Assembly: GCF_003369835.1 (NCBI RefSeq)
Contig: NZ_QPMJ01000001.1
Coordinates: forward strand, 806,001 to 870,000
Length of the DNA stretch: 64,000 bases
Origin: Halorussus rarus
Lineage (GTDB): Archaea; Halobacteriota; Halobacteria; Halobacteriales; Haladaptataceae
Direction of reading: 5' to 3'
Positions 1-64,000 of this stretch are shown one piece after another. Both the position numbers and the translations under genes were made by a program. Numbering within the stretch: the stretch's first letter is position 1; every line of letters begins with the position of its first letter. The notes under the pieces are model-generated. The model was given only the letters and a program-made list of their open reading frames with translations. It was not told the origin of the DNA and searched no databases.

Positions 1-190
1 AGAGTCGAACGAATCGTCGTCGCGAGCGTCGGACCATACCGCGCGAACGCCCCCGACTTCCGAAAAGGGAGGGTACCGTTCCGGCCCGACGGCTGCCACC
101 GTTCCGCCGCGTTCGTCCGGTTGCGGTCGGTGGGTCCGCGCAACGACTCGTTCCCGTTCGACGGACCGGAGTAAGCTCGACGCAACTCGG

Positions 191-206
191 CCGAACGCGC
201 GTTCGG
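191..206. promoter_or_regulatory. perfect 16-bp palindrome, candidate Lrp operator
   Basis: CCGAACGCGCGTTCGG is a perfect palindrome about 30 bp upstream of the TATA-like stretch of the Lrp gene. Lrp/AsnC regulators are dimeric and often autoregulated, so an operator role is plausible. This is inference from position and symmetry only. Confidence 0.3.
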
Positions 207-236
207 TCGGAACGCAAACCGTTTTCCCATTCGGAA

Positions 237-249
237 GGTATTTTTTCCC
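237..249 (+). promoter_or_regulatory. TATA-like element of the Lrp gene
   Basis: The AT-rich GGTATTTTTTCCC stretch is centred about 28 bp before the ATG at 270, the spacing expected for a leaderless haloarchaeal transcript. Confidence 0.5.
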
Positions 250-269
250 GTATCCGAAATACACTGGTA

Positions 270-698
270 ATGAGCACGCAGTCCACGGAGGACCGGATTC
301 TATCGGTCCTCGAAGAGGACGCTCAGGCGTCCTACGCCGAGATAGCGGAACGGGCGAACGTCTCGAAGCCCACGGTCCGCAAGTACATCGAAAAGCTCGA
401 AGACGAGGGGGTCATCGTGGGGTACTCCGCCGAGATCGACCCGAAGAAGCTCTCCAGCAAGTCCATCGCGATGGTCGGCATCGAGGTCGCCAGCGAGGAG
501 TACGTCGACGCGACCCGCGAACTCAAGGAGCTCGACGAGGTCGAGACCCTCTACTCCTCGTCGGGCGACCACATGCTCATGGCCGAGGTCCGGGCGGCGG
601 ACGGCGACGCCGTCGGCGAGGTCATCAGCGAGAAGATCCTGAACGTCGAGGGCGTGACCGCGGCCCACCCGTCGTTCCTCCAGGAGCGTCTGAAGTAA
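270..698 (+). CDS. lrp: Lrp/AsnC family transcriptional regulator
   Basis: A 142-aa DNA-binding regulator. Residues about 6-55 form the AsnC-type winged helix-turn-helix (IAERANVSKPTVRKYIEKLE). Residues about 62-135 form the RAM/AsnC ligand-binding domain. The protein ends in SFLQERLK. Length is normal for the family. The start is supported by an AT-rich TATA-like element 28 bp upstream, indicating a leaderless transcript. Haloarchaeal members of this subgroup usually lie beside a glutamine synthetase gene and act in nitrogen or amino-acid control; the partner would be outside the window, so that role is inference. The 16-bp palindrome upstream may be an autoregulatory site. Confidence 0.93.
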   Translation: MSTQSTEDRILSVLEEDAQASYAEIAERANVSKPTVRKYIEKLEDEGVIVGYSAEIDPKKLSSKSIAMVGIEVASEEYVDATRELKELDEVETLYSSSGDHMLMAEVRAADGDAVGEVISEKILNVEGVTAAHPSFLQERLK

Positions 699-943
699 GG
701 GTCCTTTCGGAGGCCGTGAAGCCGGGGTTTCCTTCGCAGGGGTGGGGTTCCCTTCCCAGGGGCCGGGGTTATCTCCACAAGGGTCGGTGATTCCGGGGAT
801 GCGGAATGTCTCGCCCAGCCAGGAAAGGTCCCACTACAGCTGTTAACGGTCGACGAGGAATCGACGTTCGAAGACGACGAGGACTGCGTCCGTCGGCATC
901 GACGGTTCGGGATAACCGATAGCTACCGAATCCGATTCCGCTC

Positions 944-2101
944 TCAGTCCGCGGCCGAGAGCTCGACGCTCGCCAGCGCGCGCTGGATGCGCTCCGAGGC
1001 CTCGGCCAGCCGCTCGGCGCTGTTGGCGTACGACACCCGCAGGCACTCCTCGGCGTTCGTGCCGAAGTCGGGGCCGGGCGTCATCGCCACGCCCGCCTCC
1101 TCGAGGAAGAAGTCCGCGGCGTCGAAGGCGTCCCCGGGTAGATCGCTCACGTCGATGAGCAGGTAGTACGCGCCGCCGGGGGTGTACCCCATGCTCAGCC
1201 CCCAGTCCTCGACCTCGCTCACGAGGTAGTCCCGGCGCTCGCGGTAGGTGTCCCGGACCTCGTCGAGGAAGTCCGCACCCGATTCGAGCGCCGCGACGCC
1301 GCCGGACTGGACGAAGTTGGGCGCGCAGATGAGCGTGTTCTGCGCGATGCGGTTGACGTGACCGACGTACTCCGGCGGCGCGACCATCCAGCCGAGCCGC
1401 CACCCGGTCATCGCGAACCGCTTCGAGAAGCCGTCGAGCACGAAGGCGTCGTCGGTGTACTCCAGCACGGTGTGGTCCTCGCCCTCGTAGGTCAGCCCGT
1501 GGTACACCTCGTCGGAGACCACGGTGGCGTCGTTCTCGGCGGCCAGGTCGACCAGCTCCTCCAGCGTCGAGCCCTCGAGCACCGCGCCGGTCGGGTTTGC
1601 GGGCGAGTTGAGCAGCAGCGCCTCGGTCTCCGGGCCAAGGACGCGGTCGAACTCGCTCGCGCGCGGCCGGAACCCCTCGTCGGCCGACAGCGGGACCGTC
1701 GAGATGCGCCCGCCGGTCTGGCGGACGAAGTTGGGGTAGCAGGCGTAGTACGGGTCGGTCAGCACCACCTCGTCGCCGGGGTCGACCAGCGACGAGAACG
1801 CCAGCAGCAGCGCGGGCGACGACCCCGAGGTGACGACGATGCGCTCGGGGTCGACGTCAACGCCGTACCGCCGGTCGTAGTAGGCCGCGATGGCCCGCCG
1901 GAGCTCGGGCTTGCCCCGCGAGGAGGTGTAACCGGTCTCGCCTGCGCGGAGCGCTGCGACCGCTGCCTCGGTGACTGCCGCCGGAGTGTCGAAGTCGGGT
2001 TCGCCCACTTCGAGGTGTACCACGTCGTCCATCCGGTTGGCCCGTTCGAGCACGTCCATCGCGGCGAACGGGGTCGTCCGAGTCGCGCGCTCCGAAACCA
2101 T
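944..2101 (-). CDS. pyridoxal-phosphate-dependent class I/II aminotransferase
   Basis: A 385-aa fold-type I PLP enzyme, cytoplasmic. Visible landmarks are the N-terminal EVGEPDFDTP substrate segment, the NPTG motif (residues about 169-172), the DEVY cofactor motif (about 197-200), the Schiff-base lysine in GFSKRFAMTGWRLGW (K227) and the late RVSYAN arginine region that binds the substrate carboxylate. It belongs to the aspartate/alanine aminotransferase-like group; the exact amino acid cannot be read from sequence. I place the start at the ATG at 2101 rather than the TTG four codons earlier, because a TATA box lies 27 bp upstream of the ATG. The gene is monocistronic and divergent from the SRPBCC gene. 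Confidence 0.93.
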   Translation of the reverse strand: MVSERATRTTPFAAMDVLERANRMDDVVHLEVGEPDFDTPAAVTEAAVAALRAGETGYTSSRGKPELRRAIAAYYDRRYGVDVDPERIVVTSGSSPALLLAFSSLVDPGDEVVLTDPYYACYPNFVRQTGGRISTVPLSADEGFRPRASEFDRVLGPETEALLLNSPANPTGAVLEGSTLEELVDLAAENDATVVSDEVYHGLTYEGEDHTVLEYTDDAFVLDGFSKRFAMTGWRLGWMVAPPEYVGHVNRIAQNTLICAPNFVQSGGVAALESGADFLDEVRDTYRERRDYLVSEVEDWGLSMGYTPGGAYYLLIDVSDLPGDAFDAADFFLEEAGVAMTPGPDFGTNAEECLRVSYANSAERLAEASERIQRALASVELSAAD

Positions 2102-2124
2102 GTAGAGAGGCAAGACGGTACGGG

Positions 2125-2132
2125 AATATAAA
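2125..2132 (-). promoter_or_regulatory. TATA box of the aminotransferase gene
   Basis: TTTATATT on the minus strand is centred 27 bp upstream of the ATG at 2101, the classical leaderless arrangement. It decides the start codon of that gene. Confidence 0.7.
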
Positions 2133-2214
2133 CCCTCGATGTGACAGTCAGTATTTGCCGGTCGAATCCGTCACCGCCGCGAGAGTTTTGTCGCCGGTGG
2201 CACTACCTCCGACC

Positions 2215-2748
2215 GTGCCAACCTACCAGCGCGAGGTCCGGGTCGACGCGCCGCTCGACGACGTGTGGGCGTTCCACTCCCGAATCGGGGGACTGGAGGC
2301 ACTTACGCCCGACTGGATGCACCTCCGGGTCGAGGGCGTCCGCGGGCCGGACGGCGACGAGCGCGACGCCGACGCCGAACTGACGGCCGGGTCCGAAATC
2401 GACCTGTCGGTGCGACCGTTCGGCGTCGGGCCCCGCCAGCGGTGGACGTCGCGCATCGTCCGTAGCGAGGAGAGCGACGGCGCGGCGGTCTTCGAGGACG
2501 TGATGGACGACGGCCCGTTCCCCGCGTGGCGACACGCCCACCAGTTCTACGCCGTCGACGAGCGCACCACGCTCGTCCGCGACCGAGTGACGTACGAGCT
2601 TCCGATCGTTCGCGGCCTGCTCGGACCGCTCGGCCGGTTGGGCTTCGAGCCGATGTTCCGCGAGCGCCACCGCCGGACGAGGCGGGCTCTCGAGGGCTGG
2701 CGACCGGCCGACGGGGACTCACGCGCCGAGCATCAGCGGTCCGAGTAA
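2215..2748 (+). CDS. SRPBCC (START-like) family protein
   Basis: A 177-aa protein starting at GTG 2215 (first residues PTYQREVRVDAPLDDVW). That opening is the normal first strand of a SRPBCC/polyketide-cyclase fold (xxREVxVDAPLDxVWxFH). The remainder follows the fold, with VEDVMDDGPF-like central strands and a C-terminal helix (FRERHRRTRRALEGW). The family binds hydrophobic ligands in a deep cavity; no ligand can be inferred here. An in-frame TTG at 2155 would add 20 residues with no similarity to the fold, so I prefer the GTG. The last 30 bp overlap the convergent permease gene. Confidence 0.82.
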   Translation: MPTYQREVRVDAPLDDVWAFHSRIGGLEALTPDWMHLRVEGVRGPDGDERDADAELTAGSEIDLSVRPFGVGPRQRWTSRIVRSEESDGAAVFEDVMDDGPFPAWRHAHQFYAVDERTTLVRDRVTYELPIVRGLLGPLGRLGFEPMFRERHRRTRRALEGWRPADGDSRAEHQRSE

Positions 2749-3960
2749 CACCCCCATCAGGTGGACCCGGCGGGCGCCGTACCGCGCGGGGACGAGGCCC
2801 ACCAGCGTCGCCACGCCGAAGACGGCGACCCCGACGACCCCGGCGAACAGCCAGCTCAGTCCGGCCAGCAGGACGAGCACGGCCGCCGAGAGCCGGAACT
2901 GGTCGACCGCCCCGGCCGCCCGGAGGTAGCGGTCGCCGACCCCGAGCACCAGCAGGAAGCCCGCGACCCCGGCGACGCCCGCGGTCGCGAGCAGGAGCGG
3001 GAGGTTCACGGGCGCGCCGGCCTCCCGCAGCGCGACCATGACGCCGGTCCGGGGCGTGCCGAGCGCCGCGAGCGCGAACAGCGCGAAAATCGTGTTGGCG
3101 GTGTTGACGCCGCTGGTGGTCACCACGAACCCGCGGGCGTCGGTCGACCCGGGGACGACCGCCAGCGCCAATACAGCTGCGACCGCGGCCGAGACCCCCG
3201 GGAGGTAGCCGACGACCGCGCCCGCGACGCTCCCGGTCAGTGCCGTGACCCAGACGGACCGCCGGGAGGTCGCGATTTCCGCGTCGGCCTGCTCGGGGAC
3301 GCCGGACCCGGAACAGGCCTCGATGAGGACCGGCGCGCCGAACAGCCCGGCGAACAGCGGCGTGAGCATCCCGCCGGCGTCGAGGGGCGCGGCGGGCGCG
3401 AGGTCGAGCGTCGCGTGACCGAGCGCGGCGCTGCCGAAGAAGGCAGCCAGGGCCCCCGCGGTCGCCCGGAGCGACCCCTCGGTGAGCAGCAGGAAGGCGA
3501 CGACCAGCCCGAGAACGATCGGGAGGTGGGCGCGCACGACGGGGTAGGCGACCGTCATGGCGCGGGTGACCGGAATCGCGAGCGGGACCGCGAACGCGAC
3601 CGCGAGTCCGCTCCCGAGCGCCGAGAGCCGCACCGCCTCCCGGCCCCGACCCGCGATGACGAGGCGGTGGCCCGGCAGGGCGGTGGCGGCCATCGCGGCG
3701 TCGGGCACCCCGAGCGCCAGCGCCGGCACCGCGTCGAGGAACGAGTGGACCACGCCGGCCGCGAGCATCGCCGCGCCGACGAGCCGGGGCGGGCCGGGCA
3801 CCGCGGGCGCGACCGACGCCAGCAGCAGCGCGAGGTTGTTGACGTGGAGGCCCGGCGTCAGCCCGCTGAGCGCGCCGAGCGCGATGCCGCCGAGGACGAA
3901 CGCCAGCACCGCGACTGACGCTCCCACTTCGAGTCCGACTCTCGCGCCGAGTGCCTCCAT
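2719..3960 (-). CDS. TctA/DUF112-like transporter permease
   Basis: A 413-aa integral membrane protein with about ten hydrophobic segments. The N-terminal GALSGLTPGLHVNNLA stretch matches the glycine/proline-rich loop of the TctA (DUF112) family, the large permease of tripartite tricarboxylate transporters. Archaeal members of this family are shorter than bacterial TctA (about 500 aa), and this one fits the archaeal size. No TctB or periplasmic TctC partner is present in the neighbourhood, so the substrate and mechanism are uncertain. Its 3' end overlaps the convergent SRPBCC gene by 30 bp. Confidence 0.8.
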   Translation of the reverse strand: MEALGARVGLEVGASVAVLAFVLGGIALGALSGLTPGLHVNNLALLLASVAPAVPGPPRLVGAAMLAAGVVHSFLDAVPALALGVPDAAMAATALPGHRLVIAGRGREAVRLSALGSGLAVAFAVPLAIPVTRAMTVAYPVVRAHLPIVLGLVVAFLLLTEGSLRATAGALAAFFGSAALGHATLDLAPAAPLDAGGMLTPLFAGLFGAPVLIEACSGSGVPEQADAEIATSRRSVWVTALTGSVAGAVVGYLPGVSAAVAAVLALAVVPGSTDARGFVVTTSGVNTANTIFALFALAALGTPRTGVMVALREAGAPVNLPLLLATAGVAGVAGFLLVLGVGDRYLRAAGAVDQFRLSAAVLVLLAGLSWLFAGVVGVAVFGVATLVGLVPARYGARRVHLMGVLLGPLMLGA

Positions 3961-4070
3961 CGGGACGGCTTCGTCCCGTTCTCGGATTTAAGGGTTCGTG
4001 CGCTGGTCGGCGACCGGAGGTCTCTGACGGCGGGGGTCGCCACGTAGCTACCGCTCCCTGGTTGCTCGCG

Positions 4071-4079
4071 AAAGAAAAA
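4071..4079 (-). terminator. T-rich terminator after the ribosomal operon
   Basis: On the minus strand the run GTTTTTCTTT follows the P1 stop codon by about 25 nt. Archaeal intrinsic termination needs only a U-rich tract, so this is the likely end of the L1-P0-P1 transcript. Confidence 0.5.
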
Positions 4080-4104
4080 CCGAGTTCCTGGGCGTCGAGC
4101 CGAC

Positions 4105-4449
4105 TCAGCCGAAGAGTTCGCCGAGGCCCTCGCCGCTGGCCTCTTCGTCCTCGTCTTCCTCTTCTTCGGCCGCTTCCTCTTCTTCTTCCTCGCCACCTTC
4201 GGCCTCTTCGCTATCCTCGTCGGCACCGCCCTCGGCGGCAGCGCCGCCCGCGGCGGCGCCGCCGGCGGGCACGGCCGCGGCCTGCTCGACGGCCTCGTCG
4301 ATGTCGACGTCCTCCAGCGCGGCGACGAGCGCCTTGACGCGGGACTCCTCGACGTCGACGCCGGCGGCGTCGAGGACGCCGGTGAGGTTGTCTTCGTTGA
4401 TCTCTTCGCCCGATTCGTTCAGGATGAGTGCAGCGTAAACGTATTCCAT
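4105..4449 (-). CDS. rpl12: 50S ribosomal protein P1 (L12)
   Basis: A 114-aa acidic stalk protein. Residues 1-58 form the helical dimerization/P0-binding domain ([20 protein letters not shown]). An Ala/Gly-rich hinge and a long Glu/Asp tail follow. The protein ends in EGLGELFG, the conserved C-terminal segment that contacts translation factors. It is the last gene of the L1-P0-P1 operon, 24 bp after P0, in the order known for the archaeal tricistronic L1-L10-L12 unit. Confidence 0.98.
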
Positions 4450-4473
4450 TGTTGTAGTCTGAAGGTTGGTTGG

Positions 4474-5526
4474 TTATCCGAACATCGCGCCGAGGCCCTC
4501 GCCACCGCCGGAGTCGTCGTCATCGTCGTCCTCCTCGTCGGCGTCGGCCTCGTCGGCGTCGGATTCGGTGTCTTCGTCGCTCGATTCGTCTTCGGTCTCG
4601 GCCTCGGTCTCGGCGCCCGCGGCGGGCGCTTCGACGTCGGCGAGCTCGTCAGGCAGCGCCTCCTCGTCGTCGATCTGCGCCGCGAGCGCGCGGAGCTGAC
4701 CGTCGGCCTTGCTCACGAGGTCCGGCACGACGTCCGGGCTCTCGATCTCGGCCTGGAGGCCGAGGCTCTTGGCCTCGCCCTCGGCCTTCTGGACGAGCGT
4801 CGGCGTGGTCTGGGCGGTCGGGAAGACCGCGTTGACCGAGAGGTTCCGGGCGCGGGCCGCCGCGGCCTCGACGTCGGCGCGGTACTCCTCGACGTCGATG
4901 GCCAGCTCGTCGGCCTCGAACATGACGCCGTCGGAGAAGACCGCTTCGAGGTCCAGGCCCACTTCCTTCGGCTCCATGCCGAGTTCCGCGAGCACGTTGG
5001 CGACGTCCTCCGAGACCTCCTCGCCCTCCTCGGCGACGACGCTGTCCTCGGTGACGTGGATGGAACCCTCCATGATGCGAGCCGCCGCACCGATGGACTG
5101 GAGTTCGCCCACGAACGGGCCCGGGTCGACGCCCGTGTCGCCCTCGGGGATGAGGATGTCGTTGGGCGCGACCTCGCCCGCGCCGATCGGGGCGGGGCTC
5201 TTCGACGCTTCGAGCTGCTTGTACAGCCCGAAGGGGTTGTCGTTCGTGCCGATGAGGCCGACCTCGCCGGCCACGTACTCCTTGAGCGCCTCCACGCCCT
5301 CGTCGACCTCGTCGAGGGCCCGGTTCAGCAGCGTGTTCCGGCTGATCCGGAGCTCGGCGCTGCCGTGGAGATTGCGACGCATCGTCTGGAGCTGGCGTGA
5401 CGGGATGCCCGTCACGTTGACGATGCCGACGCTGCTGTACCCCTCGATGAGGTCGACGATGTCGTCGACCTCCTCGCGCTTCCACTGGGGGATGGTTTCG
5501 GTCTTGCGCTCGGCTTCAGCTGACAT
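4474..5526 (-). CDS. rpl10: 50S ribosomal protein P0 (L10/uL10)
   Basis: A 350-aa ribosomal stalk base protein. Residues about 1-110 hold the rRNA-binding uL10 domain ([22 protein letters not shown]). Residues about 110-220 hold the archaeal/eukaryal insertion domain. The helical spine that docks P1 dimers comes next, then a very acidic tail (residues about 300-340) ending in EGLGAMFG, the same factor-binding tail as P1. It anchors P1 dimers at the 23S GTPase-associated centre. Length is typical of archaeal P0. It lies one base after the L1 stop and 24 bp before P1, in one operon. Confidence 0.98.
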
Positions 5527-5527
5527 C

Positions 5528-6166
5528 TTAGGCTACCTCCACGGACGGGCCCATCGTCGTCTTGACGTAGATGTTGTCGATGTTGAGCGGCCCCTTCTCG
5601 AGGTTCGCTTCGAGTCGACGGAGGATGACGTCGATGTTGTCCGAGATCTCCTCCGCGGACATGTCCTCCGCGCCGACGCGGGTGTGGAAGGTTCGCCGGT
5701 CGCCGCTCCGGAGCTGGACCGTGTTCTTCATCCGGTTGACGGTCTCGACGACGTCGTCGTCGGGCTGGAGCGGTTCGGGCATCTTCCCTCGCGGACCGAG
5801 GATGGTACCCAGGTAGCGACCGATGTCTTGCATCAGCGCCGCTTCGGCGATGAAGAAGTCGGTCTCGTCGGCGAGGTCCTTCGCCTCGTCGTCGTCGTCG
5901 CCGAGGTCTTCGAGGTCGTCGCCGTCGAAGACCTCGTCGGCAACGTCTTCGGCGCGAAGGGCGGTCTCGCCCTCCGCGAACACGACGATCTTCGTCTCCT
6001 GTCCGGTGCCGGACGGGAGGACGATACTTTCGTCTACGCGGTTCGACGGTTCGTTCAAATCGAGGTCGCGCAGGTTTATCGCGAGGTCCACCGTTTCGCG
6101 GAAGTTCCGCTCGGGTGCATCCTCGAGTGCGCGAGAGACTGCTTGCTCTATCTCCTGATCTGCCAT
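5528..6166 (-). CDS. rpl1: 50S ribosomal protein L1 (uL1)
   Basis: A 212-aa L1-stalk protein, with the normal archaeal length. The sequence shows the two-domain L1 fold with the family signature region [11 protein letters not shown] (about residues 122-132), the linker between domains. A strong Shine-Dalgarno (GGAGGTGA) ends five bases before the ATG. It is the first gene of the L1-P0-P1 operon. In archaea L1 also represses its own operon by binding the mRNA; in halophiles that site lies in the leader, and here a strong hairpin is found there. No L11 gene is adjacent, which fits haloarchaea where L11 has its own transcript. Confidence 0.98.
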
Positions 6167-6236
6167 TGTTCACCTCCGTAGTACGCAGGACGCTCCTACG
6201 GGTCAGTGAAACAGGTTACTGTCTGCTGGCGCTGTC

Positions 6237-6268
6237 GTCACGGTTCGCCAGGACGGCGAATCCGTGAC
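6237..6268 (-). promoter_or_regulatory. hairpin in the L1 operon leader
   Basis: On the minus strand GTCACGG and TTCGCC pair with GGCGAA and CCGTGAC around a 5-nt loop, with one bulged A: 13 base pairs. It lies about 70 nt upstream of the L1 ATG, inside the expected untranslated leader. It is a candidate for the translational control site, although the L1 recognition motif itself was not verified. Confidence 0.5.
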
Positions 6269-6310
6269 CGAACGACAGTCGACAGTAAACGCCTGTCTCG
6301 TTCCGAGAGA

Positions 6311-7147
6311 ATGGTCATGCGAAACTTAAACCCGTCGAAGCGGCGTCACCCTCGGGCCCGAGACCGCCGCGCGCACGGCCGTAACGAGTTAGATTGGCCG
6401 ACCCCAACGCCCGCCGTGGCCGGGACAGTCCTCGTCGCGGAGGTCGCGCTCTCGCTCGTCCTCGCGGTCGTCCACCTCTTCGCGGGCCGACTCGGCTTCC
6501 GGGCCGTCCCGCGGAGCTACTGGCTGTCCGGAGCGGGCGGGGTCTCGGTGGCCTACGTGTTCGTCCACGTCCTGCCCGAACTCGGCGAGCGTCAGCGCGC
6601 CTTCGAGACCGGTGCGGTCGGGTTCCTCGAGCACCACGTCTACCTGCTCGCGTTGACTGGCTTCGCGGCCTTCTACGGGCTGGAGCGGCTCGCCCGAGAG
6701 TCCCAGAGCCCCGAGACCATCGGCGGCGAGCCGACCGAGACCTCCGCGGGGGTCTTCTGGCTCCACGTCGGCTCGTTCACCGCGTACAACCTGCTCGTCG
6801 GCTACCTGCTGGTCCACCGCGAGGAGTCGGATCCGGCGAGCCTCGCGTTCTTCGCGGTCGCCATGGCGCTGCACTTCGTGGTCAACGACCACGGCCTCCG
6901 CGAGCACCACCACGAGGCCTACGACGACACCGGCCGGTGGCTACTCGCGGGCGGGGTCATCGCCGGGACCGTCGTCGGCGTCGCGACCGCGCTGACCCAC
7001 GCGGCGGTGTCGGCGCTGTTCGCGTTCCTCGCCGGCGGCGTCGTCCTCAACGTCGTCAAGGAGGAGCTCCCCGAGGAGCGCAACAGCAACTTCTGGGCGT
7101 TCGGCGCCGGCGCCGGCGCGTACGCAGCACTTCTGATTCTGGTCTGA
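6311..7147 (+). CDS. ZIP-like multi-pass membrane protein
   Basis: A 278-aa protein with about seven hydrophobic segments. Features recall the ZIP metal permease family: HVLPE at the end of an early segment, histidine-rich loops (LEHHVY, LREHHHEAY), HFVVNDHG inside a membrane segment, and a glycine-rich last pair of segments ending in VVKEELPEE. ZIP proteins move Zn, Fe or Mn inward; the assignment here rests on motif resemblance only. The start is uncertain. ATG 6311 gives an Arg-rich N-terminus overlapping the ribosomal promoter, while GTG 6416 would begin just before the first membrane helix (VAGTVLVAEVALSL). Confidence 0.7.
   Translation: MVMRNLNPSKRRHPRARDRRAHGRNELDWPTPTPAVAGTVLVAEVALSLVLAVVHLFAGRLGFRAVPRSYWLSGAGGVSVAYVFVHVLPELGERQRAFETGAVGFLEHHVYLLALTGFAAFYGLERLARESQSPETIGGEPTETSAGVFWLHVGSFTAYNLLVGYLLVHREESDPASLAFFAVAMALHFVVNDHGLREHHHEAYDDTGRWLLAGGVIAGTVVGVATALTHAAVSALFAFLAGGVVLNVVKEELPEERNSNFWAFGAGAGAYAALLILV
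6324..6331 (-). promoter_or_regulatory. TATA box of the L1-P0-P1 operon
   Basis: GTTTAAGT on the minus strand. Transcription would start near 6302, giving a leader of about 135 nt before L1. The site lies inside the possible 5' end of the divergent ZIP-like gene. Confidence 0.55.
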
Positions 7148-7170
7148 GACCGTCGTACGACCGAATCCCG

Positions 7171-8259
7171 TCAGTCGAGGACCGCGGCGAGCGCGTCCAT
7201 CGTCCGCTCGACGCGCTCGGGGTCGGCGTTGTACCCCATGTGGCCGACCCGCAGCACGTCGTCGGCCAGGTCGCCGAGTCCGGTCGAGAGGATCACGTCC
7301 TGCTCGTCGGCGAGCCGCCGCTGGAGATCGCTCGCTCGCCCTTCGACCTCGAACGCGGTTACGGTCGGCGAGCAGAGCGCCTCGTCGGCGGCGAACGGCG
7401 CCAGCCCGAGGTCCCGGCCGCGCTCGCGACACCGCTCGGCGACCGACTCGTGGCGGTCGTAGACCGCCTCCGGCCCCTCATCGAGCAGCAGGTCGAGCGA
7501 CGCGTCCAGCGCGAAGAGGTTCGAGATGGAGTGGGTGTACGGCAGGTGCGGCGGGGCCTCCTCGGGGATGTCGACGTCCCGCCACGGTTCGAGGCTGGTG
7601 TAGAAGGTGTCCTGCTCGGTCGCATCCACCTTCTGCCACGCCCCGTCGCTGACCGACAGCGTGGTCAGCCCCGGCGGGGAGCTGAAGCACTTCTGGGACG
7701 CGCCCAGACAGACGTCGATGCGGTCGGTCGGCACCGGGGTCCCGCCGAGCGACGAGACGGCGTCGACGACGGTCAGGACCCCCGCGTCCTGCAGGACTCC
7801 GAGCACTTCGTCGAGGTCGTTCAGGACGCCGGTCGGCGTCTCGCAGTGGACCATCGTGGCGACCGCGAAGTCGCGGTCCTCCACGCGTTCCTTCACCGCT
7901 TCCGGGTCGAACCCGGCGTCGGCGGGCGCGTCGTGGACGGTCGCCTCCCCGCCGTGCATCTCCGCGAAGTCGGCGAACCCCTCGCCGAAGATGCCGTTGG
8001 CCAGGCACAGCACCTCGTCGCCCGACGCCATCAGCGAGGCGACGCTCGCCTCCAGGCCGAGCATCCCCTCGCCGCTCAGCACCAGCACGTCGTCGTCGGT
8101 ATCGTAGACCCGCGCCAGTTTGCCCAGCAGGTCGCGGTAGAACGGCGAGAACTCCGGCTCCACGTCGGGGTTGACGATGGGGCGACTCGTCGCCTCCCGG
8201 ACCTCGGGCGGGACGGCTGTCGGACCGGGCGTCATCAGCAGTTCGTCGCGGTCTTCCAT
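7171..8259 (-). CDS. PLP-dependent aminotransferase, alanine-glyoxylate/serine-pyruvate type
   Basis: A 362-aa class V PLP aminotransferase. The N-terminus LLMTPGPTAVPPEV is the typical opening of this group. Other landmarks are LSGEGMLGLEA (cofactor phosphate loop), VVDAVSSLGG with the PLP aspartate D166, and the Schiff-base lysine K190 in GASQKCFSSPPG. The ATG at 8259 was chosen because upstream sequence lacks similarity and the MEDRDELLMTPGPT start is the family norm. The enzyme likely uses alanine or serine with glyoxylate or pyruvate, but substrate cannot be fixed. It lies convergent with the ZIP-like gene. Confidence 0.92.
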   Translation of the reverse strand: MEDRDELLMTPGPTAVPPEVREATSRPIVNPDVEPEFSPFYRDLLGKLARVYDTDDDVLVLSGEGMLGLEASVASLMASGDEVLCLANGIFGEGFADFAEMHGGEATVHDAPADAGFDPEAVKERVEDRDFAVATMVHCETPTGVLNDLDEVLGVLQDAGVLTVVDAVSSLGGTPVPTDRIDVCLGASQKCFSSPPGLTTLSVSDGAWQKVDATEQDTFYTSLEPWRDVDIPEEAPPHLPYTHSISNLFALDASLDLLLDEGPEAVYDRHESVAERCRERGRDLGLAPFAADEALCSPTVTAFEVEGRASDLQRRLADEQDVILSTGLGDLADDVLRVGHMGYNADPERVERTMDALAAVLD

Positions 8260-8351
8260 GGTCGGGCTTGGACGCCGACCCCCTAAACTGGTCGTGGTCC
8301 GCTCCCGCCCGAGCCGGTCGACCGCCGCCATCTCGGCCCGACCCAGCAGCG

Positions 8352-9266
8352 TCACTCGCGGCTCCCGTCTGTTTCTGCGGAGGCAGCGGGTTCGCCGACC
8401 GTGCTGTCTTCGGCGTCCTCCTCCGCCTCCGCCGGTGTCTCGACGTCGTCGGCCCGCTGTCGGAGCGTTCGCCGGATCTCCTCGGCCGAGACGCCGGCGC
8501 TGTCGGCTCGGTGGACCACGTCGTCCAGGCGGTCCGCGAAGCTGCCGGCGTCGGTGACCCGCCGGCCGAACGTGCGCCTGGAGCGGCGCTCGGCCTCCCG
8601 CTTGCCGTCGCGGCCCGCCAGCGTGGCGTTGACCGAGGCGCCGACCAGCAGCACGAGGCTCCCGGCGTAGAGCCAGGTCACCAGCAGCAGGGTGCCGACC
8701 AGCCCGTAGATGTCGGGCTTGTTCGTGAACGCGACGTAGCGGTGGAAGAGCCACTCCAAGGCCGCCCATCCAAGCGCCGCGACGACCACGCCCGGGGCCG
8801 CCTCCCGGAGCGACACGCCGGTGTCGGGGAACACCGAGAATATCGGGAGGAACGCCACCGCCAGCGCCAGGGCCCCGACCAGGTCGGCGAGCGACCCCGC
8901 GAACGGGACGGTCGGCGGAATCCGGACTACGGTGCCGAACAGCACCGCGCCGACGGCGATACCGATTACCGACAGCCCCGTGTCGTCCGTGGCGTTCCGG
9001 AGCGCGTCGATGACGATCCGCCGGCCGGTCGTCGGGGGGAACGACCGGGTCAGTCCGAGCGCGGTGTCGACCAGCTCCGCGCTCCCGAACGTCGAGACGA
9101 CCAGCACCAGCAGGAACAGGAGCGGGAGCATCGAGACCAGCGCGTGGTACGCGATGCTGGCGGCCATGAAGGTGACGTCCTCCCGACGCATCTCGAGGAC
9201 GACCGCGCGAACCCCCGACTCGAGTCTGTCGAGTCGCCCCACTCCGAACGAGGGTACGGCGGCCAC
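8352..9266 (-). CDS. YihY/BrkB-type (UPF0761) inner membrane protein
   Basis: A 304-aa membrane protein. The signature opening is visible at residues about 20-60 (DVTFMAASIAYHALVSMLPL). About six hydrophobic segments follow, and YGLVGTLLLVTWLYAGSLVLLVGASVNA closes the family domain. The C-terminal 100 residues are a charged cytoplasmic tail ending in TDGSRE. The family was once called ribonuclease BN but is now of unknown function, possibly transport. The length is normal for haloarchaea. Confidence 0.9.
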   Translation of the reverse strand: MAAVPSFGVGRLDRLESGVRAVVLEMRREDVTFMAASIAYHALVSMLPLLFLLVLVVSTFGSAELVDTALGLTRSFPPTTGRRIVIDALRNATDDTGLSVIGIAVGAVLFGTVVRIPPTVPFAGSLADLVGALALAVAFLPIFSVFPDTGVSLREAAPGVVVAALGWAALEWLFHRYVAFTNKPDIYGLVGTLLLVTWLYAGSLVLLVGASVNATLAGRDGKREAERRSRRTFGRRVTDAGSFADRLDDVVHRADSAGVSAEEIRRTLRQRADDVETPAEAEEDAEDSTVGEPAASAETDGSRE

Positions 9267-9294
9267 CCGGATAAACTGGGGAAGCCGCCGCCGG

Positions 9295-9627
9295 TCAGTC
9301 GTCGCCCGCCGACTCGCACGGATCGATGGCGATAGTGCCGTCGGACGCGACCAGAATCCGGTGGCCGCTGTACTCGAAACGGATTCGCCCGTCGGTGTCG
9401 CGGGGGGCGCCGTCGGGGCGGCGGCCGAAGAGCCGGTCGAGGGCCTCCGGGTCTACTGCCTCTGCGAGAACGGGGAGGTCGATCGGGTCCGCGTCGTCGA
9501 CCGCGGCGACGGCCCGGACGAGCTCCTCGCTCGCCGAGTCGCGTCGCGGGTCGAAGCCGTGTCTGAGGAGCGCGGTCGATTCCGGGCGCTGGTCGTCTTC
9601 GTCGTCCGGCACGTTGTGTTCGGTCAT
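9295..9627 (-). CDS. HalOD1 output domain protein (110 aa)
   Basis: A stand-alone HalOD1 domain of 110 residues. The conserved pattern is DPIDLPVLAEAVDPEALDRLF, then a short variable loop, then FEYSGHRILVASDGTIAI. HalOD1 is a haloarchaeal domain predicted to act as a signalling output; its biochemical role is unknown. Start ATG 9627 gives exactly the size of the paralogue at 10426. The two genes point away from each other across an 800-bp gap. Confidence 0.82.
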   Translation of the reverse strand: MTEHNVPDDEDDQRPESTALLRHGFDPRRDSASEELVRAVAAVDDADPIDLPVLAEAVDPEALDRLFGRRPDGAPRDTDGRIRFEYSGHRILVASDGTIAIDPCESAGDD

Positions 9628-10425
9628 ATGTCTGGGAGCGCAGCGAGTGTGAACTCTGTGATGCGCCCCGCCTGCTGTGGCCTCCCGCACAGGTCCGGAC
9701 ACCACTGTCCTGTTTTGGTACCGCTACCGATGACAGCGGACGCACAGTGTGTACTCTCTCGCCGTTGTTCAATGAACGCCGCGCCCTTAAGAAATTGGTT
9801 TTACCGGAGTGTTCGGAAACCGACCGCCGGCCGACGAGGCGCGCGTCGGGCGATACTGGGTGCCGACCGGGAGACGTCACTCCCACCCGTCGACTCCCCC
9901 GTTCCCGGAAGACCGATTCCGTTAGCGAGTGATCCCTATGGACGAATTCAGCTACGCACTGTGCGTTCGCGCCCCGATCACGAGGGGCCCACTCATCCCG
10001 GTCGTGACGGTTGGGACGTCACCCGCCGTGTCCTTCGCGTGGTGGTCACGCGGGACGCATCACAGCGTCCCGCGTTCCGCAACACCGATTACCGCCACAA
10101 TGTCATCCAGTCCAAGCGACGCGTCGACGCCGACAATATCGTCGAGCGCCAGGTCCCCGCCGCGGCCACCGGGTTGGCCGCCGCGCTGACCGACTTCCCG
10201 GCTCGTACAGTTCGAGGGAGCCCGATTGCCGCGATGGCGCTCGAACGCGGCGGGCAACCGCCCGTGCCGCTGTCCCACAGCCGGTGGGTGCTCGAACTGA
10301 TGGAGCAGGTCCGCGCGGACGCCCGGAGGTGGGGAACTTCCCACCACTCGCCGCGGTCCCCCGTCTCACGCGCGTCTGACAGTCGTCTGATAGGGATTTA
10401 TTCTCCGTGCGACCCACTATCGCGT
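9628..10425. other. 798-bp gap between two divergent HalOD1 genes
   Basis: No frame here looks like a protein of this genome. The short frames are rich in Arg, Pro and Ser and are opposite-frame artefacts. The stretch includes an AT-rich CCTTAAGAAATTGG near 9784 and the TATA box of the right-hand HalOD1 gene. A decayed gene or an untranslated regulatory region is possible. Confidence 0.4.
10397..10402 (+). promoter_or_regulatory. TATA box of the second HalOD1 gene
   Basis: TTTATT is centred 27 bp before the GTG at 10426, so a leaderless transcript beginning at the GTG is likely. Confidence 0.5.
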
Positions 10426-10758
10426 GTGGCAATCACGACCTCCACCGCACTGGACCTCGAATCGCCGCCCGTCGCCGAGCGACGACACGTCGCGACCGAC
10501 GACCCCCTGAGCCGGACGGTGTACCGGGCGCTCGCCGACGCCGAGGGCGTGGATCCGACCGACCTCGACTTCGAACTCTATCGCAACGTCGACGTCGACG
10601 CGCTCGACGCGCTGTTCCGGCACGCGTCCTCGCGGCCCCCGTCTTCCGCATCCGACCCGCGCGACGGCTGGTCGTTCTCGTTCTGCGTCGCCGGGTACCA
10701 GGTCGCCGTCGAGAGCGACGGCCGGGTCGCCGTCTACGAGGCGCCCCGACGAGACTGA
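10426..10758 (+). CDS. HalOD1 output domain protein (110 aa)
   Basis: The second stand-alone HalOD1 protein, beginning with GTG (VAITTSTALDLESPP). The core is SRTVYRALADAEGVDP, then VDVDALDALF, a Ser/Pro loop, and FSFCVAGYQVAVESDGRVAV. It matches the paralogues at 9295 and 48915 in domain order, including the DxxALDxLF helix and the final two strands. It is expected to be a small cytoplasmic signalling output protein. The GTG start is supported by a TATA box 27 bp upstream. No partner sensor is adjacent. Confidence 0.8.
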   Translation: MAITTSTALDLESPPVAERRHVATDDPLSRTVYRALADAEGVDPTDLDFELYRNVDVDALDALFRHASSRPPSSASDPRDGWSFSFCVAGYQVAVESDGRVAVYEAPRRD

Positions 10759-10907
10759 CCGACGAGCACTGTAGACCCCGGCGGGGGTCCGCGATTCACG
10801 AACTCCGCTCCAGCCCGAGATTCGCTTCGAGGTCTGCAGCCGTCTCCTCCAGCGCGACCACCTGCGCGATCCGCCGCCGGGCGTTCCGGCCGGGCCGCTC
10901 CGACAGC

Positions 10908-11984
10908 TCAGTCGAGATCCGCCGCGAGCGCGACCGCCTCGTCGAGGGTCAGTTCCCCGTCTTCGGCGTCGAGTCGGGCGAGCAGTCGCTCGACCCGGTC
11001 GTCGGTCGGCTCCCGGCCGGCCCGCTCCAGAATTCGGCGGGCCGCACCGCGGCCCGTGTCGCTCCCGAACAGGAGCCGGCGCTCGCCCCCGAACCGGGCG
11101 GGGTCGAACGGCTCGAAGGTGGTCGGGTCGTCGAGCATCGCCGCGGTGTGGAGCCCGGACTCGTGGGAGAACACCGCGTCGCCGAGCAGCGCCTTGCCCG
11201 GTTCGGTGTCCTCGTCGAGCGCGTCGAGCACCGCGCGGGCGACCGGGAGGAGTCGGTCCTCGTCGACGTCGGTCTCGAACGGTTCGTCGCCGACCGCGGC
11301 CGCGGCGACGACCTCCTCCAGCGCCGCGTTACCCGCTCGCTCGCCGAGGCCGGCGACCGAGACGTCGGCCTTCCCGACGCCGAGCCGGGCGGCCGCCAGC
11401 GCGTTCGCGGTCCCGACGCCGAGGTCGTCGTGGAAGTGGACCCCGACGTCTGCGAGGTCCGTCTCGAGCGCCTCCAGGTGGTCGACCACGCCGGCCGGGG
11501 TTCGGCTCCCCGCGGTGTCGGCGACCGTGTAGCAGTCGGCGTCCACCGCGGCGAACAGGTCGTCGAGGTCGGCCGGGTCGGTCCGGAAGCCGTCCATCGC
11601 GGTGAAGTGGACGGTCGCGCCCCGGTCCCGAGCGAGGTCGGCGGCGTCGGCCGCGGCGGTCGTCATCGTCGCGCGGTCCTTCCCGAGGACGCGGTCGAGC
11701 TGTCGGTCGCTGGTCGGGGCGAACAGGTCGACCACGTCGACGCCGGCGTCGACCGCGGCCTCGACGTCGCCGGTAATCGCCCGGGCGAGCCCCGTGACCG
11801 CGGCCGAGAGGTCGGCGCGGTCGCAGAACGCCGCGGTCCGGTCGTCGGCGACCGGGAAGCCGACCTGGAGGAGGTCGACGCCCAGCGCGTCGAGTTCCCG
11901 GGCGGCCGCGACCTTCCGGTCGACCGAGTAGTGGACGCCGGGGCGCTGCTCGCCCTCGCGCAGCGTCAGGTCGAGCAGCCTCAC
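10908..11984 (-). CDS. homocitrate/isopropylmalate synthase-like DRE-TIM enzyme
   Basis: A 358-aa protein of the DRE-TIM metallolyase superfamily. The N-terminal LLDLTLREGEQRPG carries the D-R-E catalytic triad (D5, R9, E10); a glutamate after the arginine is seen in homocitrate synthases. Metal-binding H183 and H185 lie in VHFHDDLG. Signature 2 is GLGERAGNA (212-220). The post-barrel SHESGLH (about 273-279) is typical of homocitrate, isopropylmalate and citramalate synthases rather than HMG-CoA lyase. The C-terminal regulatory domain of LeuA is absent, as in NifV-type enzymes. The GTG start overlaps the CaiB stop (GTGA), so translation is probably coupled. The exact 2-oxoacid substrate is unknown. 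Confidence 0.85.
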   Translation of the reverse strand: MRLLDLTLREGEQRPGVHYSVDRKVAAARELDALGVDLLQVGFPVADDRTAAFCDRADLSAAVTGLARAITGDVEAAVDAGVDVVDLFAPTSDRQLDRVLGKDRATMTTAAADAADLARDRGATVHFTAMDGFRTDPADLDDLFAAVDADCYTVADTAGSRTPAGVVDHLEALETDLADVGVHFHDDLGVGTANALAAARLGVGKADVSVAGLGERAGNAALEEVVAAAAVGDEPFETDVDEDRLLPVARAVLDALDEDTEPGKALLGDAVFSHESGLHTAAMLDDPTTFEPFDPARFGGERRLLFGSDTGRGAARRILERAGREPTDDRVERLLARLDAEDGELTLDEAVALAADLD

Positions 11985-13333
11985 ACGACGCCCTCCTCGC
12001 GGAGCCGCCGGATGCGCTCGCGGTCGTACCCCAGCGCGCCCAGCACTTCGTCGGTGTCCTCGCCCAGCGCCGGCGGGTCGCTCGACTCGACCCGGTCGAA
12101 GCCGGTGGCCCGGGCGGGGAACCGCGGGACGCGGATCCGGCCCCCCTCGCCCTCGGTCGCCCGGACCTCGCCCAGCGCGTTCGTCGCGTCGAGGTGGCGG
12201 TCCTCGCAGACGTCGGCGGTGTCGTTGACCGGCGCGACCGGGACGCCCGCCCCCTGGAGGCGCTCGACCAGGTCGGCGGCCTCGTAGTCGGCGCAGACCG
12301 TCTGGACCTCCTCCTTCAGCGCCTCGCGGTTGTCGAGCCGGTCGTCGAGCGCGGCGAACCGGTCGTCCTCGTGGAGGTCGACCTCGAGCGCCTCGCAGAA
12401 CCGTCGCCACTGGCGGTCCGACGACGGACCGACGAACACCCACTCGTCGTCGGCCGACCGGAACACGTCGTAGGGCGCCCAGCTCGGGTGGCTGGCGCCC
12501 ATCGGCTCGGGCACCTCGTCGTACGCCTGGGTGAACGCGAGCCAGTAGCCCATCAGCGCGACGCTGCTCTCGAACAGCGGGACGGTGACGTGCTGGCCCT
12601 CGCCGGTGGCGTCGCGCTGGCGGACCGCAGCCACGACGGTGAGCGCGCCGTACAGCGACGCGGCCATGTCGGCGACGCTGGTCCCGCTCCGGACCGGCGA
12701 GCTGCCGGGGTGGCCCGTGACGCTCATCATCCCCGACAGCGCCTCGGCGACGGGGTCGAGCGCCGGGAACTGCTCGTACGGGCCGGGGTTGAACCCCTTG
12801 ATGGAGCAGTAGACCAGCTCCTCGTTGACCGGCCGGAGTTCGTCGTAGCCGACGCCGAGTCGGTCGGCCGTGCCGGCCGCGTAGTTCTCCACCAGCACGT
12901 CGGCCTCCTCGACCAGGTCACGGAGGACGGTCCGGCCCTCCTCGGTCTTGAGGTCGGCTGTGACGCCGAGCTTGTTCCGGTTGACGTAGTTGAACGAGCT
13001 GTTGCCGACCGGATTCGAGTCCCGGACCGCGTCGCCGCGCTCGGGGTGTTCGACCTTGATGACCTCGGCGCCGAGGTCGGCCAGCAGCAGCGAGCAGAAC
13101 GGGCCGGCGATGATGTGGCCGAGTTCGAGCACCGTCACGTCCGAGAGCGGCTGGCCCCCGGCGCCCGGCAGCAGGCCCGGCGCGACGCGGCCGCCGTCAG
13201 AGCTTCGCTCTGACGAGATTCGCGACTCGTCGAGTCGCTCACCGCCGTCAGTTAGGACTCTGCGTTCGTCGCCGGAGTCAGTGTCGTCTGCGGTCCGGTC
13301 GCTCGCCGCGGGTCGGATGTCGTCGTCTGTCAT
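11981..13333 (-). CDS. CaiB/BaiF family CoA-transferase
   Basis: A 450-aa family III CoA-transferase. Its catalytic domain begins at about residue 60 (PLSDVTVLELGHIIAGPFCS). It includes EVIKVEHPERGD, the CoA-binding region and the expected catalytic aspartate D193 in ALDPVAEALSG. Such enzymes move CoA between carboxylic acids. The first 60 residues are a low-complexity acidic/Ser extension absent from the family. The gene lies 8 bp after the ABC ATPase gene and overlaps the homocitrate-synthase-like gene by 4 bp, so it belongs to the transporter operon. This implies that the imported compound is activated as a CoA thioester, which is inference. Confidence 0.9.
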   Translation of the reverse strand: MTDDDIRPAASDRTADDTDSGDERRVLTDGGERLDESRISSERSSDGGRVAPGLLPGAGGQPLSDVTVLELGHIIAGPFCSLLLADLGAEVIKVEHPERGDAVRDSNPVGNSSFNYVNRNKLGVTADLKTEEGRTVLRDLVEEADVLVENYAAGTADRLGVGYDELRPVNEELVYCSIKGFNPGPYEQFPALDPVAEALSGMMSVTGHPGSSPVRSGTSVADMAASLYGALTVVAAVRQRDATGEGQHVTVPLFESSVALMGYWLAFTQAYDEVPEPMGASHPSWAPYDVFRSADDEWVFVGPSSDRQWRRFCEALEVDLHEDDRFAALDDRLDNREALKEEVQTVCADYEAADLVERLQGAGVPVAPVNDTADVCEDRHLDATNALGEVRATEGEGGRIRVPRFPARATGFDRVESSDPPALGEDTDEVLGALGYDRERIRRLREEGVV

Positions 13334-13341
13334 GGTGGGGG

Positions 13342-14478
13342 TCAGGGGTTGCGCTGGGGTTGGGGGGAGTCGTTCGCCAGTTCGTCGCCGTAGCAGATGG
13401 TCGCGCCGTCGTCGCCGAACACGTACAGGTCGCCGGCGTCGAAGCCGACCGCCAGTTCGTCGCCGTGCTGGACGTCGCCGAAGGTCGACGAGACCACGTC
13501 GACGTCGGTGCCCTCGGGCGTCTGGCCGTGGACGACGAACTCGGTACCGAGCTGCTCGACCACGTCGGCGATGACCGCGAACCGGTGGTCGCCGCCGTCT
13601 GCCGAGAGGTACTGCGGTCGGATGCCGAGGGTGACCGTCTCGCCCTCGTGCTTGGCGAAGTGCTCGGCCGGCGCAGGGACGTCGAATCCCTCGCCGACGA
13701 GCGCGTAGCCGTCGTCGCGGGGCTCGACCGCCGCGGGCAGCATGTTGGTCGAGGGGGTGCCGATGAACCGCGCGACGTACTCCGAGACCGGGCGGTCGAA
13801 CAGCTCGCCCGGTGGCGCGAACTGCTCGAGCCGGCCGTTGTTGAGCAGCACGACGTGGTCGCTCATCGTCATCGCCTCGGTCTGGTCGTGGGTGACGTAC
13901 ACCATCGTCGCGTCGAGCTCCTGGTGGAGCCGCTGGACCTCGACCCGGAGCTCGGCCTTGAGCTTGGCGTCGAGGTCGCTCATCGGCTCGTCGAGCAGCA
14001 GGACGTCGGGGTCCTGGACGAACGCCGAGCCGAGCGCGACCCGCTGCTGCTGGCCGCCCGACAGCTCCGCGGGCATCTTCTCGAGCTGCTCGGTTATCTG
14101 GAGGGTCTCGGCGGCTTCCCCGGTCCGACGGTCGCGCTCGTCCTTCGGGACGCCCTGGACCTTCAGCCCGTAGCCGATGTTCTCCCGGACGCTCATGTGG
14201 GGGTAGAGCGCGATGGACTGGAACACCATCGCGCAGTTGCGGTCCTGGGGCGAGAGGTCGGTGACGTCCTGGTCGCCGAACGAGATCCGGCCGCTGGTGG
14301 GGGTCTCGAGGCCGGCGATCATCCGCAGCGTCGTCGTCTTGCCGCAGCCGGACGGGCCGACCAGCGTCGTGAACGACCCCTCGGGGATGGTGAGCGAGAG
14401 GTCGTCCACGGCGACGTGGACCGAGCCGGCGGAGCGATACTCCTTGTCGACCGAGTCGAGGTGGATTGGACGTGCCAT
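13342..14478 (-). CDS. ABC transporter ATP-binding protein, MalK/UgpC/MsmX type
   Basis: A 378-aa ATPase. The nucleotide-binding domain shows Walker A GPSGCGKTT (residues about 39-47), the Q-loop, signature LSGGQQQR, Walker B VLLLDEP, a D-loop SDLDAK and the switch histidine in VTHDQTEA. Residues about 240-378 form the OB-fold (TOBE) regulatory domain typical of carbohydrate importers. It energises the two permeases encoded upstream. Its ATG shares one base with the upstream permease stop (TAATG). Confidence 0.95.
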   Translation of the reverse strand: MARPIHLDSVDKEYRSAGSVHVAVDDLSLTIPEGSFTTLVGPSGCGKTTTLRMIAGLETPTSGRISFGDQDVTDLSPQDRNCAMVFQSIALYPHMSVRENIGYGLKVQGVPKDERDRRTGEAAETLQITEQLEKMPAELSGGQQQRVALGSAFVQDPDVLLLDEPMSDLDAKLKAELRVEVQRLHQELDATMVYVTHDQTEAMTMSDHVVLLNNGRLEQFAPPGELFDRPVSEYVARFIGTPSTNMLPAAVEPRDDGYALVGEGFDVPAPAEHFAKHEGETVTLGIRPQYLSADGGDHRFAVIADVVEQLGTEFVVHGQTPEGTDVDVVSSTFGDVQHGDELAVGFDAGDLYVFGDDGATICYGDELANDSPQPQRNP

Positions 14479-15380
14479 TATTCGAGACCTCCGACGTTGA
14501 ACCCCTGGAGCAGGTAGTTCTGGAGGAAGAGGGCGATGAGGAACGGCGGGATGCAGATCAGCAGCGACACCGCCATCGTCTCGCCCCAGCCGATGGTTAC
14601 GCGGTCGAGGAACAGGCTCGCCCCGACCGTGATGGTGTACATCTCGTCGCTGCTCATCACGACGCGGGCCATGGTGAAGTCGTTCCACGCCACCGCGAAC
14701 GCGAAGATGGCCGCCGAGATGTACCCCGGGCGCGCGACCGGCAGCACGACGTCCCAGAGGGTTCGCGTGCGGCTGGCTCCGCGGACCCACGCGGACTCCT
14801 CCAGCGAGATGGGAACCGTCTGGAAGTACTGCCACATGAGCCAGATGGTGAACGGCGCCGAGATGGCGGTCAGCGCCATCGCCAGCGCGAAGTAGCTGTT
14901 CAGCAGCCCGAGCGTGAAGAAGATGACGTACAGCGGGATGGCGAGCACGATGGGGCTAAACATGTACGCGAACAGCACCGCCCGCGCTGCCAGCGTCTTG
15001 CCCGTGAAGTCGAACCGGGTGAGCCCGTAGCCCGCCGCCACCGCGAGCGCGGTGGACATGACCGTCGAACTCGCGGTCACGATGAGGCTGTTGGTGAAGT
15101 ACTGGACCGTGTTGGTGTCCTCGAGCAGCACCTGGAAGTTCCGGAACGTCACCGAGTCGACGAGCAGGTTGACGTCCCCGCCCGCGAACACCTCCGCGGG
15201 CGACTGGACCGCGATGGCGACCATGATGTAGACCGGGATGGTCACGAACACGGCCACCGCCAGCGCGGTGAGGATGACCGCCGCGCGCTTGACGCGCTGC
15301 TGGACGTTCTGGGGGAGCAAGGAGCCGGCGGCACCCTCGCCGAGCCGAGACAGGACGCCGGTGCGGTCGCCCAGCGACAT
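14478..15380 (-). CDS. ABC transporter permease, MalG-like (carbohydrate type)
   Basis: A 300-aa inner-membrane permease with six hydrophobic segments. The EAA loop that contacts the ATPase is seen as SLEESAWVRGASRTRTLWDVVLPVARPG (described by its start SLEESAWVRGA, residues about 207-217). It resembles the second permease (MalG/UgpE) of sugar importers. Its stop codon overlaps the ATPase ATG, and its own ATG overlaps the stop of the first permease (TGATG). Confidence 0.93.
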   Translation of the reverse strand: MSLGDRTGVLSRLGEGAAGSLLPQNVQQRVKRAAVILTALAVAVFVTIPVYIMVAIAVQSPAEVFAGGDVNLLVDSVTFRNFQVLLEDTNTVQYFTNSLIVTASSTVMSTALAVAAGYGLTRFDFTGKTLAARAVLFAYMFSPIVLAIPLYVIFFTLGLLNSYFALAMALTAISAPFTIWLMWQYFQTVPISLEESAWVRGASRTRTLWDVVLPVARPGYISAAIFAFAVAWNDFTMARVVMSSDEMYTITVGASLFLDRVTIGWGETMAVSLLICIPPFLIALFLQNYLLQGFNVGGLE

Positions 15381-16291
15381 CAGTGGGCCACCTCCTTCTC
15401 GGGCTCGAAGACGCGGAAGTAGACGACCGCGACCCCCGCCAGCAGGAAGAACATGATGCCGGCGAGGGCGGTCGCGCCGCCGAAGTCGACCGCGTCGAAC
15501 GCGATCTGGTACACCCTGATGGGGAGGGTGGTCGTCGCCTCCAGCGGGCCGCCCCGCGTCGAGAGGTAGATGATGTCGAACTTGTTGAACATCCAGATGC
15601 CCCGCACGAGCAGGATGATGAGGATGGCCCCGCGCAGGTGCGGGACGGTGATGTCCCGGAACGCCTGCCAGGTCGAGGCGCCCTCGACCCGGGCCCGCTC
15701 GTAGAGGTTGGGGTCGATGGCCTGGAGCCGCGCCAGCAGGATGAAGAAGGCGAACGAGCCGAACTTCCAGACGCTGGTCACGACCACGGCGGGCATCGCC
15801 CACTGGAGGGTCGAGAAGAACGCGACGGGGTCCTCGACCAGGCCGGCCTGGACCAGCCACTGGTTGAGGACGCCGACGTTCGGGTCGAGGATGAACTTCC
15901 AGATGAAGATGACCACCAGCGTCGGCAGGAGGTACGGGAAGATCATCATCGTGCGGAGGACGCCGCCGCCCCGTATCTCCTGGTTGACCACGAGCGCGAG
16001 CCCGAGGCCGACCACGAGGCTGAGGACGGTGGTCGAGACGGCGTAGACGACGCTGTTCCACAGGAACTTGAGGAAGCCCTGGCCCGTCAGTATCTCGACG
16101 TAGTTCGACAGCCCCGCGAACGTCGCCGCGCCGGTCGGATCGTTCAGCAGGCTCATCCAGAGCGCGTACCCGATGGGGATGAGCCAGACCAGGGTGAAGA
16201 ACGCCGCGAACGGGAGGAACGTCGCGAGCAGCAGCAGCCGTCGCTCGTCGAGACTGGCGACCGAGGACTTGACCGATGTTACCGTGCTCAT
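15380..16291 (-). CDS. ABC transporter permease, MalF/UgpA-like (carbohydrate type)
   Basis: A 303-aa permease with six predicted membrane segments. The first is LLLATFLPFAAFFTLVWLIP, residues about 20-39. The EAA loop near residues 195-215 reads YERARVEGASTWQAFRDITV. It pairs with the MalG-like permease to form the transmembrane channel. It starts 24 bp after the solute-binding protein gene. Confidence 0.93.
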   Translation of the reverse strand: MSTVTSVKSSVASLDERRLLLLATFLPFAAFFTLVWLIPIGYALWMSLLNDPTGAATFAGLSNYVEILTGQGFLKFLWNSVVYAVSTTVLSLVVGLGLALVVNQEIRGGGVLRTMMIFPYLLPTLVVIFIWKFILDPNVGVLNQWLVQAGLVEDPVAFFSTLQWAMPAVVVTSVWKFGSFAFFILLARLQAIDPNLYERARVEGASTWQAFRDITVPHLRGAILIILLVRGIWMFNKFDIIYLSTRGGPLEATTTLPIRVYQIAFDAVDFGGATALAGIMFFLLAGVAVVYFRVFEPEKEVAH

Positions 16292-16315
16292 AGAGTTGGA
16301 GTCAGAAGCGGGCGG

Positions 16316-17671
16316 TCAGCCCTGGAGGCTCCGGAGCTTCTGGGCGACCCAGTCGACGGTCTGCTCGGGCGACTTGCCGCCGACGAGCATCTGCTCGGCC
16401 GACTGGCCGAACACCTGCTGGCCGTACGCGTCGGCCGCGAGGATGTTGGGCTGGCCGTTCTGCCCGGTCGCGAGGATGGAGGTGAACGCGTCCCAGTTGT
16501 TCCGCACGAGCTCCATCACGTCGGGGTGCTGCTGGATGACCTCGTTGTTCTTCACGGCGTCGCTGTCCAGCCCCTCCCTGGTCGGCGGGAACTGGAACAG
16601 CGGCGCCGACAGCACGAAGTCCATGAACTTGTCGGACTTGCTGAAGAAGTTCACGAACTCCCTGGCGCCCTTGGTGGCGTTGCCGTCGTTCCAGACGACG
16701 TGGCCCTCCATGTACGCCCACCACTTGTCCTGCTGGTTCCCGTTCGGGACGGGGAACGCGGTCGGCGAGAGCCGCTCGACCAGGTCCGGCCGGTTCGACT
16801 GGATGGTGAGGATGGGGAGCCCGCCGACGCTCATGATGGCGGCGGCGTTCTCCTGCTGGAGCGCCGCGATGGCGTCGCCCCACTCCCACCCGGCGCCGTT
16901 GGGGGAGTACTCGTTCATCTGCTGGATCCACCGGTAGGTGTCGACGGCCGCCTGGCGGTTCTGCTCGTTGTCGATTGTGACCTCGATGTCGCCCGAGGGG
17001 CCGCCGTAGATGTTCACGTCGTTCTGCCAGTGGTACTGGGTGATCTGGGTGTCGGCGTTGTTGGTCTGGCCCGACTGGACGACGTAGCCGTTGATGCCCT
17101 CCTGCTCGGTGACGCGCTGGGCCTCCGACCGCCAGGTCTCCCAGTTCGTGGGGTTCTCCTGGTAGAGGTCGTTGCGGTACCACCCCATCAGGGGCTCGAC
17201 CATCGTCGCGGCGAAGTACGACTCGCCGTCGACGTTGACCGGGTCGGGCAGCCCCGTCCCCTGGACCGCCTCGCTCACGGGCGCCAGGTTGCCGTTGCGC
17301 TGGTAGCGGTAGGCGTCGGCCGAGGTGTCGAAGACGATGTCCGGCGGGTTGCCGGCGGCCTTCATCTTCTGGAGCTGCTCGTCGGTCGAGGTCCCCTTCG
17401 AGGTGTACGTGACGTCGACCGTGTAGTCGTGCTCGCTCTCGAACTCGGAGATGATCTGGTCGATGACCTGCTTCGAGTCGCCCCTGTCCGAGAGGTACTT
17501 GATCGTGTTCGACTGCGCGCCGCCCCCGCTCATCGAGCCGGCCGTCGTTCCGCCGTCGCCGCTCGACTCGCCGCCGTCGTTCGAACCGCCCATGCAGCCC
17601 GCCGCCGTGACGACGGTCGCAGCCCCCGCGGACTGGAGGAACCGCCGTCGGGTCGGTGTGTCGGAACCCAT
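16316..17671 (-). CDS. extracellular solute-binding lipoprotein, family 1
   Basis: A 451-aa substrate receptor of the ABC importer. The N-terminus has a Tat motif (TRRRFLQSAG) and a lipobox (TAAGC), so it is exported folded and anchored by a lipid on the outer face of the membrane. A Gly/Ser/Asp-rich linker follows. The body has the cluster 1 carbohydrate-binding protein pattern (for example NPPDIVFDTSADAYRYQ and PTNWETWRSEAQRV). An ATG five codons upstream (17686) is possible; I prefer 17671 because the Tat motif then sits close to the start. It is the first gene of the operon. A TATA-like ACTTAAAG lies near 17728. Confidence 0.93.
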   Translation of the reverse strand: MGSDTPTRRRFLQSAGAATVVTAAGCMGGSNDGGESSGDGGTTAGSMSGGGAQSNTIKYLSDRGDSKQVIDQIISEFESEHDYTVDVTYTSKGTSTDEQLQKMKAAGNPPDIVFDTSADAYRYQRNGNLAPVSEAVQGTGLPDPVNVDGESYFAATMVEPLMGWYRNDLYQENPTNWETWRSEAQRVTEQEGINGYVVQSGQTNNADTQITQYHWQNDVNIYGGPSGDIEVTIDNEQNRQAAVDTYRWIQQMNEYSPNGAGWEWGDAIAALQQENAAAIMSVGGLPILTIQSNRPDLVERLSPTAFPVPNGNQQDKWWAYMEGHVVWNDGNATKGAREFVNFFSKSDKFMDFVLSAPLFQFPPTREGLDSDAVKNNEVIQQHPDVMELVRNNWDAFTSILATGQNGQPNILAADAYGQQVFGQSAEQMLVGGKSPEQTVDWVAQKLRSLQG

Positions 17672-17742
17672 GAGAGAATATACCATACTTACGTGGGGAA
17701 GGTCTTCTCCCCTTCACTCGTTGGCTCTTTAAGTACTCGCGC

Positions 17743-18423
17743 TCAGTCATCGCCGCTGACGGGCGAGTTGCGGACGAACGCCGGCCCGTCGCCGTCGGCT
17801 GCGTCGGCGCGGACCTCCCGGTTCAGCGCGTTCCGCAGCAGGGTGCGCTCGGCCTTCCGGAGGTGTTCGAGGAACGTGGTGTGGCTGATGTCGAGTTCGG
17901 CGGCCAGCGTCTCGGCGTCGGCCTCGCGGGGCCACTCGTAGTAGCCGCCCTCGAGCGCGGTCGCGACGACCTCGGCCTGCCTGTCCGAGAGCAGGCCCTC
18001 CGAGGCCCGGTAGGGGGTGAGCTGCGCGAGGCGGACCGAACCGATCTCCCGGAGTTCGGCGACGATGTTCCGGAGGTCGTCGCGCCGGAACACCACGATG
18101 TCGAACACGCGCTGGCTCCCGTTGACCCGGTCCCACCACTGCATCATCCCGTGGTTGCGCCGGATGATAGGCAGCGCCCCGCAGGACTGTTTGGTGAGTT
18201 TGATGTGGGTGTCGTCGACGCGCTCGACGTCCTCGACCTGCTCGGCCTCCTCGAACGCGGCGAGTAACTCCTCGACCTTGTCGCCGGCGTCGATGACGAA
18301 GTTGATGTGCTCGTCGTCGAGCAGCTCCTCGTGGTTGGCGGTGAACGAGGTGTTCCACCGGCTGGTGACCTCGCTCAGGACGCAGTCGGTCCGGAGGTCC
18401 AGGTAGAGCTTCGCCCGAAACAT
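17743..18423 (-). CDS. HTH_10 (bacterio-opsin activator type) transcriptional regulator
   Basis: A 226-aa regulator. The C-terminal HTH_10 domain (residues about 145-205) has the characteristic start LLSDRQAEVVATALEGGYYEWPRE (given by its opening LLSDRQAEVV), then LAAELDISHTTFLEHLRKAE. Residues 1-140 form the BAT-like N-terminal domain. It is encoded on the same strand 71 bp upstream of the ABC operon, and probably controls it. This pairing of HTH_10 regulators with sugar ABC operons is common in haloarchaea. A ligand is not evident. Confidence 0.9.
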   Translation of the reverse strand: MFRAKLYLDLRTDCVLSEVTSRWNTSFTANHEELLDDEHINFVIDAGDKVEELLAAFEEAEQVEDVERVDDTHIKLTKQSCGALPIIRRNHGMMQWWDRVNGSQRVFDIVVFRRDDLRNIVAELREIGSVRLAQLTPYRASEGLLSDRQAEVVATALEGGYYEWPREADAETLAAELDISHTTFLEHLRKAERTLLRNALNREVRADAADGDGPAFVRNSPVSGDD

Positions 18424-18647
18424 TTGTTACTGATTGGCAAGATATCCGTATCAATCTTTGGTGTTCGTTCGCCGGCGAATCCCCGGCATGAAAGCGGACG
18501 ACCGACTCCGCCGGTCGGAACAAAATGATAACCGATCTAATATGTACGTCACCCGGTTCCGGAGCGCCGAGGGTCCGTGCGCGGCCCGATTCAGTTTACT
18601 TATGAGTTAAAGCTATAGCATTTGAATGTGAGCGCCCGACTACACCG

Positions 18648-19880
18648 ATGACCCAGAGACGCGACACGCCGACCCTGACGGTCCTCGCCGCCCTCGCAGT
18701 GCTGGCGGTCACCGCGGTCGCCCCCGCCGCAGTGGCAGGTCCCGACGGTACTGGCGGAATCGACGCTGACGCGAGCATCGCAAGCGCGGCTTCGAACAGC
18801 GACGCACCGAGCGCACCGACCGAGGCGTCGGTGACGTTCCGGAACCAGACCTCGACCGGGGCCGCGGTCACAATCGCAGAGGTACGCCTCCCCGACGGCG
18901 GGTTCGTCGTCGTCCACGACAGCCGGTTCCTGTCCGGTGCGGTCCTCGACAGCGTCGTCGGCGTCTCGGCGTTCCTCGGCGCCGGCACCCACGAGGAGGT
19001 GACGGTCCGCCTGCGGGAACCGGTGTCGACCTCGAAGACGCTGGTGGCGGTCGCCCACCGCGACACCGACGCCGACCGGACCTACGACTTCGAGGCCTCT
19101 GACGGCCGAACCGACGGCCTCTACGCGGTCGACAGCCGAGTCGTCGCGGACGACGCGTCCGTCACGGTCGAGCGAACGACCGAGACGGTCACCGCGACCG
19201 AGACGGTCACCGCGACCGAGCATTCGACCACAGCGACGGTCACCGAGCGCACGACGCGATCCACCGCGACCGAACTCCCCGCCACGGCGACGCCGACCGC
19301 GCAACCGACCACCGTGACCGCGCGGTTCGCGACGACCAGGCAAGCCTCCACAGCGACCCCTTCGTCGACGACCGGCGAGACTCCCGCGACGACCGGACAC
19401 GCCACGGTGACGCCCTCGGCCACGGTCCGGCCGACGGCGACCGACTACTGGACGACCGTCGCGCTGACGACCGAACGGTCGTCGGACGTCGGGTCCGCCC
19501 CGGCGGCCGGTTCGGGGTCCGCATCCGCGGGTGAACCGTCGTCCGGAGAGACTGGCGGCGCCGGCGATGCCGACGGCGCGCCGGCCGCCGACCCTGGCAC
19601 AGACCGGACGTCGACCGATTCAACCGCGCCGAGCGAGACCACCGGTACAGATTCCGGATCGGACTCCGACTCGACCGCGAACGATGGGAGCGCCGCGACG
19701 GGCGACCCGGACGCCTCGCAGTCGCCGACCGGGACCGACGGCGGAGCCGCCGGGGAAACGGTCGAGCGGTCGGACGACGACGGCCGGACCTCCAGCGAGG
19801 CGTCGCAACCGGGGTTCACCGGACCCCTCGCGCTCGTCGCGCTCGGACTCGCCGTCGCGCTGGCCCGGTTCAGAGGGTAA
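18648..19880 (+). CDS. secreted DUF7282-like surface protein with PGF-type sorting tail
   Basis: A 410-aa exported protein. Residues 1-31 form a Sec signal peptide (TVLAALAVLAVTAVAPAAVA). Residues about 62-160 form one domain with the haloarchaeal DUF7282 pattern (VTIAEVRLPDGGFVVVHDS). A long Thr/Ser/Ala stalk follows, likely O-glycosylated, including a repeated TVTATE unit near residue 183. The C-terminus QPGFTGPLALVALGLAVALARFRG begins with a PGF motif, then a hydrophobic helix and basic end, matching archaeosortase A (PGF-CTERM) substrates. It should be lipid-anchored at the cell surface. It has no operon partner. Confidence 0.82.
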   Translation: MTQRRDTPTLTVLAALAVLAVTAVAPAAVAGPDGTGGIDADASIASAASNSDAPSAPTEASVTFRNQTSTGAAVTIAEVRLPDGGFVVVHDSRFLSGAVLDSVVGVSAFLGAGTHEEVTVRLREPVSTSKTLVAVAHRDTDADRTYDFEASDGRTDGLYAVDSRVVADDASVTVERTTETVTATETVTATEHSTTATVTERTTRSTATELPATATPTAQPTTVTARFATTRQASTATPSSTTGETPATTGHATVTPSATVRPTATDYWTTVALTTERSSDVGSAPAAGSGSASAGEPSSGETGGAGDADGAPAADPGTDRTSTDSTAPSETTGTDSGSDSDSTANDGSAATGDPDASQSPTGTDGGAAGETVERSDDDGRTSSEASQPGFTGPLALVALGLAVALARFRG

Positions 19881-20088
19881 GCCCGGCTCTCGGCCGTCTT
19901 CGCTCGCGGTCCGCCAGTCCCAAGTCGGTCGCTCCCGGCCGGCGCAGTCGGGCGACTCTCGGCGTCAGGTCGACGACCGAGGGAGCCGCCGCGGGCCGAC
20001 CTCGTCGCAGTCCGGTAATTACGCGGGCGACAGACCGGAACACATACACAACTGTTATTCGGCACTGCGGTGTCGCTCCGGGACCGAT

Positions 20089-21588
20089 ATGCGACCAACA
20101 GCTACTCGACGGGAGGTACTGGGGTACGTCGGCGCCGGCTCGGTCGGGCTCGGCGGCGTCGGTGCCGCGGACGCCGGCGGTCGGTCCGCCGCACGGCAGT
20201 CCGCGGACGGCGCCAATCGCCTGGAGGTCCGGACGGTCGCCGCGGCCCGGGAGATACGGTACGAGTTCGCGGCCGCCGGTCCCGTGCGGGCCGTCACCCG
20301 GCCGGAGGCCGTCGCGGCCGAACCGGACGGCAACGACGCGGTCCAGGTCAGTAGCGACGCCTTCTCGCGCGCCGTCGGGGTCACCGGTCGGGGCAAGAGC
20401 GACACCTGGCGGGTCGGCGGCGACCTGGTCTGGTTCAACGCCGTCGGGTCGCCCGACGAGTACGCGCTGGTCTGGAACGGCGAAGCGGTCTCCCCGCCGA
20501 CGCCCGGCAATCGGTTCGTGATTCGGACGGCTCCCGAGGCCCGGGAGGTCCGCTACGAGTTCGCGGCCGACGGACGGGTGATTCCGGTCACCCTCCCTCC
20601 CGACGCCGGCGCCGAACCGACCGGCAACGACACCGTCGAGGCACGTTCGGACGAGACGTTCCGCGCGTCCGGTGTCACCGGTCGGGGCAAGAGCGACTCG
20701 TATCAGGTCCTCGGCGACGTCACCGGGTTCCAGACGAACGGGGCCGACGGCGAGTACGCGCTGTTCTGGAACGGCGAGCAGCGGGGACCGTCGTCGCTGG
20801 GCGGTTCCGGAGGTGACTCGGACTCACCGTCGGACTCGGACGCGGAACCGGACGAGGGCTCGGGCGACAGTTCCGGCGATACAGCCGATTCGGATTCGAG
20901 CGACGGTTCGGACGGGAGTTCGGACGACGACTCGGACGCGGCCCCGACCGACCCGGTGGAGTTCCTGGGCTGCTCGCGGTTCCGCATCGTCGGCGAGTAC
21001 GACGCGGTGTACGTCCAGTGGGGCGTCTACGCGGAGGGACGGGCGCCCGGCGGGCCGCGGGCCCCGATTGGGTCGGTGTCCGGCGACACGGTCGTCGGCT
21101 ACCCCGACGTGTTCCCGTCACACGACGTCGACCGGAGCGACTACTTCCACGTGAAGGCGGTGTACGCGTGGGAGGACGTCTCAGGAGGGAGTCCGAGCGG
21201 GCGACCCGACCTGTCCGTAGAGAACCCCGCCCAGGGGTGCCTGGCGAAGACGGCGCCCGAGCCACCGACGCTCTCGGTCGAGTCGGTCGCCGCGGCCGGA
21301 CCGGGCGAGTACGAGGTGACCTTCGTGTACGTCAACCCGGCGACCGTGGTGGTCCGGGCCGCCGACGAGTTCGCCGCGGGGAACTCGCCCGACGCCCCGC
21401 CGGGGACGCTCCGGCCGGGCCGTCACACGTTCACCGCCACCTGGCGGCCGAGCGACCCCGACGAACGCCTCCGGTGGGCGTTCTCGCCGGCGGGGCGCCC
21501 CGACGAGACCGTGAGCGCCGCCACGCCGCCGGCGAGCGAGTTCGACCCGAGCGAGACCGCGAGCGGCGCGACGACGACCACCGAGTGA
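20089..21588 (+). CDS. Tat-exported protein with a tandem ~90-aa duplication
   Basis: A 499-aa protein of unknown function. The N-terminus (TRREVLGYVGAGSVGLGG) looks like a Tat signal. Residues about 45-140 and 145-240 are two copies of one module: both contain a REIRYEFAA/REVRYEFAA strand, a GVTGRGKSD motif and a DEYALVWNGE/GEYALFWNGE ending. A Ser/Asp-rich acidic linker occupies residues about 243-285. The C-terminal half has two beta-rich segments (CSRFRIVGEYDAVYVQWG and VESVAAAGPGEYEVTFVYV). No lipobox or PGF tail is seen, so it is probably released or bound non-covalently. It lies 208 bp after the PGF-tail protein on the same strand. Confidence 0.75.
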   Translation: MRPTATRREVLGYVGAGSVGLGGVGAADAGGRSAARQSADGANRLEVRTVAAAREIRYEFAAAGPVRAVTRPEAVAAEPDGNDAVQVSSDAFSRAVGVTGRGKSDTWRVGGDLVWFNAVGSPDEYALVWNGEAVSPPTPGNRFVIRTAPEAREVRYEFAADGRVIPVTLPPDAGAEPTGNDTVEARSDETFRASGVTGRGKSDSYQVLGDVTGFQTNGADGEYALFWNGEQRGPSSLGGSGGDSDSPSDSDAEPDEGSGDSSGDTADSDSSDGSDGSSDDDSDAAPTDPVEFLGCSRFRIVGEYDAVYVQWGVYAEGRAPGGPRAPIGSVSGDTVVGYPDVFPSHDVDRSDYFHVKAVYAWEDVSGGSPSGRPDLSVENPAQGCLAKTAPEPPTLSVESVAAAGPGEYEVTFVYVNPATVVVRAADEFAAGNSPDAPPGTLRPGRHTFTATWRPSDPDERLRWAFSPAGRPDETVSAATPPASEFDPSETASGATTTTE

Positions 21589-21830
21589 CGCGGGAGAGTC
21601 CCCAGTCTCGGGGAGCGGTCGGTTAGCGGGGCATCGTCGACCGACTCCCCGCCGCGGACGCCTGCGCACCCGGGGGTATGACGGCAGGCCCGTACCACTA
21701 GAGGCCACAGTATTTGGAACGCCCCACCCTGTGTCTATCAGACGTTCGCACCGAACGAGAACAGTCGGTCGTATTCACCCATCCTACCCGTTGTATCCAC
21801 GCCCGTAGCGGTCGGCAGCGTCTCGGTGAG

Positions 21831-22151
21831 CTACGCGGGCGGGTCAGCATCGTCACCGAATCCGCTCCCGTACGCCTCGACGACTTCCGTAACGGTGACT
21901 TCGTACGCGTCGTACCACTCTGTCCACCGCTGTTTCGCGCGTTCGTGGTCAGAATCCGCACCGAACGACTCCAGTGCGTCCAGTGACTCCCAGTAGTAAA
22001 TGACGAGAACCTCCTCACTCTCCGGAGCGTCCCACGTCCGCTTGCCCAGATACCCTTCTGTGTCCTCGGCGGCCGCCTGTATCGCATCGTTCAACTCGTG
22101 AAACTCCTCATCGTACTCCCCCGGATCGAGACGGAACGTAACGAGATACAT
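21831..22151 (-). CDS. antibiotic biosynthesis monooxygenase (ABM)-like domain protein
   Basis: A 106-aa small protein with a ferredoxin-like dimeric alpha-beta-barrel pattern: MYLVTFRLDPGEYDEEFHEL, then a helix (AIQAAAEDTEGYLGKRTW), strands (EEVLVIYYWESLDAL) and a C-terminal helix (ERAKQRWTEWYDAYEVTVT). The WES motif resembles ABM-domain enzymes and heme-degrading relatives. The substrate is unknown. The start ATG 22151 is supported by the AT-rich GATAAGATAA about 30 bp upstream; in-frame upstream codons would lie in or near the promoter. Confidence 0.75.
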   Translation of the reverse strand: MYLVTFRLDPGEYDEEFHELNDAIQAAAEDTEGYLGKRTWDAPESEEVLVIYYWESLDALESFGADSDHERAKQRWTEWYDAYEVTVTEVVEAYGSGFGDDADPPA

Positions 22152-22377
22152 TACCACGTACTCACTCACCCACGCGGATAAGATAATTTCGCTCCGTGAG
22201 CGCAAACTTCCGCCACATGGTGCTCACTGACCCGGCGCCCTATCTCGCTTTTCGTCCATGGCCAGTCTCGCCTCGACCTGCACAACTATCCATCCCTACG
22301 GAGAACACTCGTCATGAACTGCCCAACCGTCTCGGAGGCCTGTCACATCCCCGAGTGGGTCCTGTGGTGAATCACCT

Positions 22378-23562
22378 ATGACACGACGCGACGACCGGTC
22401 CAACGAGAATCGATTCGCAACCATCGCGGTCGGCGCATCTGAGACCGCGACGCGTCCCCACAGGGGTGGAACGAACGACGTCGTCCCGCCGATACACCTC
22501 TCGACCACGTTCGAGTGGAGCAAGGGGGACGATGCCGATAGACACGACTACTCGCGTGAGAGCAACCCGACCCGAGCGGCCCTAGAGGAGCAGTTGGCCC
22601 GCCTCGAAGGCGGCGAGCATGCGTTGGCGTTCGCCTCAGGGATGGCTGCCATCTCGACAACGGTACTGTCGCTGGTCCCTCCGGGGGGCCACCTCGTCTC
22701 GTCGGACTCGCTCTATAGCGGAACCGAAAAACTGCTCACGGAACTCGTCGCCGGTCACTTCGGCGTCGATGTCGAGTTCGTTGACGCCCGCGACCCCGAT
22801 AACGTCGCCGCCGTCGTCGACTCGGACACCGAGCTGATATGGATAGAGACGCCGACGAACCCGCTGATGCGGCTGTACGACGTCCGGGCGATAGCCGACA
22901 TCGCCGACGATCACGGCATCCCGTTCGGGGTGGACAGTACCTTTGCGAGTCCGTACTTCCAGGCCCCGCTCGAACTGGGTGCCGATATCGTCGTCCACAG
23001 CACTACCAAGTATCTCAACGGGCACTCCGACTCGATCGGTGGTGCCGTTATCGCCGACGACGGAGCGGTCTTCGAGAAATTGGCGTTCGCTCAGCGGATT
23101 GGGCTCGGGAACATGCTTTCGCCGTTCGACTGCTACCTCGTTTCGAGAGGCATCAAGACGCTGCCAGCACGAATGGAACACCACCAGGAGAACGCGATGG
23201 CGGTCGCTCGTTTCCTCGAGGCCCACGACCGGGTGGCTCGTGTCTGTTATCCGGGTCTTGCGAGTCACCCGCAACACGACCTCGCGAGCGAACAGATGTC
23301 GGGGTACAGCGGGATGCTGTCGTTCGAGTTCGACGGCACGCTAGTCGAACTCGAGGCATTCATCGAGGGGCTTGAGGTGTTCACTCCGGGAGCCAGTCTC
23401 GGTGGGGTTGAGAGTCTTGTCGAGGTGCCGTCGGTGATGATTCCCGACGAGATCAGCCATGGGGAGGCCACGGCGAGGGTCCCCGAGACCCTTGTCCGGA
23501 TGTCGGTCGGCATCGAGGACGCTGACGACCTCCGCGAGGACCTCCGGACGGCGTTGCCGTAG
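22378..23562 (+). CDS. cystathionine gamma-synthase/gamma-lyase family PLP enzyme
   Basis: A 394-aa Cys/Met metabolism PLP enzyme. Landmarks are PPIHLSTTF, YSRESNPTR (phosphate contacts from the neighbouring subunit; Y58, R60), FASGMAAIS, IETPTNPLM, DSTFASPY and the Schiff-base lysine K211 in HSTTKYLNGHSD. The SLGGVESLVEVP segment near residue 340 is typical of the family. It acts in trans-sulfuration or thiol amino-acid breakdown; synthase and lyase cannot be separated from sequence. GC content is somewhat lower than in neighbouring genes. Confidence 0.92.
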   Translation: MTRRDDRSNENRFATIAVGASETATRPHRGGTNDVVPPIHLSTTFEWSKGDDADRHDYSRESNPTRAALEEQLARLEGGEHALAFASGMAAISTTVLSLVPPGGHLVSSDSLYSGTEKLLTELVAGHFGVDVEFVDARDPDNVAAVVDSDTELIWIETPTNPLMRLYDVRAIADIADDHGIPFGVDSTFASPYFQAPLELGADIVVHSTTKYLNGHSDSIGGAVIADDGAVFEKLAFAQRIGLGNMLSPFDCYLVSRGIKTLPARMEHHQENAMAVARFLEAHDRVARVCYPGLASHPQHDLASEQMSGYSGMLSFEFDGTLVELEAFIEGLEVFTPGASLGGVESLVEVPSVMIPDEISHGEATARVPETLVRMSVGIEDADDLREDLRTALP

Positions 23563-23701
23563 GAGCGAACCCGTTCGATCGATATCAGCCATGCTACCCG
23601 GCGATTGTATGTGGTATACGAACAGCGTCAGCTAGAACGCGATGCCGTCCGAAAAATCAAGGTCGTTGGTCGTCGCTGCGAGCGACGGGTATGTCTCGGG
23701 A

Positions 23702-23908
23702 TTACTGACGGACGACGTTCGCCGCGCGAGGCCCCTTCGGTGAGGACTCGATGTCGAACTCGACCTCAGTACCTTCCGTCAGGTCCTCACCGCCGACATC
23801 CTCCATGTGGAAGAAGACGTCTTCGTCGTCGTCGAGGTCGCCGTCGTCAGTCGAAATGAAACCGTAGCCGCCAGTGTCGTTGAAGAAGTCAACCTTACCG
23901 TTTGCCAT
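23702..23908 (-). CDS. cspA: cold-shock domain protein
   Basis: A 68-aa single cold-shock domain with both RNA-binding motifs: RNP1 GGYGFIS (residues about 13-19) and RNP2 VFFHM (residues about 31-35). It starts MANGKVDFFND and ends PKGPRAANVVRQ. Such haloarchaeal proteins bind single-stranded nucleic acid and act as RNA chaperones. The very acidic DDGDLDDDED loop is normal for halophiles. Confidence 0.95.
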   Translation of the reverse strand: MANGKVDFFNDTGGYGFISTDDGDLDDDEDVFFHMEDVGGEDLTEGTEVEFDIESSPKGPRAANVVRQ

Positions 23909-24177
23909 TACGAATAAACGTAGTCCCGGGGCGCGGATAACACTTCCGAGAGATGCGGTATCACGGACCCTCGTTACAATCGGTGCGCAGGTGTAATGGT
24001 CAGCCGGTCCACTGAGGTGTGTCGTACAGGAATCCGCCCGTCGGGAGGAATCGAAAGCGCTGGTCGAGAGCGAGCGACACCTCTAGGAGAGACACTATTC
24101 GCCCGGACGACAGCGAGTCCATCAGTTCCCGAAGGCAGCTATTTACGTGACGGTCGCATGGTGCGACGTGCATCGCC

Positions 24178-24447
24178 ATGAAACCGTGCCAAAGCTGTCA
24201 GGCGGCCATCGACGAGTACATCTTGGACAAACAACTCGAACCCCTGCGCGACCTCACAGTCGACGACTTCAACGTCTGCGCGGACTGCGCGACCATCGTT
24301 GCGGACGCGTGCGTGAAGTGCGGCGGCGCGGTGTACGTCCCTCGGAGCGAATCGCTCACCCCTGACTACTGCCCGGCGTGTCGGTCGGACCTCATCGACC
24401 GCACTGGTCACGATCCCGGGTGGAATCGTGACCTTACGTCTTCCTGA
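24178..24447 (+). CDS. small zinc-finger protein, function unknown
   Basis: An 89-aa protein with four CxxC-type pairs: CQSC at residue 4, CADC near 39, CVKC near 48 and CPAC near 65, enough to bind two zinc ions. The middle part is acidic. I do not recognise a named family. It lies just left of the tRNA-Arg locus and outside the integrated element, and its base composition matches the chromosome. Confidence 0.7.
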   Translation: MKPCQSCQAAIDEYILDKQLEPLRDLTVDDFNVCADCATIVADACVKCGGAVYVPRSESLTPDYCPACRSDLIDRTGHDPGWNRDLTSS

Positions 24448-24747
24448 ACGCCACCTCACCGCTCAACCGATATTTATTCTTACGTACTTATGCAGACGGA
24501 TTTTATGTGTTAGTCCGGGTCCCTTGAACGTGTTCAACGGTCGTCTCCTCAGGAGTGTTCGCTGCAGAGGTAGGACGGACCAATCGGGTCAGTGAAACGG
24601 GTGACTGTCACACTCACCCTATCGACCATTTCCGACGGCCCGGAGTTCGCCATCTGGCCAGATTCGCACTGCTGAAGGATACCCGGAGGCAGAGAATACC
24701 GAGTCAATCTGCCGCCGTCTCAGAAGGGAAGACTGTTCGATAATATA

Positions 24748-24822
24748 TGGGCGCTGCAGGATTTGAACCCGCGACAGCTTGGTCCGAAGCCAAGTACTCT
24801 GTCCAGACTGAGCTAAGCGCCC
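24748..24822 (-). tRNA. tRNA-Arg (anticodon UCG)
   Basis: A 75-nt cloverleaf on the minus strand. The acceptor GGGCGCT pairs with AGCGCCC, and discriminator A is at 24748. The anticodon loop is CTTCGGA in the stem CTTGG/CCAAG, giving anticodon TCG. The T-arm reads GCGGGTTCAAATCCTGC. No intron is seen. The gene is the target of the integrated element: its 5' 61 nt and promoter are repeated at 30531-30644. Only the last 14 nt appear to be the original host sequence. Confidence 0.95.
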
Positions 24823-24875
24823 TCGTACGGTCGTACTGGTCCGGCCGGTTTAAACACCGCGGTTTCGGCCGAGCG
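24762..24875. repeat. left direct repeat (attachment site) of the integrated element
   Basis: A 114-bp repeat matching 30531-30644 without gaps, with 4 mismatches, all in the part upstream of the tRNA (24825, 24827, 24828 and one in CCGGCCGG near 24844). It contains the first 61 nt of tRNA-Arg and 53 bp of its promoter region. Confidence 0.88.
24848..24855 (-). promoter_or_regulatory. TATA box of tRNA-Arg (element-borne copy)
   Basis: GTTTAAAC lies 26-33 bp upstream of the tRNA 5' end. The same box is present at the other end of the element (30617-30624), so the promoter is part of the duplicated attachment sequence. Confidence 0.6.
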
Positions 24876-25190
24876 TATTAGGCCGTATGACACCAATTGA
24901 CTGGTGATAGCCCAACTCCAGTGCTGACAGTTCTCTGCCTCCACACTGTCACTGAACGTTTCTCATGCAATAAATCTCTCCCTCCAGAGATGCACTCTTT
25001 CTTAGACTCGATTAAGGATGATCGTCATTGGTGATGGCTGTGTTCATGTGTAGTAGGGGGTCAAACGGTATCCAGAGTTGGTGGTGATTCGGTTACTGCG
25101 ATGGACGTCAATTGTAGTTTTGGATACGGAGTAATTCTAGAAGGAGAACGAGCGTATCAACATGCCACCTATATACCAAATTTTATCTCC
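24876..25190. other. 315-bp left margin of the element, no gene seen
   Basis: An AT-rich stretch with stop codons in all frames. A remnant integrase C-terminus, which an SSV-like split integration would place here, was looked for and not found. Confidence 0.5.
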
Positions 25191-25520
25191 TTATTGGGAT
25201 TGAGCGATACAGTTTAAGCAACAAACTGCTTGGTATCCATTATTCAAGTTCACCACCCGCAACTGTTCTTTCGAGAAGTTTCCTTGGCAAACAGAACATT
25301 GGCCCGTATTTTTAGGACCCGAACTTTTCTTCTCACTCACTTCATTACTTTCCCCCCATCCTTCAAGGAAATCAGAAACGGCAGACAGAAATATCAAAAA
25401 GCTTATTCCTAGTATGATGAATCCGCCGTAATTTGATACAAGTTCCCTTATTTGAGGTAGGACTCTGATTAATAAACGAACAATTTCATCAACCGAGCCA
25501 ATTAGACCGAGTACGTTCAT
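25191..25520 (-). CDS. small membrane protein with C-terminal zinc ribbon
   Basis: A 109-aa protein of unknown function. An amphipathic N-terminal helix is followed by one membrane segment (FIILGISFLIFLSAVSDFL, residues about 34-52). A charged linker and a cytoplasmic or external C-terminal zinc site (CSVCQGN near 76 and CCLNC near 100) follow. TATA-like ATAAATTTAT lies about 27 bp upstream. It is the first gene inside the element and has the same AT-rich style as its neighbours there. Confidence 0.65.
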   Translation of the reverse strand: MNVLGLIGSVDEIVRLLIRVLPQIRELVSNYGGFIILGISFLIFLSAVSDFLEGWGESNEVSEKKSSGPKNTGQCSVCQGNFSKEQLRVVNLNNGYQAVCCLNCIAQSQ

Positions 25521-25812
25521 ATCAAGTACAGATTATGTATAATGCATAAATTTATCGGATAGTGTAAGATAGTGAGCAACGACCCGTAGTGAAGAAGAGA
25601 CCTAAATGACAATTAATTAATATCTCACTAATGGAGTGGCTGAATCCGTTACATTCGATCCTATATTTTTGATACTAAGACCGTGTGTAGAAGGCCATTC
25701 AAATCCCAAATTCTGAATGGGAGTGAATGAATCTAGCTTTATCATAGATTTACGGACTTCCCCTACGGTCTAATAACGACCATTAGCAAACGTCCGTGAC
25801 CGCAGTAGTGTT

Positions 25813-25876
25813 TCGATGGAGTAGGTGGCCGAGTGTTCCGTCTTCGACTCCACGGGACCACCACCTACTCCATCGA
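25813..25876. repeat. 16-bp perfect inverted repeat with 32-nt loop
   Basis: TCGATGGAGTAGGTGG at 25813-25828 and its exact reverse complement at 25861-25876. The loop contains a further GAGT/ACTC pairing, so a branched stem-loop can form on either strand. Confidence 0.75.
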
Positions 25877-26107
25877 CCGCTTCACGGAGTAGTTGTGAGC
25901 AAACACCTATATGATTGTACGACCCTAAGCTCATAGCTTCAAGACTGTGAGTAGATGGTCGTGGGTTCTACGTTAACACCGAGAAGCACAGTGACCTTCC
26001 TTCAGAGGGTATCAGAGGCCCGTGAGTGTCAGTAGATGGCTTCTTTGACAATCCGAGTGAAGGGCATTATCCCCGTAAGGGAATGGCTTGAGACGGCTGT
26101 GTGTTCC

Positions 26108-26148
26108 TTAACCAACATCCTCGGTCTAATCTACGTCTCGTTGGTTAA
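26108..26148. repeat. 9-bp inverted repeat in the element's non-coding region
   Basis: TTAACCAAC at 26108-26116 and GTTGGTTAA at 26140-26148, separated by 23 nt. Confidence 0.6.
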
Positions 26149-26455
26149 ACTCGTCTGACCATACTGTGATCGAGGTGAGTCACTCCAGTAGTGGGTAGCA
26201 CAATATCATATTACATACTTATTTTCTGCTCTATTTCTATGAAGGCAATAAATTAGTAGTACTACGAGGAGAGAGTTATGTAAAACCGCATGAAGTCGAC
26301 CTATATGTGGATTTATTGAGTAGTTCCAGTAACCGAGATAGACTCACCTATGCATCACAATAGGACTATCTCTGACGTGTATCTCATTCACGGGCCTCAC
26401 AATCTACGACCGTTGGGCCATCGTCCATCCTCCTTTTCTGATTATCGCTGAACTT

Positions 26456-27139
26456 CTAATGAATGACTCTTTGCGCCTCCGTGAGAGTGATCGACTCTAT
26501 TCTTTCTCGTGGAATCTCCATTGTAAGACCGTTTTCGCTCGAAAGACGAAGCTTGGGCTCTCCCATTCCGGCTACTGACTCAATGGATTCCGCATAATAG
26601 ATCCTCTTACCAGTATCTGTCCAGCACTCAACAGCCAACTCACTCTCTTCTGTCCACTCACTCCATTCGCGTTCAACAAGGCTTTGCAGACATTCGTCAC
26701 ATACGTTCTCAACTTGATTTCGGGGATCTCCGTTTACCTCCTCTGGTTCAAATGAGATTTCATGATGTAGGGGTTTGCGATGGCAAATTGTTTTCAAGTC
26801 GGCTAGTGAGCTACCGTTCCCTCCTTGGTCTTTTGCCACGCAACCTCCTATACCCGTAACAATGTCCGTCATGGGATGGTTGCTACAACGTATTCCCAAA
26901 ACGTCCTCATCGTCAAGATCAATGTTCCTCTCATTGACTTTTTCTTTGCAGTATTTGCACGAGATGAATCCTTTGCTCGGGTTTTCTTTTACCTCAACAT
27001 GTTCTCCCTCAATCGGGAGTTGCCATTCGTCACATAGACTTCCCCAACCAAATCCCGTGCTCGGCGGCATGTGATTATCCATAAAGATGTGGGTACAACC
27101 TTCTTCAGTAGTCCAGTGATACATGGTTCGATGAATCAT
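26456..27139 (-). CDS. element protein of unknown function with CxxC motifs
   Basis: A 227-aa soluble protein. Possible metal ligands are CTHIFMDNHM near the N-terminus, CKYCKEK (about 61-67), CSNH (about 85-88) and CDECLQ (about 147-152). The C-terminal part (residues 165-227) is beta-rich and ends with SITLTEAQRVIH. The mix of Cys and His pairs suggests two zinc-binding knuckles. I do not recognise the family. ATG 27124 (MYHWTTEEG) is an alternative start. Composition is typical of the element. Confidence 0.6.
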   Translation of the reverse strand: MIHRTMYHWTTEEGCTHIFMDNHMPPSTGFGWGSLCDEWQLPIEGEHVEVKENPSKGFISCKYCKEKVNERNIDLDDEDVLGIRCSNHPMTDIVTGIGGCVAKDQGGNGSSLADLKTICHRKPLHHEISFEPEEVNGDPRNQVENVCDECLQSLVEREWSEWTEESELAVECWTDTGKRIYYAESIESVAGMGEPKLRLSSENGLTMEIPRERIESITLTEAQRVIH

Positions 27140-27555
27140 AGTCTGAAAACTGTAGAATGAACACTAATAGAAGTTATCATTCTTACGACTATCATATCAA
27201 CGACCGTGATCCCACCCCGATACTGCCCCGTGAAAACTATATTATTTAACTAACATCCCTTGCTCCACTGGTGGGGGTCCATTTCTCTCCCCGAGAGACA
27301 CGATTTTGGTGCCACAGTGTAGGATGAGGCCCTTCTTCGACAGACAAACTTCTACCTTCAGACGGAGATGGTTGCTTCACGACGCTCGCTCTCGTCGGCT
27401 CACGGGCATTACTCAACCCGACCGATGACAATATCTGGGTTTCCGCGTATAGATATATGGCGATCTCTATCTTCTCTCAGTTCTTGATTCCAGTATTAAA
27501 CAAACTGAAATAGAGAGATATTTACATCAAGCGAATAGAATGACCACGGAGAAAG
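27140..27555. other. 416-bp gap in the element, with a GC-richer island
   Basis: Positions 27246-27431 are less AT-rich than the surroundings and form a minus-strand open frame of 61 codons with two short hairpins. It may be the decayed 3' end of an IS200/IS605-type tnpB (see findings). The rest has no gene. The 27480-27545 part is the AT-rich promoter region of the next gene. Confidence 0.35.
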
Positions 27556-28416
27556 ATGGATGGGGAATCCGACAAGGATACTTTGTACGGTAGCTATGAT
27601 GATATTCGTTATTTGGTGAACTGGCAGCAGAATCAACATCATCATATCAAAAACCTCTCGTTAGCTCTCCTTGGCGGTGTTCTAACACTGTTGGCTATTT
27701 TAGTGTCCATCTGGGTAAATACGTCTAAGGTTATTTCCGTACCTATTCCGATTCTGGTTGATGTAAGAGCGGTTGCTAGAGACTCGATCTTCAGTTGGAT
27801 TGGGGTTTCATTCTTTTTTGCTTTTAACTATCTCCTCTGTCTATCGCTTATTTGCTTAGCGATAGTGGCAATACTCTATTCTTTATACAAATGGTATGAT
27901 ATAGCCGCCAGTCCGCCTTTGAAACCTCGTTTGTGGAAGAACGATATTGTTGTCTTAGAAGATATGAGTGTGTTAAATCACGACCAAATGGATATACCTA
28001 CTTTCCAAAATCACCTAAATGTTTCAGTAGTATCTAACCAGAATATAATCCGTACTAGTTGGCGGGATTTCAAAATGGCGCTAATAAGAGTACCCGCTAG
28101 CATTGTCATCGGTTTCACTGCAATCCAGATTCTTAACGAGCTATCAACAGTTGATTTGTGGGATTTAATTTTGTTTAACGCATCCTTAGTTATACCATCA
28201 TCCATTTCCGCAATTGTATTGAATGGTCTATTCTCTCCATCAGAAGATGAGGGGGGATACACATCGTTAGGTCAAGCACTCTTGCAAGAGGACGGTGGCC
28301 GGTTCCCAAATCAATTTACTCGTCTGGAGAAAGTTTTCGCAGTTGGAACTACTATCTTTTTATTTACTTCTGTAGCGATTTTGATTCTAGATTTGTGTGC
28401 GAGTTTGCTTCTTTAG
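27556..28416 (+). CDS. multi-pass membrane protein of the element
   Basis: A 286-aa protein with about five hydrophobic segments: residues about 34-56, 77-112, 178-198, 208-232 and 262-285. A 30-residue acidic N-terminus with YLVNWQQNQHHH precedes them. A soluble part of about 60 residues lies between segments two and three. No family is recognised. It has typical element codon use (AT-rich third positions). It could be a defence or exclusion membrane protein, but nothing in the sequence proves this. Confidence 0.65.
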   Translation: MDGESDKDTLYGSYDDIRYLVNWQQNQHHHIKNLSLALLGGVLTLLAILVSIWVNTSKVISVPIPILVDVRAVARDSIFSWIGVSFFFAFNYLLCLSLICLAIVAILYSLYKWYDIAASPPLKPRLWKNDIVVLEDMSVLNHDQMDIPTFQNHLNVSVVSNQNIIRTSWRDFKMALIRVPASIVIGFTAIQILNELSTVDLWDLILFNASLVIPSSISAIVLNGLFSPSEDEGGYTSLGQALLQEDGGRFPNQFTRLEKVFAVGTTIFLFTSVAILILDLCASLLL

Positions 28417-28619
28417 TCTAGCAACTGTTCACTCCCAATCTAAGGTGGTCTCGATGATTGCCCTCCTTCAAGAACTTCTTGCCACGATATTGATAGTCCA
28501 TAACAAAGATGCTCTCTACCCTTAGCGGGATTCATAGAATGGCCGTTTTACGGAGTAGGTTTTGTTGAGCTCATAGAGATGTGGCGGAGAACGGTCATAG
28601 GCCTCCAAGGTGATGAACA

Positions 28620-28862
28620 ATGCTAGCCAAATCATTCCCAGAATCAGTACTGTTCTACACTTGCACATACCAAGACGAAGAGACCCCGACGTGCCATCAC
28701 ACTAAGCCCGATTGCCGTCAACTCAAAGCCAACGAGATTTCAGAAGATGCGTTGGCTCGGAAGTTCATACCAGTGGCTACGATAGAAGGGAATGGTGAGA
28801 AACTCTGGTGGTGTCCCGTTTGCGCGGAAGAGTACTGTGAGGAATACGGCTATGGAAAGTGA
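28620..28862 (+). CDS. tandem Cys/His mini-protein, copy A
   Basis: An 80-aa protein. The motif is CHHTKPDCRQ (residues about 25-34), then LARKFIPVA, then GEKLWWCPVCAEEYCEEYGYGK at the C-terminus (cited by its parts CPVC and EEYGYGK). The two Cys/His groups can form one zinc knuckle. It is the first of three related frames. Its last 11 bp contain the start of copy B. Function unknown. Confidence 0.6.
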   Translation: MLAKSFPESVLFYTCTYQDEETPTCHHTKPDCRQLKANEISEDALARKFIPVATIEGNGEKLWWCPVCAEEYCEEYGYGK

Positions 28863-29109
28863 CGAAGCTGAAGATGAGGACATTGAGGAGATCGAATTCT
28901 GGGTGGTAGAGCCATGGGCATACTGGTATGCACCAAATTGCTTTCACACCATCCCCGACTGCCATCAGATAACGATAAAAGACATCCCACGCCGATATCT
29001 CGGACGGCAATTCGTCCCGAAGGAGATGTTAGAGAAGGTCGGTGAAGATTTGTGGTTCTGTGGGCGATGTGCGGACGAGTACTGTAAAGAATACGGCTAT
29101 GGAAAATGA
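28852..29109 (+). CDS. tandem Cys/His mini-protein, copy B
   Basis: An 85-aa paralogue of the preceding gene, with the same framework: CFHTIPDCHQ (copy A CHHTKPDCRQ), LGRQFVPKE (LARKFIPVA), GEDLWFCGRCADEYC, and the identical ending EYGYGK. An acidic N-terminus (ESDEAEDEDIEEIEFW) is added. Its ATG lies within the final codons of copy A (11-bp overlap, in a different frame), so termination and reinitiation may couple their translation. Function unknown; zinc binding is likely. Confidence 0.62.
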   Translation: MESDEAEDEDIEEIEFWVVEPWAYWYAPNCFHTIPDCHQITIKDIPRRYLGRQFVPKEMLEKVGEDLWFCGRCADEYCKEYGYGK

Positions 29110-29170
29110 GGTAGCTGGTAGTGAGGGCATTGAGGAAGTAGAGTCTTGGCTGGTACGGAGCTACTCCTAA
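29099..29170 (+). pseudogene. truncated third copy of the Cys/His mini-protein
   Basis: A 23-codon frame that begins inside the end of copy B with the same 11-bp overlap. Its product starts MENEVAGSEGIEEVESWLV, clearly related to the start of copy B (ESDEAEDEDIEEIEFWVV), and then stops after RSYS. The zinc motifs are lost, so it is a decaying third unit or a very short peptide. Confidence 0.55.
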
Positions 29171-29216
29171 ACATAACCAACACTGTTATCGCAACTGAAT
29201 ATTTGATGTTTGTCTA

Positions 29217-29579
29217 ATGCCGCTTGCGGACCCCGAGACAACGTGGTATTGCCCAGAATGCAGACAAAACGAAGTATATCAAGAAATCAGTCCCGACACT
29301 GCCCACGAAATTGAAGGAACAAAATGGAGATGTGAACCGTATTCATGCAATCTGTGTTATTACCATGTTCGTGGCGCGAATTGGGGTGGTGTTGAGGGCT
29401 TTAATACATGGGGGGGGAGGATGGTACTAACGCCAAACTGGGGTAGTTGTGGGAACTGTACATCGGACTCAGTAGTTTGTATACAATGGGCGGATGATAG
29501 TACGGGATCGATGTATTGTAAGGACTGTCTCCCCAATAAATATATGACCGTGTATAGTCATCTTGAAGAATGCAAATAG
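29217..29579 (+). CDS. Cys-rich zinc-binding protein of the element
   Basis: A 120-aa protein with four or five Cys pairs: CPEC (residue 12), CNLC (about 44), CGNC (about 78), CKDC (about 99) and C119. Aromatic glycine-rich stretches such as ANWGGVEGFNTWGGR lie between them. It should bind two zinc ions. The family is unknown. It ends just before the point where the convergent integrase frame loses similarity, so its acquisition or a deletion here may have truncated the integrase. Confidence 0.6.
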   Translation: MPLADPETTWYCPECRQNEVYQEISPDTAHEIEGTKWRCEPYSCNLCYYHVRGANWGGVEGFNTWGGRMVLTPNWGSCGNCTSDSVVCIQWADDSTGSMYCKDCLPNKYMTVYSHLEECK

Positions 29580-30375
29580 GGATGAAGGTACGCTGTTGAA
29601 GACTAACCGTCCAGTGCTCATTGTTCTTCGCAGCTTGGTCGGCGGGAACACGCAAAACGGCATTGTCCGTGTCAACCCATTGAACTTGTGCTCGTTTTAC
29701 CTCAATAGGACGGAGACCAGCATCCAGTGACGTCCATACCAACGAGGGTATCTTGAAGCCATTAGCCCGTTCAAAATCACTCTTCGCGATTTCGGACATA
29801 GGTTTGCGGAAACGTCTCGCCAAGTATCGTTTCCACTTATCTCGATCTGTTGGGGATAGAGAGTTATAGTGCGGAACACTCCCGTATTCTAAGGCTACTT
29901 CACGTATCTGTTGACGTTCTTCTCGACTTAGGAAGTCACGGGGCTGTGTCGCTCCACGACTATCACTAATCGACAATTCTGGTTCCCATCTGTCCTCGTC
30001 GTATTCCCATGACCGCCAACGGAATAGCATTTTGAGGGTCTTTTGGATGTTCGTCTTGTAGCTGGCACTTCTATCCCCATAGACTAACTCCCTCATGTAG
30101 GCGTCAGCATCGTCGTGAGTAACTTCGGTAGTGTAACCACCCTCACTCCATTTCCACCGATAGAACTTGTCACAGTCATCAGCACGGCGTCGTGCTGTAT
30201 GATAGGCGTATCCCTCAGCAGAAGAAGGATCTTTGCCCAGATTTAGCATCCATCGAATCAACTTTTCTCGGTGATCACGGTAGTCAATGAGTTGCCGTTG
30301 GTTGAGTACCTCCCTTGCTTGTTCTGTGATAAGGGAGATACCTTTTACTTCTGTGGTCAAATCGCCATCAGTCAT
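29401..30375 (-). pseudogene. tyrosine recombinase (integrase), C-terminally truncated
   Basis: The frame starts MTDGDLTTEVKG and shows a core-binding domain (residues about 20-120) and the start of the catalytic domain with arginine I in TSLDAGLRPIEVKRA (R222). Similarity continues to WTVSLQQRT, at about 29587. After that the frame runs antisense through the Cys-rich gene and ends at 29401. The HxxR box and the catalytic tyrosine are absent, so it cannot cut DNA alone. It lies next to the right repeat, the normal place for an integrase. An ATG at 30393 would add six residues. Confidence 0.82.
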
Positions 30376-30530
30376 AGAGGGTACACCCCTCATAAGAATG
30401 ACTGTTAGTCGGATTCGCTATACGTCGTAGGGGTGACGGATTTCGGTGAATCTGGATAGCCTTGCACATGGGTTTGTCTTGCCATTGTGAAGGCCAGAAA
30501 ACTACCAGCAGTGGTCTGGATGGACGATTG

Positions 30531-30644
30531 TTTGAACCCGCGACAGCTTGGTCCGAAGCCAAGTACTCTGTCCAGACTGAGCTAAGCGCCCTCATCGGGT
30601 CGTACTGGTCCGCCCGGTTTAAACACCGCGGTTTCGGCCGAGCG
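30531..30644. repeat. right direct repeat: truncated tRNA-Arg with original promoter
   Basis: A 114-bp repeat of 24762-24875. It holds the first 61 nt of tRNA-Arg on the minus strand (5' end at 30591) and the upstream region with GTTTAAAC. The T-arm end and 3' acceptor strand are missing, so the transcript would be a non-functional tRNA fragment. This is probably the original host promoter side. Confidence 0.87.
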
Positions 30645-30664
30645 CGCGCGGTCGTCCCGGAGCC

Positions 30665-30838
30665 TCACCCGGAAACGACGCCGTCCCAGTCGATGCGGTC
30701 GATGGTACAACCGCCGCAGTCGGGACACGTCTGGCGGTCGAGCGTGAACGTGGTGCCGCACGTCTTGCACTCGTACGTCTCGTCCGACTCGTCGCCGGTA
30801 GCGCGGACGACACGTGCGATTTTATCGGTGAGACTCAT
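30665..30838 (-). CDS. small zinc-ribbon protein
   Basis: A 57-aa protein starting MSLTDKIARVVRATG, with a classic zinc ribbon CKTCGTTF...CPDCGG (two CxxC groups 16 residues apart). Related small proteins are common in haloarchaea; they may act in nucleic acid or protein binding, but the function is unknown. ATG 30838 is chosen over the longer frame starting at 30895 because the extension has no zinc-ribbon relatives that I recognise. Confidence 0.72.
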   Translation of the reverse strand: MSLTDKIARVVRATGDESDETYECKTCGTTFTLDRQTCPDCGGCTIDRIDWDGVVSG

Positions 30839-30982
30839 GCGTACTGTACCGCCACGGAGAAGCGTTTCTACGAACTGAGTTAAGACGTTTTCCATTCGAC
30901 GAGGCGCGAAAGGAACGAAGAGCGCCTGAGCACGCAGAAATATCGCCGTTGTAGCGTGCCGAAATCGCAGTGCTGCCGGCCG

Positions 30983-32326
30983 CTACCGTCGCTGTGGCGA
31001 CAGCGCCAGGTGGTCGGTCGCGCCGTCGGTCAGATCGCCCGGATGCGCCGAGATGTCGTTTCGCTCGGCCAGCAGCGCGCCCAGGTACCGCCGAATCAGC
31101 GCAGCGTCCGCGGAGTCAAGTCGGTCGAAGGCGTCGGGGCCGAGCGTGCGCCGGAGGTGCAGCCGAGCGGTCGAGATGTCCGCGGCGGCCTTCCGGCCCT
31201 CTGCTTCGCCCCGGTCGCGCCCGCCCGCCCGATCTCCTGCGACGGCTCCGTCTCCCGCGTCGGCCAGCTCCCGCAAGCGGAGCCACGTCCGGACGGTGGC
31301 AATCAGGTAGCGCTCGGCCCGCCGCTCTGGGTCGGCAAGCCACGGAATCGTCGCGAGGTAGCTCGCGGCGTGCGAGTCGGCGACGGCGGCGTTCTCGCGG
31401 ATCCACTCCCGGACCGCCGACTCCGACGCGTCCGCGTCCAGCGCGTCGACCGCTCGCTCGCAGACGTCGGCCTCCTCGTCGGCGATCCGGTGGAAGGCGT
31501 CGCCGACCACGACGGCGTCGGCGCCGGCGTCGAGCATCGCCGCGGCGTGTTCGCGCGAGTCGAGCCCGCCGCCGTACCAGAGCCGCGACCACGTCAGTCC
31601 GTCGGCAATCGCCGCGAGCGTCTCGGCGGCCTCCTCGCCGCCGTAGGTGCCCGAGTACTCGAGGTAGACGAGCTCGCTCTCGAGGTGGCGCTCGGCCGCC
31701 ATGGCCCGCTGCTTGGCCTCCCGGGGCGACAGCAGGTCGGCCTCGGTGACGTTGGCCTCGCGGGCCGCCGCGCTGTCGGGGTTCTGGATGATGTACGCCT
31801 CGAACACCGCGTCGGCGAGCAGCCACGAGGTGGCGAGGTCGGCGAGCCCGTCGGCCGCGAACCCCGGGAGCCACGGGAGCGCGTCGGCGAGCAGGTCCGG
31901 CACGAGCTCCTCGCGGATGTACTCGGTGCCCGCGCCGAGCTGGCCGACCAGCGACTCCGAGTCGCCGTTCAGCACCTCCGGGATGGCCAGCAGGTCGGCC
32001 CGCTCGCGGGTCCGGGGCGTGACGTGGCGCGGGCCGCTGGGCTCGTGGAAGACGGGAACCGACGCGGGCGCGAGCAGGTCGAACGTCTGCTCGGTGTTGC
32101 GGGCGGTGACGTCGGCCGACCCGCCGACCGACACCGCGCTGGTGTGGCGGAGGTAGAGGGGGTACAGCAGCGGGAGCTTCTTGGCGTCCTCCGGGTCGAC
32201 CTTGGTGACGTGGGTCCAGTCGGCCGGGACCGGGTTCGTGTCGACGGGCAGCACGGTTCGCGCGGCCAGCGAGGCGCCGCGCCCGGCGCGACCGAGCAGG
32301 CGCGCGGCGCCGTCCAGACTCGTCAT
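30983..32326 (-). CDS. GGGP/heptaprenylglyceryl phosphate synthase (PcrB)-like protein, extended
   Basis: A 447-aa protein with a TIM-barrel resembling geranylgeranylglyceryl phosphate synthase: HVTKVDPEDAKKL (residues about 38-50), SVGGSADVT, LLAIPEVLNGD, LVYLEYSGTYGG, LWYGGGLDSREHA and GADAVVVGDAF near residue 275. Such enzymes couple glycerol-1-phosphate to a prenyl diphosphate, the first step of archaeal lipid synthesis. About 160 residues follow the barrel, mostly helical and unlike known GGGPS, and the whole is nearly twice the usual 230-250 aa. Its ATG (32326) has a TATA-like TTTTATC about 34 bp upstream. It may not be the main lipid enzyme of the cell. Confidence 0.72.
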   Translation of the reverse strand: MTSLDGAARLLGRAGRGASLAARTVLPVDTNPVPADWTHVTKVDPEDAKKLPLLYPLYLRHTSAVSVGGSADVTARNTEQTFDLLAPASVPVFHEPSGPRHVTPRTRERADLLAIPEVLNGDSESLVGQLGAGTEYIREELVPDLLADALPWLPGFAADGLADLATSWLLADAVFEAYIIQNPDSAAAREANVTEADLLSPREAKQRAMAAERHLESELVYLEYSGTYGGEEAAETLAAIADGLTWSRLWYGGGLDSREHAAAMLDAGADAVVVGDAFHRIADEEADVCERAVDALDADASESAVREWIRENAAVADSHAASYLATIPWLADPERRAERYLIATVRTWLRLRELADAGDGAVAGDRAGGRDRGEAEGRKAAADISTARLHLRRTLGPDAFDRLDSADAALIRRYLGALLAERNDISAHPGDLTDGATDHLALSPQRR

Positions 32327-32442
32327 ACATCCCACAACCCCACGTCAGAGAGATAAAACGCTCGCTTCCGCGGGCGAGTCCCGACGCCCCGGCGGTCGGT
32401 TCCACAACCCTGATATACCGCGCCGGGCGACTCTCCGACCAC

Positions 32443-33558
32443 ATGGGTAGCGTTCGGTCACGGATTCCGGCGGCGGCGCGAGCCCTGGCGACCCACCTCG
32501 CCGAGACCCGCGACCCGTGGGTGGTCGCGATGGTGTTGCTCCGCAACGAGGCGGAGGCCGAGATCGAGTCGATGACCGAGCGCCTCTTCCTGAGCGTCGA
32601 GCGCAGCCTCCAGGACGCCCGGGAGGCCGGCGAACTCGAGGCGGTTCCCGGGGCCGAGGACGAGCCCGCCCGGTTCGACTACGACACCCGGCTCGTCCTG
32701 CCGGCGATGCTGACGCTCGGGCGCATCCACGTCGAGGCGGGCGACGTCCCGTTGCTTCGGGTCGGCTCGGACGTCGATTACGAGTTCATCGCCCGCGGGC
32801 GCGAGACCACCCGGAACGTCGTCCGGGCGCTGCTCGACGGCGACATGCGCGACGCCATCAACGACGACGAGTACGAGGACTTCGACACCAACCTGCGGCC
32901 GCGAGAGCGCGTCGCCGAACTCGCCCAGCGGCACCTCCAGGACGGCGTCGAGACCTGGTTCGAGACAGAGGAGACCCCCGACGCGGTCCGGGAGGCATAC
33001 GAGCACGCGGTCGGCCTCTCCGAGCGCCACCAGGACGAGGACGAGCAGTTCCGGGAGCTCCTCGACCGGTTCCACGCCGCCGAGGGCGCCGACCAGCGCG
33101 AGGCGGCCGCAGACGCCATCCGCGAGCGGTACAAGTTCGCCGAGGCCGAGGACGCTGATCTCTTCGAGGAGGCGGCCGACCTCCCGTACTTCGCCACCCA
33201 GTACGCCCGGGTCGGCGTCCTCTACGAGGACATGCTCAACATGTACGAGGCCGACCTCGGCCTGGACCTCGGCGAGGGGTTCAAGCGCGCCATCGTGCTG
33301 ATGGTGCTTGGCGCGCAGGTCGGCCTCGACGACACCGACGACTACCCCGAGGACAGGCGGACCCAGCTCACGCCGGTGACCGCCGAGTTCAACCTCGCCG
33401 AAAACCGGGCGGCGGGCGTCTCCCGCGTCCGGCGCATCGTCGAGGCGTACCTCGACCGGGCCGACGCCTGCGCCGACGCCGACGACCACCTCACCCGCAT
33501 CGCGGTCGAGTACATCCGCCAGCAGTCGGTCGACCGCATCGAGGCGATGCGGCCGTGA
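32443..33558 (+). CDS. conserved helical protein with Asp-rich DDTDD motif
   Basis: A 371-aa soluble acidic protein, nearly all helix. No named family is recognised. Near residue 304 it has VGLDDTDDYPEDRR, which resembles the Asp-rich metal/diphosphate site (DDxxD) of isoprenoid synthases and cyclases. A second candidate acidic cluster is NDDEYEDFDTN (about 143-153). It is divergent from the GGGPS-like gene across 116 bp, and the pair may share regulation. A prenyl-diphosphate enzyme role is a hypothesis from the motif and neighbour only. Confidence 0.65.
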   Translation: MGSVRSRIPAAARALATHLAETRDPWVVAMVLLRNEAEAEIESMTERLFLSVERSLQDAREAGELEAVPGAEDEPARFDYDTRLVLPAMLTLGRIHVEAGDVPLLRVGSDVDYEFIARGRETTRNVVRALLDGDMRDAINDDEYEDFDTNLRPRERVAELAQRHLQDGVETWFETEETPDAVREAYEHAVGLSERHQDEDEQFRELLDRFHAAEGADQREAAADAIRERYKFAEAEDADLFEEAADLPYFATQYARVGVLYEDMLNMYEADLGLDLGEGFKRAIVLMVLGAQVGLDDTDDYPEDRRTQLTPVTAEFNLAENRAAGVSRVRRIVEAYLDRADACADADDHLTRIAVEYIRQQSVDRIEAMRP

Positions 33559-33704
33559 GGAACTGCGGGCCCGGCCGGCGTACCACTCGCCCGATAGTAA
33601 TCAAAAAGAATATAAGCGGAACAGGATACTTTATTGCCAGACGATACCGGGGCCGGGACCGGCCGGGTCCCGCCCCGGACCCCGCTGCACCGAACTGAAC
33701 TGCC

Positions 33705-34361
33705 ATGTACGGACTGGGTGAGGTCTGTCCGGGGGTCGAGGTCGAGCCGGGGACGAACCTCCTGGTGACCGGGCCGCCGATGACGGGCAAACGACCGCTC
33801 TCGCTGGAGATTCTCGCGCACGGGAGTCGTCGCGGCGACGGCTCCATCGTCGTCACGACCAAGGACGGCGGCGGGGACGTCCTCGAGCGCCTGCGAGGGC
33901 GGGTCGGCGACGGCGACTCCGGTCCGGTCGGCATCGTGGACTGCGTCTCCAAGCAGCAGGGGGTGGCTCCCGCGGACACCGACGAGATAACCTACGTCTC
34001 CTCGCCGGAGGACATGACCGGCATCGGTATCCAGCTCTCGGAGCTCCTCAGGACGTTCTACGAGGACGCCGGCGTCGAGCGCAACCGCATCCTGCTCCAC
34101 TCGCTGTCGACGCTGCTGATGTACTCGAACCTCCAGACCGTCTTCCGGTTCCTCCACGTTTTCACCGGCCGGGTCCAGAGCGCCGACGCGCTGGGCGTGT
34201 TCGTCATCGACGAGACGGCCCACGACCGCCAGACGATGAGCACCCTCAAGCAGCTGTTCGACGGCCAGATCCAGGTCCGGGGCGCCGACGGCGGCGGGTC
34301 GGAGCTCCGGGTCCGCGGCGTCGGCGCGGACTCCGACTGGCGGCCATTCTCGCCGGACTGA
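33705..34361 (+). CDS. RecA-fold (RAD55/KaiC-like) regulatory protein
   Basis: A 218-aa protein with the haloarchaeal RAD55/KaiC-like pattern (DUF7504-type): a start VCPGVEVEPGTNLLVTGPPMTGK (cited by GPPMTGK, residues about 23-29), GSIVVTTKDG, VGIVDCVSK, VSSPEDMTGIGIQLSELL, RILLHSLSTLLMYSN and VFVIDETAHD. The Walker A lysine is present, but the following Thr/Ser is replaced by Arg (GKRP), so ATP hydrolysis may be lost. Members of this group are presumed signalling or regulatory proteins. Confidence 0.75.
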   Translation: MYGLGEVCPGVEVEPGTNLLVTGPPMTGKRPLSLEILAHGSRRGDGSIVVTTKDGGGDVLERLRGRVGDGDSGPVGIVDCVSKQQGVAPADTDEITYVSSPEDMTGIGIQLSELLRTFYEDAGVERNRILLHSLSTLLMYSNLQTVFRFLHVFTGRVQSADALGVFVIDETAHDRQTMSTLKQLFDGQIQVRGADGGGSELRVRGVGADSDWRPFSPD

Positions 34362-34472
34362 GCGCGGCCGAATCGCCTGTTCGCCGGAGGACGATGCTGC
34401 CCTCGGTCGGTTTGCTCGCCCAGGACTGCCGAAAGCACAACGCTGATTGGAGCGGGCCATCACCTCCAATCA

Positions 34473-35756
34473 ATGACAGCGTCGTCGCAGTCCGACATCG
34501 ACTACGCCGCCCGTGCGCGGGACGTGCTGGGGTTCTCGCGGTGGTGGCAGGTCGCGGCCGCCGCGGTGATGATGGGACTCATCAGCCCGTACCAGTACGT
34601 CTGGTCGTCCATCGAGTCGCCCATCGCCCGGTCGCTCGAACTCGACCCGACCGCGCTCGGGTTCGTGTTCACGCTGTTCGTCATCTTCCAGGCGGGGTCG
34701 CAGTTCCCGGTCGGGTGGTACCGCGACCGCCACGGGCCGCGGGGGCTGACCCTGCTGGCGGGCGTGCTGGCGGGGGGCGGCTACCTCGGACTCGCCTACG
34801 CGACCGAGCTCTGGCAGCTCTACGCCCTCTACTCGATCGGCGCGGTCGGCGTCGGCATCGTCTACACCGTCGCTGTCAACACCGCGCTCAAGTGGTTTCC
34901 CGACCGCCGAGGGCTGACCACCGGGCTCGGGACCATGGCGTTCGCCGGCGGTAGCGCGCTGTTCGTCCCGTACGTCCGGGCGAACGCGAGCGTCGGCGGC
35001 TACCCCGACGTCCTCCGAAACATGGGGCTGCTCATCGGGGTCGGGGTCCTCGTCGGCGCGCTGGTGCTTCGGGACCCGCCGACCGGGTGGGCCGAAGCGC
35101 TTGACGGTCGGGCCGACGAGGAGGTCGCAGAAGCCGACGCGGCGACGGATGACAGTGACGCCACCGCCGAGGGACAGTACACCTCCCGCGAGATGCTCCG
35201 GACGTGGCAGTTCTGGCTGATGTACGCCATGTTCGTCTGCGTCTCCGGGGCGGGGCTCATGCTGACCGCGAAGGTGGTGTCGTTCGCCCAGAACGTCGGG
35301 CTGACCGCGCTGACCGCCACCGCCGGCGCGACGGTGCTCCCGATCGCGGGCGGGGTCGGCCGACTCGTCGTCGGCGACCTCTCCGACCGGGTGGACCGCG
35401 AGCGGGCGATGGCCGTCTCGTTCACCCTCTGCGGCCTCGGCCTGTTCGCGGTGGTCTGGTCGGGCGTGGTCAACACCTCGCTGGGTTTCCTGGCGGCCGT
35501 GGTGCTGGCCACGTTCTTCTGGAGCCCCCAGTACACCCTCTTCCCGAGCGTGGTCGGGGACTACTACGGCCAGCGCCACTCCTCGGCCAACTACGCGCTG
35601 CTGTACTCCGGCAAGATGTGGGGCGGCGTCTTCGGCGGCGGGGTCGCGGGCTGGCTCGTGACCCGGACGAGCTGGCCGACCGCCTTCGCCCTCGGCGGCG
35701 GGCTCGCGGTACTCGCGGGTCTCGCGGCGCTGGTCCTCCGGGAGCCGGCCGCGTAG
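34473..35756 (+). CDS. OFA-type MFS transporter
   Basis: A 427-aa major facilitator with 12 predicted membrane helices. It matches the oxalate/formate antiporter (OFA) subgroup: FQAGSQFPVGWYRDRHGPRG between helices 2 and 3 (family motif A, residues about 72-91), YSIGAVGVGIVYTVAVNTALKWFPDRRGL around helices 4-5, and a central acidic cytoplasmic loop (residues about 210-240). Likely substrates are small carboxylates; this cannot be fixed from sequence. It is monocistronic. Confidence 0.88.
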   Translation: MTASSQSDIDYAARARDVLGFSRWWQVAAAAVMMGLISPYQYVWSSIESPIARSLELDPTALGFVFTLFVIFQAGSQFPVGWYRDRHGPRGLTLLAGVLAGGGYLGLAYATELWQLYALYSIGAVGVGIVYTVAVNTALKWFPDRRGLTTGLGTMAFAGGSALFVPYVRANASVGGYPDVLRNMGLLIGVGVLVGALVLRDPPTGWAEALDGRADEEVAEADAATDDSDATAEGQYTSREMLRTWQFWLMYAMFVCVSGAGLMLTAKVVSFAQNVGLTALTATAGATVLPIAGGVGRLVVGDLSDRVDRERAMAVSFTLCGLGLFAVVWSGVVNTSLGFLAAVVLATFFWSPQYTLFPSVVGDYYGQRHSSANYALLYSGKMWGGVFGGGVAGWLVTRTSWPTAFALGGGLAVLAGLAALVLREPAA

Positions 35757-36142
35757 CGACGTCTCCTCCTCCGTTGTTTCTCGGATCGACCGACTCCGGA
35801 CCGACCGCTTCTGCGTTGTCGTCCGGCCTGGACGCTCCGTTCGACTACCGCCTTCGATTTTCGCTCGGCCGCCTTCGCCTCGACACTCCATCCGGTGGTA
35901 ACTCCGGCCGACCTCGAATGAAGTCGCTCGCCGACCACGAGACGATAACCAGGAGAAATTTTCGACGGCGACTGAGACCCGACGAGAGACTACTTTCAGG
36001 CCGTTTTCGACTGGAAACAGTTTCGTAGCGTATCCATAAGTTATGGATATTCAATCGAATACATAAGATTCGCATATCAGAAACTGCTCGCTCAACTACG
36101 GGAAAGAATTATATACCTACCCCGCATATTCTGTAATGGATT
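35757..36142. other. 386-bp gap, no gene seen
   Basis: Frames here have no protein character. The right end is AT-rich, with AATTATATACC near 36106, the probable TATA box of the following small membrane protein. Confidence 0.5.
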
Positions 36143-36373
36143 ATGACTGGGTACTACGACCTCATCCTCGGACTGATTCCGCTCTCGCTCATCGGTGTGA
36201 CCGCCGCGCTCAGCGTCGTCGGCTTCTCGATCACCGCCGCCGTGCCGCTGGCTGCGAGCATCCCCGTGGCGCTCATCGGCCACGCTCTCTTCGTCAACAG
36301 TCCCGTCGACGATACCCAGTCTCCGACGGCGACTGCCGACTCCTCGTCCGCGACCTTCGAACCTGCCGATTAA
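36143..36373 (+). CDS. small two-helix membrane protein
   Basis: A 76-aa protein: MTGYYDLILGLIPLSLIGVT opens the first membrane helix, and AAVPLAASIPVALIGHALFV forms the second (residues about 32-51). An acidic Ser/Thr tail to residue 76 follows. Small proteins of this pattern are frequent in haloarchaea and are of unknown function. A TATA box about 30 bp upstream supports the start. Confidence 0.7.
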   Translation: MTGYYDLILGLIPLSLIGVTAALSVVGFSITAAVPLAASIPVALIGHALFVNSPVDDTQSPTATADSSSATFEPAD

Positions 36374-36506
36374 TCGGCGTCTCTTCCGCCTCTTGGACCT
36401 CTTTTCTTCCGGTTCGTTTTCGTCACCGTCGCTCGATTCTCTGTAGAATCCCGGATCGAGAGGCTCACCACTACCGTTGCGGAATCGGTGAGTGGACACT
36501 GCACAC

Positions 36507-36656
36507 CTATCGTTCTTCGATGGTGAGCAGTTGCATGGCCTCTCGAATGTGGAAGTGTTTCTCGGCGGTTTCGTCGGCGGACAGCGCCGCCCGCAGGTGA
36601 TGATGTACCCGTTTCCGGTGCTGCGTGGTGCGCGAACCTTGTTGCTCGTACGTCAC
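36507..36656 (-). CDS. 49-aa protein translationally coupled to the DUF7344-like regulator
   Basis: A 49-aa basic helical protein, starting GTG (VTYEQQGSRTTQHRKRV) and ending HIREAMQLLTIEER. The GTG overlaps the stop codon of the upstream regulator by one base (TAGTG), so translation is likely coupled. The pattern HHHLRAALSADETAEKHFHIREAMQLL looks like a two-helix unit. No family is recognised with certainty; the coupling and clean coding pattern argue that it is real. Confidence 0.6.
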   Translation of the reverse strand: MTYEQQGSRTTQHRKRVHHHLRAALSADETAEKHFHIREAMQLLTIEER

Positions 36657-36997
36657 TAGAGTTCGCCCTCTGATGAATCGTCGCGGTGGTCGTCCATCAG
36701 TCGGAGGAGTGGCGCTATCTCGTCGAACTTCGGCCCACGTCGTATCGTCCGTGCCTCCGCGTCCCACTTGATAAAGCCTTGCTCGGCCAATTTGGGCAAG
36801 TGAACGTGTTGTAGCTCCGCTTTCAATCGGTCGCGGTCGGCATCATCTGCCTCGGCTGGCGCGATATTGTCGGGTACGAACTCGTCCTCGGTGCGTGGGT
36901 TGTGGTCGGAGATCGCCACCAGGATGCGACGGCGCTGAACGTCACTCAGCGTGTCGAACATGGCGTCGAGTGACGCAGAATTAGTTGGGCGTGTCAT
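36656..36997 (-). CDS. DUF7344-like winged-helix regulator
   Basis: A 113-aa haloarchaeal winged helix protein. The opening LDAMFDTLSDVQRRRILVAI (residues about 9-28) and LQHVHLPKLAEQGFIKWDAE (about 66-85) are the helix and wing positions of DUF7344-type regulators, which resemble ArsR/MarR proteins. It presumably binds DNA as a dimer. ATG 36997 is preferred to the longer frame starting at 37084, whose extra residues show no similarity. It is followed, with a one-base overlap, by the 49-aa gene. Confidence 0.78.
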   Translation of the reverse strand: MTRPTNSASLDAMFDTLSDVQRRRILVAISDHNPRTEDEFVPDNIAPAEADDADRDRLKAELQHVHLPKLAEQGFIKWDAEARTIRRGPKFDEIAPLLRLMDDHRDDSSEGEL

Positions 36998-37658
36998 GGT
37001 CGTGATTCGCGTGAGACGAACGTACTCCATCTCTCGGTCACATGGTTCGGCGACGCGAGAAGGCACGACTGCGAACCGTAACAAACCACGACATTTTCAC
37101 GCTAACTGTTCTATTAAGGAACCGGGTGAATCGGCTCGCCCGCCCGAGTCACTCCGATGCCATTTCGATGACTGTCGGCTCTCTCGAAGGGGTTCGTTTC
37201 CGAGCGCACCGCCTTGCCCCATCGCCTTCTCCTCGATCGATAGGGCCCCAAACTCCCGTAGCGTGCTACTTAAACCCCATACCCGACAATGCCCGTCCAG
37301 GTGATGCGGTAGCAGGTCGACCCCTTCAGGAACTCATCGACGATGCCGAACTCAAGCCGAGTTAGCGCCAGCGGAGGCTGACACGCTTCGCCAGCATGTC
37401 AAGCAGGCCGGCCCGATCAGCAGGCCGTTGACGTCTGGGCAGAACTAGATAACGACTCCTACCTCCTCAAGGAAGACCAGTGAGCCGAATATCAGAATCC
37501 TACCGCCTCAATGTCCGTGAGCCGGGTTCTCCCCCATCTACCGATTGCTGAGTTCACGCTCTGAACCGACCACTGGGGTGCTGCGAGTGACGTGTTGGGG
37601 GTGCTTACTGATCGGACGCCTCTTGGTGACCCGATCGGTACAGCACGGGGCCCCCGGG
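36998..37658. other. 661-bp gap with a possible gene fragment
   Basis: No complete gene is visible. Around 37410-37484 a frame reads DQQAVDVWAELDNDSYLLKE and ends with a stop. It has normal haloarchaeal coding style and may be the 3' remnant of a lost gene. The remainder shows only shadow frames. Confidence 0.35.
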
Positions 37659-39155
37659 TCAGTCAGTTGCTTTCGTGTCTACGCCGTGAGTCGTTTCCTC
37701 CATCGAATCGTCTCCGAGGACATCCTGCTGCCACCGGCCACGGAAGAAGAAGACCGCCCCTGTGATGGCTGCGGTGACGTTGGAGAGCGCGATGGCGTAC
37801 CACGCACCGGTCGCACCGAGACTGAACACGAGTACGAGCAAGACGGCAGTAAGGGCACGGACTCCCCACAGCGTCGTTACTCCGATACCCATCGCAATCC
37901 GGGACGACCCGGACCCGTAGAAGGCCCCGTTCATCATGTGGTACGAGACCATGATGGCCCACGTCGGTGCGACGATACGGAGGAAGGTTGCACCGTGGCT
38001 GATTATCGGGTCGACCTCCGGGCCAGCGATAAACATCCCGATGATAGACCGGGCGAACCAGACAGTGACGACGCTGGCGACGAGGGAGGCCGTTGCGAGA
38101 ATTACAATAGCGACGTACACCGTGCGGCGTGCTCGCTCCCGGTGACCGCTACCGAGATTCTGTCCCACGATTGTCTCGACAGACATTCCCATCGCCACAG
38201 TGGGAAGCCAAACGAGCGAGACGAATCGGTTGCCGATACCGTATGCGGCGACGGCGTCAGTACCGACGGTGGCGATCAGCGCCGTCACGACGATGGCCGC
38301 GACGGATTGGGTACTCTGGTCGATGGCTCCGGGGCCCCCGATTCGGACGATCTTTGCGACGGTCTCTGATTCCAACAAGAGGTCTCGCCGTCCGAGTTGC
38401 AGGCCGACGCGTCCACCGAACAGCAGCCATAGGCCGACGACTGCTGCTACGGCCCGCGAAAGGACCGTCGCCACCGCCGCACCCGTCACCCCGAATCCGG
38501 TGAAGCCAGTGGCGGTGAACAGCGACTGCTGGAGACCGCCGAGGCCCACCCAACTAAACAGCGGATTTCCGGTGAATCCGAGGACGAAAAACGGATCGAG
38601 GACGATGTTGAGGCCGACGCTGAGTGCCATCAGGTACATCGGCGTCTTTGTATCGCCCCAGCCACGAAGCAGCGCCATGAAGACGTAAAACCCGAAGGTA
38701 AAGGGCATCCCAAGGACGATAACTCGTGTATACGTGACGGCAAGATTATGAACCGTCGTCTCCGCGGGAGCACCGATCGCCTGGAGTAAATGCGGAGCGA
38801 ACACCGCCCCGAGCGCCGCCATGCCGACCGAGAGCGAGCCGACGAACGCTATCGTCTGACCGGCGACGTGACCGAGTCGGTCGTCGTTGCCCGCACCGAC
38901 ATTCTGCGAGATGAGGATCGTTCCGGCATTGGTCATTCCCGCACCGATGCTTATCAGCAGGAAGATGAGTGGCCAGGAAAAGGAGAGCGCACTCACTGCA
39001 TCGGCACCAAGTTGACCGACCCAGAACGTATCGGTGAGGTTGTACGCCACTTGAAGCAACTGCGTCGCAGTGAGAGGCCCGGCAAGCGCGAGTAGTGGCC
39101 GAACAATCGAACCCTGGGTGAATCGATCCGCCCGGTCAGCGGAGGCGTCCGTCAC
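37659..39155 (-). CDS. MATE family efflux transporter
   Basis: A 498-aa multidrug and toxin extrusion protein with 12 predicted helices. Characteristic stretches are PLLALAGPLTATQLLQVAYNLTDTFWVGQLGADAVSALS near the start (cited by its parts, residues about 20-58) and the matching second half, VKIVRIGGPGAIDQSTQS near residue 272. Such proteins export drugs or metabolites in exchange for Na+ or H+. GC is slightly lower than average here. It is monocistronic; a palindromic element lies about 65-90 bp upstream. Confidence 0.9.
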   Translation of the reverse strand: MTDASADRADRFTQGSIVRPLLALAGPLTATQLLQVAYNLTDTFWVGQLGADAVSALSFSWPLIFLLISIGAGMTNAGTILISQNVGAGNDDRLGHVAGQTIAFVGSLSVGMAALGAVFAPHLLQAIGAPAETTVHNLAVTYTRVIVLGMPFTFGFYVFMALLRGWGDTKTPMYLMALSVGLNIVLDPFFVLGFTGNPLFSWVGLGGLQQSLFTATGFTGFGVTGAAVATVLSRAVAAVVGLWLLFGGRVGLQLGRRDLLLESETVAKIVRIGGPGAIDQSTQSVAAIVVTALIATVGTDAVAAYGIGNRFVSLVWLPTVAMGMSVETIVGQNLGSGHRERARRTVYVAIVILATASLVASVVTVWFARSIIGMFIAGPEVDPIISHGATFLRIVAPTWAIMVSYHMMNGAFYGSGSSRIAMGIGVTTLWGVRALTAVLLVLVFSLGATGAWYAIALSNVTAAITGAVFFFRGRWQQDVLGDDSMEETTHGVDTKATD

Positions 39156-39714
39156 TCTCCACCCCCGACGGCGATTCGGAGGTTACCCCGAACGAATAAT
39201 CGGGCTATTCGACTGTGCGCGGCTCGCTCTCGAATCGAGAGCCGCGGTCTGGTTGACTGACTGCGTTGCGATCTGTTCATCGAGATTCTTGTGTGTCTCG
39301 TCGGACGGCGTGGTCGTCGAACGATTCGCTATCGGTGTGCGAAAACGCAGGGCGCCAAAGTGAGCGCCGCCAGGGAAGCGCCAGCGGCGAGGGTCGGTTC
39401 AGGAAGGCCGTCGCTTTCGGTCACGGCGACCGACCGTGGGCCCGCGTGCATGGGGCCCGGCTACAGGGCGGCGCTCATGAGAGTTACCTGAGTCGACGGC
39501 AGTATCAGATAAATAAGTTCTGTCAACCGGGTAGTACGGAATCTGTATTCACCGGCTTCTCCGAGACACTCCCCGAAAACGGTGGCCCCACTACCGACGG
39601 GGAGTTCGTCAATCATTTCGAGCCTCCGCGTCGTCCGACCGGTGATTTAAGTACCACCGCTGTGATGTGAGGCGTGACTGTCGCGGGCGGCCGGACCGCC
39701 CGACGCGACCCACC
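39156..39714. other. 559-bp gap, no gene seen
   Basis: The stretch holds the upstream region of the MATE gene, with a palindromic GCTCTCGA/TCGAGAGC sequence near 39226-39242, and the promoter of the secretion ATPase operon (TTTAAG near 39647). No coding frame with haloarchaeal style is present. Confidence 0.45.
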
Positions 39715-41373
39715 ATGTCCGAGTCACCCCTGTCCGAGTGGACCGACGACGTCCGAATCCGCGTCCGGGAGTTCGAGCGCACGCTCCGGCGGACCGCGGA
39801 GGTGCTCCGGGGGTCGTCGATCTCGACCGACGAGTACGACCCCGCCGAGCACGGACCGCTGGTCACGTTCTCCGGCCTCGACGGCTACGAGGAGGTCGAC
39901 CGCTACTGGGTCGACGCGCCGTTCGCCTTCGTCTCCATCAACTACGACGACGCCGAGAACGAGCACCGGTACCACGTCGTCGAGCCCGAACTCGACGACC
40001 TCGAGACAGACCTGCTCGACCGGTTGCTCACCGACATCCGGAACTCGCTCATCCACCGGCGCGACGCCCGCGCGAACACCGACGACGACGCCACTGCCGA
40101 GGCCGTGCTGAAAGAGGAACTGCGAGAGCTCCTCTCGACGTACGGCGTGGAGGTCGACGCGGCGTCGTTCTACCGGCTGTTCTACTACCTCTTCCGGACG
40201 TTCCGCGGGTTCGGCCGGCTCGACCCGCTGCTGGCCGACCCCCACATCGAGGACGTCTCCTGCGACGGCTACGACGTCCCGCTGTTCGTCTACCACGACG
40301 AGTACACCGACATCGAGACCAACGTCGTCTACGACGAGACCGAACTCGACAACCTCGTGGTCCGGCTCGCCCAGCAGTCGGGCCGCCACGTCAGCATCGG
40401 CGACCCCGTCGTCGAGACCACCCTGCCGGACGGCTCCCGGGCCGAACTCGCGCTGGGCGAGGAGGTCACCCCGAGGGGGTCGGCGTTCACCATCCGGAAG
40501 TACGCCGACGAGCCGTTCACGCCCGTGGACCTCGTCGAGTACGGCACCTTCAGTCTCGACCAGATGGCCTACCTCTGGCTGGCCATCGAGAACAACAAGT
40601 CGCTCATCTTCGCTGGCGGGACCGCCTCCGGCAAGACCACCTCGATGAACGCCATCTCGATGTTCATCCCGCCGCGCTCGAAGGTGCTGACCATCGAGGA
40701 CACCCGCGAACTCGCGCTCTACCACGACAACTGGCTCTCGTCGGTCACCCGCGAGCGCCGGGGCGAGGGCGCCGACATCACGATGTACGACCTGCTGCGG
40801 TCGGCGCTGCGACACCGCCCGGAGTACATCGTGGTCGGCGAGGTCCGGGGCGAGGAGGCGATGACCCTGTTCCAGGCGATGAACACGGGCCACACCACCT
40901 ACTCGACGATGCACGCCGACTCGGTCCAGACCGTCATCAACCGCCTGGAGAACGACCCCATCAACGTCCCGCGGGCGATGATACAGAGCCTCGACGTCCT
41001 CTCGGTCCAGACCCTGACGTACGTCGGCGACGAGCGCGTCCGCCGGAACCGCGTCGTCGCCGAAATCGAGGGCATCGACCAGCGGACCGGCGACCTCGAC
41101 TACTCGACCGCGTTCTCGTGGCGCCCGGACGAGGACACCTTCCGACAGAGCGACAGCAGCGTCCTCGACGAGATACAGGACGAGCGGGGCTGGTCGCGGG
41201 GCGAGCTCCTCCGGGAGCTCCGGGACCGCGCCCGCGTTCTCCAGTACCTCCGCGAGCGCGGCGTCTCGGACTACCGGCGGTTCACCGCGATGGTAAACGA
41301 GTACTACGCCCAGCCGGACCGCGTGCTGGCCACCTTGGACCTCGACGAAGAGGTCTCGACCGGCTTCGAGTGA
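39715..41373 (+). CDS. type II/IV secretion (archaeal type IV pilus) ATPase
   Basis: A 552-aa hexameric motor ATPase of the PilB/GspE/ArlI group. Residues 1-120 form the N-terminal domain with [18 protein letters not shown]. The ATPase core shows Walker [10 protein letters not shown] (residues about 300-308), an Asp box ([10 protein letters not shown]), Walker B ([12 protein letters not shown]) and a His box ([12 protein letters not shown]). ATG 39715 is the start: the longer frame adds only an Arg-rich stretch. Its stop overlaps the ATG of the T2SF gene (TGATG). The pair should form the motor and platform of a pilus; no pilin gene lies nearby. Confidence 0.93.
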
Positions 41374-43517
41374 TGTTGGAGTTCCTCCCTCTCGCGCTGG
41401 TGGCGGGCCTCGTCGCGCCGTTCGCAGTCGTTCCGCTCTCCCGGCGGGTCGACCGGGCGGTCGCCCACCTCGCGCTGACGGCGTTCGGCGGCTGGGTCGG
41501 GGGTCGCGGTCGCCATCGGGCCCGGCGTCGTCGACTGCTCCAGGCGGTCCACGTCGGCGAGACCTACCGGACCTACGCCGCGAAGACCTGGCTGTACGCC
41601 GGGGTCGCGGGGGTTGCCGGCAGCGTCCTCGGCGTCTACCTGGCCGCGGGCGCGCTGGCCGTCCTCCGGATCTCCCCCGAGGCGATGCGGGCGGCGCTAC
41701 CGACCCGGCTCGACTTCCTGGCGAGCCTCCTGGTCCTCCCGGACCTGTCGCTCGGGCAGTTGTTCGCGCTCCTGTTGACCAGCAGCGCGACCCTCGGCGT
41801 GGCGGCCGGCGGCCTCACCTACTGGCTCCGGTGGGAGACGCTCTCGTACCGGGCCAACGCCCGCGAGCGCAAGATCGACGAGAGCCTGCCCCGGACCGTG
41901 GCGTTCGTCTACGCCCTCTCGCGGAGCGGGATGGCGTTCCCCGAGATCCTGCGGACGCTCGCCCGCAACCGGGCGGTGTACGGCGAGGCCGCCGAGGAGT
42001 TCGGCGTCGCGGTCAAAGCGATGGACTACGCCGGGCTGGACGTGCTGACGGCCATCGAGCGCACCGCCGAGCGGACCCCCAGCGAGAAGTTCGGCGAGTT
42101 CGCCGACAACCTCGCCAGCGTCCTCCAGAGCGGCCAGAGCATCTCGGGCTACCTCGACGACCAGTACCGGCGCTACCAGGAGGACGCCGAGGCCCAGCAG
42201 GAGTCGTTCCTCGAACTCCTCGCCACGCTCGCTGAGGCGTACGTCTCGGTGTTCGTGGTCGCGCCGCTGCTGTTCATCACCATCCTCGTCATCATGGGAC
42301 TGATGGCACTGGGCGACACCCTGCCGCTGCTCCAGTTCCTGACGTACGCCGCGATTCCGCTGGCGAACGTCGGGTTCGTGGTCTACCTCGACAGCATCAC
42401 CGAGTCGCTCCGGGCGACCCGCGAGGCCCGCGACGTCGACCTCGCGTCCGCGGCGCTCGCCGGCGTCCGGCGCACGGACGACGACACCGCCGAGCGGACG
42501 GGTGTCCAGAAACCGGACGTCGACGGCGAGGCCGTCGTCGCGACCGAAGCGGTGCGCAGCGACGGCGGCCAGGTCGCAGACGAGGCCGTGCTGAACTTCG
42601 AGCGCCTGCGGGCCTTCGAGGACGTGCGCTGGATCCGCGAGGCGCTTGCCGACCCGGTGGCGACGGTCCGGGACGACCCGACGGTCGTGCTGTACGCGGC
42701 GGTCCCGCTCGGCCTGCTCTCGGTCCTGGTCCGGGCGTGGCCTCACCTCGTCGCCGGGACGTTCTCGCTCCGCGTCGCCGACGACTTCGTGGTCCAGGCC
42801 GCGCTGGTCGTCGTCGGCGCGTTCGCCGTCGTACAGGAGCTCCACCGCCGGCGCATCGCGGCCATCGAGGCCGCCGTGCCCGACTTCCTCGACCGCCTCG
42901 CCAGCGTCAACGAGGCGGGGATGTCGGTGGTCGAGAGCCTCGGCCGGATCGCCCGGAGCGACCTCGGCGCGCTCGACGAGGAGGTCGACCGGCTCTGGAC
43001 CGACATCGAGTGGGGCGTCGACGCCGAGGCCGCGCTCTACCGGTTCGAAGACCGCCTCGACACCCCGACCATCACCCGGGTCGTCTCGCTCATCGCCAAC
43101 GCGATGGCCGCCAGCGGCGACGTCGCGCGGGTGCTCCGCATCGCGGCCGACGACGCCCAGGCGTCCCGGCGGCTCAAGCGCCAGCGCCGCCAGGAGATGG
43201 TGACCTACGTGGTCATCATCTACCTCTCGTTCGCGGTGTTTCTGGTCATCGTGGCCGCGCTCGACGCCATCCTGATTCCGAACCTGCCGACCGACGCGGC
43301 CACGTCGACCGGCAGCGCCGTCGGGGGCGGGCCGCTCGCGAACATCTCCAGCGTCGACACCGACGCCTACACCCTGCTGTTCTTCCACGCCGCGCTGGTC
43401 CAGTCGGTGTGCTCGGGGCTGGTCGCCGGTCAGATGGGCGAGGGGAGCGTCCGGAACGGCGCCAAGCACGCGGCGGTCATGCTCGCCATCGCGTACGGCG
43501 TGTTCCTGGTGCTCTGA
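41373..43517 (+). CDS. type II secretion F domain (TadC/PilC-like) platform protein
   Basis: A 714-aa membrane protein with two T2SF domains, as usual in archaeal pilus platforms. The first is at residues about 160-310 (LPRTVAFVYALSRSGMAFPEILRTL at its start, cited by SLPRTVAFVYALS). The second is at about 490-640 (VPDFLDRLASVNEAGMSVVE). Several hydrophobic segments flank each. A variable charged linker of about 70 residues joins the halves. It anchors the ATPase encoded just upstream, with which it overlaps by one base. Confidence 0.93.
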   Translation: MLEFLPLALVAGLVAPFAVVPLSRRVDRAVAHLALTAFGGWVGGRGRHRARRRRLLQAVHVGETYRTYAAKTWLYAGVAGVAGSVLGVYLAAGALAVLRISPEAMRAALPTRLDFLASLLVLPDLSLGQLFALLLTSSATLGVAAGGLTYWLRWETLSYRANARERKIDESLPRTVAFVYALSRSGMAFPEILRTLARNRAVYGEAAEEFGVAVKAMDYAGLDVLTAIERTAERTPSEKFGEFADNLASVLQSGQSISGYLDDQYRRYQEDAEAQQESFLELLATLAEAYVSVFVVAPLLFITILVIMGLMALGDTLPLLQFLTYAAIPLANVGFVVYLDSITESLRATREARDVDLASAALAGVRRTDDDTAERTGVQKPDVDGEAVVATEAVRSDGGQVADEAVLNFERLRAFEDVRWIREALADPVATVRDDPTVVLYAAVPLGLLSVLVRAWPHLVAGTFSLRVADDFVVQAALVVVGAFAVVQELHRRRIAAIEAAVPDFLDRLASVNEAGMSVVESLGRIARSDLGALDEEVDRLWTDIEWGVDAEAALYRFEDRLDTPTITRVVSLIANAMAASGDVARVLRIAADDAQASRRLKRQRRQEMVTYVVIIYLSFAVFLVIVAALDAILIPNLPTDAATSTGSAVGGGPLANISSVDTDAYTLLFFHAALVQSVCSGLVAGQMGEGSVRNGAKHAAVMLAIAYGVFLVL

Positions 43518-43922
43518 GCGAACGCATCCACGTCCGACGGACGAGGCCCGTTATTTACCGGTCGGCGCGCGCTGGCGCGACCTCCGTGTCGCGCCATCGT
43601 CGTGCGAGGGATGAGGACCGCAGCGGAGTCTCGCTGAGCGTAGCGAAGCGAGGCTCGGAAGACGAGCAGAGCGAGTCTTCCGGTGCGAGGACCGCAAGAG
43701 GCTGGGGAGGTGTGAGGCTGTCGCGGTCCCGGTGCGGTTGCGGGACATATGTGACGGCAGTAGCTAGCTACCCGCTCATTGTCGAGTTTTTGAAACTACT
43801 TGTTCAACTGACATTCCGAATAGCAGTGACCAACCGTGAACCGACTATAGCACAGTGAAGACGTACAGAGAGTAGCTCGTCGGCATCGGTGCCGTTTTCA
43901 CGCCCTGTCACCACGGAGCCAC
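43518..43922. other. 405-bp gap, no gene seen
   Basis: It contains a low-complexity GC-rich part (43560-43720) with repeated GCGAAGCGAG and GAGCAGAGCGAG words, a common haloarchaeal intergenic pattern, and a less GC-rich right half. No gene is supported. Confidence 0.5.
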
Positions 43923-44621
43923 ATGGACGAGGCGGACTGCGACTTCGGCGGCTCTCCTACTGACGCCGACCGACGCGCCGAGGTCCGGGCGACCTACGAC
44001 TACATCGCGGACCACTTCGCAGAGACCCGCGAGTACGCCTGGCCGGAGGTCGAGGAGTTCGTCGCGGCGCTTGACGACCCCGAGACCGCGCTGGACCTCG
44101 GCTGCGGCAACGGGCGTCACGCGGAACTCCTCGCCGAGCGCGCCGACCGCGTGGTCGGCGCGGACGTCAGCCGGGGGTTGCTCGACGCGGCTCGCAAGCG
44201 GGCCACCGACCGAGCGTTCGACGTTGACCTCGTCCAGGCCGACGCCGCCCGCCTCCCGATCCGGGACGCGAGTATCGACGCGGCGGTGTACGTCGCGACG
44301 CTCCACCACCTGCCGACCCGCGCCGCCCGGGTCGACAGTCTGGACGAGCTCGCGCGCGTCCTCGCGTCGGGCGGGCGCGCGCTCGTGAGCGCGTGGAGCA
44401 CGGCCCACGACCGGTTCGACCGACCGGCGAGCGAGGCCGAGACTGGGTTCGACACCGCCGTCGACTGGACCCTGCCCGGCGGTGAGACGGTCGAGCGGTT
44501 CTACCACATCTACGCGCCCGCCGAGTTCCGGGACGACGTGGCCGAGAGCGCCCTGGAGCTGGTCGATTTCGAGCTCTCGAGCGGGAACTGCTACGGCGTC
44601 GCTCGCGCGCCGAAACAGTAA
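43923..44621 (+). CDS. class I SAM-dependent methyltransferase (Trm9/ABH8-like)
   Basis: A 232-aa methyltransferase. Motif I is LDLGCGNGRHAELLAE (residues about 58-73). The acidic ribose-binding residue is in VVGADVSRG, post-motif II is DAARLPIRDASIDAAVYVATLHHL, and the C-terminus has VERFYHIYAPAEFRDDV. That ending and overall layout resemble the Trm9/ABH8 tRNA-uridine methyltransferase group, but small-molecule substrates are equally possible. It lies 160 bp upstream of tRNA-Gly. Confidence 0.85.
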   Translation: MDEADCDFGGSPTDADRRAEVRATYDYIADHFAETREYAWPEVEEFVAALDDPETALDLGCGNGRHAELLAERADRVVGADVSRGLLDAARKRATDRAFDVDLVQADAARLPIRDASIDAAVYVATLHHLPTRAARVDSLDELARVLASGGRALVSAWSTAHDRFDRPASEAETGFDTAVDWTLPGGETVERFYHIYAPAEFRDDVAESALELVDFELSSGNCYGVARAPKQ

Positions 44622-44779
44622 GGCCCTTATTGCCGGGTGGCGAATTTCGGGATGCCACGACGCGTGCCGGCAGTCAGACGGACCACAGCCGTCGACACTC
44701 GGCACGTGTGAGCGCCGGTGGTGAGCAAATCCGGAGGATTTGCGAGCCTCGGCGCACAAGTGAGCGAAGCGAACGCAGT

Positions 44780-44850
44780 GCGCCGGTGGTCTAGTGGTAT
44801 GACTATGGCCTTCCAAGCCATCGACCCGGGTTCAAGTCCCGGCCGGCGCA
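44780..44850 (+). tRNA. tRNA-Gly (anticodon UCC)
   Basis: A 71-nt cloverleaf with acceptor GCGCCGG/CCGGCGC and discriminator A. The anticodon loop CTTCCAA in stem ATGGC/GCCAT gives anticodon TCC. The T-arm is CCGGGTTCAAGTCCCGG. The 3' 21 nt are repeated at 44932-44952. Confidence 0.95.
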
Positions 44851-44931
44851 TTTTCTGTCGAGCGAAGCGAGACGAAAACCGCCAGCGGGGGTTGAACTAC
44901 GCGAGGCGAGCGGAGCGAGTCTCGCCATCGA

Positions 44932-44952
44932 GTTCAAGTCCCGGCCGGCGCA
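44932..44952 (+). repeat. 21-bp copy of the tRNA-Gly 3' end
   Basis: The last 21 nt of tRNA-Gly (44830-44850) recur exactly 102 bp downstream. The segment between contains only low-complexity GCGAAGCGAG-type sequence. This looks like an old attachment site of a lost integrative element or a local duplication. Confidence 0.75.
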
Positions 44953-45050
44953 CTCTTCGGGAAACCACGTCGACCACCAGTTCGTCCGCTCGGGACCTCG
45001 TTCACCGCCACAACCCTTAATCTCGCGCCTGTCGTTCTTCTCCCGTCCGC

Positions 45051-45599
45051 ATGCCCGACAATCCAGCCAAGCAGACGAGCGAGGAGGTAGACCAGAAGCA
45101 GCTCGATCTCGCCCAGCAGGCGGGCGACGCCTACCAGGAGGCGCTCGACTACATGGCCAACGAGGTCGCTCACACCGGCGGAAAGCAGGAGGCGGGCGAG
45201 TACGTCGTCGGGTTCGCCCAGGAGGAGGCCGAGGGGATGTACGTCCTCCAGAAGGAGGGACAGTTCGAGTGGGTGGAACCCGACGACGAGAACTGCCACC
45301 TCGAAGTGGCGGTCTGCGACGCCGAGGACGGCCGACTCGTCCCGGAGTGCACCGTCCTCGCCTCGCTGATCGACGAGGGCGGCGAGCGGGTCGGCCCGAC
45401 CCGACTCCCGCTGCTCTGGCACCCGGGGCTGTACCACTACGGCAAGAACCTCGCGGTGCCCGGCGAGGGGGCCTACGACGTCGAGGTGCACGTCGAACCG
45501 CCGGAGTTCAAGCGCCACGACGAGCAGAACGGCGACCGGTACGGCGAGCCGGTCACCGTCACGTTCGAGGACGTCGACATCGAGACGGGCCAGGACTGA
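45051..45599 (+). CDS. P19/Tp34-like domain protein (iron-transport related), cytoplasmic form
   Basis: A 182-aa acidic protein. Residues about 80-175 contain LEVAVCDAEDGRLVPECTV, LPLLWHPGLYHYGKNLAVPG and YDVEVHVEPPEF, resembling the P19/Tp34 iron- or copper-binding domain of periplasmic transport proteins, in which a His/Met site binds the metal. Here HYGKN could take part. No signal peptide or lipobox is present, so it would stay in the cytoplasm, unlike characterised members. Many haloarchaea carry similar proteins of unknown role. Confidence 0.6.
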   Translation: MPDNPAKQTSEEVDQKQLDLAQQAGDAYQEALDYMANEVAHTGGKQEAGEYVVGFAQEEAEGMYVLQKEGQFEWVEPDDENCHLEVAVCDAEDGRLVPECTVLASLIDEGGERVGPTRLPLLWHPGLYHYGKNLAVPGEGAYDVEVHVEPPEFKRHDEQNGDRYGEPVTVTFEDVDIETGQD

Positions 45600-45727
45600 C
45601 TCCCGTCCGGCCGAGGGGCTTTTTTGGAATCGGCTCGTTGGATTTCCGTCAGAGTCGGACCCGTGGACGTACCCGAGCTTCCAGTGAAACAAACCGGCAA
45701 TCGACCAGCGGGAGTGTCTACCCAGCG

Positions 45728-48700
45728 ATGAACGGCCCGTATCGGTACGGGAAGGCGCCTCTCTCCCTCGCCCGAGTCCCGTTCGCGGCCGCCACCGGGT
45801 CGACCGGCGACGCCGTCGCCGACGGCGGCGTCGAGGGCGAGCACTTCCGGGCGCTCGCGGAGGAACTTGCGGACGCCGTCCTGGTCGTCGACACCGACAG
45901 CGTCGTTCACTACGCCAACCCGGCGGTCGAGGACCTGTTCGGTTACGCGCCCGAGGAACTCGTCGGCGAGCAGTTGACGGAACTTATGCCGCCGGACCTG
46001 GCCGAGCGCCACCGCGAGGGGATACGGCGCTACCTGCGGGAGGACGAGCGCCACGTCGACTGGCGCTACGTCGAACTCACGGGTGAGCGCCGGGACGGCA
46101 CCGAGATACCGCTCGGGGTCTCGTTCAGCGAGTTCGCCGCCGACGGCGAGCGGCGGTTCACCGGCGTCGTCCGGGACGTCACCGAGCGCAAGCGCCGGGA
46201 GTCGGAGCTCCGGGACCGAGTGGCCCAGCAGGAGGCGCTCGCGACGTTCTCCCAGCGGGCGCTCGGCGACGAGTCGCTGGCCGACCTCACGGACGCGGCG
46301 GTCGAACTGGTGGCCGACGCGCTCGGCAACGACTACTGCAAGGTGCTCGAGCTCCGACCCGAGCGCGACGACCTGCTGCTCCGGGCGGGCGTCGGCTGGC
46401 GCGAGGGGCTGGTCGGGTCGGCGACCGTCGGCACCGAGCGCGACTCGCAGGCGGGCTACACCCTGCTGTCGGCCGAACCGGTCGTGGTCGAGGACCTCGA
46501 GACCGAGGACCGGTTCACCGGGCCCGAGCTGCTCACGTCCCACGACGTGCGCAGCGGCATCTCGACGATCATCGGGTCCGCCGACGACCCGTGGGGTATC
46601 CTGGGCACTCACGACACGGCGACGAGATCCTACGCCGACCACGAGGTGCAGTTCGTCCAGAGCATGGCGCACATCCTCGCGGCCGTCGTCCAGCGCCGCG
46701 AGCGCGAGCGTCGGCTCGAACGCTCCGAGGCGATGCTCGACGCGGTCAGCGACGGGGTGTACGCGCTCGACGCCGACTCCCGGTTCGTCGCCGTCAACGA
46801 CGCCTACGTCGAGCTCACGGGGTACGACCGCGAGCAGTTGCTGGGGGCGCCCGCATCGATGGTCGTCGGCGACGACCGGATCGAGGAGAGCCGGCGGATA
46901 CAGGCCACCCTCGAGAAAGAGGGCGGCGTGGCGACGATGGAGGGGGAGCTACCGACCGCAGACGGCGGTTCGGTCCCCGTCGAGGCCCGCATCGCGCCGC
47001 TGGACCTCGGCGGCGAACTGGGCCGGGTCGGGGTCGTCCGGGACGTCTCCGACCGGAAGCGCCGCGAGGAGACGCTCACCGCGCTCAACGAGATGCTGGA
47101 GTCGCTGGCCGAGGCCGAGAGCCGGACCGATATCTGCGACCTCGGCGTCGACGCGGCGGTCGATGTGCTGGGGTTTCCGAACGCCGCTGTGGCGCTGTAC
47201 GACGGCGAGGGCGGCAGCCTGGCCTCGACGGTGCGGCGGTGGCGCGGCAATATCGACGACGAACTCTTCGGGGGTCGGGGCGACGACGTCGCCTGGCGCG
47301 CGTTCGTCGAGAACGAGCCGAAGCGATTGGACGACCTCCCCGCTGCGGTGGACGCCGACACCGAGATGGGGAGCGCGCTGGTCGTCCCGCTCGGCAAGCA
47401 CGGGGTGTTCCTCGCCGCGTCGCCCGACCGGGCGGCGTTCGACGCGACCGACCGGTCGCTGGCCGACGTGCTGTGCTCGAACGTCCGGTCGGCGCTCGAC
47501 CGGGCCGACCGGGAGGCCACGCTCCGGGAGCAGCGCAACGACCTCCAGGCCAAGAACCGCGAGCTCGAGCGGGTCAACCGACTCAACAGCGTCATCCGGG
47601 AGATAACCAAGGCGCTGACCCAGGCGTCCGACCGGGAGGACGTGATGCAGGCGGTGTGCGAACGGCTGACCGACGCCGGCCCCTACCGGTTCGCGTGGTT
47701 CGGCACGCACGACCGCGTCACCGACGCGGTCGCGCCCGGGGCGCGGGCGGGCGTCGAGGACGGCTACCTCGACGCCGTCACCGTGAACGCTGACGATTCG
47801 GACCCGCACGGTCGCGGTCCCGCGGGCCGGGCGGTCCGCACGAAGGAGCCCCAGGTCCAGAACGACCTGCTCGGCGACCCGCCGTTCGAGCCGTGGCGCG
47901 AGGAGGCGCTCAAGCGGGGCTACCGAGCGAGCGCGTCCGTGCCGGTCGTCTACGCCGGGACGCTCCGGGGCGTCCTCAACCTCTACGCCGGCGAGACCGA
48001 CGTGTTCGACGACCGCGAGCGGACCGTGCTGTCGGAACTGGGCGAGACCATCGGCTACGCGCTCAACGCCCTGGAACAGAAGCAGGCGCTGGTCAGCGAG
48101 CGGTCGGTCGAGCTCGACTTCCGGATCCGGGGCACGAAGAACCCCGTCCTGGCCTTCGTGGCCGAGACCGGCGCGGAGTTCGAGTTCCAGGACGCCGTCC
48201 AGCGGAGCGACGGCCGCCTGCACGTCTTCTACGCCATCCGGGGTGCCCCGGCGGACCGGGCGCTCGACTTCGCCGCGGACGTCCCGTGGGTCGAGGACGT
48301 CCGCCTCGTGACCGAGCGCGACGGCGAGCTCCTTCTGGAGGCCGTGCTGACCGACGAGTCGTTCCTCCGGTCGCTGGTCGACCGCGGCGGGATGCCCCGG
48401 TCCATTTCGGCGACCCCCGACGAGGGCCGGTTCGTGATACGGGTTCCACAGAGCGCGAACGTCCGGACGTTCGTGGACCTCTTCGAGGGGTACTACGGCG
48501 AGGCCCAGCTGGTCGCCCGGCGGGAGCTCGACGAACCGGTGATGACCCGGCAGGACTTCGAGTCCGAACTCGCCGACCGGCTCACCGAGCGCCAGGCGGA
48601 GGTGCTCCGGACGGCCTACTTCGGCGGCTTCTTCGAGTGGCCCCGCGAGAGCACCGCCCAGGAGGTCGCCGACTCGCTCGACGTGTCACAGCCGACCGTC

Positions 48701-48757
48701 AGCCGCCACATCCGGGGCGCCGAACGAACCCTGTTCGGCCTGCTGTTCGACGAGTAA
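45728..48757 (+). CDS. multi-domain PAS/GAF sensor with bacterio-opsin-activator HTH_10 output
   Basis: A 1009-aa one-component sensor-regulator. Domains in order: PAS (about 45-150, DTDSVVHYANPAVEDLFGY), GAF (about 160-320), PAS (about 330-440, DADSRFVAVNDAYVELTGY), GAF-like (about 450-595), GAF (about 620-785), BAT N-terminal domain (about 800-940), and HTH_10 (about 945-1005), with LTERQAEVLRTAYFGGFFEW and DVSQPTVSRHIRGAE. It should sense several signals, such as redox, light or ligands, and bind DNA directly. No receiver or kinase domain is present. Start ATG 45728 is chosen because upstream sequence in frame is antisense-like. Confidence 0.92.
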   Translation: MNGPYRYGKAPLSLARVPFAAATGSTGDAVADGGVEGEHFRALAEELADAVLVVDTDSVVHYANPAVEDLFGYAPEELVGEQLTELMPPDLAERHREGIRRYLREDERHVDWRYVELTGERRDGTEIPLGVSFSEFAADGERRFTGVVRDVTERKRRESELRDRVAQQEALATFSQRALGDESLADLTDAAVELVADALGNDYCKVLELRPERDDLLLRAGVGWREGLVGSATVGTERDSQAGYTLLSAEPVVVEDLETEDRFTGPELLTSHDVRSGISTIIGSADDPWGILGTHDTATRSYADHEVQFVQSMAHILAAVVQRRERERRLERSEAMLDAVSDGVYALDADSRFVAVNDAYVELTGYDREQLLGAPASMVVGDDRIEESRRIQATLEKEGGVATMEGELPTADGGSVPVEARIAPLDLGGELGRVGVVRDVSDRKRREETLTALNEMLESLAEAESRTDICDLGVDAAVDVLGFPNAAVALYDGEGGSLASTVRRWRGNIDDELFGGRGDDVAWRAFVENEPKRLDDLPAAVDADTEMGSALVVPLGKHGVFLAASPDRAAFDATDRSLADVLCSNVRSALDRADREATLREQRNDLQAKNRELERVNRLNSVIREITKALTQASDREDVMQAVCERLTDAGPYRFAWFGTHDRVTDAVAPGARAGVEDGYLDAVTVNADDSDPHGRGPAGRAVRTKEPQVQNDLLGDPPFEPWREEALKRGYRASASVPVVYAGTLRGVLNLYAGETDVFDDRERTVLSELGETIGYALNALEQKQALVSERSVELDFRIRGTKNPVLAFVAETGAEFEFQDAVQRSDGRLHVFYAIRGAPADRALDFAADVPWVEDVRLVTERDGELLLEAVLTDESFLRSLVDRGGMPRSISATPDEGRFVIRVPQSANVRTFVDLFEGYYGEAQLVARRELDEPVMTRQDFESELADRLTERQAEVLRTAYFGGFFEWPRESTAQEVADSLDVSQPTVSRHIRGAERTLFGLLFDE

Positions 48758-48914
48758 CGTCTCCGGTCATCCGGCAGTGTGGCCACTTGTCACCCCGGGA
48801 CGAGTCGGACGCTCTCTGCCCGTATTTAGATGTATAACCCCGAGGGAGCCAAAGCGCGTATGCATCTATCGTTAATCGCTATCCTACGTCGTACTATAGA
48901 CTGGTGTATAGAAC

Positions 48915-49205
48915 ATGAGTCAGAGCATCAGCGGGGACACCTTCGGGAAGGAGTCGGTAAGCCAGCGCGTCATCGATGCGGTCGCCGAGGCGACGGGGAG
49001 GGACCCGACCGACGTCGGACCTCTCTACCACGTCATCGACCCGGACGCGCTCGACCGGCTGTTCGCCGCGACGGGCGCGGGCGGCCGGAACGGGGGCCAC
49101 GTGGAGTTCGCGTTCGCCGGCTGCGACGTCGTCGTCCGGGGAAGCGGCAGTGTGGAGGTGACCGAGCACTCCGTCGCGACCGGGCTCGGCGACGAGACCC
49201 GGTGA
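48915..49205 (+). CDS. HalOD1 output domain protein (96 aa)
   Basis: The third stand-alone HalOD1 protein in the window. The core is VSQRVIDAVAEATGRDPTDVG, then VIDPDALDRLF, a Gly-rich loop and VEFAFAGCDVVVRGSGSVEV. The placement after the PAS/GAF regulator on the same strand (157 bp apart) suggests a possible functional link; this is inference. Confidence 0.83.
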   Translation: MSQSISGDTFGKESVSQRVIDAVAEATGRDPTDVGPLYHVIDPDALDRLFAATGAGGRNGGHVEFAFAGCDVVVRGSGSVEVTEHSVATGLGDETR

Positions 49206-49315
49206 GCGCCCCCGAACGATGACGACGTTCCGACACCCACGACGGAGGCCCGGTGCAGCGTAGCCGTGACCCGGCTCACCCGGCGGCGACAGACGAATCG
49301 GGGGACGCCTACGCC

Positions 49316-49474
49316 ATGACGGACGAGTGCGCTCGGTGCGGGAGCCCAGTTCCGGCCGAGGAGTGGCATCCGGTCGCGACCGTCCGCGACGACGACGGCA
49401 CCGTCGAGATCTACGACTTCTGCTCGGAGGCGTGCCGCACGGCGTGGGTCGACGTCGAGAACGCCGACGACTGA
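49316..49474 (+). CDS. small DUF7576-like zinc protein
   Basis: A 52-aa protein: MTDECARCGSPVPAEEWHPV with a CxxC pair, then an acidic strand segment and CSEACRTAW, a second Cys pair resembling TRASH/MYM-type metal sites. It probably binds one zinc. Haloarchaeal genomes hold many such short proteins. ATG 49316 is chosen; the longer GTG frame from 49253 adds a non-conserved stretch. Confidence 0.7.
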   Translation: MTDECARCGSPVPAEEWHPVATVRDDDGTVEIYDFCSEACRTAWVDVENADD

Positions 49475-49535
49475 ATCGGCAGGGCTGGGCGCGGAAAACG
49501 GTTCTCGGGTTTCGGTCGCTTCTCTCTCAACGTAC

Positions 49536-51914
49536 TCAGAGCCGCGACTGGTGGACGCGGTAGATGACGACCTCGCCTCGGTCGAACACCGGTTCGATGC
49601 CCGGGTACTGGCCGAAGCGGAGGTTCTCGGCGGCGTACCGCTCGCGGGCCCGGGGGCCGACGTAGATGTACTTCGCGTCGTGCTTCTGGAGCAGTTCTGC
49701 CCGGTCGGCCCACGTCCCGGTGTAGATCAGGTCGACCTCCTCGGCCCGGAACTCCGCCGTCTCGTGGCCCCGGTAGATGCCCTCGTGGTAGACCCAGCCG
49801 ATGACCGTCGGCAGGCCGGTCAGCGACGAGGCGGGGCTGGTCCAGGTGTACACCTCCCGGCCGGGCGTCGAGACGATGTGAGGCTGGCCCGCCTTCGCGT
49901 CGAGCCACGCGATGGCGGCCGCCTCGCCCGGGTGACGGTCCTCGACGAACGCCTTGCCCGCCAGCGTCGGGTCGTCGGTGCGGTGGCCCTCGGCGGTGAA
50001 GTGACCGCCGAGCGCCAGTCCGCCGTACAGCGCGGTCGAGACGACCAGCACCGCCGCCAGCCCGCCCATGACGTCCGAGCGGTCGATTCCGACGCGGGGG
50101 AGCGCCCAGTCTGTCGGACCGGACGAGGCGACCAGGGTCCCCAGCGCTGCGCCCGCGGCGGTCGCCCAGAGCACCCACACCTGCATGTACACCTTGAACA
50201 CGGTGTTGAACCGGCCGCCCGCCGCGCTGTCCTGGACGTAGACGAACTCCACCAGCGTGACGAGGCCGGCGCCCGCGACCACCAGCACCGTCTCGTAGCC
50301 GACGCCGCCGGCGTCGACCGCGTCGCCGACCGTCCGGAGCATGAGCCAGCCGACCGCCAGCAGCGGGACTACCAGCACCAGCACCGGGTAGTCCACGACC
50401 CATGCCCACCCCATCAGCGCCGCGGCCAGCAGTCCGAACCGGACGGGGTCGACGTCGAACGCCGCCTTCGCCCGGGGCCAGAGGAACGCCGCGAACGTCG
50501 CGATGAACGCGCCGTGGACGAGCAGCAGGCCGACGGCGCTGGACTGCTCGGGCAGCACCGCGATGCTGCGGTTGCCGGTCGAGCGCAGCAGGATGCCGAA
50601 CACGAACGGGGCGACCCAGGCGATAGCGGCGACCGCTACCGCGGCCGTGGCGGCGAACGCGGCGCCGACCCGACGGGCCTCCGCTAGGAGTGCGAAGTCG
50701 ATTCCGCTCGCCGCTCCGTCGCCCGCGCTCGCACCGGCTCCGCCGTCGGTGACCGGTTCGGCCGCCTCGTCGGCGGCGACGCCGGGGAACAGCGTCAGCG
50801 GGTCGGCGGGCGCGAACACGACCGCGAGCCACACCACGCCGAGGCCGGTCGGGAAGCTCCAGACGTTGACGAGGCCGAGCAGGCCGACGACGAGCGGGAA
50901 GGCGCCGAACGCGAGCGCGCGCCGGCGCCGGAGCGCGCCGGGCCGGGTCCGGTAGTACGCGAACCCGAGCGCCGCGACCAGCAGCAGGAACGGCGTGCTG
51001 ACCATGTGGGCGTGGAGGTCGCCGTTGAGGAACGAGAACAGCGGGAACTCGTTGATGGTGCCGGGGATCACCCGGCTCGGCGCCCAGTAGCCGAACGCGT
51101 CGAGTCCGTCGGCCACGAGGCCGCTCGACGAGGAGTCGCCGAGCGGTTCGGCGAGCCAGTCGGCGACCCGCCGGTCCGTGGGCGCCGGCAGCAGCCAGAC
51201 CAGCCCCGTGACCGCCGTGACCAGGTTGGCCGCGAAGCCGACGAAGAACGCCCCGAGCGCGCCCGCGATCCGGCGCGAGGCGCCGCGGGCGTCGGCCATC
51301 GCCCCCGCGAGTCCGTACGCCGCCGTGACCAGCGCGGCGTAGAACCCCGAGAGCGCGAGGTTGTAGGCGAACTCGGCCTCGGTGCCCGTGAGCTGGGCGA
51401 GCAGGGCTGCCATGAGGTGGCCGCCGTAGTAGTAGAGGACGTGTTCGCCGGCCCACCACATGTCCTGCGGCGGCAGGACGTCGGCCCGCAACAGCGACTT
51501 GAGGATGCCGAAGTCGAGGAACTTCTCGCCGCCGCCGGGGTGGACCGACGGGTCGACGGCCCGGACCGCGACCAGGAGCGCGAACGCGACGCCGAAGACG
51601 ATTATTGTTTCAACGTACGCGCGCGTGTCCATCGGCGGGGCGTCGTCCGCACCGGGGCGGAGCGAACGGTCGCTCCACAGGACGACCCCCGAGAGCGCGG
51701 CGACGGCGCCGACGCCGAGGAACGCGGTCCACCGACCGAACGAGAGGTGGCCGACCCAGTAGGCGACGAGGGTCGAGACCACCAGCGCCACCGGGAGGGC
51801 GAACGCCGCTCCCCGGTCGGGGAAGCCGGGGAACAGCCGGGCGGCGAGCGGCAGCGCGACGAACGCGAGCGCCTGGAAGGCGACGAACCACAGCAGGACG
51901 AGCGCGTACTCCAT
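49536..51914 (-). CDS. DUF2298 (YYY) polytopic membrane protein
   Basis: A 792-aa membrane protein with more than fifteen hydrophobic segments. It matches the archaeal/Chloroflexi YYY membrane family DUF2298: an early conserved GGEKFLDFGILKSLLRADVLPP (cited by its start GGEKFLDFGIL, near residue 120), WWAGEHVLYYYGGHLMAA giving the YYY name, and NEFPLFSFLNGDLHAHM near residue 275. The C-terminal region carries HEGIYRGHE and KYIYVGPRARE. The fold resembles GT-C glycosyltransferases, so a lipid-sugar role is possible but unproven. ATG 51914 has a TATA box 29 bp upstream. Confidence 0.9.
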   Translation of the reverse strand: MEYALVLLWFVAFQALAFVALPLAARLFPGFPDRGAAFALPVALVVSTLVAYWVGHLSFGRWTAFLGVGAVAALSGVVLWSDRSLRPGADDAPPMDTRAYVETIIVFGVAFALLVAVRAVDPSVHPGGGEKFLDFGILKSLLRADVLPPQDMWWAGEHVLYYYGGHLMAALLAQLTGTEAEFAYNLALSGFYAALVTAAYGLAGAMADARGASRRIAGALGAFFVGFAANLVTAVTGLVWLLPAPTDRRVADWLAEPLGDSSSSGLVADGLDAFGYWAPSRVIPGTINEFPLFSFLNGDLHAHMVSTPFLLLVAALGFAYYRTRPGALRRRRALAFGAFPLVVGLLGLVNVWSFPTGLGVVWLAVVFAPADPLTLFPGVAADEAAEPVTDGGAGASAGDGAASGIDFALLAEARRVGAAFAATAAVAVAAIAWVAPFVFGILLRSTGNRSIAVLPEQSSAVGLLLVHGAFIATFAAFLWPRAKAAFDVDPVRFGLLAAALMGWAWVVDYPVLVLVVPLLAVGWLMLRTVGDAVDAGGVGYETVLVVAGAGLVTLVEFVYVQDSAAGGRFNTVFKVYMQVWVLWATAAGAALGTLVASSGPTDWALPRVGIDRSDVMGGLAAVLVVSTALYGGLALGGHFTAEGHRTDDPTLAGKAFVEDRHPGEAAAIAWLDAKAGQPHIVSTPGREVYTWTSPASSLTGLPTVIGWVYHEGIYRGHETAEFRAEEVDLIYTGTWADRAELLQKHDAKYIYVGPRARERYAAENLRFGQYPGIEPVFDRGEVVIYRVHQSRL

Positions 51915-51939
51915 TCGATACGTAGTCGTGCGACCGAGC

Positions 51940-51947
51940 GATAAACG
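51940..51947 (-). promoter_or_regulatory. TATA box of the DUF2298 gene
   Basis: ACGTTTAT on the minus strand, centred 29 bp upstream of ATG 51914. It supports a leaderless transcript and that start codon. Confidence 0.5.
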
Positions 51948-52218
51948 TCTTGGGGTTCGTCTCACCGCCGCTCCGGCCGTTCGCGCCGACAGGCGGGGCG
52001 TAACCGCCGATTAGCTCTCGTTGCGGGTGGCACAGTTCGACCCCGTACCACGACCGTTTCGCGAACGCGACGGACCGGATCGAAGTAGCATTACGGTCCG
52101 TAGTGGCGCCAGTCATCGCGGCTCCTGTAGTCGTCGAACGGGGCGACGCCACCGGCATAAATTCGCACACGGCGACCGAATCACAATCCTTATCTGTCGG
52201 ACGGCGCTACGAAATGGT
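51948..52218. other. gap between the DUF2298 gene and initiator tRNA, no gene seen
   Basis: The frames lack coding character. AATCACAATCC followed by TTATCTG near 52190 may be part of the tRNA promoter. Confidence 0.4.
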
Positions 52219-52293
52219 AGCGGGATGGGATAGCCAGGAGATTCCGGCGGGCTCATAACCCGCAGATCGGTAGTTCAAATCTACCTCCCGCTA
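52219..52293 (+). tRNA. initiator tRNA-Met (anticodon CAU)
   Basis: A 75-nt cloverleaf: acceptor AGCGGGA/TCCCGCT with an A1-U72 pair, anticodon loop CTCATAA, and three consecutive G-C pairs in the anticodon stem (GGG/CCC). A1-U72 plus the GGG/CCC stem is the archaeal initiator signature. Discriminator A is at 52293. No intron is seen. Confidence 0.95.
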
Positions 52294-52523
52294 CTTTCTG
52301 AGCGAACTCACACTGCGAGCCTTCTTTTCGTCGAGCAGTCTCTGAGTCGGAACAGACCCGGAATCGGATCGCCGGACTGTAGGGAGCACTGCGTGAATAT
52401 CGAGCCTGACAGTGATTATGCCTCGTCTATTCCAGTCTACACTTTCGGCGTAACCCGCCGAAGGACCGGCCACGACGACCGGTAAGCAACGTTTTATTGG
52501 CCGCCAGCCACTACGGCTCCCCG

Positions 52524-53216
52524 ATGACATCCGTACTGTTCGTCGTGAGCGAGGAGGGGTACTGGGGCGAAGAGTGCGTCGACCCGCTGGAGACGCTCTC
52601 GGAGACCGAGGCCAGCATCGACGTCGCGACGCCGTCCGGCGGCAAGCCGGTGGTCGACGACCGCTCCGTCGACCCGGAGAACGTCGGCGAGGAGACCGCA
52701 GAGTGGGTCGAGGAGGTCCACAGTTCCGACGAGCGCCTCCAGAACCCGATGCCGCTGGCCGCCGCGGACGCCGACCAGTACGACGCTGTGGTGTTCCCCG
52801 GCGGGCACGGCACCGAGTGGGACGTCAACCAGGACAAGCACGCCCGCGCCCTGCTGCGCGAAGCGGTCGAGGGCGACGACCAGAAGGCGCTGGTCGTGTG
52901 TCACGCGGTCGGCCTCCTCGCGTTCGCCCGCGACAGCGACGGCGGCATGCTCGTCGACGGTCGGAACGTGACCGGTTTCCCCAACGAGTGGGAGGAGAAC
53001 ATCGTCGACGACCAGGACCTGATGCCAGACGGCCGGAAACTGCCCTACTGGGTCGAGGACGAGGTCACGGCCGCCGGCGGTAACTGGGACGCCGAACTCG
53101 ACGCCGACGAGAGCGTCACCGTCGACGGCGACCTCATCACGGCCCGCGGGCCCGAGTCGTCACACGCCGGCGTGACGGCGCTCGTCGAGGCGCTCGGCGT
53201 GACCCGGCCGGCGTAA
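52524..53216 (+). CDS. DJ-1/PfpI family protein (Hsp31-like glutamine-amidotransferase fold)
   Basis: A 230-aa class I glutamine amidotransferase-like protein. The start MTSVLFVVSEEGYWGEECVD has the acidic pocket residues (E16/E17), and FPGGHGTEWD and the nucleophile elbow VVCHAVGLLAF with C126 and H127 are visible. The layout resembles Hsp31/YhbO-type DJ-1 proteins, which act as glyoxalase III, deglycase or chaperone; which of these applies cannot be read. ATG 52524 is the start; nine residues of an upstream extension are not conserved. Confidence 0.87.
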   Translation: MTSVLFVVSEEGYWGEECVDPLETLSETEASIDVATPSGGKPVVDDRSVDPENVGEETAEWVEEVHSSDERLQNPMPLAAADADQYDAVVFPGGHGTEWDVNQDKHARALLREAVEGDDQKALVVCHAVGLLAFARDSDGGMLVDGRNVTGFPNEWEENIVDDQDLMPDGRKLPYWVEDEVTAAGGNWDAELDADESVTVDGDLITARGPESSHAGVTALVEALGVTRPA

Positions 53217-53420
53217 CCCGTCGGTCCGCGGCCGACCGACTCGTCGCTCTTCCTGTCATAATCCTGTGGGCCGTATCTATATGCATTATTGCACATGTTT
53301 GTTCATCGTGGTGTTTCAACCCGATCTAAGTTTAGAATCTTCGTAAAAACGCTAGGTAGTTAGCACATACATTCGACTATTCTACCTACCAGAATCGGAA
53401 CGAATCGAACGAATCGACAC

Positions 53421-53428
53421 TTATATAG
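53421..53428 (+). promoter_or_regulatory. TATA box of the dipeptide-type ABC operon
   Basis: TTATATAG is centred 28 bp upstream of ATG 53452. The whole 53330-53450 stretch is AT-rich. A leaderless transcript of the five-gene operon is expected. Confidence 0.75.
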
Positions 53429-53451
53429 GGAGCTAGGATTAGGTAAAGGAT

Positions 53452-55362
53452 ATGCCATCTGGCAACAACGGCTTTGATACCACAGAACAAGGCAGTCCGG
53501 GCATGAACCGGCGGAAGTGGCTCCAGGCGCTGGGCGTCGCTGGCGTCGCCGGTCTCGCCGGCTGCCAGGGCTCGGACAGTCCGCAGGACACGACGACCGG
53601 GTCGACGACGACCGACGACGTCGGGTTCGGCGAGGAGACCGAGACCGAAGGAACGACCACCGAGGCTGGCGAACTCCCCGAGGTCGGCGGGACCTACACG
53701 CAGGCGGTCTCCTCCAGCTTCGACTCGCTGAACTTCATCTACAACACCGAGTCGACGACGAACGACATGATCACGCTGACCCTGGACAGCGCCTACGGCT
53801 TCAAACCGGGCCAGCAGATGTTCCCGCGGTGGCTCGAACTCACCACCGACGACAACCGGGTCTACACGGCGAAGCTCCGCGAGAACCTCCAGTGGAGCGA
53901 CCCCTACGGCCAGCTGACCGCCGAGGACTACGTCTACCTCATCAAGAACGTCCACCAGACCGAGTGGGCCGGCAGCGCGGCCCGAGGCGACTGGTACATC
54001 GACGAGGAGCCGATCCCGGTCGAGAAGACCGGCAAGTACTCCTTCGAGATTCAGCTTCCGGAGGTCGACCCCGCGTTCCCCAAGCGGCCGGCCATGTGGC
54101 TGATGAAGACGGCGCCCAAGGAACTGCTCAAGCCCTACGTCGACGAGCAGGACGCGGAGGGGCTGGAGCAGGACGATGAGCTCAATTCGCTGTCGTTCAC
54201 CGGGAACCTCGGCCCCTACAAGCTCGACAGCTGGAAGCGCCAGAACAAGATGGTCTTCACGCGCAACGACGAGTACTACCTGCGCGAGGCCGACGACGTC
54301 AAGAAGGCGTTCTCGAAGGCCCCGTACTTCGAGACGGTCGAGACCCAGATCATCAAGGAGGAGAGCTCGCGGCTCTCCGCGCTCAAGACGGGGGAACTCG
54401 ACGAGGCCCAGATTCCGCCGAACAAGGCCTCGAACTTCAAGCAGCAGGAGGACGTCTACCTGAACGTCACGCCCCAGCCGTACAACGTCCCGCTGTTCTA
54501 CAACCAGCGCGCCAACGGCTGGAAGCCGTTCCGCAAGCAGGGCGTCCGGCAGGCGCTGGGCTGCGCCATCGACAAGAAGAAATTCGTCAAGGGCGTGTTC
54601 CGCGACTACGCCGAGCCCGAGTACACCTGGCAGCCCAAGTGGTCGCCCTGGTACGACGAAAGCAAGGTCGTCAAGTACGGCACCGGCGACCTCTACGGCC
54701 CCGAGGCGACCCGCTCGCGGATGGAGAAGGCGCTCAGCGACACCGAGTACAGCTACGACGGCGACACGCTGGTCGACGGCAACGACGAGCAGGTCGAGCT
54801 GACGCTGATGTACCAGTCGAGCCAGCAGACCGAGGTCGCGACCGCCCAGTTCGTCAAGCAGGAGTTCGCGAAGAACGCGGGCATCAAGGTCAAGCTCAAC
54901 GGCGTCGGCGCCACCAAGTTCGTCCGCGACTACTGGCAGCAGCAGGTGCCGGACAACGCGGACTCGTTCGAGTGGAGCCACGGCGCGTACAACGCCGGCC
55001 CGCGCGACAAGGCGACCAGCAAGAACGGCTGGGACATGGCCCGCGTCTACGGCCTCAACACCTACCCGATGACGCCGACCACCAACGAGGTCTTCTTCAA
55101 GAAGGACGGCACGTACAACCCGTACGGCTACTACCCGTCCTTCGACTTCGCGAGCCTCTTCAGCCAGGCCAAGCAGGAGACCGACCCCCAGAAGCGCAAG
55201 GAGATCCTCGCCGAGATCTTCGGCAAGCTCTCGAAGGACCAGCCGATGGGGATGTTGGCGCTCAACTCCGACATCTACGGCTACCGCGAGGGCATCGAGG
55301 GCCCCATCGAGGAGTTCTTCAGCGGCTGGGACTTCTCGACGTGGCACCGTAACGACGAGTAA
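53452..55362 (+). CDS. ABC transporter substrate-binding lipoprotein, family 5 (dipeptide/oligopeptide type)
   Basis: A 636-aa receptor. The Tat motif RRKWLQALGVAGVAGLAGC ends in a lipobox Cys at about residue 41, after an unusually long 19-residue polar leader (PSGNNGFDTTEQGSPGMN). A Thr/Glu-rich linker follows. The SBP_bac_5 body includes FPRWLELTTDDNRVYTAKLR, AEDYVYLIKNVHQ and VRQALGCAIDKKKFVKGVF. It binds peptides or other solutes outside the cell. It is the first gene of the operon; a TATA box 28 bp upstream fixes the start. Confidence 0.93.
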   Translation: MPSGNNGFDTTEQGSPGMNRRKWLQALGVAGVAGLAGCQGSDSPQDTTTGSTTTDDVGFGEETETEGTTTEAGELPEVGGTYTQAVSSSFDSLNFIYNTESTTNDMITLTLDSAYGFKPGQQMFPRWLELTTDDNRVYTAKLRENLQWSDPYGQLTAEDYVYLIKNVHQTEWAGSAARGDWYIDEEPIPVEKTGKYSFEIQLPEVDPAFPKRPAMWLMKTAPKELLKPYVDEQDAEGLEQDDELNSLSFTGNLGPYKLDSWKRQNKMVFTRNDEYYLREADDVKKAFSKAPYFETVETQIIKEESSRLSALKTGELDEAQIPPNKASNFKQQEDVYLNVTPQPYNVPLFYNQRANGWKPFRKQGVRQALGCAIDKKKFVKGVFRDYAEPEYTWQPKWSPWYDESKVVKYGTGDLYGPEATRSRMEKALSDTEYSYDGDTLVDGNDEQVELTLMYQSSQQTEVATAQFVKQEFAKNAGIKVKLNGVGATKFVRDYWQQQVPDNADSFEWSHGAYNAGPRDKATSKNGWDMARVYGLNTYPMTPTTNEVFFKKDGTYNPYGYYPSFDFASLFSQAKQETDPQKRKEILAEIFGKLSKDQPMGMLALNSDIYGYREGIEGPIEEFFSGWDFSTWHRNDE

Positions 55363-55420
55363 GCGCAGCGCCGACCGAACTCCCTCCGATTTCAGTACTT
55401 CAGATACGAGACTTTCAACT

Positions 55421-56395
55421 ATGGGCATGAGATGGTACGTGGCTCGCAGGTTGATGTGGACGTTCGTGGTGACGTTTATCATCATCTCCATCACCTGGGG
55501 GCTGCTCGCGGCGGCACCGGACAAGGACATCATCGAGGCCAAGCAGAAGGCCGCACAGGCGGGTCAGAGCGCCGAAGCGGCGGAGGAGCGCCTCAACAAG
55601 CTGCGAGGGTACGACCGGCCGCTCTGGCAGCGCTACACCGACTACATGGTCGACACGTTCACCCTCAACTGGGGGTGGTCGGACAGCAGGGGCCAACCCG
55701 TGACGGAGGCCATACTGACCTCGCTGTACTACACGGCCCAGTACTCCATCCCGTGGACGATACTGACGATGGTCATCGGCGCGAGCGTCGGCCTCTACTC
55801 GGCGGTCAACCAGTACACGAAGAAGGACCACGTCGCGACCTTCTTCGCGTTCTTCGGGATGTCGATCCCGAACTTCTGGTTCGGCATCATGCTGCTGCTG
55901 GTGTTCGCGGTCCAACTCGGCTGGGTACCCGTGATCTACAACAGCGACGTCCCGGTGTTCAGCTGGGCGAACGTCAAGCAGCTCATCCTGCCGGTGTTCG
56001 TGCTGGTGACCGGCTCCATCGGCACGTACATGCGGGTCACGCGCAACGAGGCCGCGGAGTATCTCAACACGGACTTCGTCAAGACGGCGCGCGCGAAGGG
56101 TGCCGACAACACCCGCATCCTGACCCGCCACATCCTGCGGCCCGCATCGGTGCCGATGTCGACGACGTTCGTCGGCTCGATGATCGCGCTGTTCATCGGC
56201 TCGTCGTACCTGGTCGAGGTCGTGTTCGGGATTCCCGGGCTCGGCCTGCTGACCATCGAGGCGATCCGGTCCCAGGACACCGCCCTGGTGATCGGGACCT
56301 CGTTCATCGGCATCTTCGCCTCGGTCATCGGCAACCTCCTGCAGGACATCGTGTACACGCTGCTCGACCCGCGCATCGGGTACGGTGATCGGTGA
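55421..56395 (+). CDS. ABC transporter permease, DppB type
   Basis: A 324-aa permease with six membrane segments. The opening WYVARRLMWTFVVTFIIISITW is typical of DppB/OppB. The EAA loop reads YLNTDFVKTARAKGADNTRIL (about residues 212-232). The SSYLVEVVFGIPGLGLL ending is characteristic of the DppB side. It lies 58 bp after the receptor gene. ATG 55427 is a possible alternative start. Its stop overlaps the DppC-type ATG. Confidence 0.93.
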   Translation: MGMRWYVARRLMWTFVVTFIIISITWGLLAAAPDKDIIEAKQKAAQAGQSAEAAEERLNKLRGYDRPLWQRYTDYMVDTFTLNWGWSDSRGQPVTEAILTSLYYTAQYSIPWTILTMVIGASVGLYSAVNQYTKKDHVATFFAFFGMSIPNFWFGIMLLLVFAVQLGWVPVIYNSDVPVFSWANVKQLILPVFVLVTGSIGTYMRVTRNEAAEYLNTDFVKTARAKGADNTRILTRHILRPASVPMSTTFVGSMIALFIGSSYLVEVVFGIPGLGLLTIEAIRSQDTALVIGTSFIGIFASVIGNLLQDIVYTLLDPRIGYGDR

Positions 56396-57588
56396 TGGCG
56401 ACGCAGAACTCTCCGAACGACACGTTCGAGGACGTCGACTGGGACGAGGAGACGAGCGGTCACGGCCTCTCGCTTTCGACCCGGGACAAGGGGCTGGCGG
56501 CCGTGCTCGCCGCGATGACCGGCCTGTTCATCTACGACGCCCTGATCGTGCCGGACGGCGAACCCACGTTCGGCGCCGTCGGCTGGTCGTACAGCGTCTC
56601 CCAGCTCGACTGGCTGTTCGCGCTGACGCTGGTGGCGCTGTTCTTCTTCGCGGTCGTCCCGATGTACCAGAACCCGCGGATGACGCGGTACTACTGGGAG
56701 GAGTTCAAGAAGAACAGGCCCGCGATGGTGAGTCTGGGCTATCTGATCACCATCTTCGTCGTCGGCATCGTCGGGCCGCTGTTCATCAGCAAGCCGGAAC
56801 TGGCGCTGCTGGAGAAGTACCAGCCGCCGATGTTCACTGCGGTCGACACGTCGTACGTGATCGAGTGCGCCGGCGAGGTGTCGAACGGGCTGTGCCACGG
56901 CAGCACGCAGTACCCGCTCGGGACGACCGGCGACGGCAAGAGCATCTTCAAGATCGTCGTCTACGGGATGCAGGTCAGCATGAAGATCGGGCTCATCTCC
57001 GCGCTGCTGGTGATGGTCATCGGCAGCGTCGTCGGCACCGTCGCGGCGTACGCCGGCGGGCTGGTCGACGAGGTGCTGATGCGGTACGTCGACATCCAGA
57101 TGGTCTTCCCGACCTTCATCGCGTACCTGCTCATCACCTACATGTACGAGCCGAGCCTGTTCCTGTTCGTGCTGATGTTCGGCGGGCTCACCTGGGGCAA
57201 CAACGCGCGATACGTGCGCTCGAACGCGCTCCAGAAGACCGAAGAGGAGTACATCAAGGCGGCCAAGACCAGCGGCGCGAGCACGTGGCACATCATCCGG
57301 CGCCACCTGATCCCGAACACCGCCAGCAGCATCATCACCGACCTCACGCTGCTGATTCCGTCGTTCATCCTGTTCGAGGCGTCGCTGTCGTTCCTCGGCC
57401 TGGGCGACCCGACGGTCCCGTCCTGGGGCCAGGTCATCGCCGCCGGGCGGAGCGACCTCTCGTTCGCGTGGTGGATCTCGACGATTCCGGGGATCTTCCT
57501 GTTCTTCACGATCCTCGCGTACAACTTCCTCGGGGACGCGCTGCTCGACGCGCTCAACCCGCAAGCCGACTCGGAGTCCGAGACGTAA
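56395..57588 (+). CDS. ABC transporter permease, DppC type
   Basis: A 397-aa permease. Residues 1-120 form an N-terminal extension with two extra membrane segments, common in haloarchaeal DppC. The core has the EAA loop KTEEEYIKAAKTSGASTWHI, and EASLSFLGLGDPTVPSWGQV is the DppC signature near residue 325. The ATG shares one base with the upstream stop (TGATG). It pairs with the DppB-like permease. Confidence 0.93.
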   Translation: MATQNSPNDTFEDVDWDEETSGHGLSLSTRDKGLAAVLAAMTGLFIYDALIVPDGEPTFGAVGWSYSVSQLDWLFALTLVALFFFAVVPMYQNPRMTRYYWEEFKKNRPAMVSLGYLITIFVVGIVGPLFISKPELALLEKYQPPMFTAVDTSYVIECAGEVSNGLCHGSTQYPLGTTGDGKSIFKIVVYGMQVSMKIGLISALLVMVIGSVVGTVAAYAGGLVDEVLMRYVDIQMVFPTFIAYLLITYMYEPSLFLFVLMFGGLTWGNNARYVRSNALQKTEEEYIKAAKTSGASTWHIIRRHLIPNTASSIITDLTLLIPSFILFEASLSFLGLGDPTVPSWGQVIAAGRSDLSFAWWISTIPGIFLFFTILAYNFLGDALLDALNPQADSESET

Positions 57589-57590
57589 TC

Positions 57591-58640
57591 ATGACTGACA
57601 CCGAACCACTACTCTCAGTTCGCAACCTCAGGACGACGTTCACGACCGACGAAGGCGTCGTTCAGGCGGTCGACGGCATCGACTTCGACATCCGCGAGGG
57701 CGAGACGGTCTGCATCGTCGGCGAGTCCGGCTCCGGCAAGACCGTGGCCAGCGAATCCATCACCCGGATCATCAACACGCCGCCGGGCGAGATCGACGGC
57801 GAGATCCGGTTCCGGGGCCGCGACATCAACGAGATGGGCGACGAGGAGCTCCGGCAGGTGCGCGGGAACAACATCGCCCACATCTTCCAGAACCCGCAGG
57901 ACGCGCTCAACCACTGCTACACCGTCGGCTGGCAGATCGTCGAGGCCATCCGGCTCCACGACGACCTCTCGAAGGACGAGGCCCGCGAGAAGGCCATCGA
58001 CCTGCTCGACCAGGTCGGCATCCCGGAGGCGACCGCGCGGTTCGACGACTACCCCCACCAGTTCTCGGGCGGGATGAAACAGCGGGTCATGATCGCGATG
58101 GCGCTGGCGACCGAGCCCGACCTGCTCATCGCCGACGAGCCGACCACCGCGCTCGACGTCACCATCCAGGCCCAGATCCTCCGGCTGCTCAACGAGCTCC
58201 AGGACGAGCTCGGGATGAGCATCCTGCTCATCACCCACGACCTGGGCGTCGTCGCCGAGGTCGCCGACCGGGTCATCGTGATGTACTCCGGGAAGGTGAT
58301 GGAGACCGGCGACGTCTACGACCTGTTCGAGAACCCGGCCCACCCCTACACGCAGGCGCTCATGGAGTGTCTGCCCGGTCGGGGCAACGAGACCCACGGG
58401 ATTCCGGGGTCGCTGCCAGACCCAACGGACCCGCCGGACGGCTGCCGGTTCGCCGAGCGATGCCCCCACGCCATAGACGTCTGCCGCGAGGGCGAGCAGC
58501 CGCCGCTGGTCGCGACCGACGCCGAGGACCACCGCGCCTCGTGCATCTACTACCAGCCGAGCTACGACGAGTCCGTGGTGTCGGGGACCGACCCGAGCGA
58601 CGCGTCGGCCGGCTTCAAGGGGGGTGCCGACGATGACTGA
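57591..58640 (+). CDS. ABC transporter ATP-binding protein, DppD type
   Basis: A 349-aa ATPase: Walker [10 protein letters not shown] (residues about 43-51), Q-loop FQNPQDALN, signature FSGGMKQRV, Walker [13 protein letters not shown], switch His in [11 protein letters not shown]. The C-terminal oligopeptide/dipeptide domain starts near residue 230 and carries [10 protein letters not shown] and CREGEQP, the Cys pattern typical of Opp/Dpp ATPases. It starts 2 bp after the permease stop and overlaps the next gene by 8 bp. Confidence 0.95.
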
Positions 58641-60000
58641 CGGCGAACCGCTGCTGTCGGTCCGCGACCTCAAGAAGCACTACCCGATCACCGAGGGCAT
58701 CCTCTCGCGGGAGGTCGGCCGCGTCCGAGCGGTCGACGGCATCAGCTTCGACATCGCGCGGGGCGAGACGCTGGGGCTGGTCGGCGAGTCTGGCTGCGGG
58801 AAGTCGACCGCGGCCTCCTCGATCATCCAGCTCGAGGAGCCCACCGAGGGCGAGGTCATCTTCAACAGCGAGAAGTACGACCCCGTGGCCGACCCGTCGG
58901 CCGACCCGCACCCCAACGACGTCACGGAGTTCGACGACCGGCAGCTCAAGGAGTTCCGGCGCCAGGCCCAGATGATCTACCAGGACCCCTCCTCGAGCTT
59001 CGACCCGCGGATGACGATCGGCGAGTCGGTCGCCGAACCGCTGCGGGTCCACGGGCTCGACGACAAGGAGCGCCGCAAGGCCATCGTCGAGGACCTGCTC
59101 GAACGGGTCGGGCTGTCGGCCGACGACTACCACCGGTACCCCCACGAGTTCTCGGGCGGCCAGAAGCAGCGGGTCGGGCTCGCGCGCGCGCTCGTGCTGA
59201 ACCCCGAGCTCATCATCGCCGACGAGCCGGTGTCGGCGCTCGACGTGAGCGTGCAGGCCGAGGTCCTCTCGCTGATGAACGACATCAAGGAGGAGTTCGG
59301 ACTGTCGATGCTGTTCATCAGCCACGACCTGGGCGTCGTCCGGGAAGTGTGCGACCGGGTGGCCGTGATGTACCTCGGCGAGATCGTCGAGCTCGGTCCG
59401 ACCGAGCAGCTGTTCGAGAACCCCCAGCATCCCTACACCCAGGCGCTGCTGTCGTCGATCCCGGTGCCGGACCCCCGCCAGCGCGGGATGGGCGTCGAGC
59501 TCTCGGGCGACGTCCCGTCGCCCTCGAACCCGCCGAGCGGCTGTCGCTTCCACACCCGGTGTCCCAAGGTCATCCAGCCCGAGGGCTACGACTTCGAGCA
59601 GGAGCACTGGCGGTCGGTGATGGAACTCCGCGACCGCATCGGCAAGCACGAGATCGACGTCGAGGCGGTCCGGGAGTACGTGGTCGGCGAGCACGACGGC
59701 GACATCGACGAGGAGGCGGTGACGGCCGACCAGATGGACGCGGTCATCCGCGACGAGTTCGACGTCCCCGACCCGCTCCCGGACGCCGACGCCGAGGCCG
59801 TCCTCGCGGAGGGGCTCGAGCACGTCGCGGCGGGCGACTTCGAGAGCGCCGACGACCTGCTCTCGACCGAGTTCGAGACGGTGTGCGAGACCCGGAAGCC
59901 GACGTACACCGAGACCCAGCCCGGACACAAGGCGAGCTGTCTGCTCCACGAGGCCGAGACCGGCGACGAGTTCGAGCAGTCGGCCTCGCTCTCGGACTGA
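58633..60000 (+). CDS. ABC transporter ATP-binding protein, DppF type
   Basis: A 455-aa ATPase with Walker A GESGCGKST, Q-loop IYQDPSSSFDPRM, signature FSGGQKQRV, Walker B IIADEPVSALD and ISHDLGVVREV. The C-terminal oligo_HPY domain carries CRFHTRCPKV and closes near GHKASCLLHE. Between these Cys groups lies an acidic insertion of about 100 residues, absent from bacterial DppF but seen in haloarchaea. ATG 58633 overlaps the DppD end by 8 bp; an in-frame GTG at 58624 is less likely. Confidence 0.95.
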   Translation: MTDGEPLLSVRDLKKHYPITEGILSREVGRVRAVDGISFDIARGETLGLVGESGCGKSTAASSIIQLEEPTEGEVIFNSEKYDPVADPSADPHPNDVTEFDDRQLKEFRRQAQMIYQDPSSSFDPRMTIGESVAEPLRVHGLDDKERRKAIVEDLLERVGLSADDYHRYPHEFSGGQKQRVGLARALVLNPELIIADEPVSALDVSVQAEVLSLMNDIKEEFGLSMLFISHDLGVVREVCDRVAVMYLGEIVELGPTEQLFENPQHPYTQALLSSIPVPDPRQRGMGVELSGDVPSPSNPPSGCRFHTRCPKVIQPEGYDFEQEHWRSVMELRDRIGKHEIDVEAVREYVVGEHDGDIDEEAVTADQMDAVIRDEFDVPDPLPDADAEAVLAEGLEHVAAGDFESADDLLSTEFETVCETRKPTYTETQPGHKASCLLHEAETGDEFEQSASLSD

Positions 60001-60304
60001 CCTCGCCCCGGCCTGTCGCCGAACCGCGCTGACGCCGGCGAACGAATTAATTGTATTTTATCTACACGTATCGTCAGTGACTGGACTCCGACGACCCCTG
60101 CGCGACGTGCAGCTGTTACTTGTTGAACGATTCTCAGCGTAATCGGCCACCGTCGCGGCAAAATCGCGGACTTCGAAGTATCAATTCATCGTCCTATCGG
60201 CCACAATTTTCATTACCTCTCCCTTGAGCATGTATCGTAAGTATGGGGACGTATCTCTTCTCTGTTACGAGGATTTTTGCGGTATCAGCCGAGGGGAACA
60301 GCAA
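60001..60304. other. gap after the dipeptide operon, with a leader ORF
   Basis: A T-rich stretch at 60051-60062 is a likely transcription terminator of the ABC operon. The right part holds a 21-codon upstream ORF (60243-60308). Nothing else is seen. Confidence 0.45.
60051..60062 (+). terminator. T-rich terminator after the DppF gene
   Basis: TTGTATTTTATC about 50 nt after the stop codon; a T-rich tract is sufficient for archaeal intrinsic termination. Confidence 0.4.
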
Positions 60305-60308
60305 ATGA
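60243..60308 (+). CDS. 21-aa upstream ORF (possible leader peptide)
   Basis: ATG 60243 opens a 21-codon frame (MGTYLFSVTRIFAVSAEGNS, then Lys) whose TGA overlaps the ATG of the large secretion ATPase in an ATGA arrangement. Short length makes chance possible, but the exact 4-base overlap suggests translational coupling. A GAGG sequence inside the uORF lies about 14 bp before the ATPase start. Confidence 0.35.
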   Translation: MGTYLFSVTRIFAVSAEGNSK

Positions 60309-63300
60309 GCGACGAACGCGACGCCGACGGCGAGGACCCGCCCGACGACGACGGCATCTCGTTTTCAGACGGCGCGGACGCCGACGACGGGGACGAAGAG
60401 GCGGACGGTCCGGACGAGGACACGGGCGAGGTCGACGCCAGCGACGGGGACGGGGCCGAGGCCGACCGCGGGAACGAGAACGCGGCCGAAGCGGACTCTG
60501 ACGACGAGGGCGCGGACGACGTGGCTGGAGAGAATGGTGACGGGGACGAAGGGGACGGGAACTCACCGGGGGATGAGTCGGACGCGACCGAGGAAGATGG
60601 GGACTCGCCCGAAGGCGACGACGGGTCCGAGCGCGACGCGGGACCGTCAGGCGATGACGAAGCGTCGTCCGAAGGCGACGATGTATCGCAGGACGACGAC
60701 GCGGGCCCGGGACCGCTCGACATCAGCGACGACGAACTGGCCAGCGCGGCGGTCACGGTCGGCGAGTACGACTGGGACGCGTTCAAGGAGGAGTTCTTCT
60801 ACGAGGACGGGAGCCCGCCGACCAACTGGCGGGGCAAGCCCTACACCTTCGACCCGGAGGAGCACCTCGGCCACGACCCCGACGAGACCGGCGACCGGGT
60901 CGCCGGCGCCGCCGAGACCGCTGCGGGGCTGAGCGCCTACTTCGAGGACTTCCTCGACCCCGAGGCGACGCCGGTATCGCTCGGCGACTACCTCTGGGAG
61001 CACTTCCGGTACGAGTACTACTACGACCGGGACGAGGACGGAATCGCCCGGCCTCGCGACGAGTCGGGCGAGGTGGTCCCGTTCGACCGCAGCGAGTGGA
61101 CCGGCCACGACGACGTCCCGGACAGCGTCTTCGAAGGTGGGGTCGCGGTCACCGACCTGAGCGCGTCGTTCGAGGAGTGGCTCGACCCCGCGACCACGCC
61201 CGTCACGAAGGGCGAGTACTACTGGGAGCACTTCAAGTACGAGTACTACTACGCGGACACGAGCGTCACCGCGCCGGAGCGGCCCCGCGACGAGGCGGGC
61301 GAGATCGAGCGCTTCGAGAAGGAGGAGTGGCTCGGCTTCCCCGAGGAGGACCTAGAGGAACTGCTCGCCGAGGGCGCCCACGACGCCCGGAAGCTCCTGC
61401 AGATCGAGGACGAGCGCACCCTCGACGTCCCCGAGGAGTTCGACGAGGACGCGTTCTTCTCGACGGTCGAGGGCCACACCACGGTGGCGAACCGCTACGA
61501 CCTCGAGAAGGAGGTCGCGCTCCCGAAGAAGCAGCACTTCCGGGAGGTCGACCGCTACTGGGTCAACAAGCCCTACTCGTTCGTGGTCATCTTCCACTCC
61601 GAGAAGGAGAACGAGACCAAGTACTACCTGGTCGAGCCCTACTGCACCCCCATCGAGGACGACCTCACCGAGTTCCTGACCGGGAAGCTCCGGTCGTCGA
61701 TCAAGTACTCCAGCGAGGACGTCGTGGTCGAGGCCGAGGCCGAGGAGCGCGAGGAGGTCATCGAGCGCGAGACCCTCCGGCTGCTCGCGCGCTACGACCT
61801 CTACGCCGAGAACGACGGCGAGCGCGCCCGCCAGCTCCGGGAGCTGCTCGACCGCTACGACGACGCCAGAGACGCCGTCTCGGCCTACGTCGACCGGCTC
61901 CGCGAGGAGACCGACGCCGCGGTCGAACCGCTCCGAGAGGCCATCGAAGAACACAGGGAGCGAAGGGCGGCCGAGGCAGCCGCAAACGACGGCGAGGACG
62001 CTGCCGAAGACGCGCCGGACGGCGAAGCAATCGGCGATGTCGACGAGGAGTCGACGGTCGAGGCCGACGCCGGAGCCGAACCCTCGCCGGACGCCGACGG
62101 TGAGACCGACGAGGTCGTCGCGGACGGGGGAGCAGTTGGCGACGACTCGACTTCCGATCCCGAAACCGCGACCGGTGTCGTCGAGGAATCGGACTCACCT
62201 GAATCGCCAGAGTCACCTGTGACCGGAGACGCCGACGCCGGGGCGGGCGAGGACGCCGACCTGCCGGACGCGCAAGACGACGAGGCCGACTTCCTCGAAA
62301 CCGCCGACGAGGAGGCCGACGCGGACGACGGCCCCCGAATCCGGCTCGACGAGTACCTCGACCTGGACTTCGAGGCCGAGGGGTCGCTGCGCGAGCAGGT
62401 CCGGGCCGCGGTCGAGGCCAAGATCGATGAGCTGGAGCCCGACGACGAGGGCGGTCTCGACGGCATCATGGTCCGGCCCGAGCCCGTGCTCATCGAGGAG
62501 GACGACGAGACCCTCTCGGAGTACCAGACCGAGAAGCTGCTGTACTACCTCCGGCGGGACTTCATCGGCTACGAGCGAATCGACGGTATCAAGCACGACA
62601 TCAACGTCGAGGACATCTCGGTCGACGGGTACAACTCCCCGGTCTTCGTCTACCACACCGACCACGAGCAGGTCATCTCCAACGTCTACCACGGTAAGGG
62701 CGAACTCGACGACTTCGTGGTCAAGATGGCCCAGCGGTCGGGGAAAGGCATCTCGAAGCGCCAGCCGCAGGTCGACGCCACGCTGCCCGACGGCTCGCGC
62801 GCTCAGCTGACGCTCGGCCGCGAGGTGAGCGACCACGGCACCAACTACACCATCCGGCAGTTCAAGGACGTGCCGTTCACCCCGGTCGACCTGGTGAACT
62901 GGAACACCTTCTCGCTCGAGGAGATGGCGTTCATGTGGCTCGCCATCGAGAACCACAAGTCGCTCATCTTCGCCGGGGGGACGGCGTCCGGGAAGACCAC
63001 CAGCCTGAACGCGGTGTCGCTGTTCATCCCGAGCAACTCGAAGATCGTCTCCATCGAGGACACCCGGGAGGTCGAACTCCCCCAGCGCAACTGGATCGCG
63101 AGCGTCACCCGCCCGTCGTTCAGCGACGACGACAAGGGCGACGTCGACGAGTTCGACCTGCTGGAGGCGGCGCTCCGCCAGCGCCCCGACTACATCGTGA
63201 TGGGCGAGATCCGCGGCGAGGAGGGCCGCACGCTCTTCCAGGTCATGTCGACGGGACACACCACCTACACCACCTTCCACGCCGACACGGTCGGCGAGGT

Positions 63301-64000
63301 GCTCAAGCGGTTCACCACCGAGCCCATCAACGTCTCCAAGACCCTGTTCACCGCGCTCGACCTGGTCTCCATCCAGACCCAGACCCGGGTCCAGGGCAGC
63401 AAGGTGCGCCGGAACAAGTCGCTCACCGAGATCAACGAGTACAACGCCGAGAACGACGAGATCAACGTCCAGGACATCTTCCAGTGGCGCGCCGAGGACG
63501 ACGAGTTCATGCGCCTGTCGGGGTCGAACACCATGGACGAGATCATGTTCGACCGCGGATGGGACCGCGACCAGCTCGAACGCGAGATCCTCAAGCGCCG
63601 GGTCATCCTGGCGTACCTCATCAAGAACGGGCTCAACGAGTACACCCAGGTCGCCGCCACGGTCCAGGCGTTCATCAACGACCCCGACACCATCCTGACG
63701 CTGGTCGCCAACGAGAAGCTCGAAGAGAGCCTCCAGGACCTCCGGGAGATGGAGAGCGTCTCCATCGACGTCGACCCCAAGAAGGAGGAGATGGTGCCCC
63801 GGCCCGACCCCGGCCGGGAGACCTACGAGCTCTCGAAGGGCATCCTCGCCGAGGCCGAGGACCGGCTGCTCGACGACTACCGGGGCGCCGACGCCGACGT
63901 CGAGGGGCTGGCGGTCGCGCTGGCGGAGTCGGCCGAGCCGACCGACGCGCCCGCCGAGATCGAGGCCGAACCCGGCGCGAACGACGGGTCCGAGACCGAG
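60305..64000 (+). CDS. large type II/IV secretion ATPase, runs past the window edge
   Basis: At least 1232 aa; no stop within the window. Residues 1-140 are almost purely acidic and disordered. Three repeated modules follow near residues 149, 223 and 300, each with the core GEYxWxxFKxEyyY (for example GEYYWEHFKYEYYY). Next come a pilus-ATPase N-terminal domain (about 405-560, REVDRYWVNKPYSFVVIF), a second acidic linker (about 560-680), and the ATPase core: Walker [10 protein letters not shown] (about 890-898), IVSIEDTREV, Walker B YIVMGEIRGEEG and STGHTTYTTFHAD. It powers an archaellum- or pilus-like machine. A T2SF partner probably follows outside the window. Confidence 0.9.
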   Translation, partial: MSDERDADGEDPPDDDGISFSDGADADDGDEEADGPDEDTGEVDASDGDGAEADRGNENAAEADSDDEGADDVAGENGDGDEGDGNSPGDESDATEEDGDSPEGDDGSERDAGPSGDDEASSEGDDVSQDDDAGPGPLDISDDELASAAVTVGEYDWDAFKEEFFYEDGSPPTNWRGKPYTFDPEEHLGHDPDETGDRVAGAAETAAGLSAYFEDFLDPEATPVSLGDYLWEHFRYEYYYDRDEDGIARPRDESGEVVPFDRSEWTGHDDVPDSVFEGGVAVTDLSASFEEWLDPATTPVTKGEYYWEHFKYEYYYADTSVTAPERPRDEAGEIERFEKEEWLGFPEEDLEELLAEGAHDARKLLQIEDERTLDVPEEFDEDAFFSTVEGHTTVANRYDLEKEVALPKKQHFREVDRYWVNKPYSFVVIFHSEKENETKYYLVEPYCTPIEDDLTEFLTGKLRSSIKYSSEDVVVEAEAEEREEVIERETLRLLARYDLYAENDGERARQLRELLDRYDDARDAVSAYVDRLREETDAAVEPLREAIEEHRERRAAEAAANDGEDAAEDAPDGEAIGDVDEESTVEADAGAEPSPDADGETDEVVADGGAVGDDSTSDPETATGVVEESDSPESPESPVTGDADAGAGEDADLPDAQDDEADFLETADEEADADDGPRIRLDEYLDLDFEAEGSLREQVRAAVEAKIDELEPDDEGGLDGIMVRPEPVLIEEDDETLSEYQTEKLLYYLRRDFIGYERIDGIKHDINVEDISVDGYNSPVFVYHTDHEQVISNVYHGKGELDDFVVKMAQRSGKGISKRQPQVDATLPDGSRAQLTLGREVSDHGTNYTIRQFKDVPFTPVDLVNWNTFSLEEMAFMWLAIENHKSLIFAGGTASGKTTSLNAVSLFIPSNSKIVSIEDTREVELPQRNWIASVTRPSFSDDDKGDVDEFDLLEAALRQRPDYIVMGEIRGEEGRTLFQVMSTGHTTYTTFHADTVGEVLKRFTTEPINVSKTLFTALDLVSIQTQTRVQGSKVRRNKSLTEINEYNAENDEINVQDIFQWRAEDDEFMRLSGSNTMDEIMFDRGWDRDQLEREILKRRVILAYLIKNGLNEYTQVAATVQAFINDPDTILTLVANEKLEESLQDLREMESVSIDVDPKKEEMVPRPDPGRETYELSKGILAEAEDRLLDDYRGADADVEGLAVALAESAEPTDAPAEIEAEPGANDGSETE

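Follow-up and report, generated by a model that had tools for sequence, protein, structure and literature searches.

The pTN3-like suicidal integrases of Thermococcales (pTN3 and TKV4) use as attB the 5΄ half of a tRNA gene, with 41 bp shared that include the Leu anticodon, and the restored tRNA becomes separated from its original promoter (PMC8371274; PMC5495485). According to a recent review, pTN3-like integrases are the only ones in archaea to use a tRNA 5΄ half (PMC8371274). In these systems, attP is located inside int, the gene is split on integration, and the integrase promoter drives the tRNA. Islander lists 159 of 3,919 bacterial and archaeal islands as cases in which a displaced 5΄ fragment precedes the restored tRNA; the passages of that report on these islands give counts only and do not describe promoter capture (PMC4383910).

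The conventional haloarchaeal integrases of the same family as the one described below (targets tRNA-Glu, -Gly, -Arg(GCG), -His and -Leu; approximately 40–60% identical) carry int 3΄ of the tRNA or tRNA fragment, on the same strand. Unlike the element described here, they duplicate the 3΄ half of the tRNA (approximately nt 30–75), and the restored tRNA keeps the host promoter. SNJ2-type integrases, which we liken to ours by description only, are likewise tRNA-targeting tyrosine integrases of haloarchaea, and the SNJ2 site can comprise as little as the 3΄ amino acid attachment end (PMC8371274).

The insert at tRNA-Arg(UCG)

We analyzed a 64-kb stretch of Halorussus rarus DNA (hereafter, the window), in which a 5.7-kb insert is an integrative element on the promoter side of tRNA-Arg(UCG) (Table 1). 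ARAGORN called a single tRNA-Arg(TCG) and none at the right repeat copy, and a search of the window's own genome found one full and one partial copy of this tRNA, the other matches being tRNA-Arg(CCG), tRNA-Met and tRNA-Lys. A first-pass annotation of this DNA had described a 114-bp ungapped repeat with four mismatches that contains a TATA box and tRNA nt 1–61, and re-measurement confirmed it: positions 24762–24875 and 30531–30644 form a direct repeat with 110 of 114 positions (96.5%) identical (chance E = 4.5e-48 in the search of the own genome). In tRNA coordinates, which have no position zero, the repeat spans –53 to nt 61. As had also been stated, all four mismatches lie upstream of the tRNA (at –22, –6, –5 and –3), with nt 1–61 identical, and the TATA box TTTAAA is found at –32 to –27 in each copy (24849–24854 and 30618–30623).

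We compared the locus with 17 sampled congeners, and in all of them a single tRNA-Arg(TCG) was joined directly, by its 5΄ side, to the right flank of the window, that is, to a zinc-ribbon protein and/or a PcrB-family gene, without a second repeat. Relatives carrying both repeats, which would have argued against the promoter-side inserted element proposed at first pass, were thus absent (0/17). Because the tRNA adjoins the right flank in these empty sites, the insert lies on the promoter side, and it is the displaced promoter at 30592–30644 that continues into the host flank. What lies 3΄ of the tRNA varies among congeners; the cold-shock gene at 23702–23908 adjoins the tRNA in the congener G020 too. 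The G+C content is 45% in the insert and approximately 66% on both sides.

Direct repeats overlapping a tRNA, together with empty sites in relatives, identify the insert as a tRNA-targeting integrative element. Since the duplicated part consists of the promoter region and nt 1–61, the attachment does not follow the conventional 3΄ type, in which the 3΄ half is duplicated and the host promoter kept. It is of the 5΄ type: a displaced copy of the tRNA 5΄ part precedes the intact tRNA, and the element lies on the promoter side. Alternatively, the promoter and the tRNA 5΄ part could have been copied by a segmental duplication within the chromosome, with unrelated DNA between the copies and no mobile element involved; the integrase is now broken, and none of the other genes has a known function in mobility. 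We consider such a duplication extremely improbable in view of the low G+C content, the integrase remnant at the repeat, the empty sites in all congeners and the integrase-linked counterparts found elsewhere.

Comparison of the element genes with Pfam, PHROGs, NCBIfam and PADLOC yielded nothing informative. The first-pass annotation had also noted that syntenic core genes in the interior would speak against an element; a family search found no congener copy of the gene at 27556–28416, and the other interior genes were compared with the family libraries and the loci retrieved for this study only. As to possible sources, the exact tRNA-Arg 5΄ pattern had no match in IMG/VR, and phage and plasmid records gave only tRNA-Pro of bacterial phages and tRNA genes (79–83%). 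The tRNA-Arg(TCG) of a Natronorubrum bangense megaplasmid lies beside a geranylgeranyl-transferase gene and was therefore regarded as an ordinary replicon-borne locus. Viral relatives of the integrase were distant (38–39%), and the nearest tRNA-like sequence there was a tRNA-Thr.

Table 1. Features of the element and its flanks in the window
Feature	Position	Strand	Evidence or remark
Host left flank, DUF7571	24178–24447	+	
Intact tRNA-Arg(TCG), the only full copy in the genome; element-side 5΄ part and host 3΄ part	24748–24822	–	ARAGORN, own-genome search
Distal attachment repeat on the intact tRNA: promoter region –53 to –1 and nt 1–61	24762–24875	–	Promoter presumably element-borne
Element interior, 5.66 kb, 45% G+C	24876–30530	.	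Absent from the empty sites of 17 congeners
Element ORF, 109 aa	25191–25520	–	No family
Element ORF, 227 aa	26456–27139	–	No family of known function
Element ORF, 286 aa, hydrophobic stretches	27556–28416	+	No congener homologue
Two small Cys-rich ORFs, apparent paralogues	28620–29109	+	Both end in EYGYGK
Element ORF, 120 aa, Cys-rich	29217–29579	+	Stop codon 8 bp from the integrase break point
Truncated tyrosine integrase gene	29588–30375	–	Matches the Natrinema limicola integrase at 69% identity as far as residue 264 of the latter
Displaced tRNA-Arg 5΄ fragment, nt 1–61	30531–30591	–	155 bp upstream of the integrase start, same strand
Displaced promoter, TATA TTTAAA at 30618–30623, contiguous with the host 5΄ flank	30592–30644	–	Synteny with 17 congeners
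Host right flank: zinc-ribbon protein and PcrB-family gene	30665–32335	–	Syntenic 5΄ neighbours of tRNA-Arg in congeners

A truncated integrase and its haloarchaeal relatives

A tyrosine integrase gene adjoins the int-proximal repeat. Its truncation and its position beside the displaced copy had gone unnoticed at first pass, as had the known use of tRNA 5΄ halves in Thermococcales and bacteria. The minus-strand ORF at 29401–30393 showed 69% identity to an integrase of Natrinema limicola over 256 residues, and this homology stops abruptly after QQRT, at approximately 29588, while relatives run on for approximately 110 residues. These C-terminal residues include W-Y-x-I-RHS and KYD, which we take to be the second catalytic arginine box and the catalytic tyrosine, respectively, and this part of the integrase was not found anywhere in the 64-kb window. 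The first Arg region, GLRPIEV, is the sole catalytic part left, and with the R...HxxR...Y set incomplete, the protein is a defective member of its family; having lost the RHS and Tyr motifs, the window element cannot catalyse its own movement. A chromo-domain match on the integrase (E 0.001–0.003) was below its cut-off and was ignored.

In contrast to the pTN3-like systems, attP here lies upstream of an unsplit int, and the site of the tRNA-Arg elements brings a tRNA-type promoter. The gene starts 155 bp from the att repeat, its break point lies 0.94 kb into the element, and the element's other end in the window showed no int(C). We also scanned the leader between att and int for a TATA box, and found no convincing site in the window or in L154, a related locus described below; many conventional leaders are without one too, and the scan is thus non-discriminating. 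To judge from the layout, a role of the promoter and tRNA fragment in int transcription is plausible.

We inspected approximately 85 related integrase loci. In most of these, a complete tRNA on the same strand precedes the integrase gene by 40–500 bp, and the distal copy, where found, usually repeats the 3΄ half (approximately nt 30–75). The use of the 5΄ part of tRNA genes is rare but repeated in haloarchaea. In what we call arrangement A, the displaced 5΄ fragment precedes the integrase, and the intact tRNA marks the opposite end of the element. At tRNA-Arg(TCG), this arrangement was observed in the window, in L154 and in L168. L154 is from Halobacteriales archaeon QS_4_69_34, a haloarchaeal MAG of a family other than that of the window, and has a repeat from –50 to 39 and empty sites in 13 relatives; L168, from a third family, has a repeat of nt 0–41 and flanks syntenic with those of its congeners. 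The distance from the displaced fragment to int, 155 bp in the window, is 118–142 bp in these two loci. At tRNA-Leu(CAA), L305 repeats nt 1–40 and a few bases upstream, and L307 probably has the same arrangement, with the integrase following the fragment and the intact copy outside the stretch examined.

Arrangement B was found at ten tRNA-Ser(TGA) loci, where the integrase lies 5΄ of the tRNA in divergent orientation. At the distal end, 5΄ fragments were present in L075/L107 (nt –6 to 46), L210 (–2 to 51), L203 (1–30), L207 (1–19), L284, L291 and L292; the repeat of L177 covers almost all of the tRNA, and L288 and L290 showed no distal copy. A decayed copy of this type (L094; nt 3–57, 91%) is present in the window's own genome. 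The cleaner repeats share a 3΄ limit at the anticodon loop or arm, those of L154, L168 and L305 ending in or just after the loop. We also searched by pattern for 5΄ fragments of Arg(TCG) with an end just after the anticodon loop; this search, which is blind to the forms in the window and L154, matched 1 of 392 genomes, namely that of L168.

In a tree of 66 integrases, the window integrase belonged to the 5΄-type haloarchaeal clade of 14, together with L154, L168, ten 5΄-type integrases of tRNA-Ser(UGA) and L152 (UFBoot/SH-aLRT 99/98). L152, from Natrinema limicola, is the nearest relative of the window integrase and uses a conventional 3΄ site in tRNA-Met; from its position in the tree, it seems to have either reverted to 3΄ use or retained it. 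Both tRNA-Leu(CAA) integrases were placed elsewhere, within a tRNA-Leu clade. This tree requires three switches between 5΄ and 3΄ use, and 5΄ use therefore arose at least twice. With a 3΄-type tRNA-Met member nested in a 5΄-type clade, the switch of attachment half becomes testable in closely related enzymes. The tRNA-Arg(UCG)/tRNA-Ser(UGA) clade and the second lineage at tRNA-Leu(CAA) stand against the statement that the use of tRNA 5΄ halves in archaea is unique to pTN3-like integrases (PMC8371274). Among the open-access literature, a haloarchaeal clade of unsplit classical integrases using tRNA 5΄ halves is new, as are att sites carrying a tRNA-type promoter of approximately 50 bp.

Origin of the chimeric tRNA-Arg and its promoter

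We consider it quite probable that the insert is a defective element whose integrase, when still intact, recombined an element-borne tRNA-Arg 5΄ half with the chromosomal tRNA-Arg(UCG), and that the integrase was later truncated and the element fixed. The attP site would have comprised a tRNA promoter of approximately 50 bp and the tRNA from nt 1 at least as far as the anticodon loop, with int behind it, and the crossover with the chromosomal tRNA-Arg(UCG) would most likely have taken place in the anticodon loop. The promoter and tRNA 5΄ half of the host would have stayed with the host 5΄ flank and would now lie upstream of int, and the element promoter and 5΄ half would have joined the 3΄ end of the host tRNA, restoring a tRNA that is presumably transcribed from the element-borne promoter. 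The loss of the catalytic C-terminus of the integrase and the fixation of the element would have come later.

A chimeric tRNA with an element-carried tRNA promoter had already been proposed at first pass, and this idea gained support from two related elements of other haloarchaeal families that have the same geometry, with the promoter exchanged in one of them. The joint of the chimera had been placed at nt 61; this was not supported, since the repeats of relatives end in the anticodon loop and the crossover was probably there. Among the observations that count against integrase-mediated joining of 5΄ halves are that the window repeat reaches nt 61, past the anticodon loop, so that the crossover is not placeable from the window alone, and that the nearest integrase relative uses a conventional 3΄ site.

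Both observations favor the main rival explanation, in which attP carried a complete tRNA-Arg gene with its promoter, acquired by aberrant excision in an earlier host; integration would have produced two complete tRNAs, of which the int-proximal one, being redundant, later lost its 3΄ 14 nt. The window repeat extends to nt 61, compared with 39–41 in L154 and L168, and complete or nearly complete tRNAs at both ends are indeed common in this integrase family, as in L069, L071/L113, L157, L158, L182 and L192 (nt –21 to 76). However, the repeats of L154, L168, L305 and L307 extend no further than the anticodon loop, in better agreement with a true 5΄-type site than with random decay, and no residue of nt 62–75 was seen behind nt 61 of the displaced fragment in the window. 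We regard the capture of a whole tRNA as rather unlikely.

We further compared the promoters of the intact and displaced copies. Over positions –50 to –1, the two copies in the window differ at 4 positions (46/50), compared with 14 or more between either copy and the nearest congener. In L154, the copies are identical over –45 to –1 (45/45), and the nearest relatives reach 76%. Similarity of this kind, in both loci, would also be expected from homologous recombination, either by a single Campbell-type crossover of a circle carrying 114 bp of host promoter and tRNA or by gene conversion between the copies. Nevertheless, an integrase of the 5΄-type clade lies exactly at the att end, as in relatives, and L168 has the same geometry without promoter similarity; homologous recombination thus appears unlikely, and we retain recombination by the integrase as the preferred reading.

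The promoter copies of L168 are only 62% identical over –45 to –1, and the promoter of its intact tRNA is 93% identical to that of a congener, its sister species G055, whose promoter is 64–69% identical to those of other congeners. The promoter was therefore really replaced in L168. Among the tRNA-Arg elements, replacement is visible only in this locus, as the copies are nearly identical in the window and L154, which also counts against the preferred reading; by the similarity of these copies, the element promoter in the latter two must either derive from the same species or one very close to it or have been homogenised afterwards. The suggestion at first pass that the element's promoter had diverged was not borne out: the displaced copy agrees with the congener majority at –5 and –3 and the intact copy at –6, and –22 is ambiguous.

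A broader interpretation, which we put forward only tentatively, is that the att site may be a movable tRNA promoter, such that integration or inexact excision would swap promoters and tRNA-Arg promoters would spread horizontally, as L168 suggests. In the circle, the tRNA promoter of the element would read through the tRNA 5΄ half into int; integration would hand this promoter to the host's only tRNA-Arg(UCG), and the host promoter would take over int. The replacement of a host tRNA promoter, which in the window would concern the only copy, offers a natural experiment on tolerated tRNA promoter change. We also observed approximately 165 bp of extra DNA just upstream of the promoter in G055, which is possibly the scar of a similar element.

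5'-type insertions beyond the tRNA-Arg element

The genome that carries the window element holds a second 5'-type insertion, that is, one on the promoter side of a tRNA with the 5' part of that tRNA displaced: at locus L094 (G000:C2, about 100,000; 9548–11704), tRNA-Ser(TGA) carries a decayed element on its 5' side, still recognizable by parts of a related integrase and by a distal copy of tRNA nt 3–57 (91%). At two tRNA-Leu(CAA) loci, L305 (10,001 and 12,356) and L307 (about 9,790–9,830), integrases lie directly downstream of a 5' fragment of the tRNA. These integrases belong to a lineage separate from those of the tRNA-Arg elements, and the shared arrangement, probable in the case of L307, is of independent origin.

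A possible element scar and tRNA copy number

In G055, a congener of the host of the related tRNA-Arg(UCG) element L168, approximately 165 bp of additional DNA was observed upstream of tRNA-Arg (L213, 1501–1575, minus strand), separating the tRNA-Arg promoter from the end of the conserved host gene. This promoter and the element-borne one of L168 have 93% sequence identity, and the additional DNA is possibly the scar of a lost 5'-type element. The elements at loci L071/L113, L157, L158, L182 and L192, whose integrases belong to the same family, carry at each end a tRNA gene that is complete or nearly so (in L192 with 21 bp upstream in addition), so that, judging from this arrangement, integration may raise tRNA copy number.

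Small ORFs and inverted repeats of the window element

The two small ORFs look like tandem paralogues and belong to no known family. One arm of the 12-bp repeat lies within the host flank and the other within the element; the 15-bp repeat, located in a gene-poor part of the element, is possibly a replication or regulatory site.

Small features in the window
Feature	Position	Strand	Remarks
Two adjacent small Cys/His-rich ORFs	28620–29109	+	EYGYGK at the end of both
12-bp perfect inverted repeat, GGAGGCAGAGAA / TTCTCTGCCTCC	24685–24696 and 24931–24942		flanks the intact tRNA
15-bp inverted repeat, CGATGGAGTAGGTGG / CCACCTACTCCATCG	25814–25828 and 25861–25875		32-nt loop
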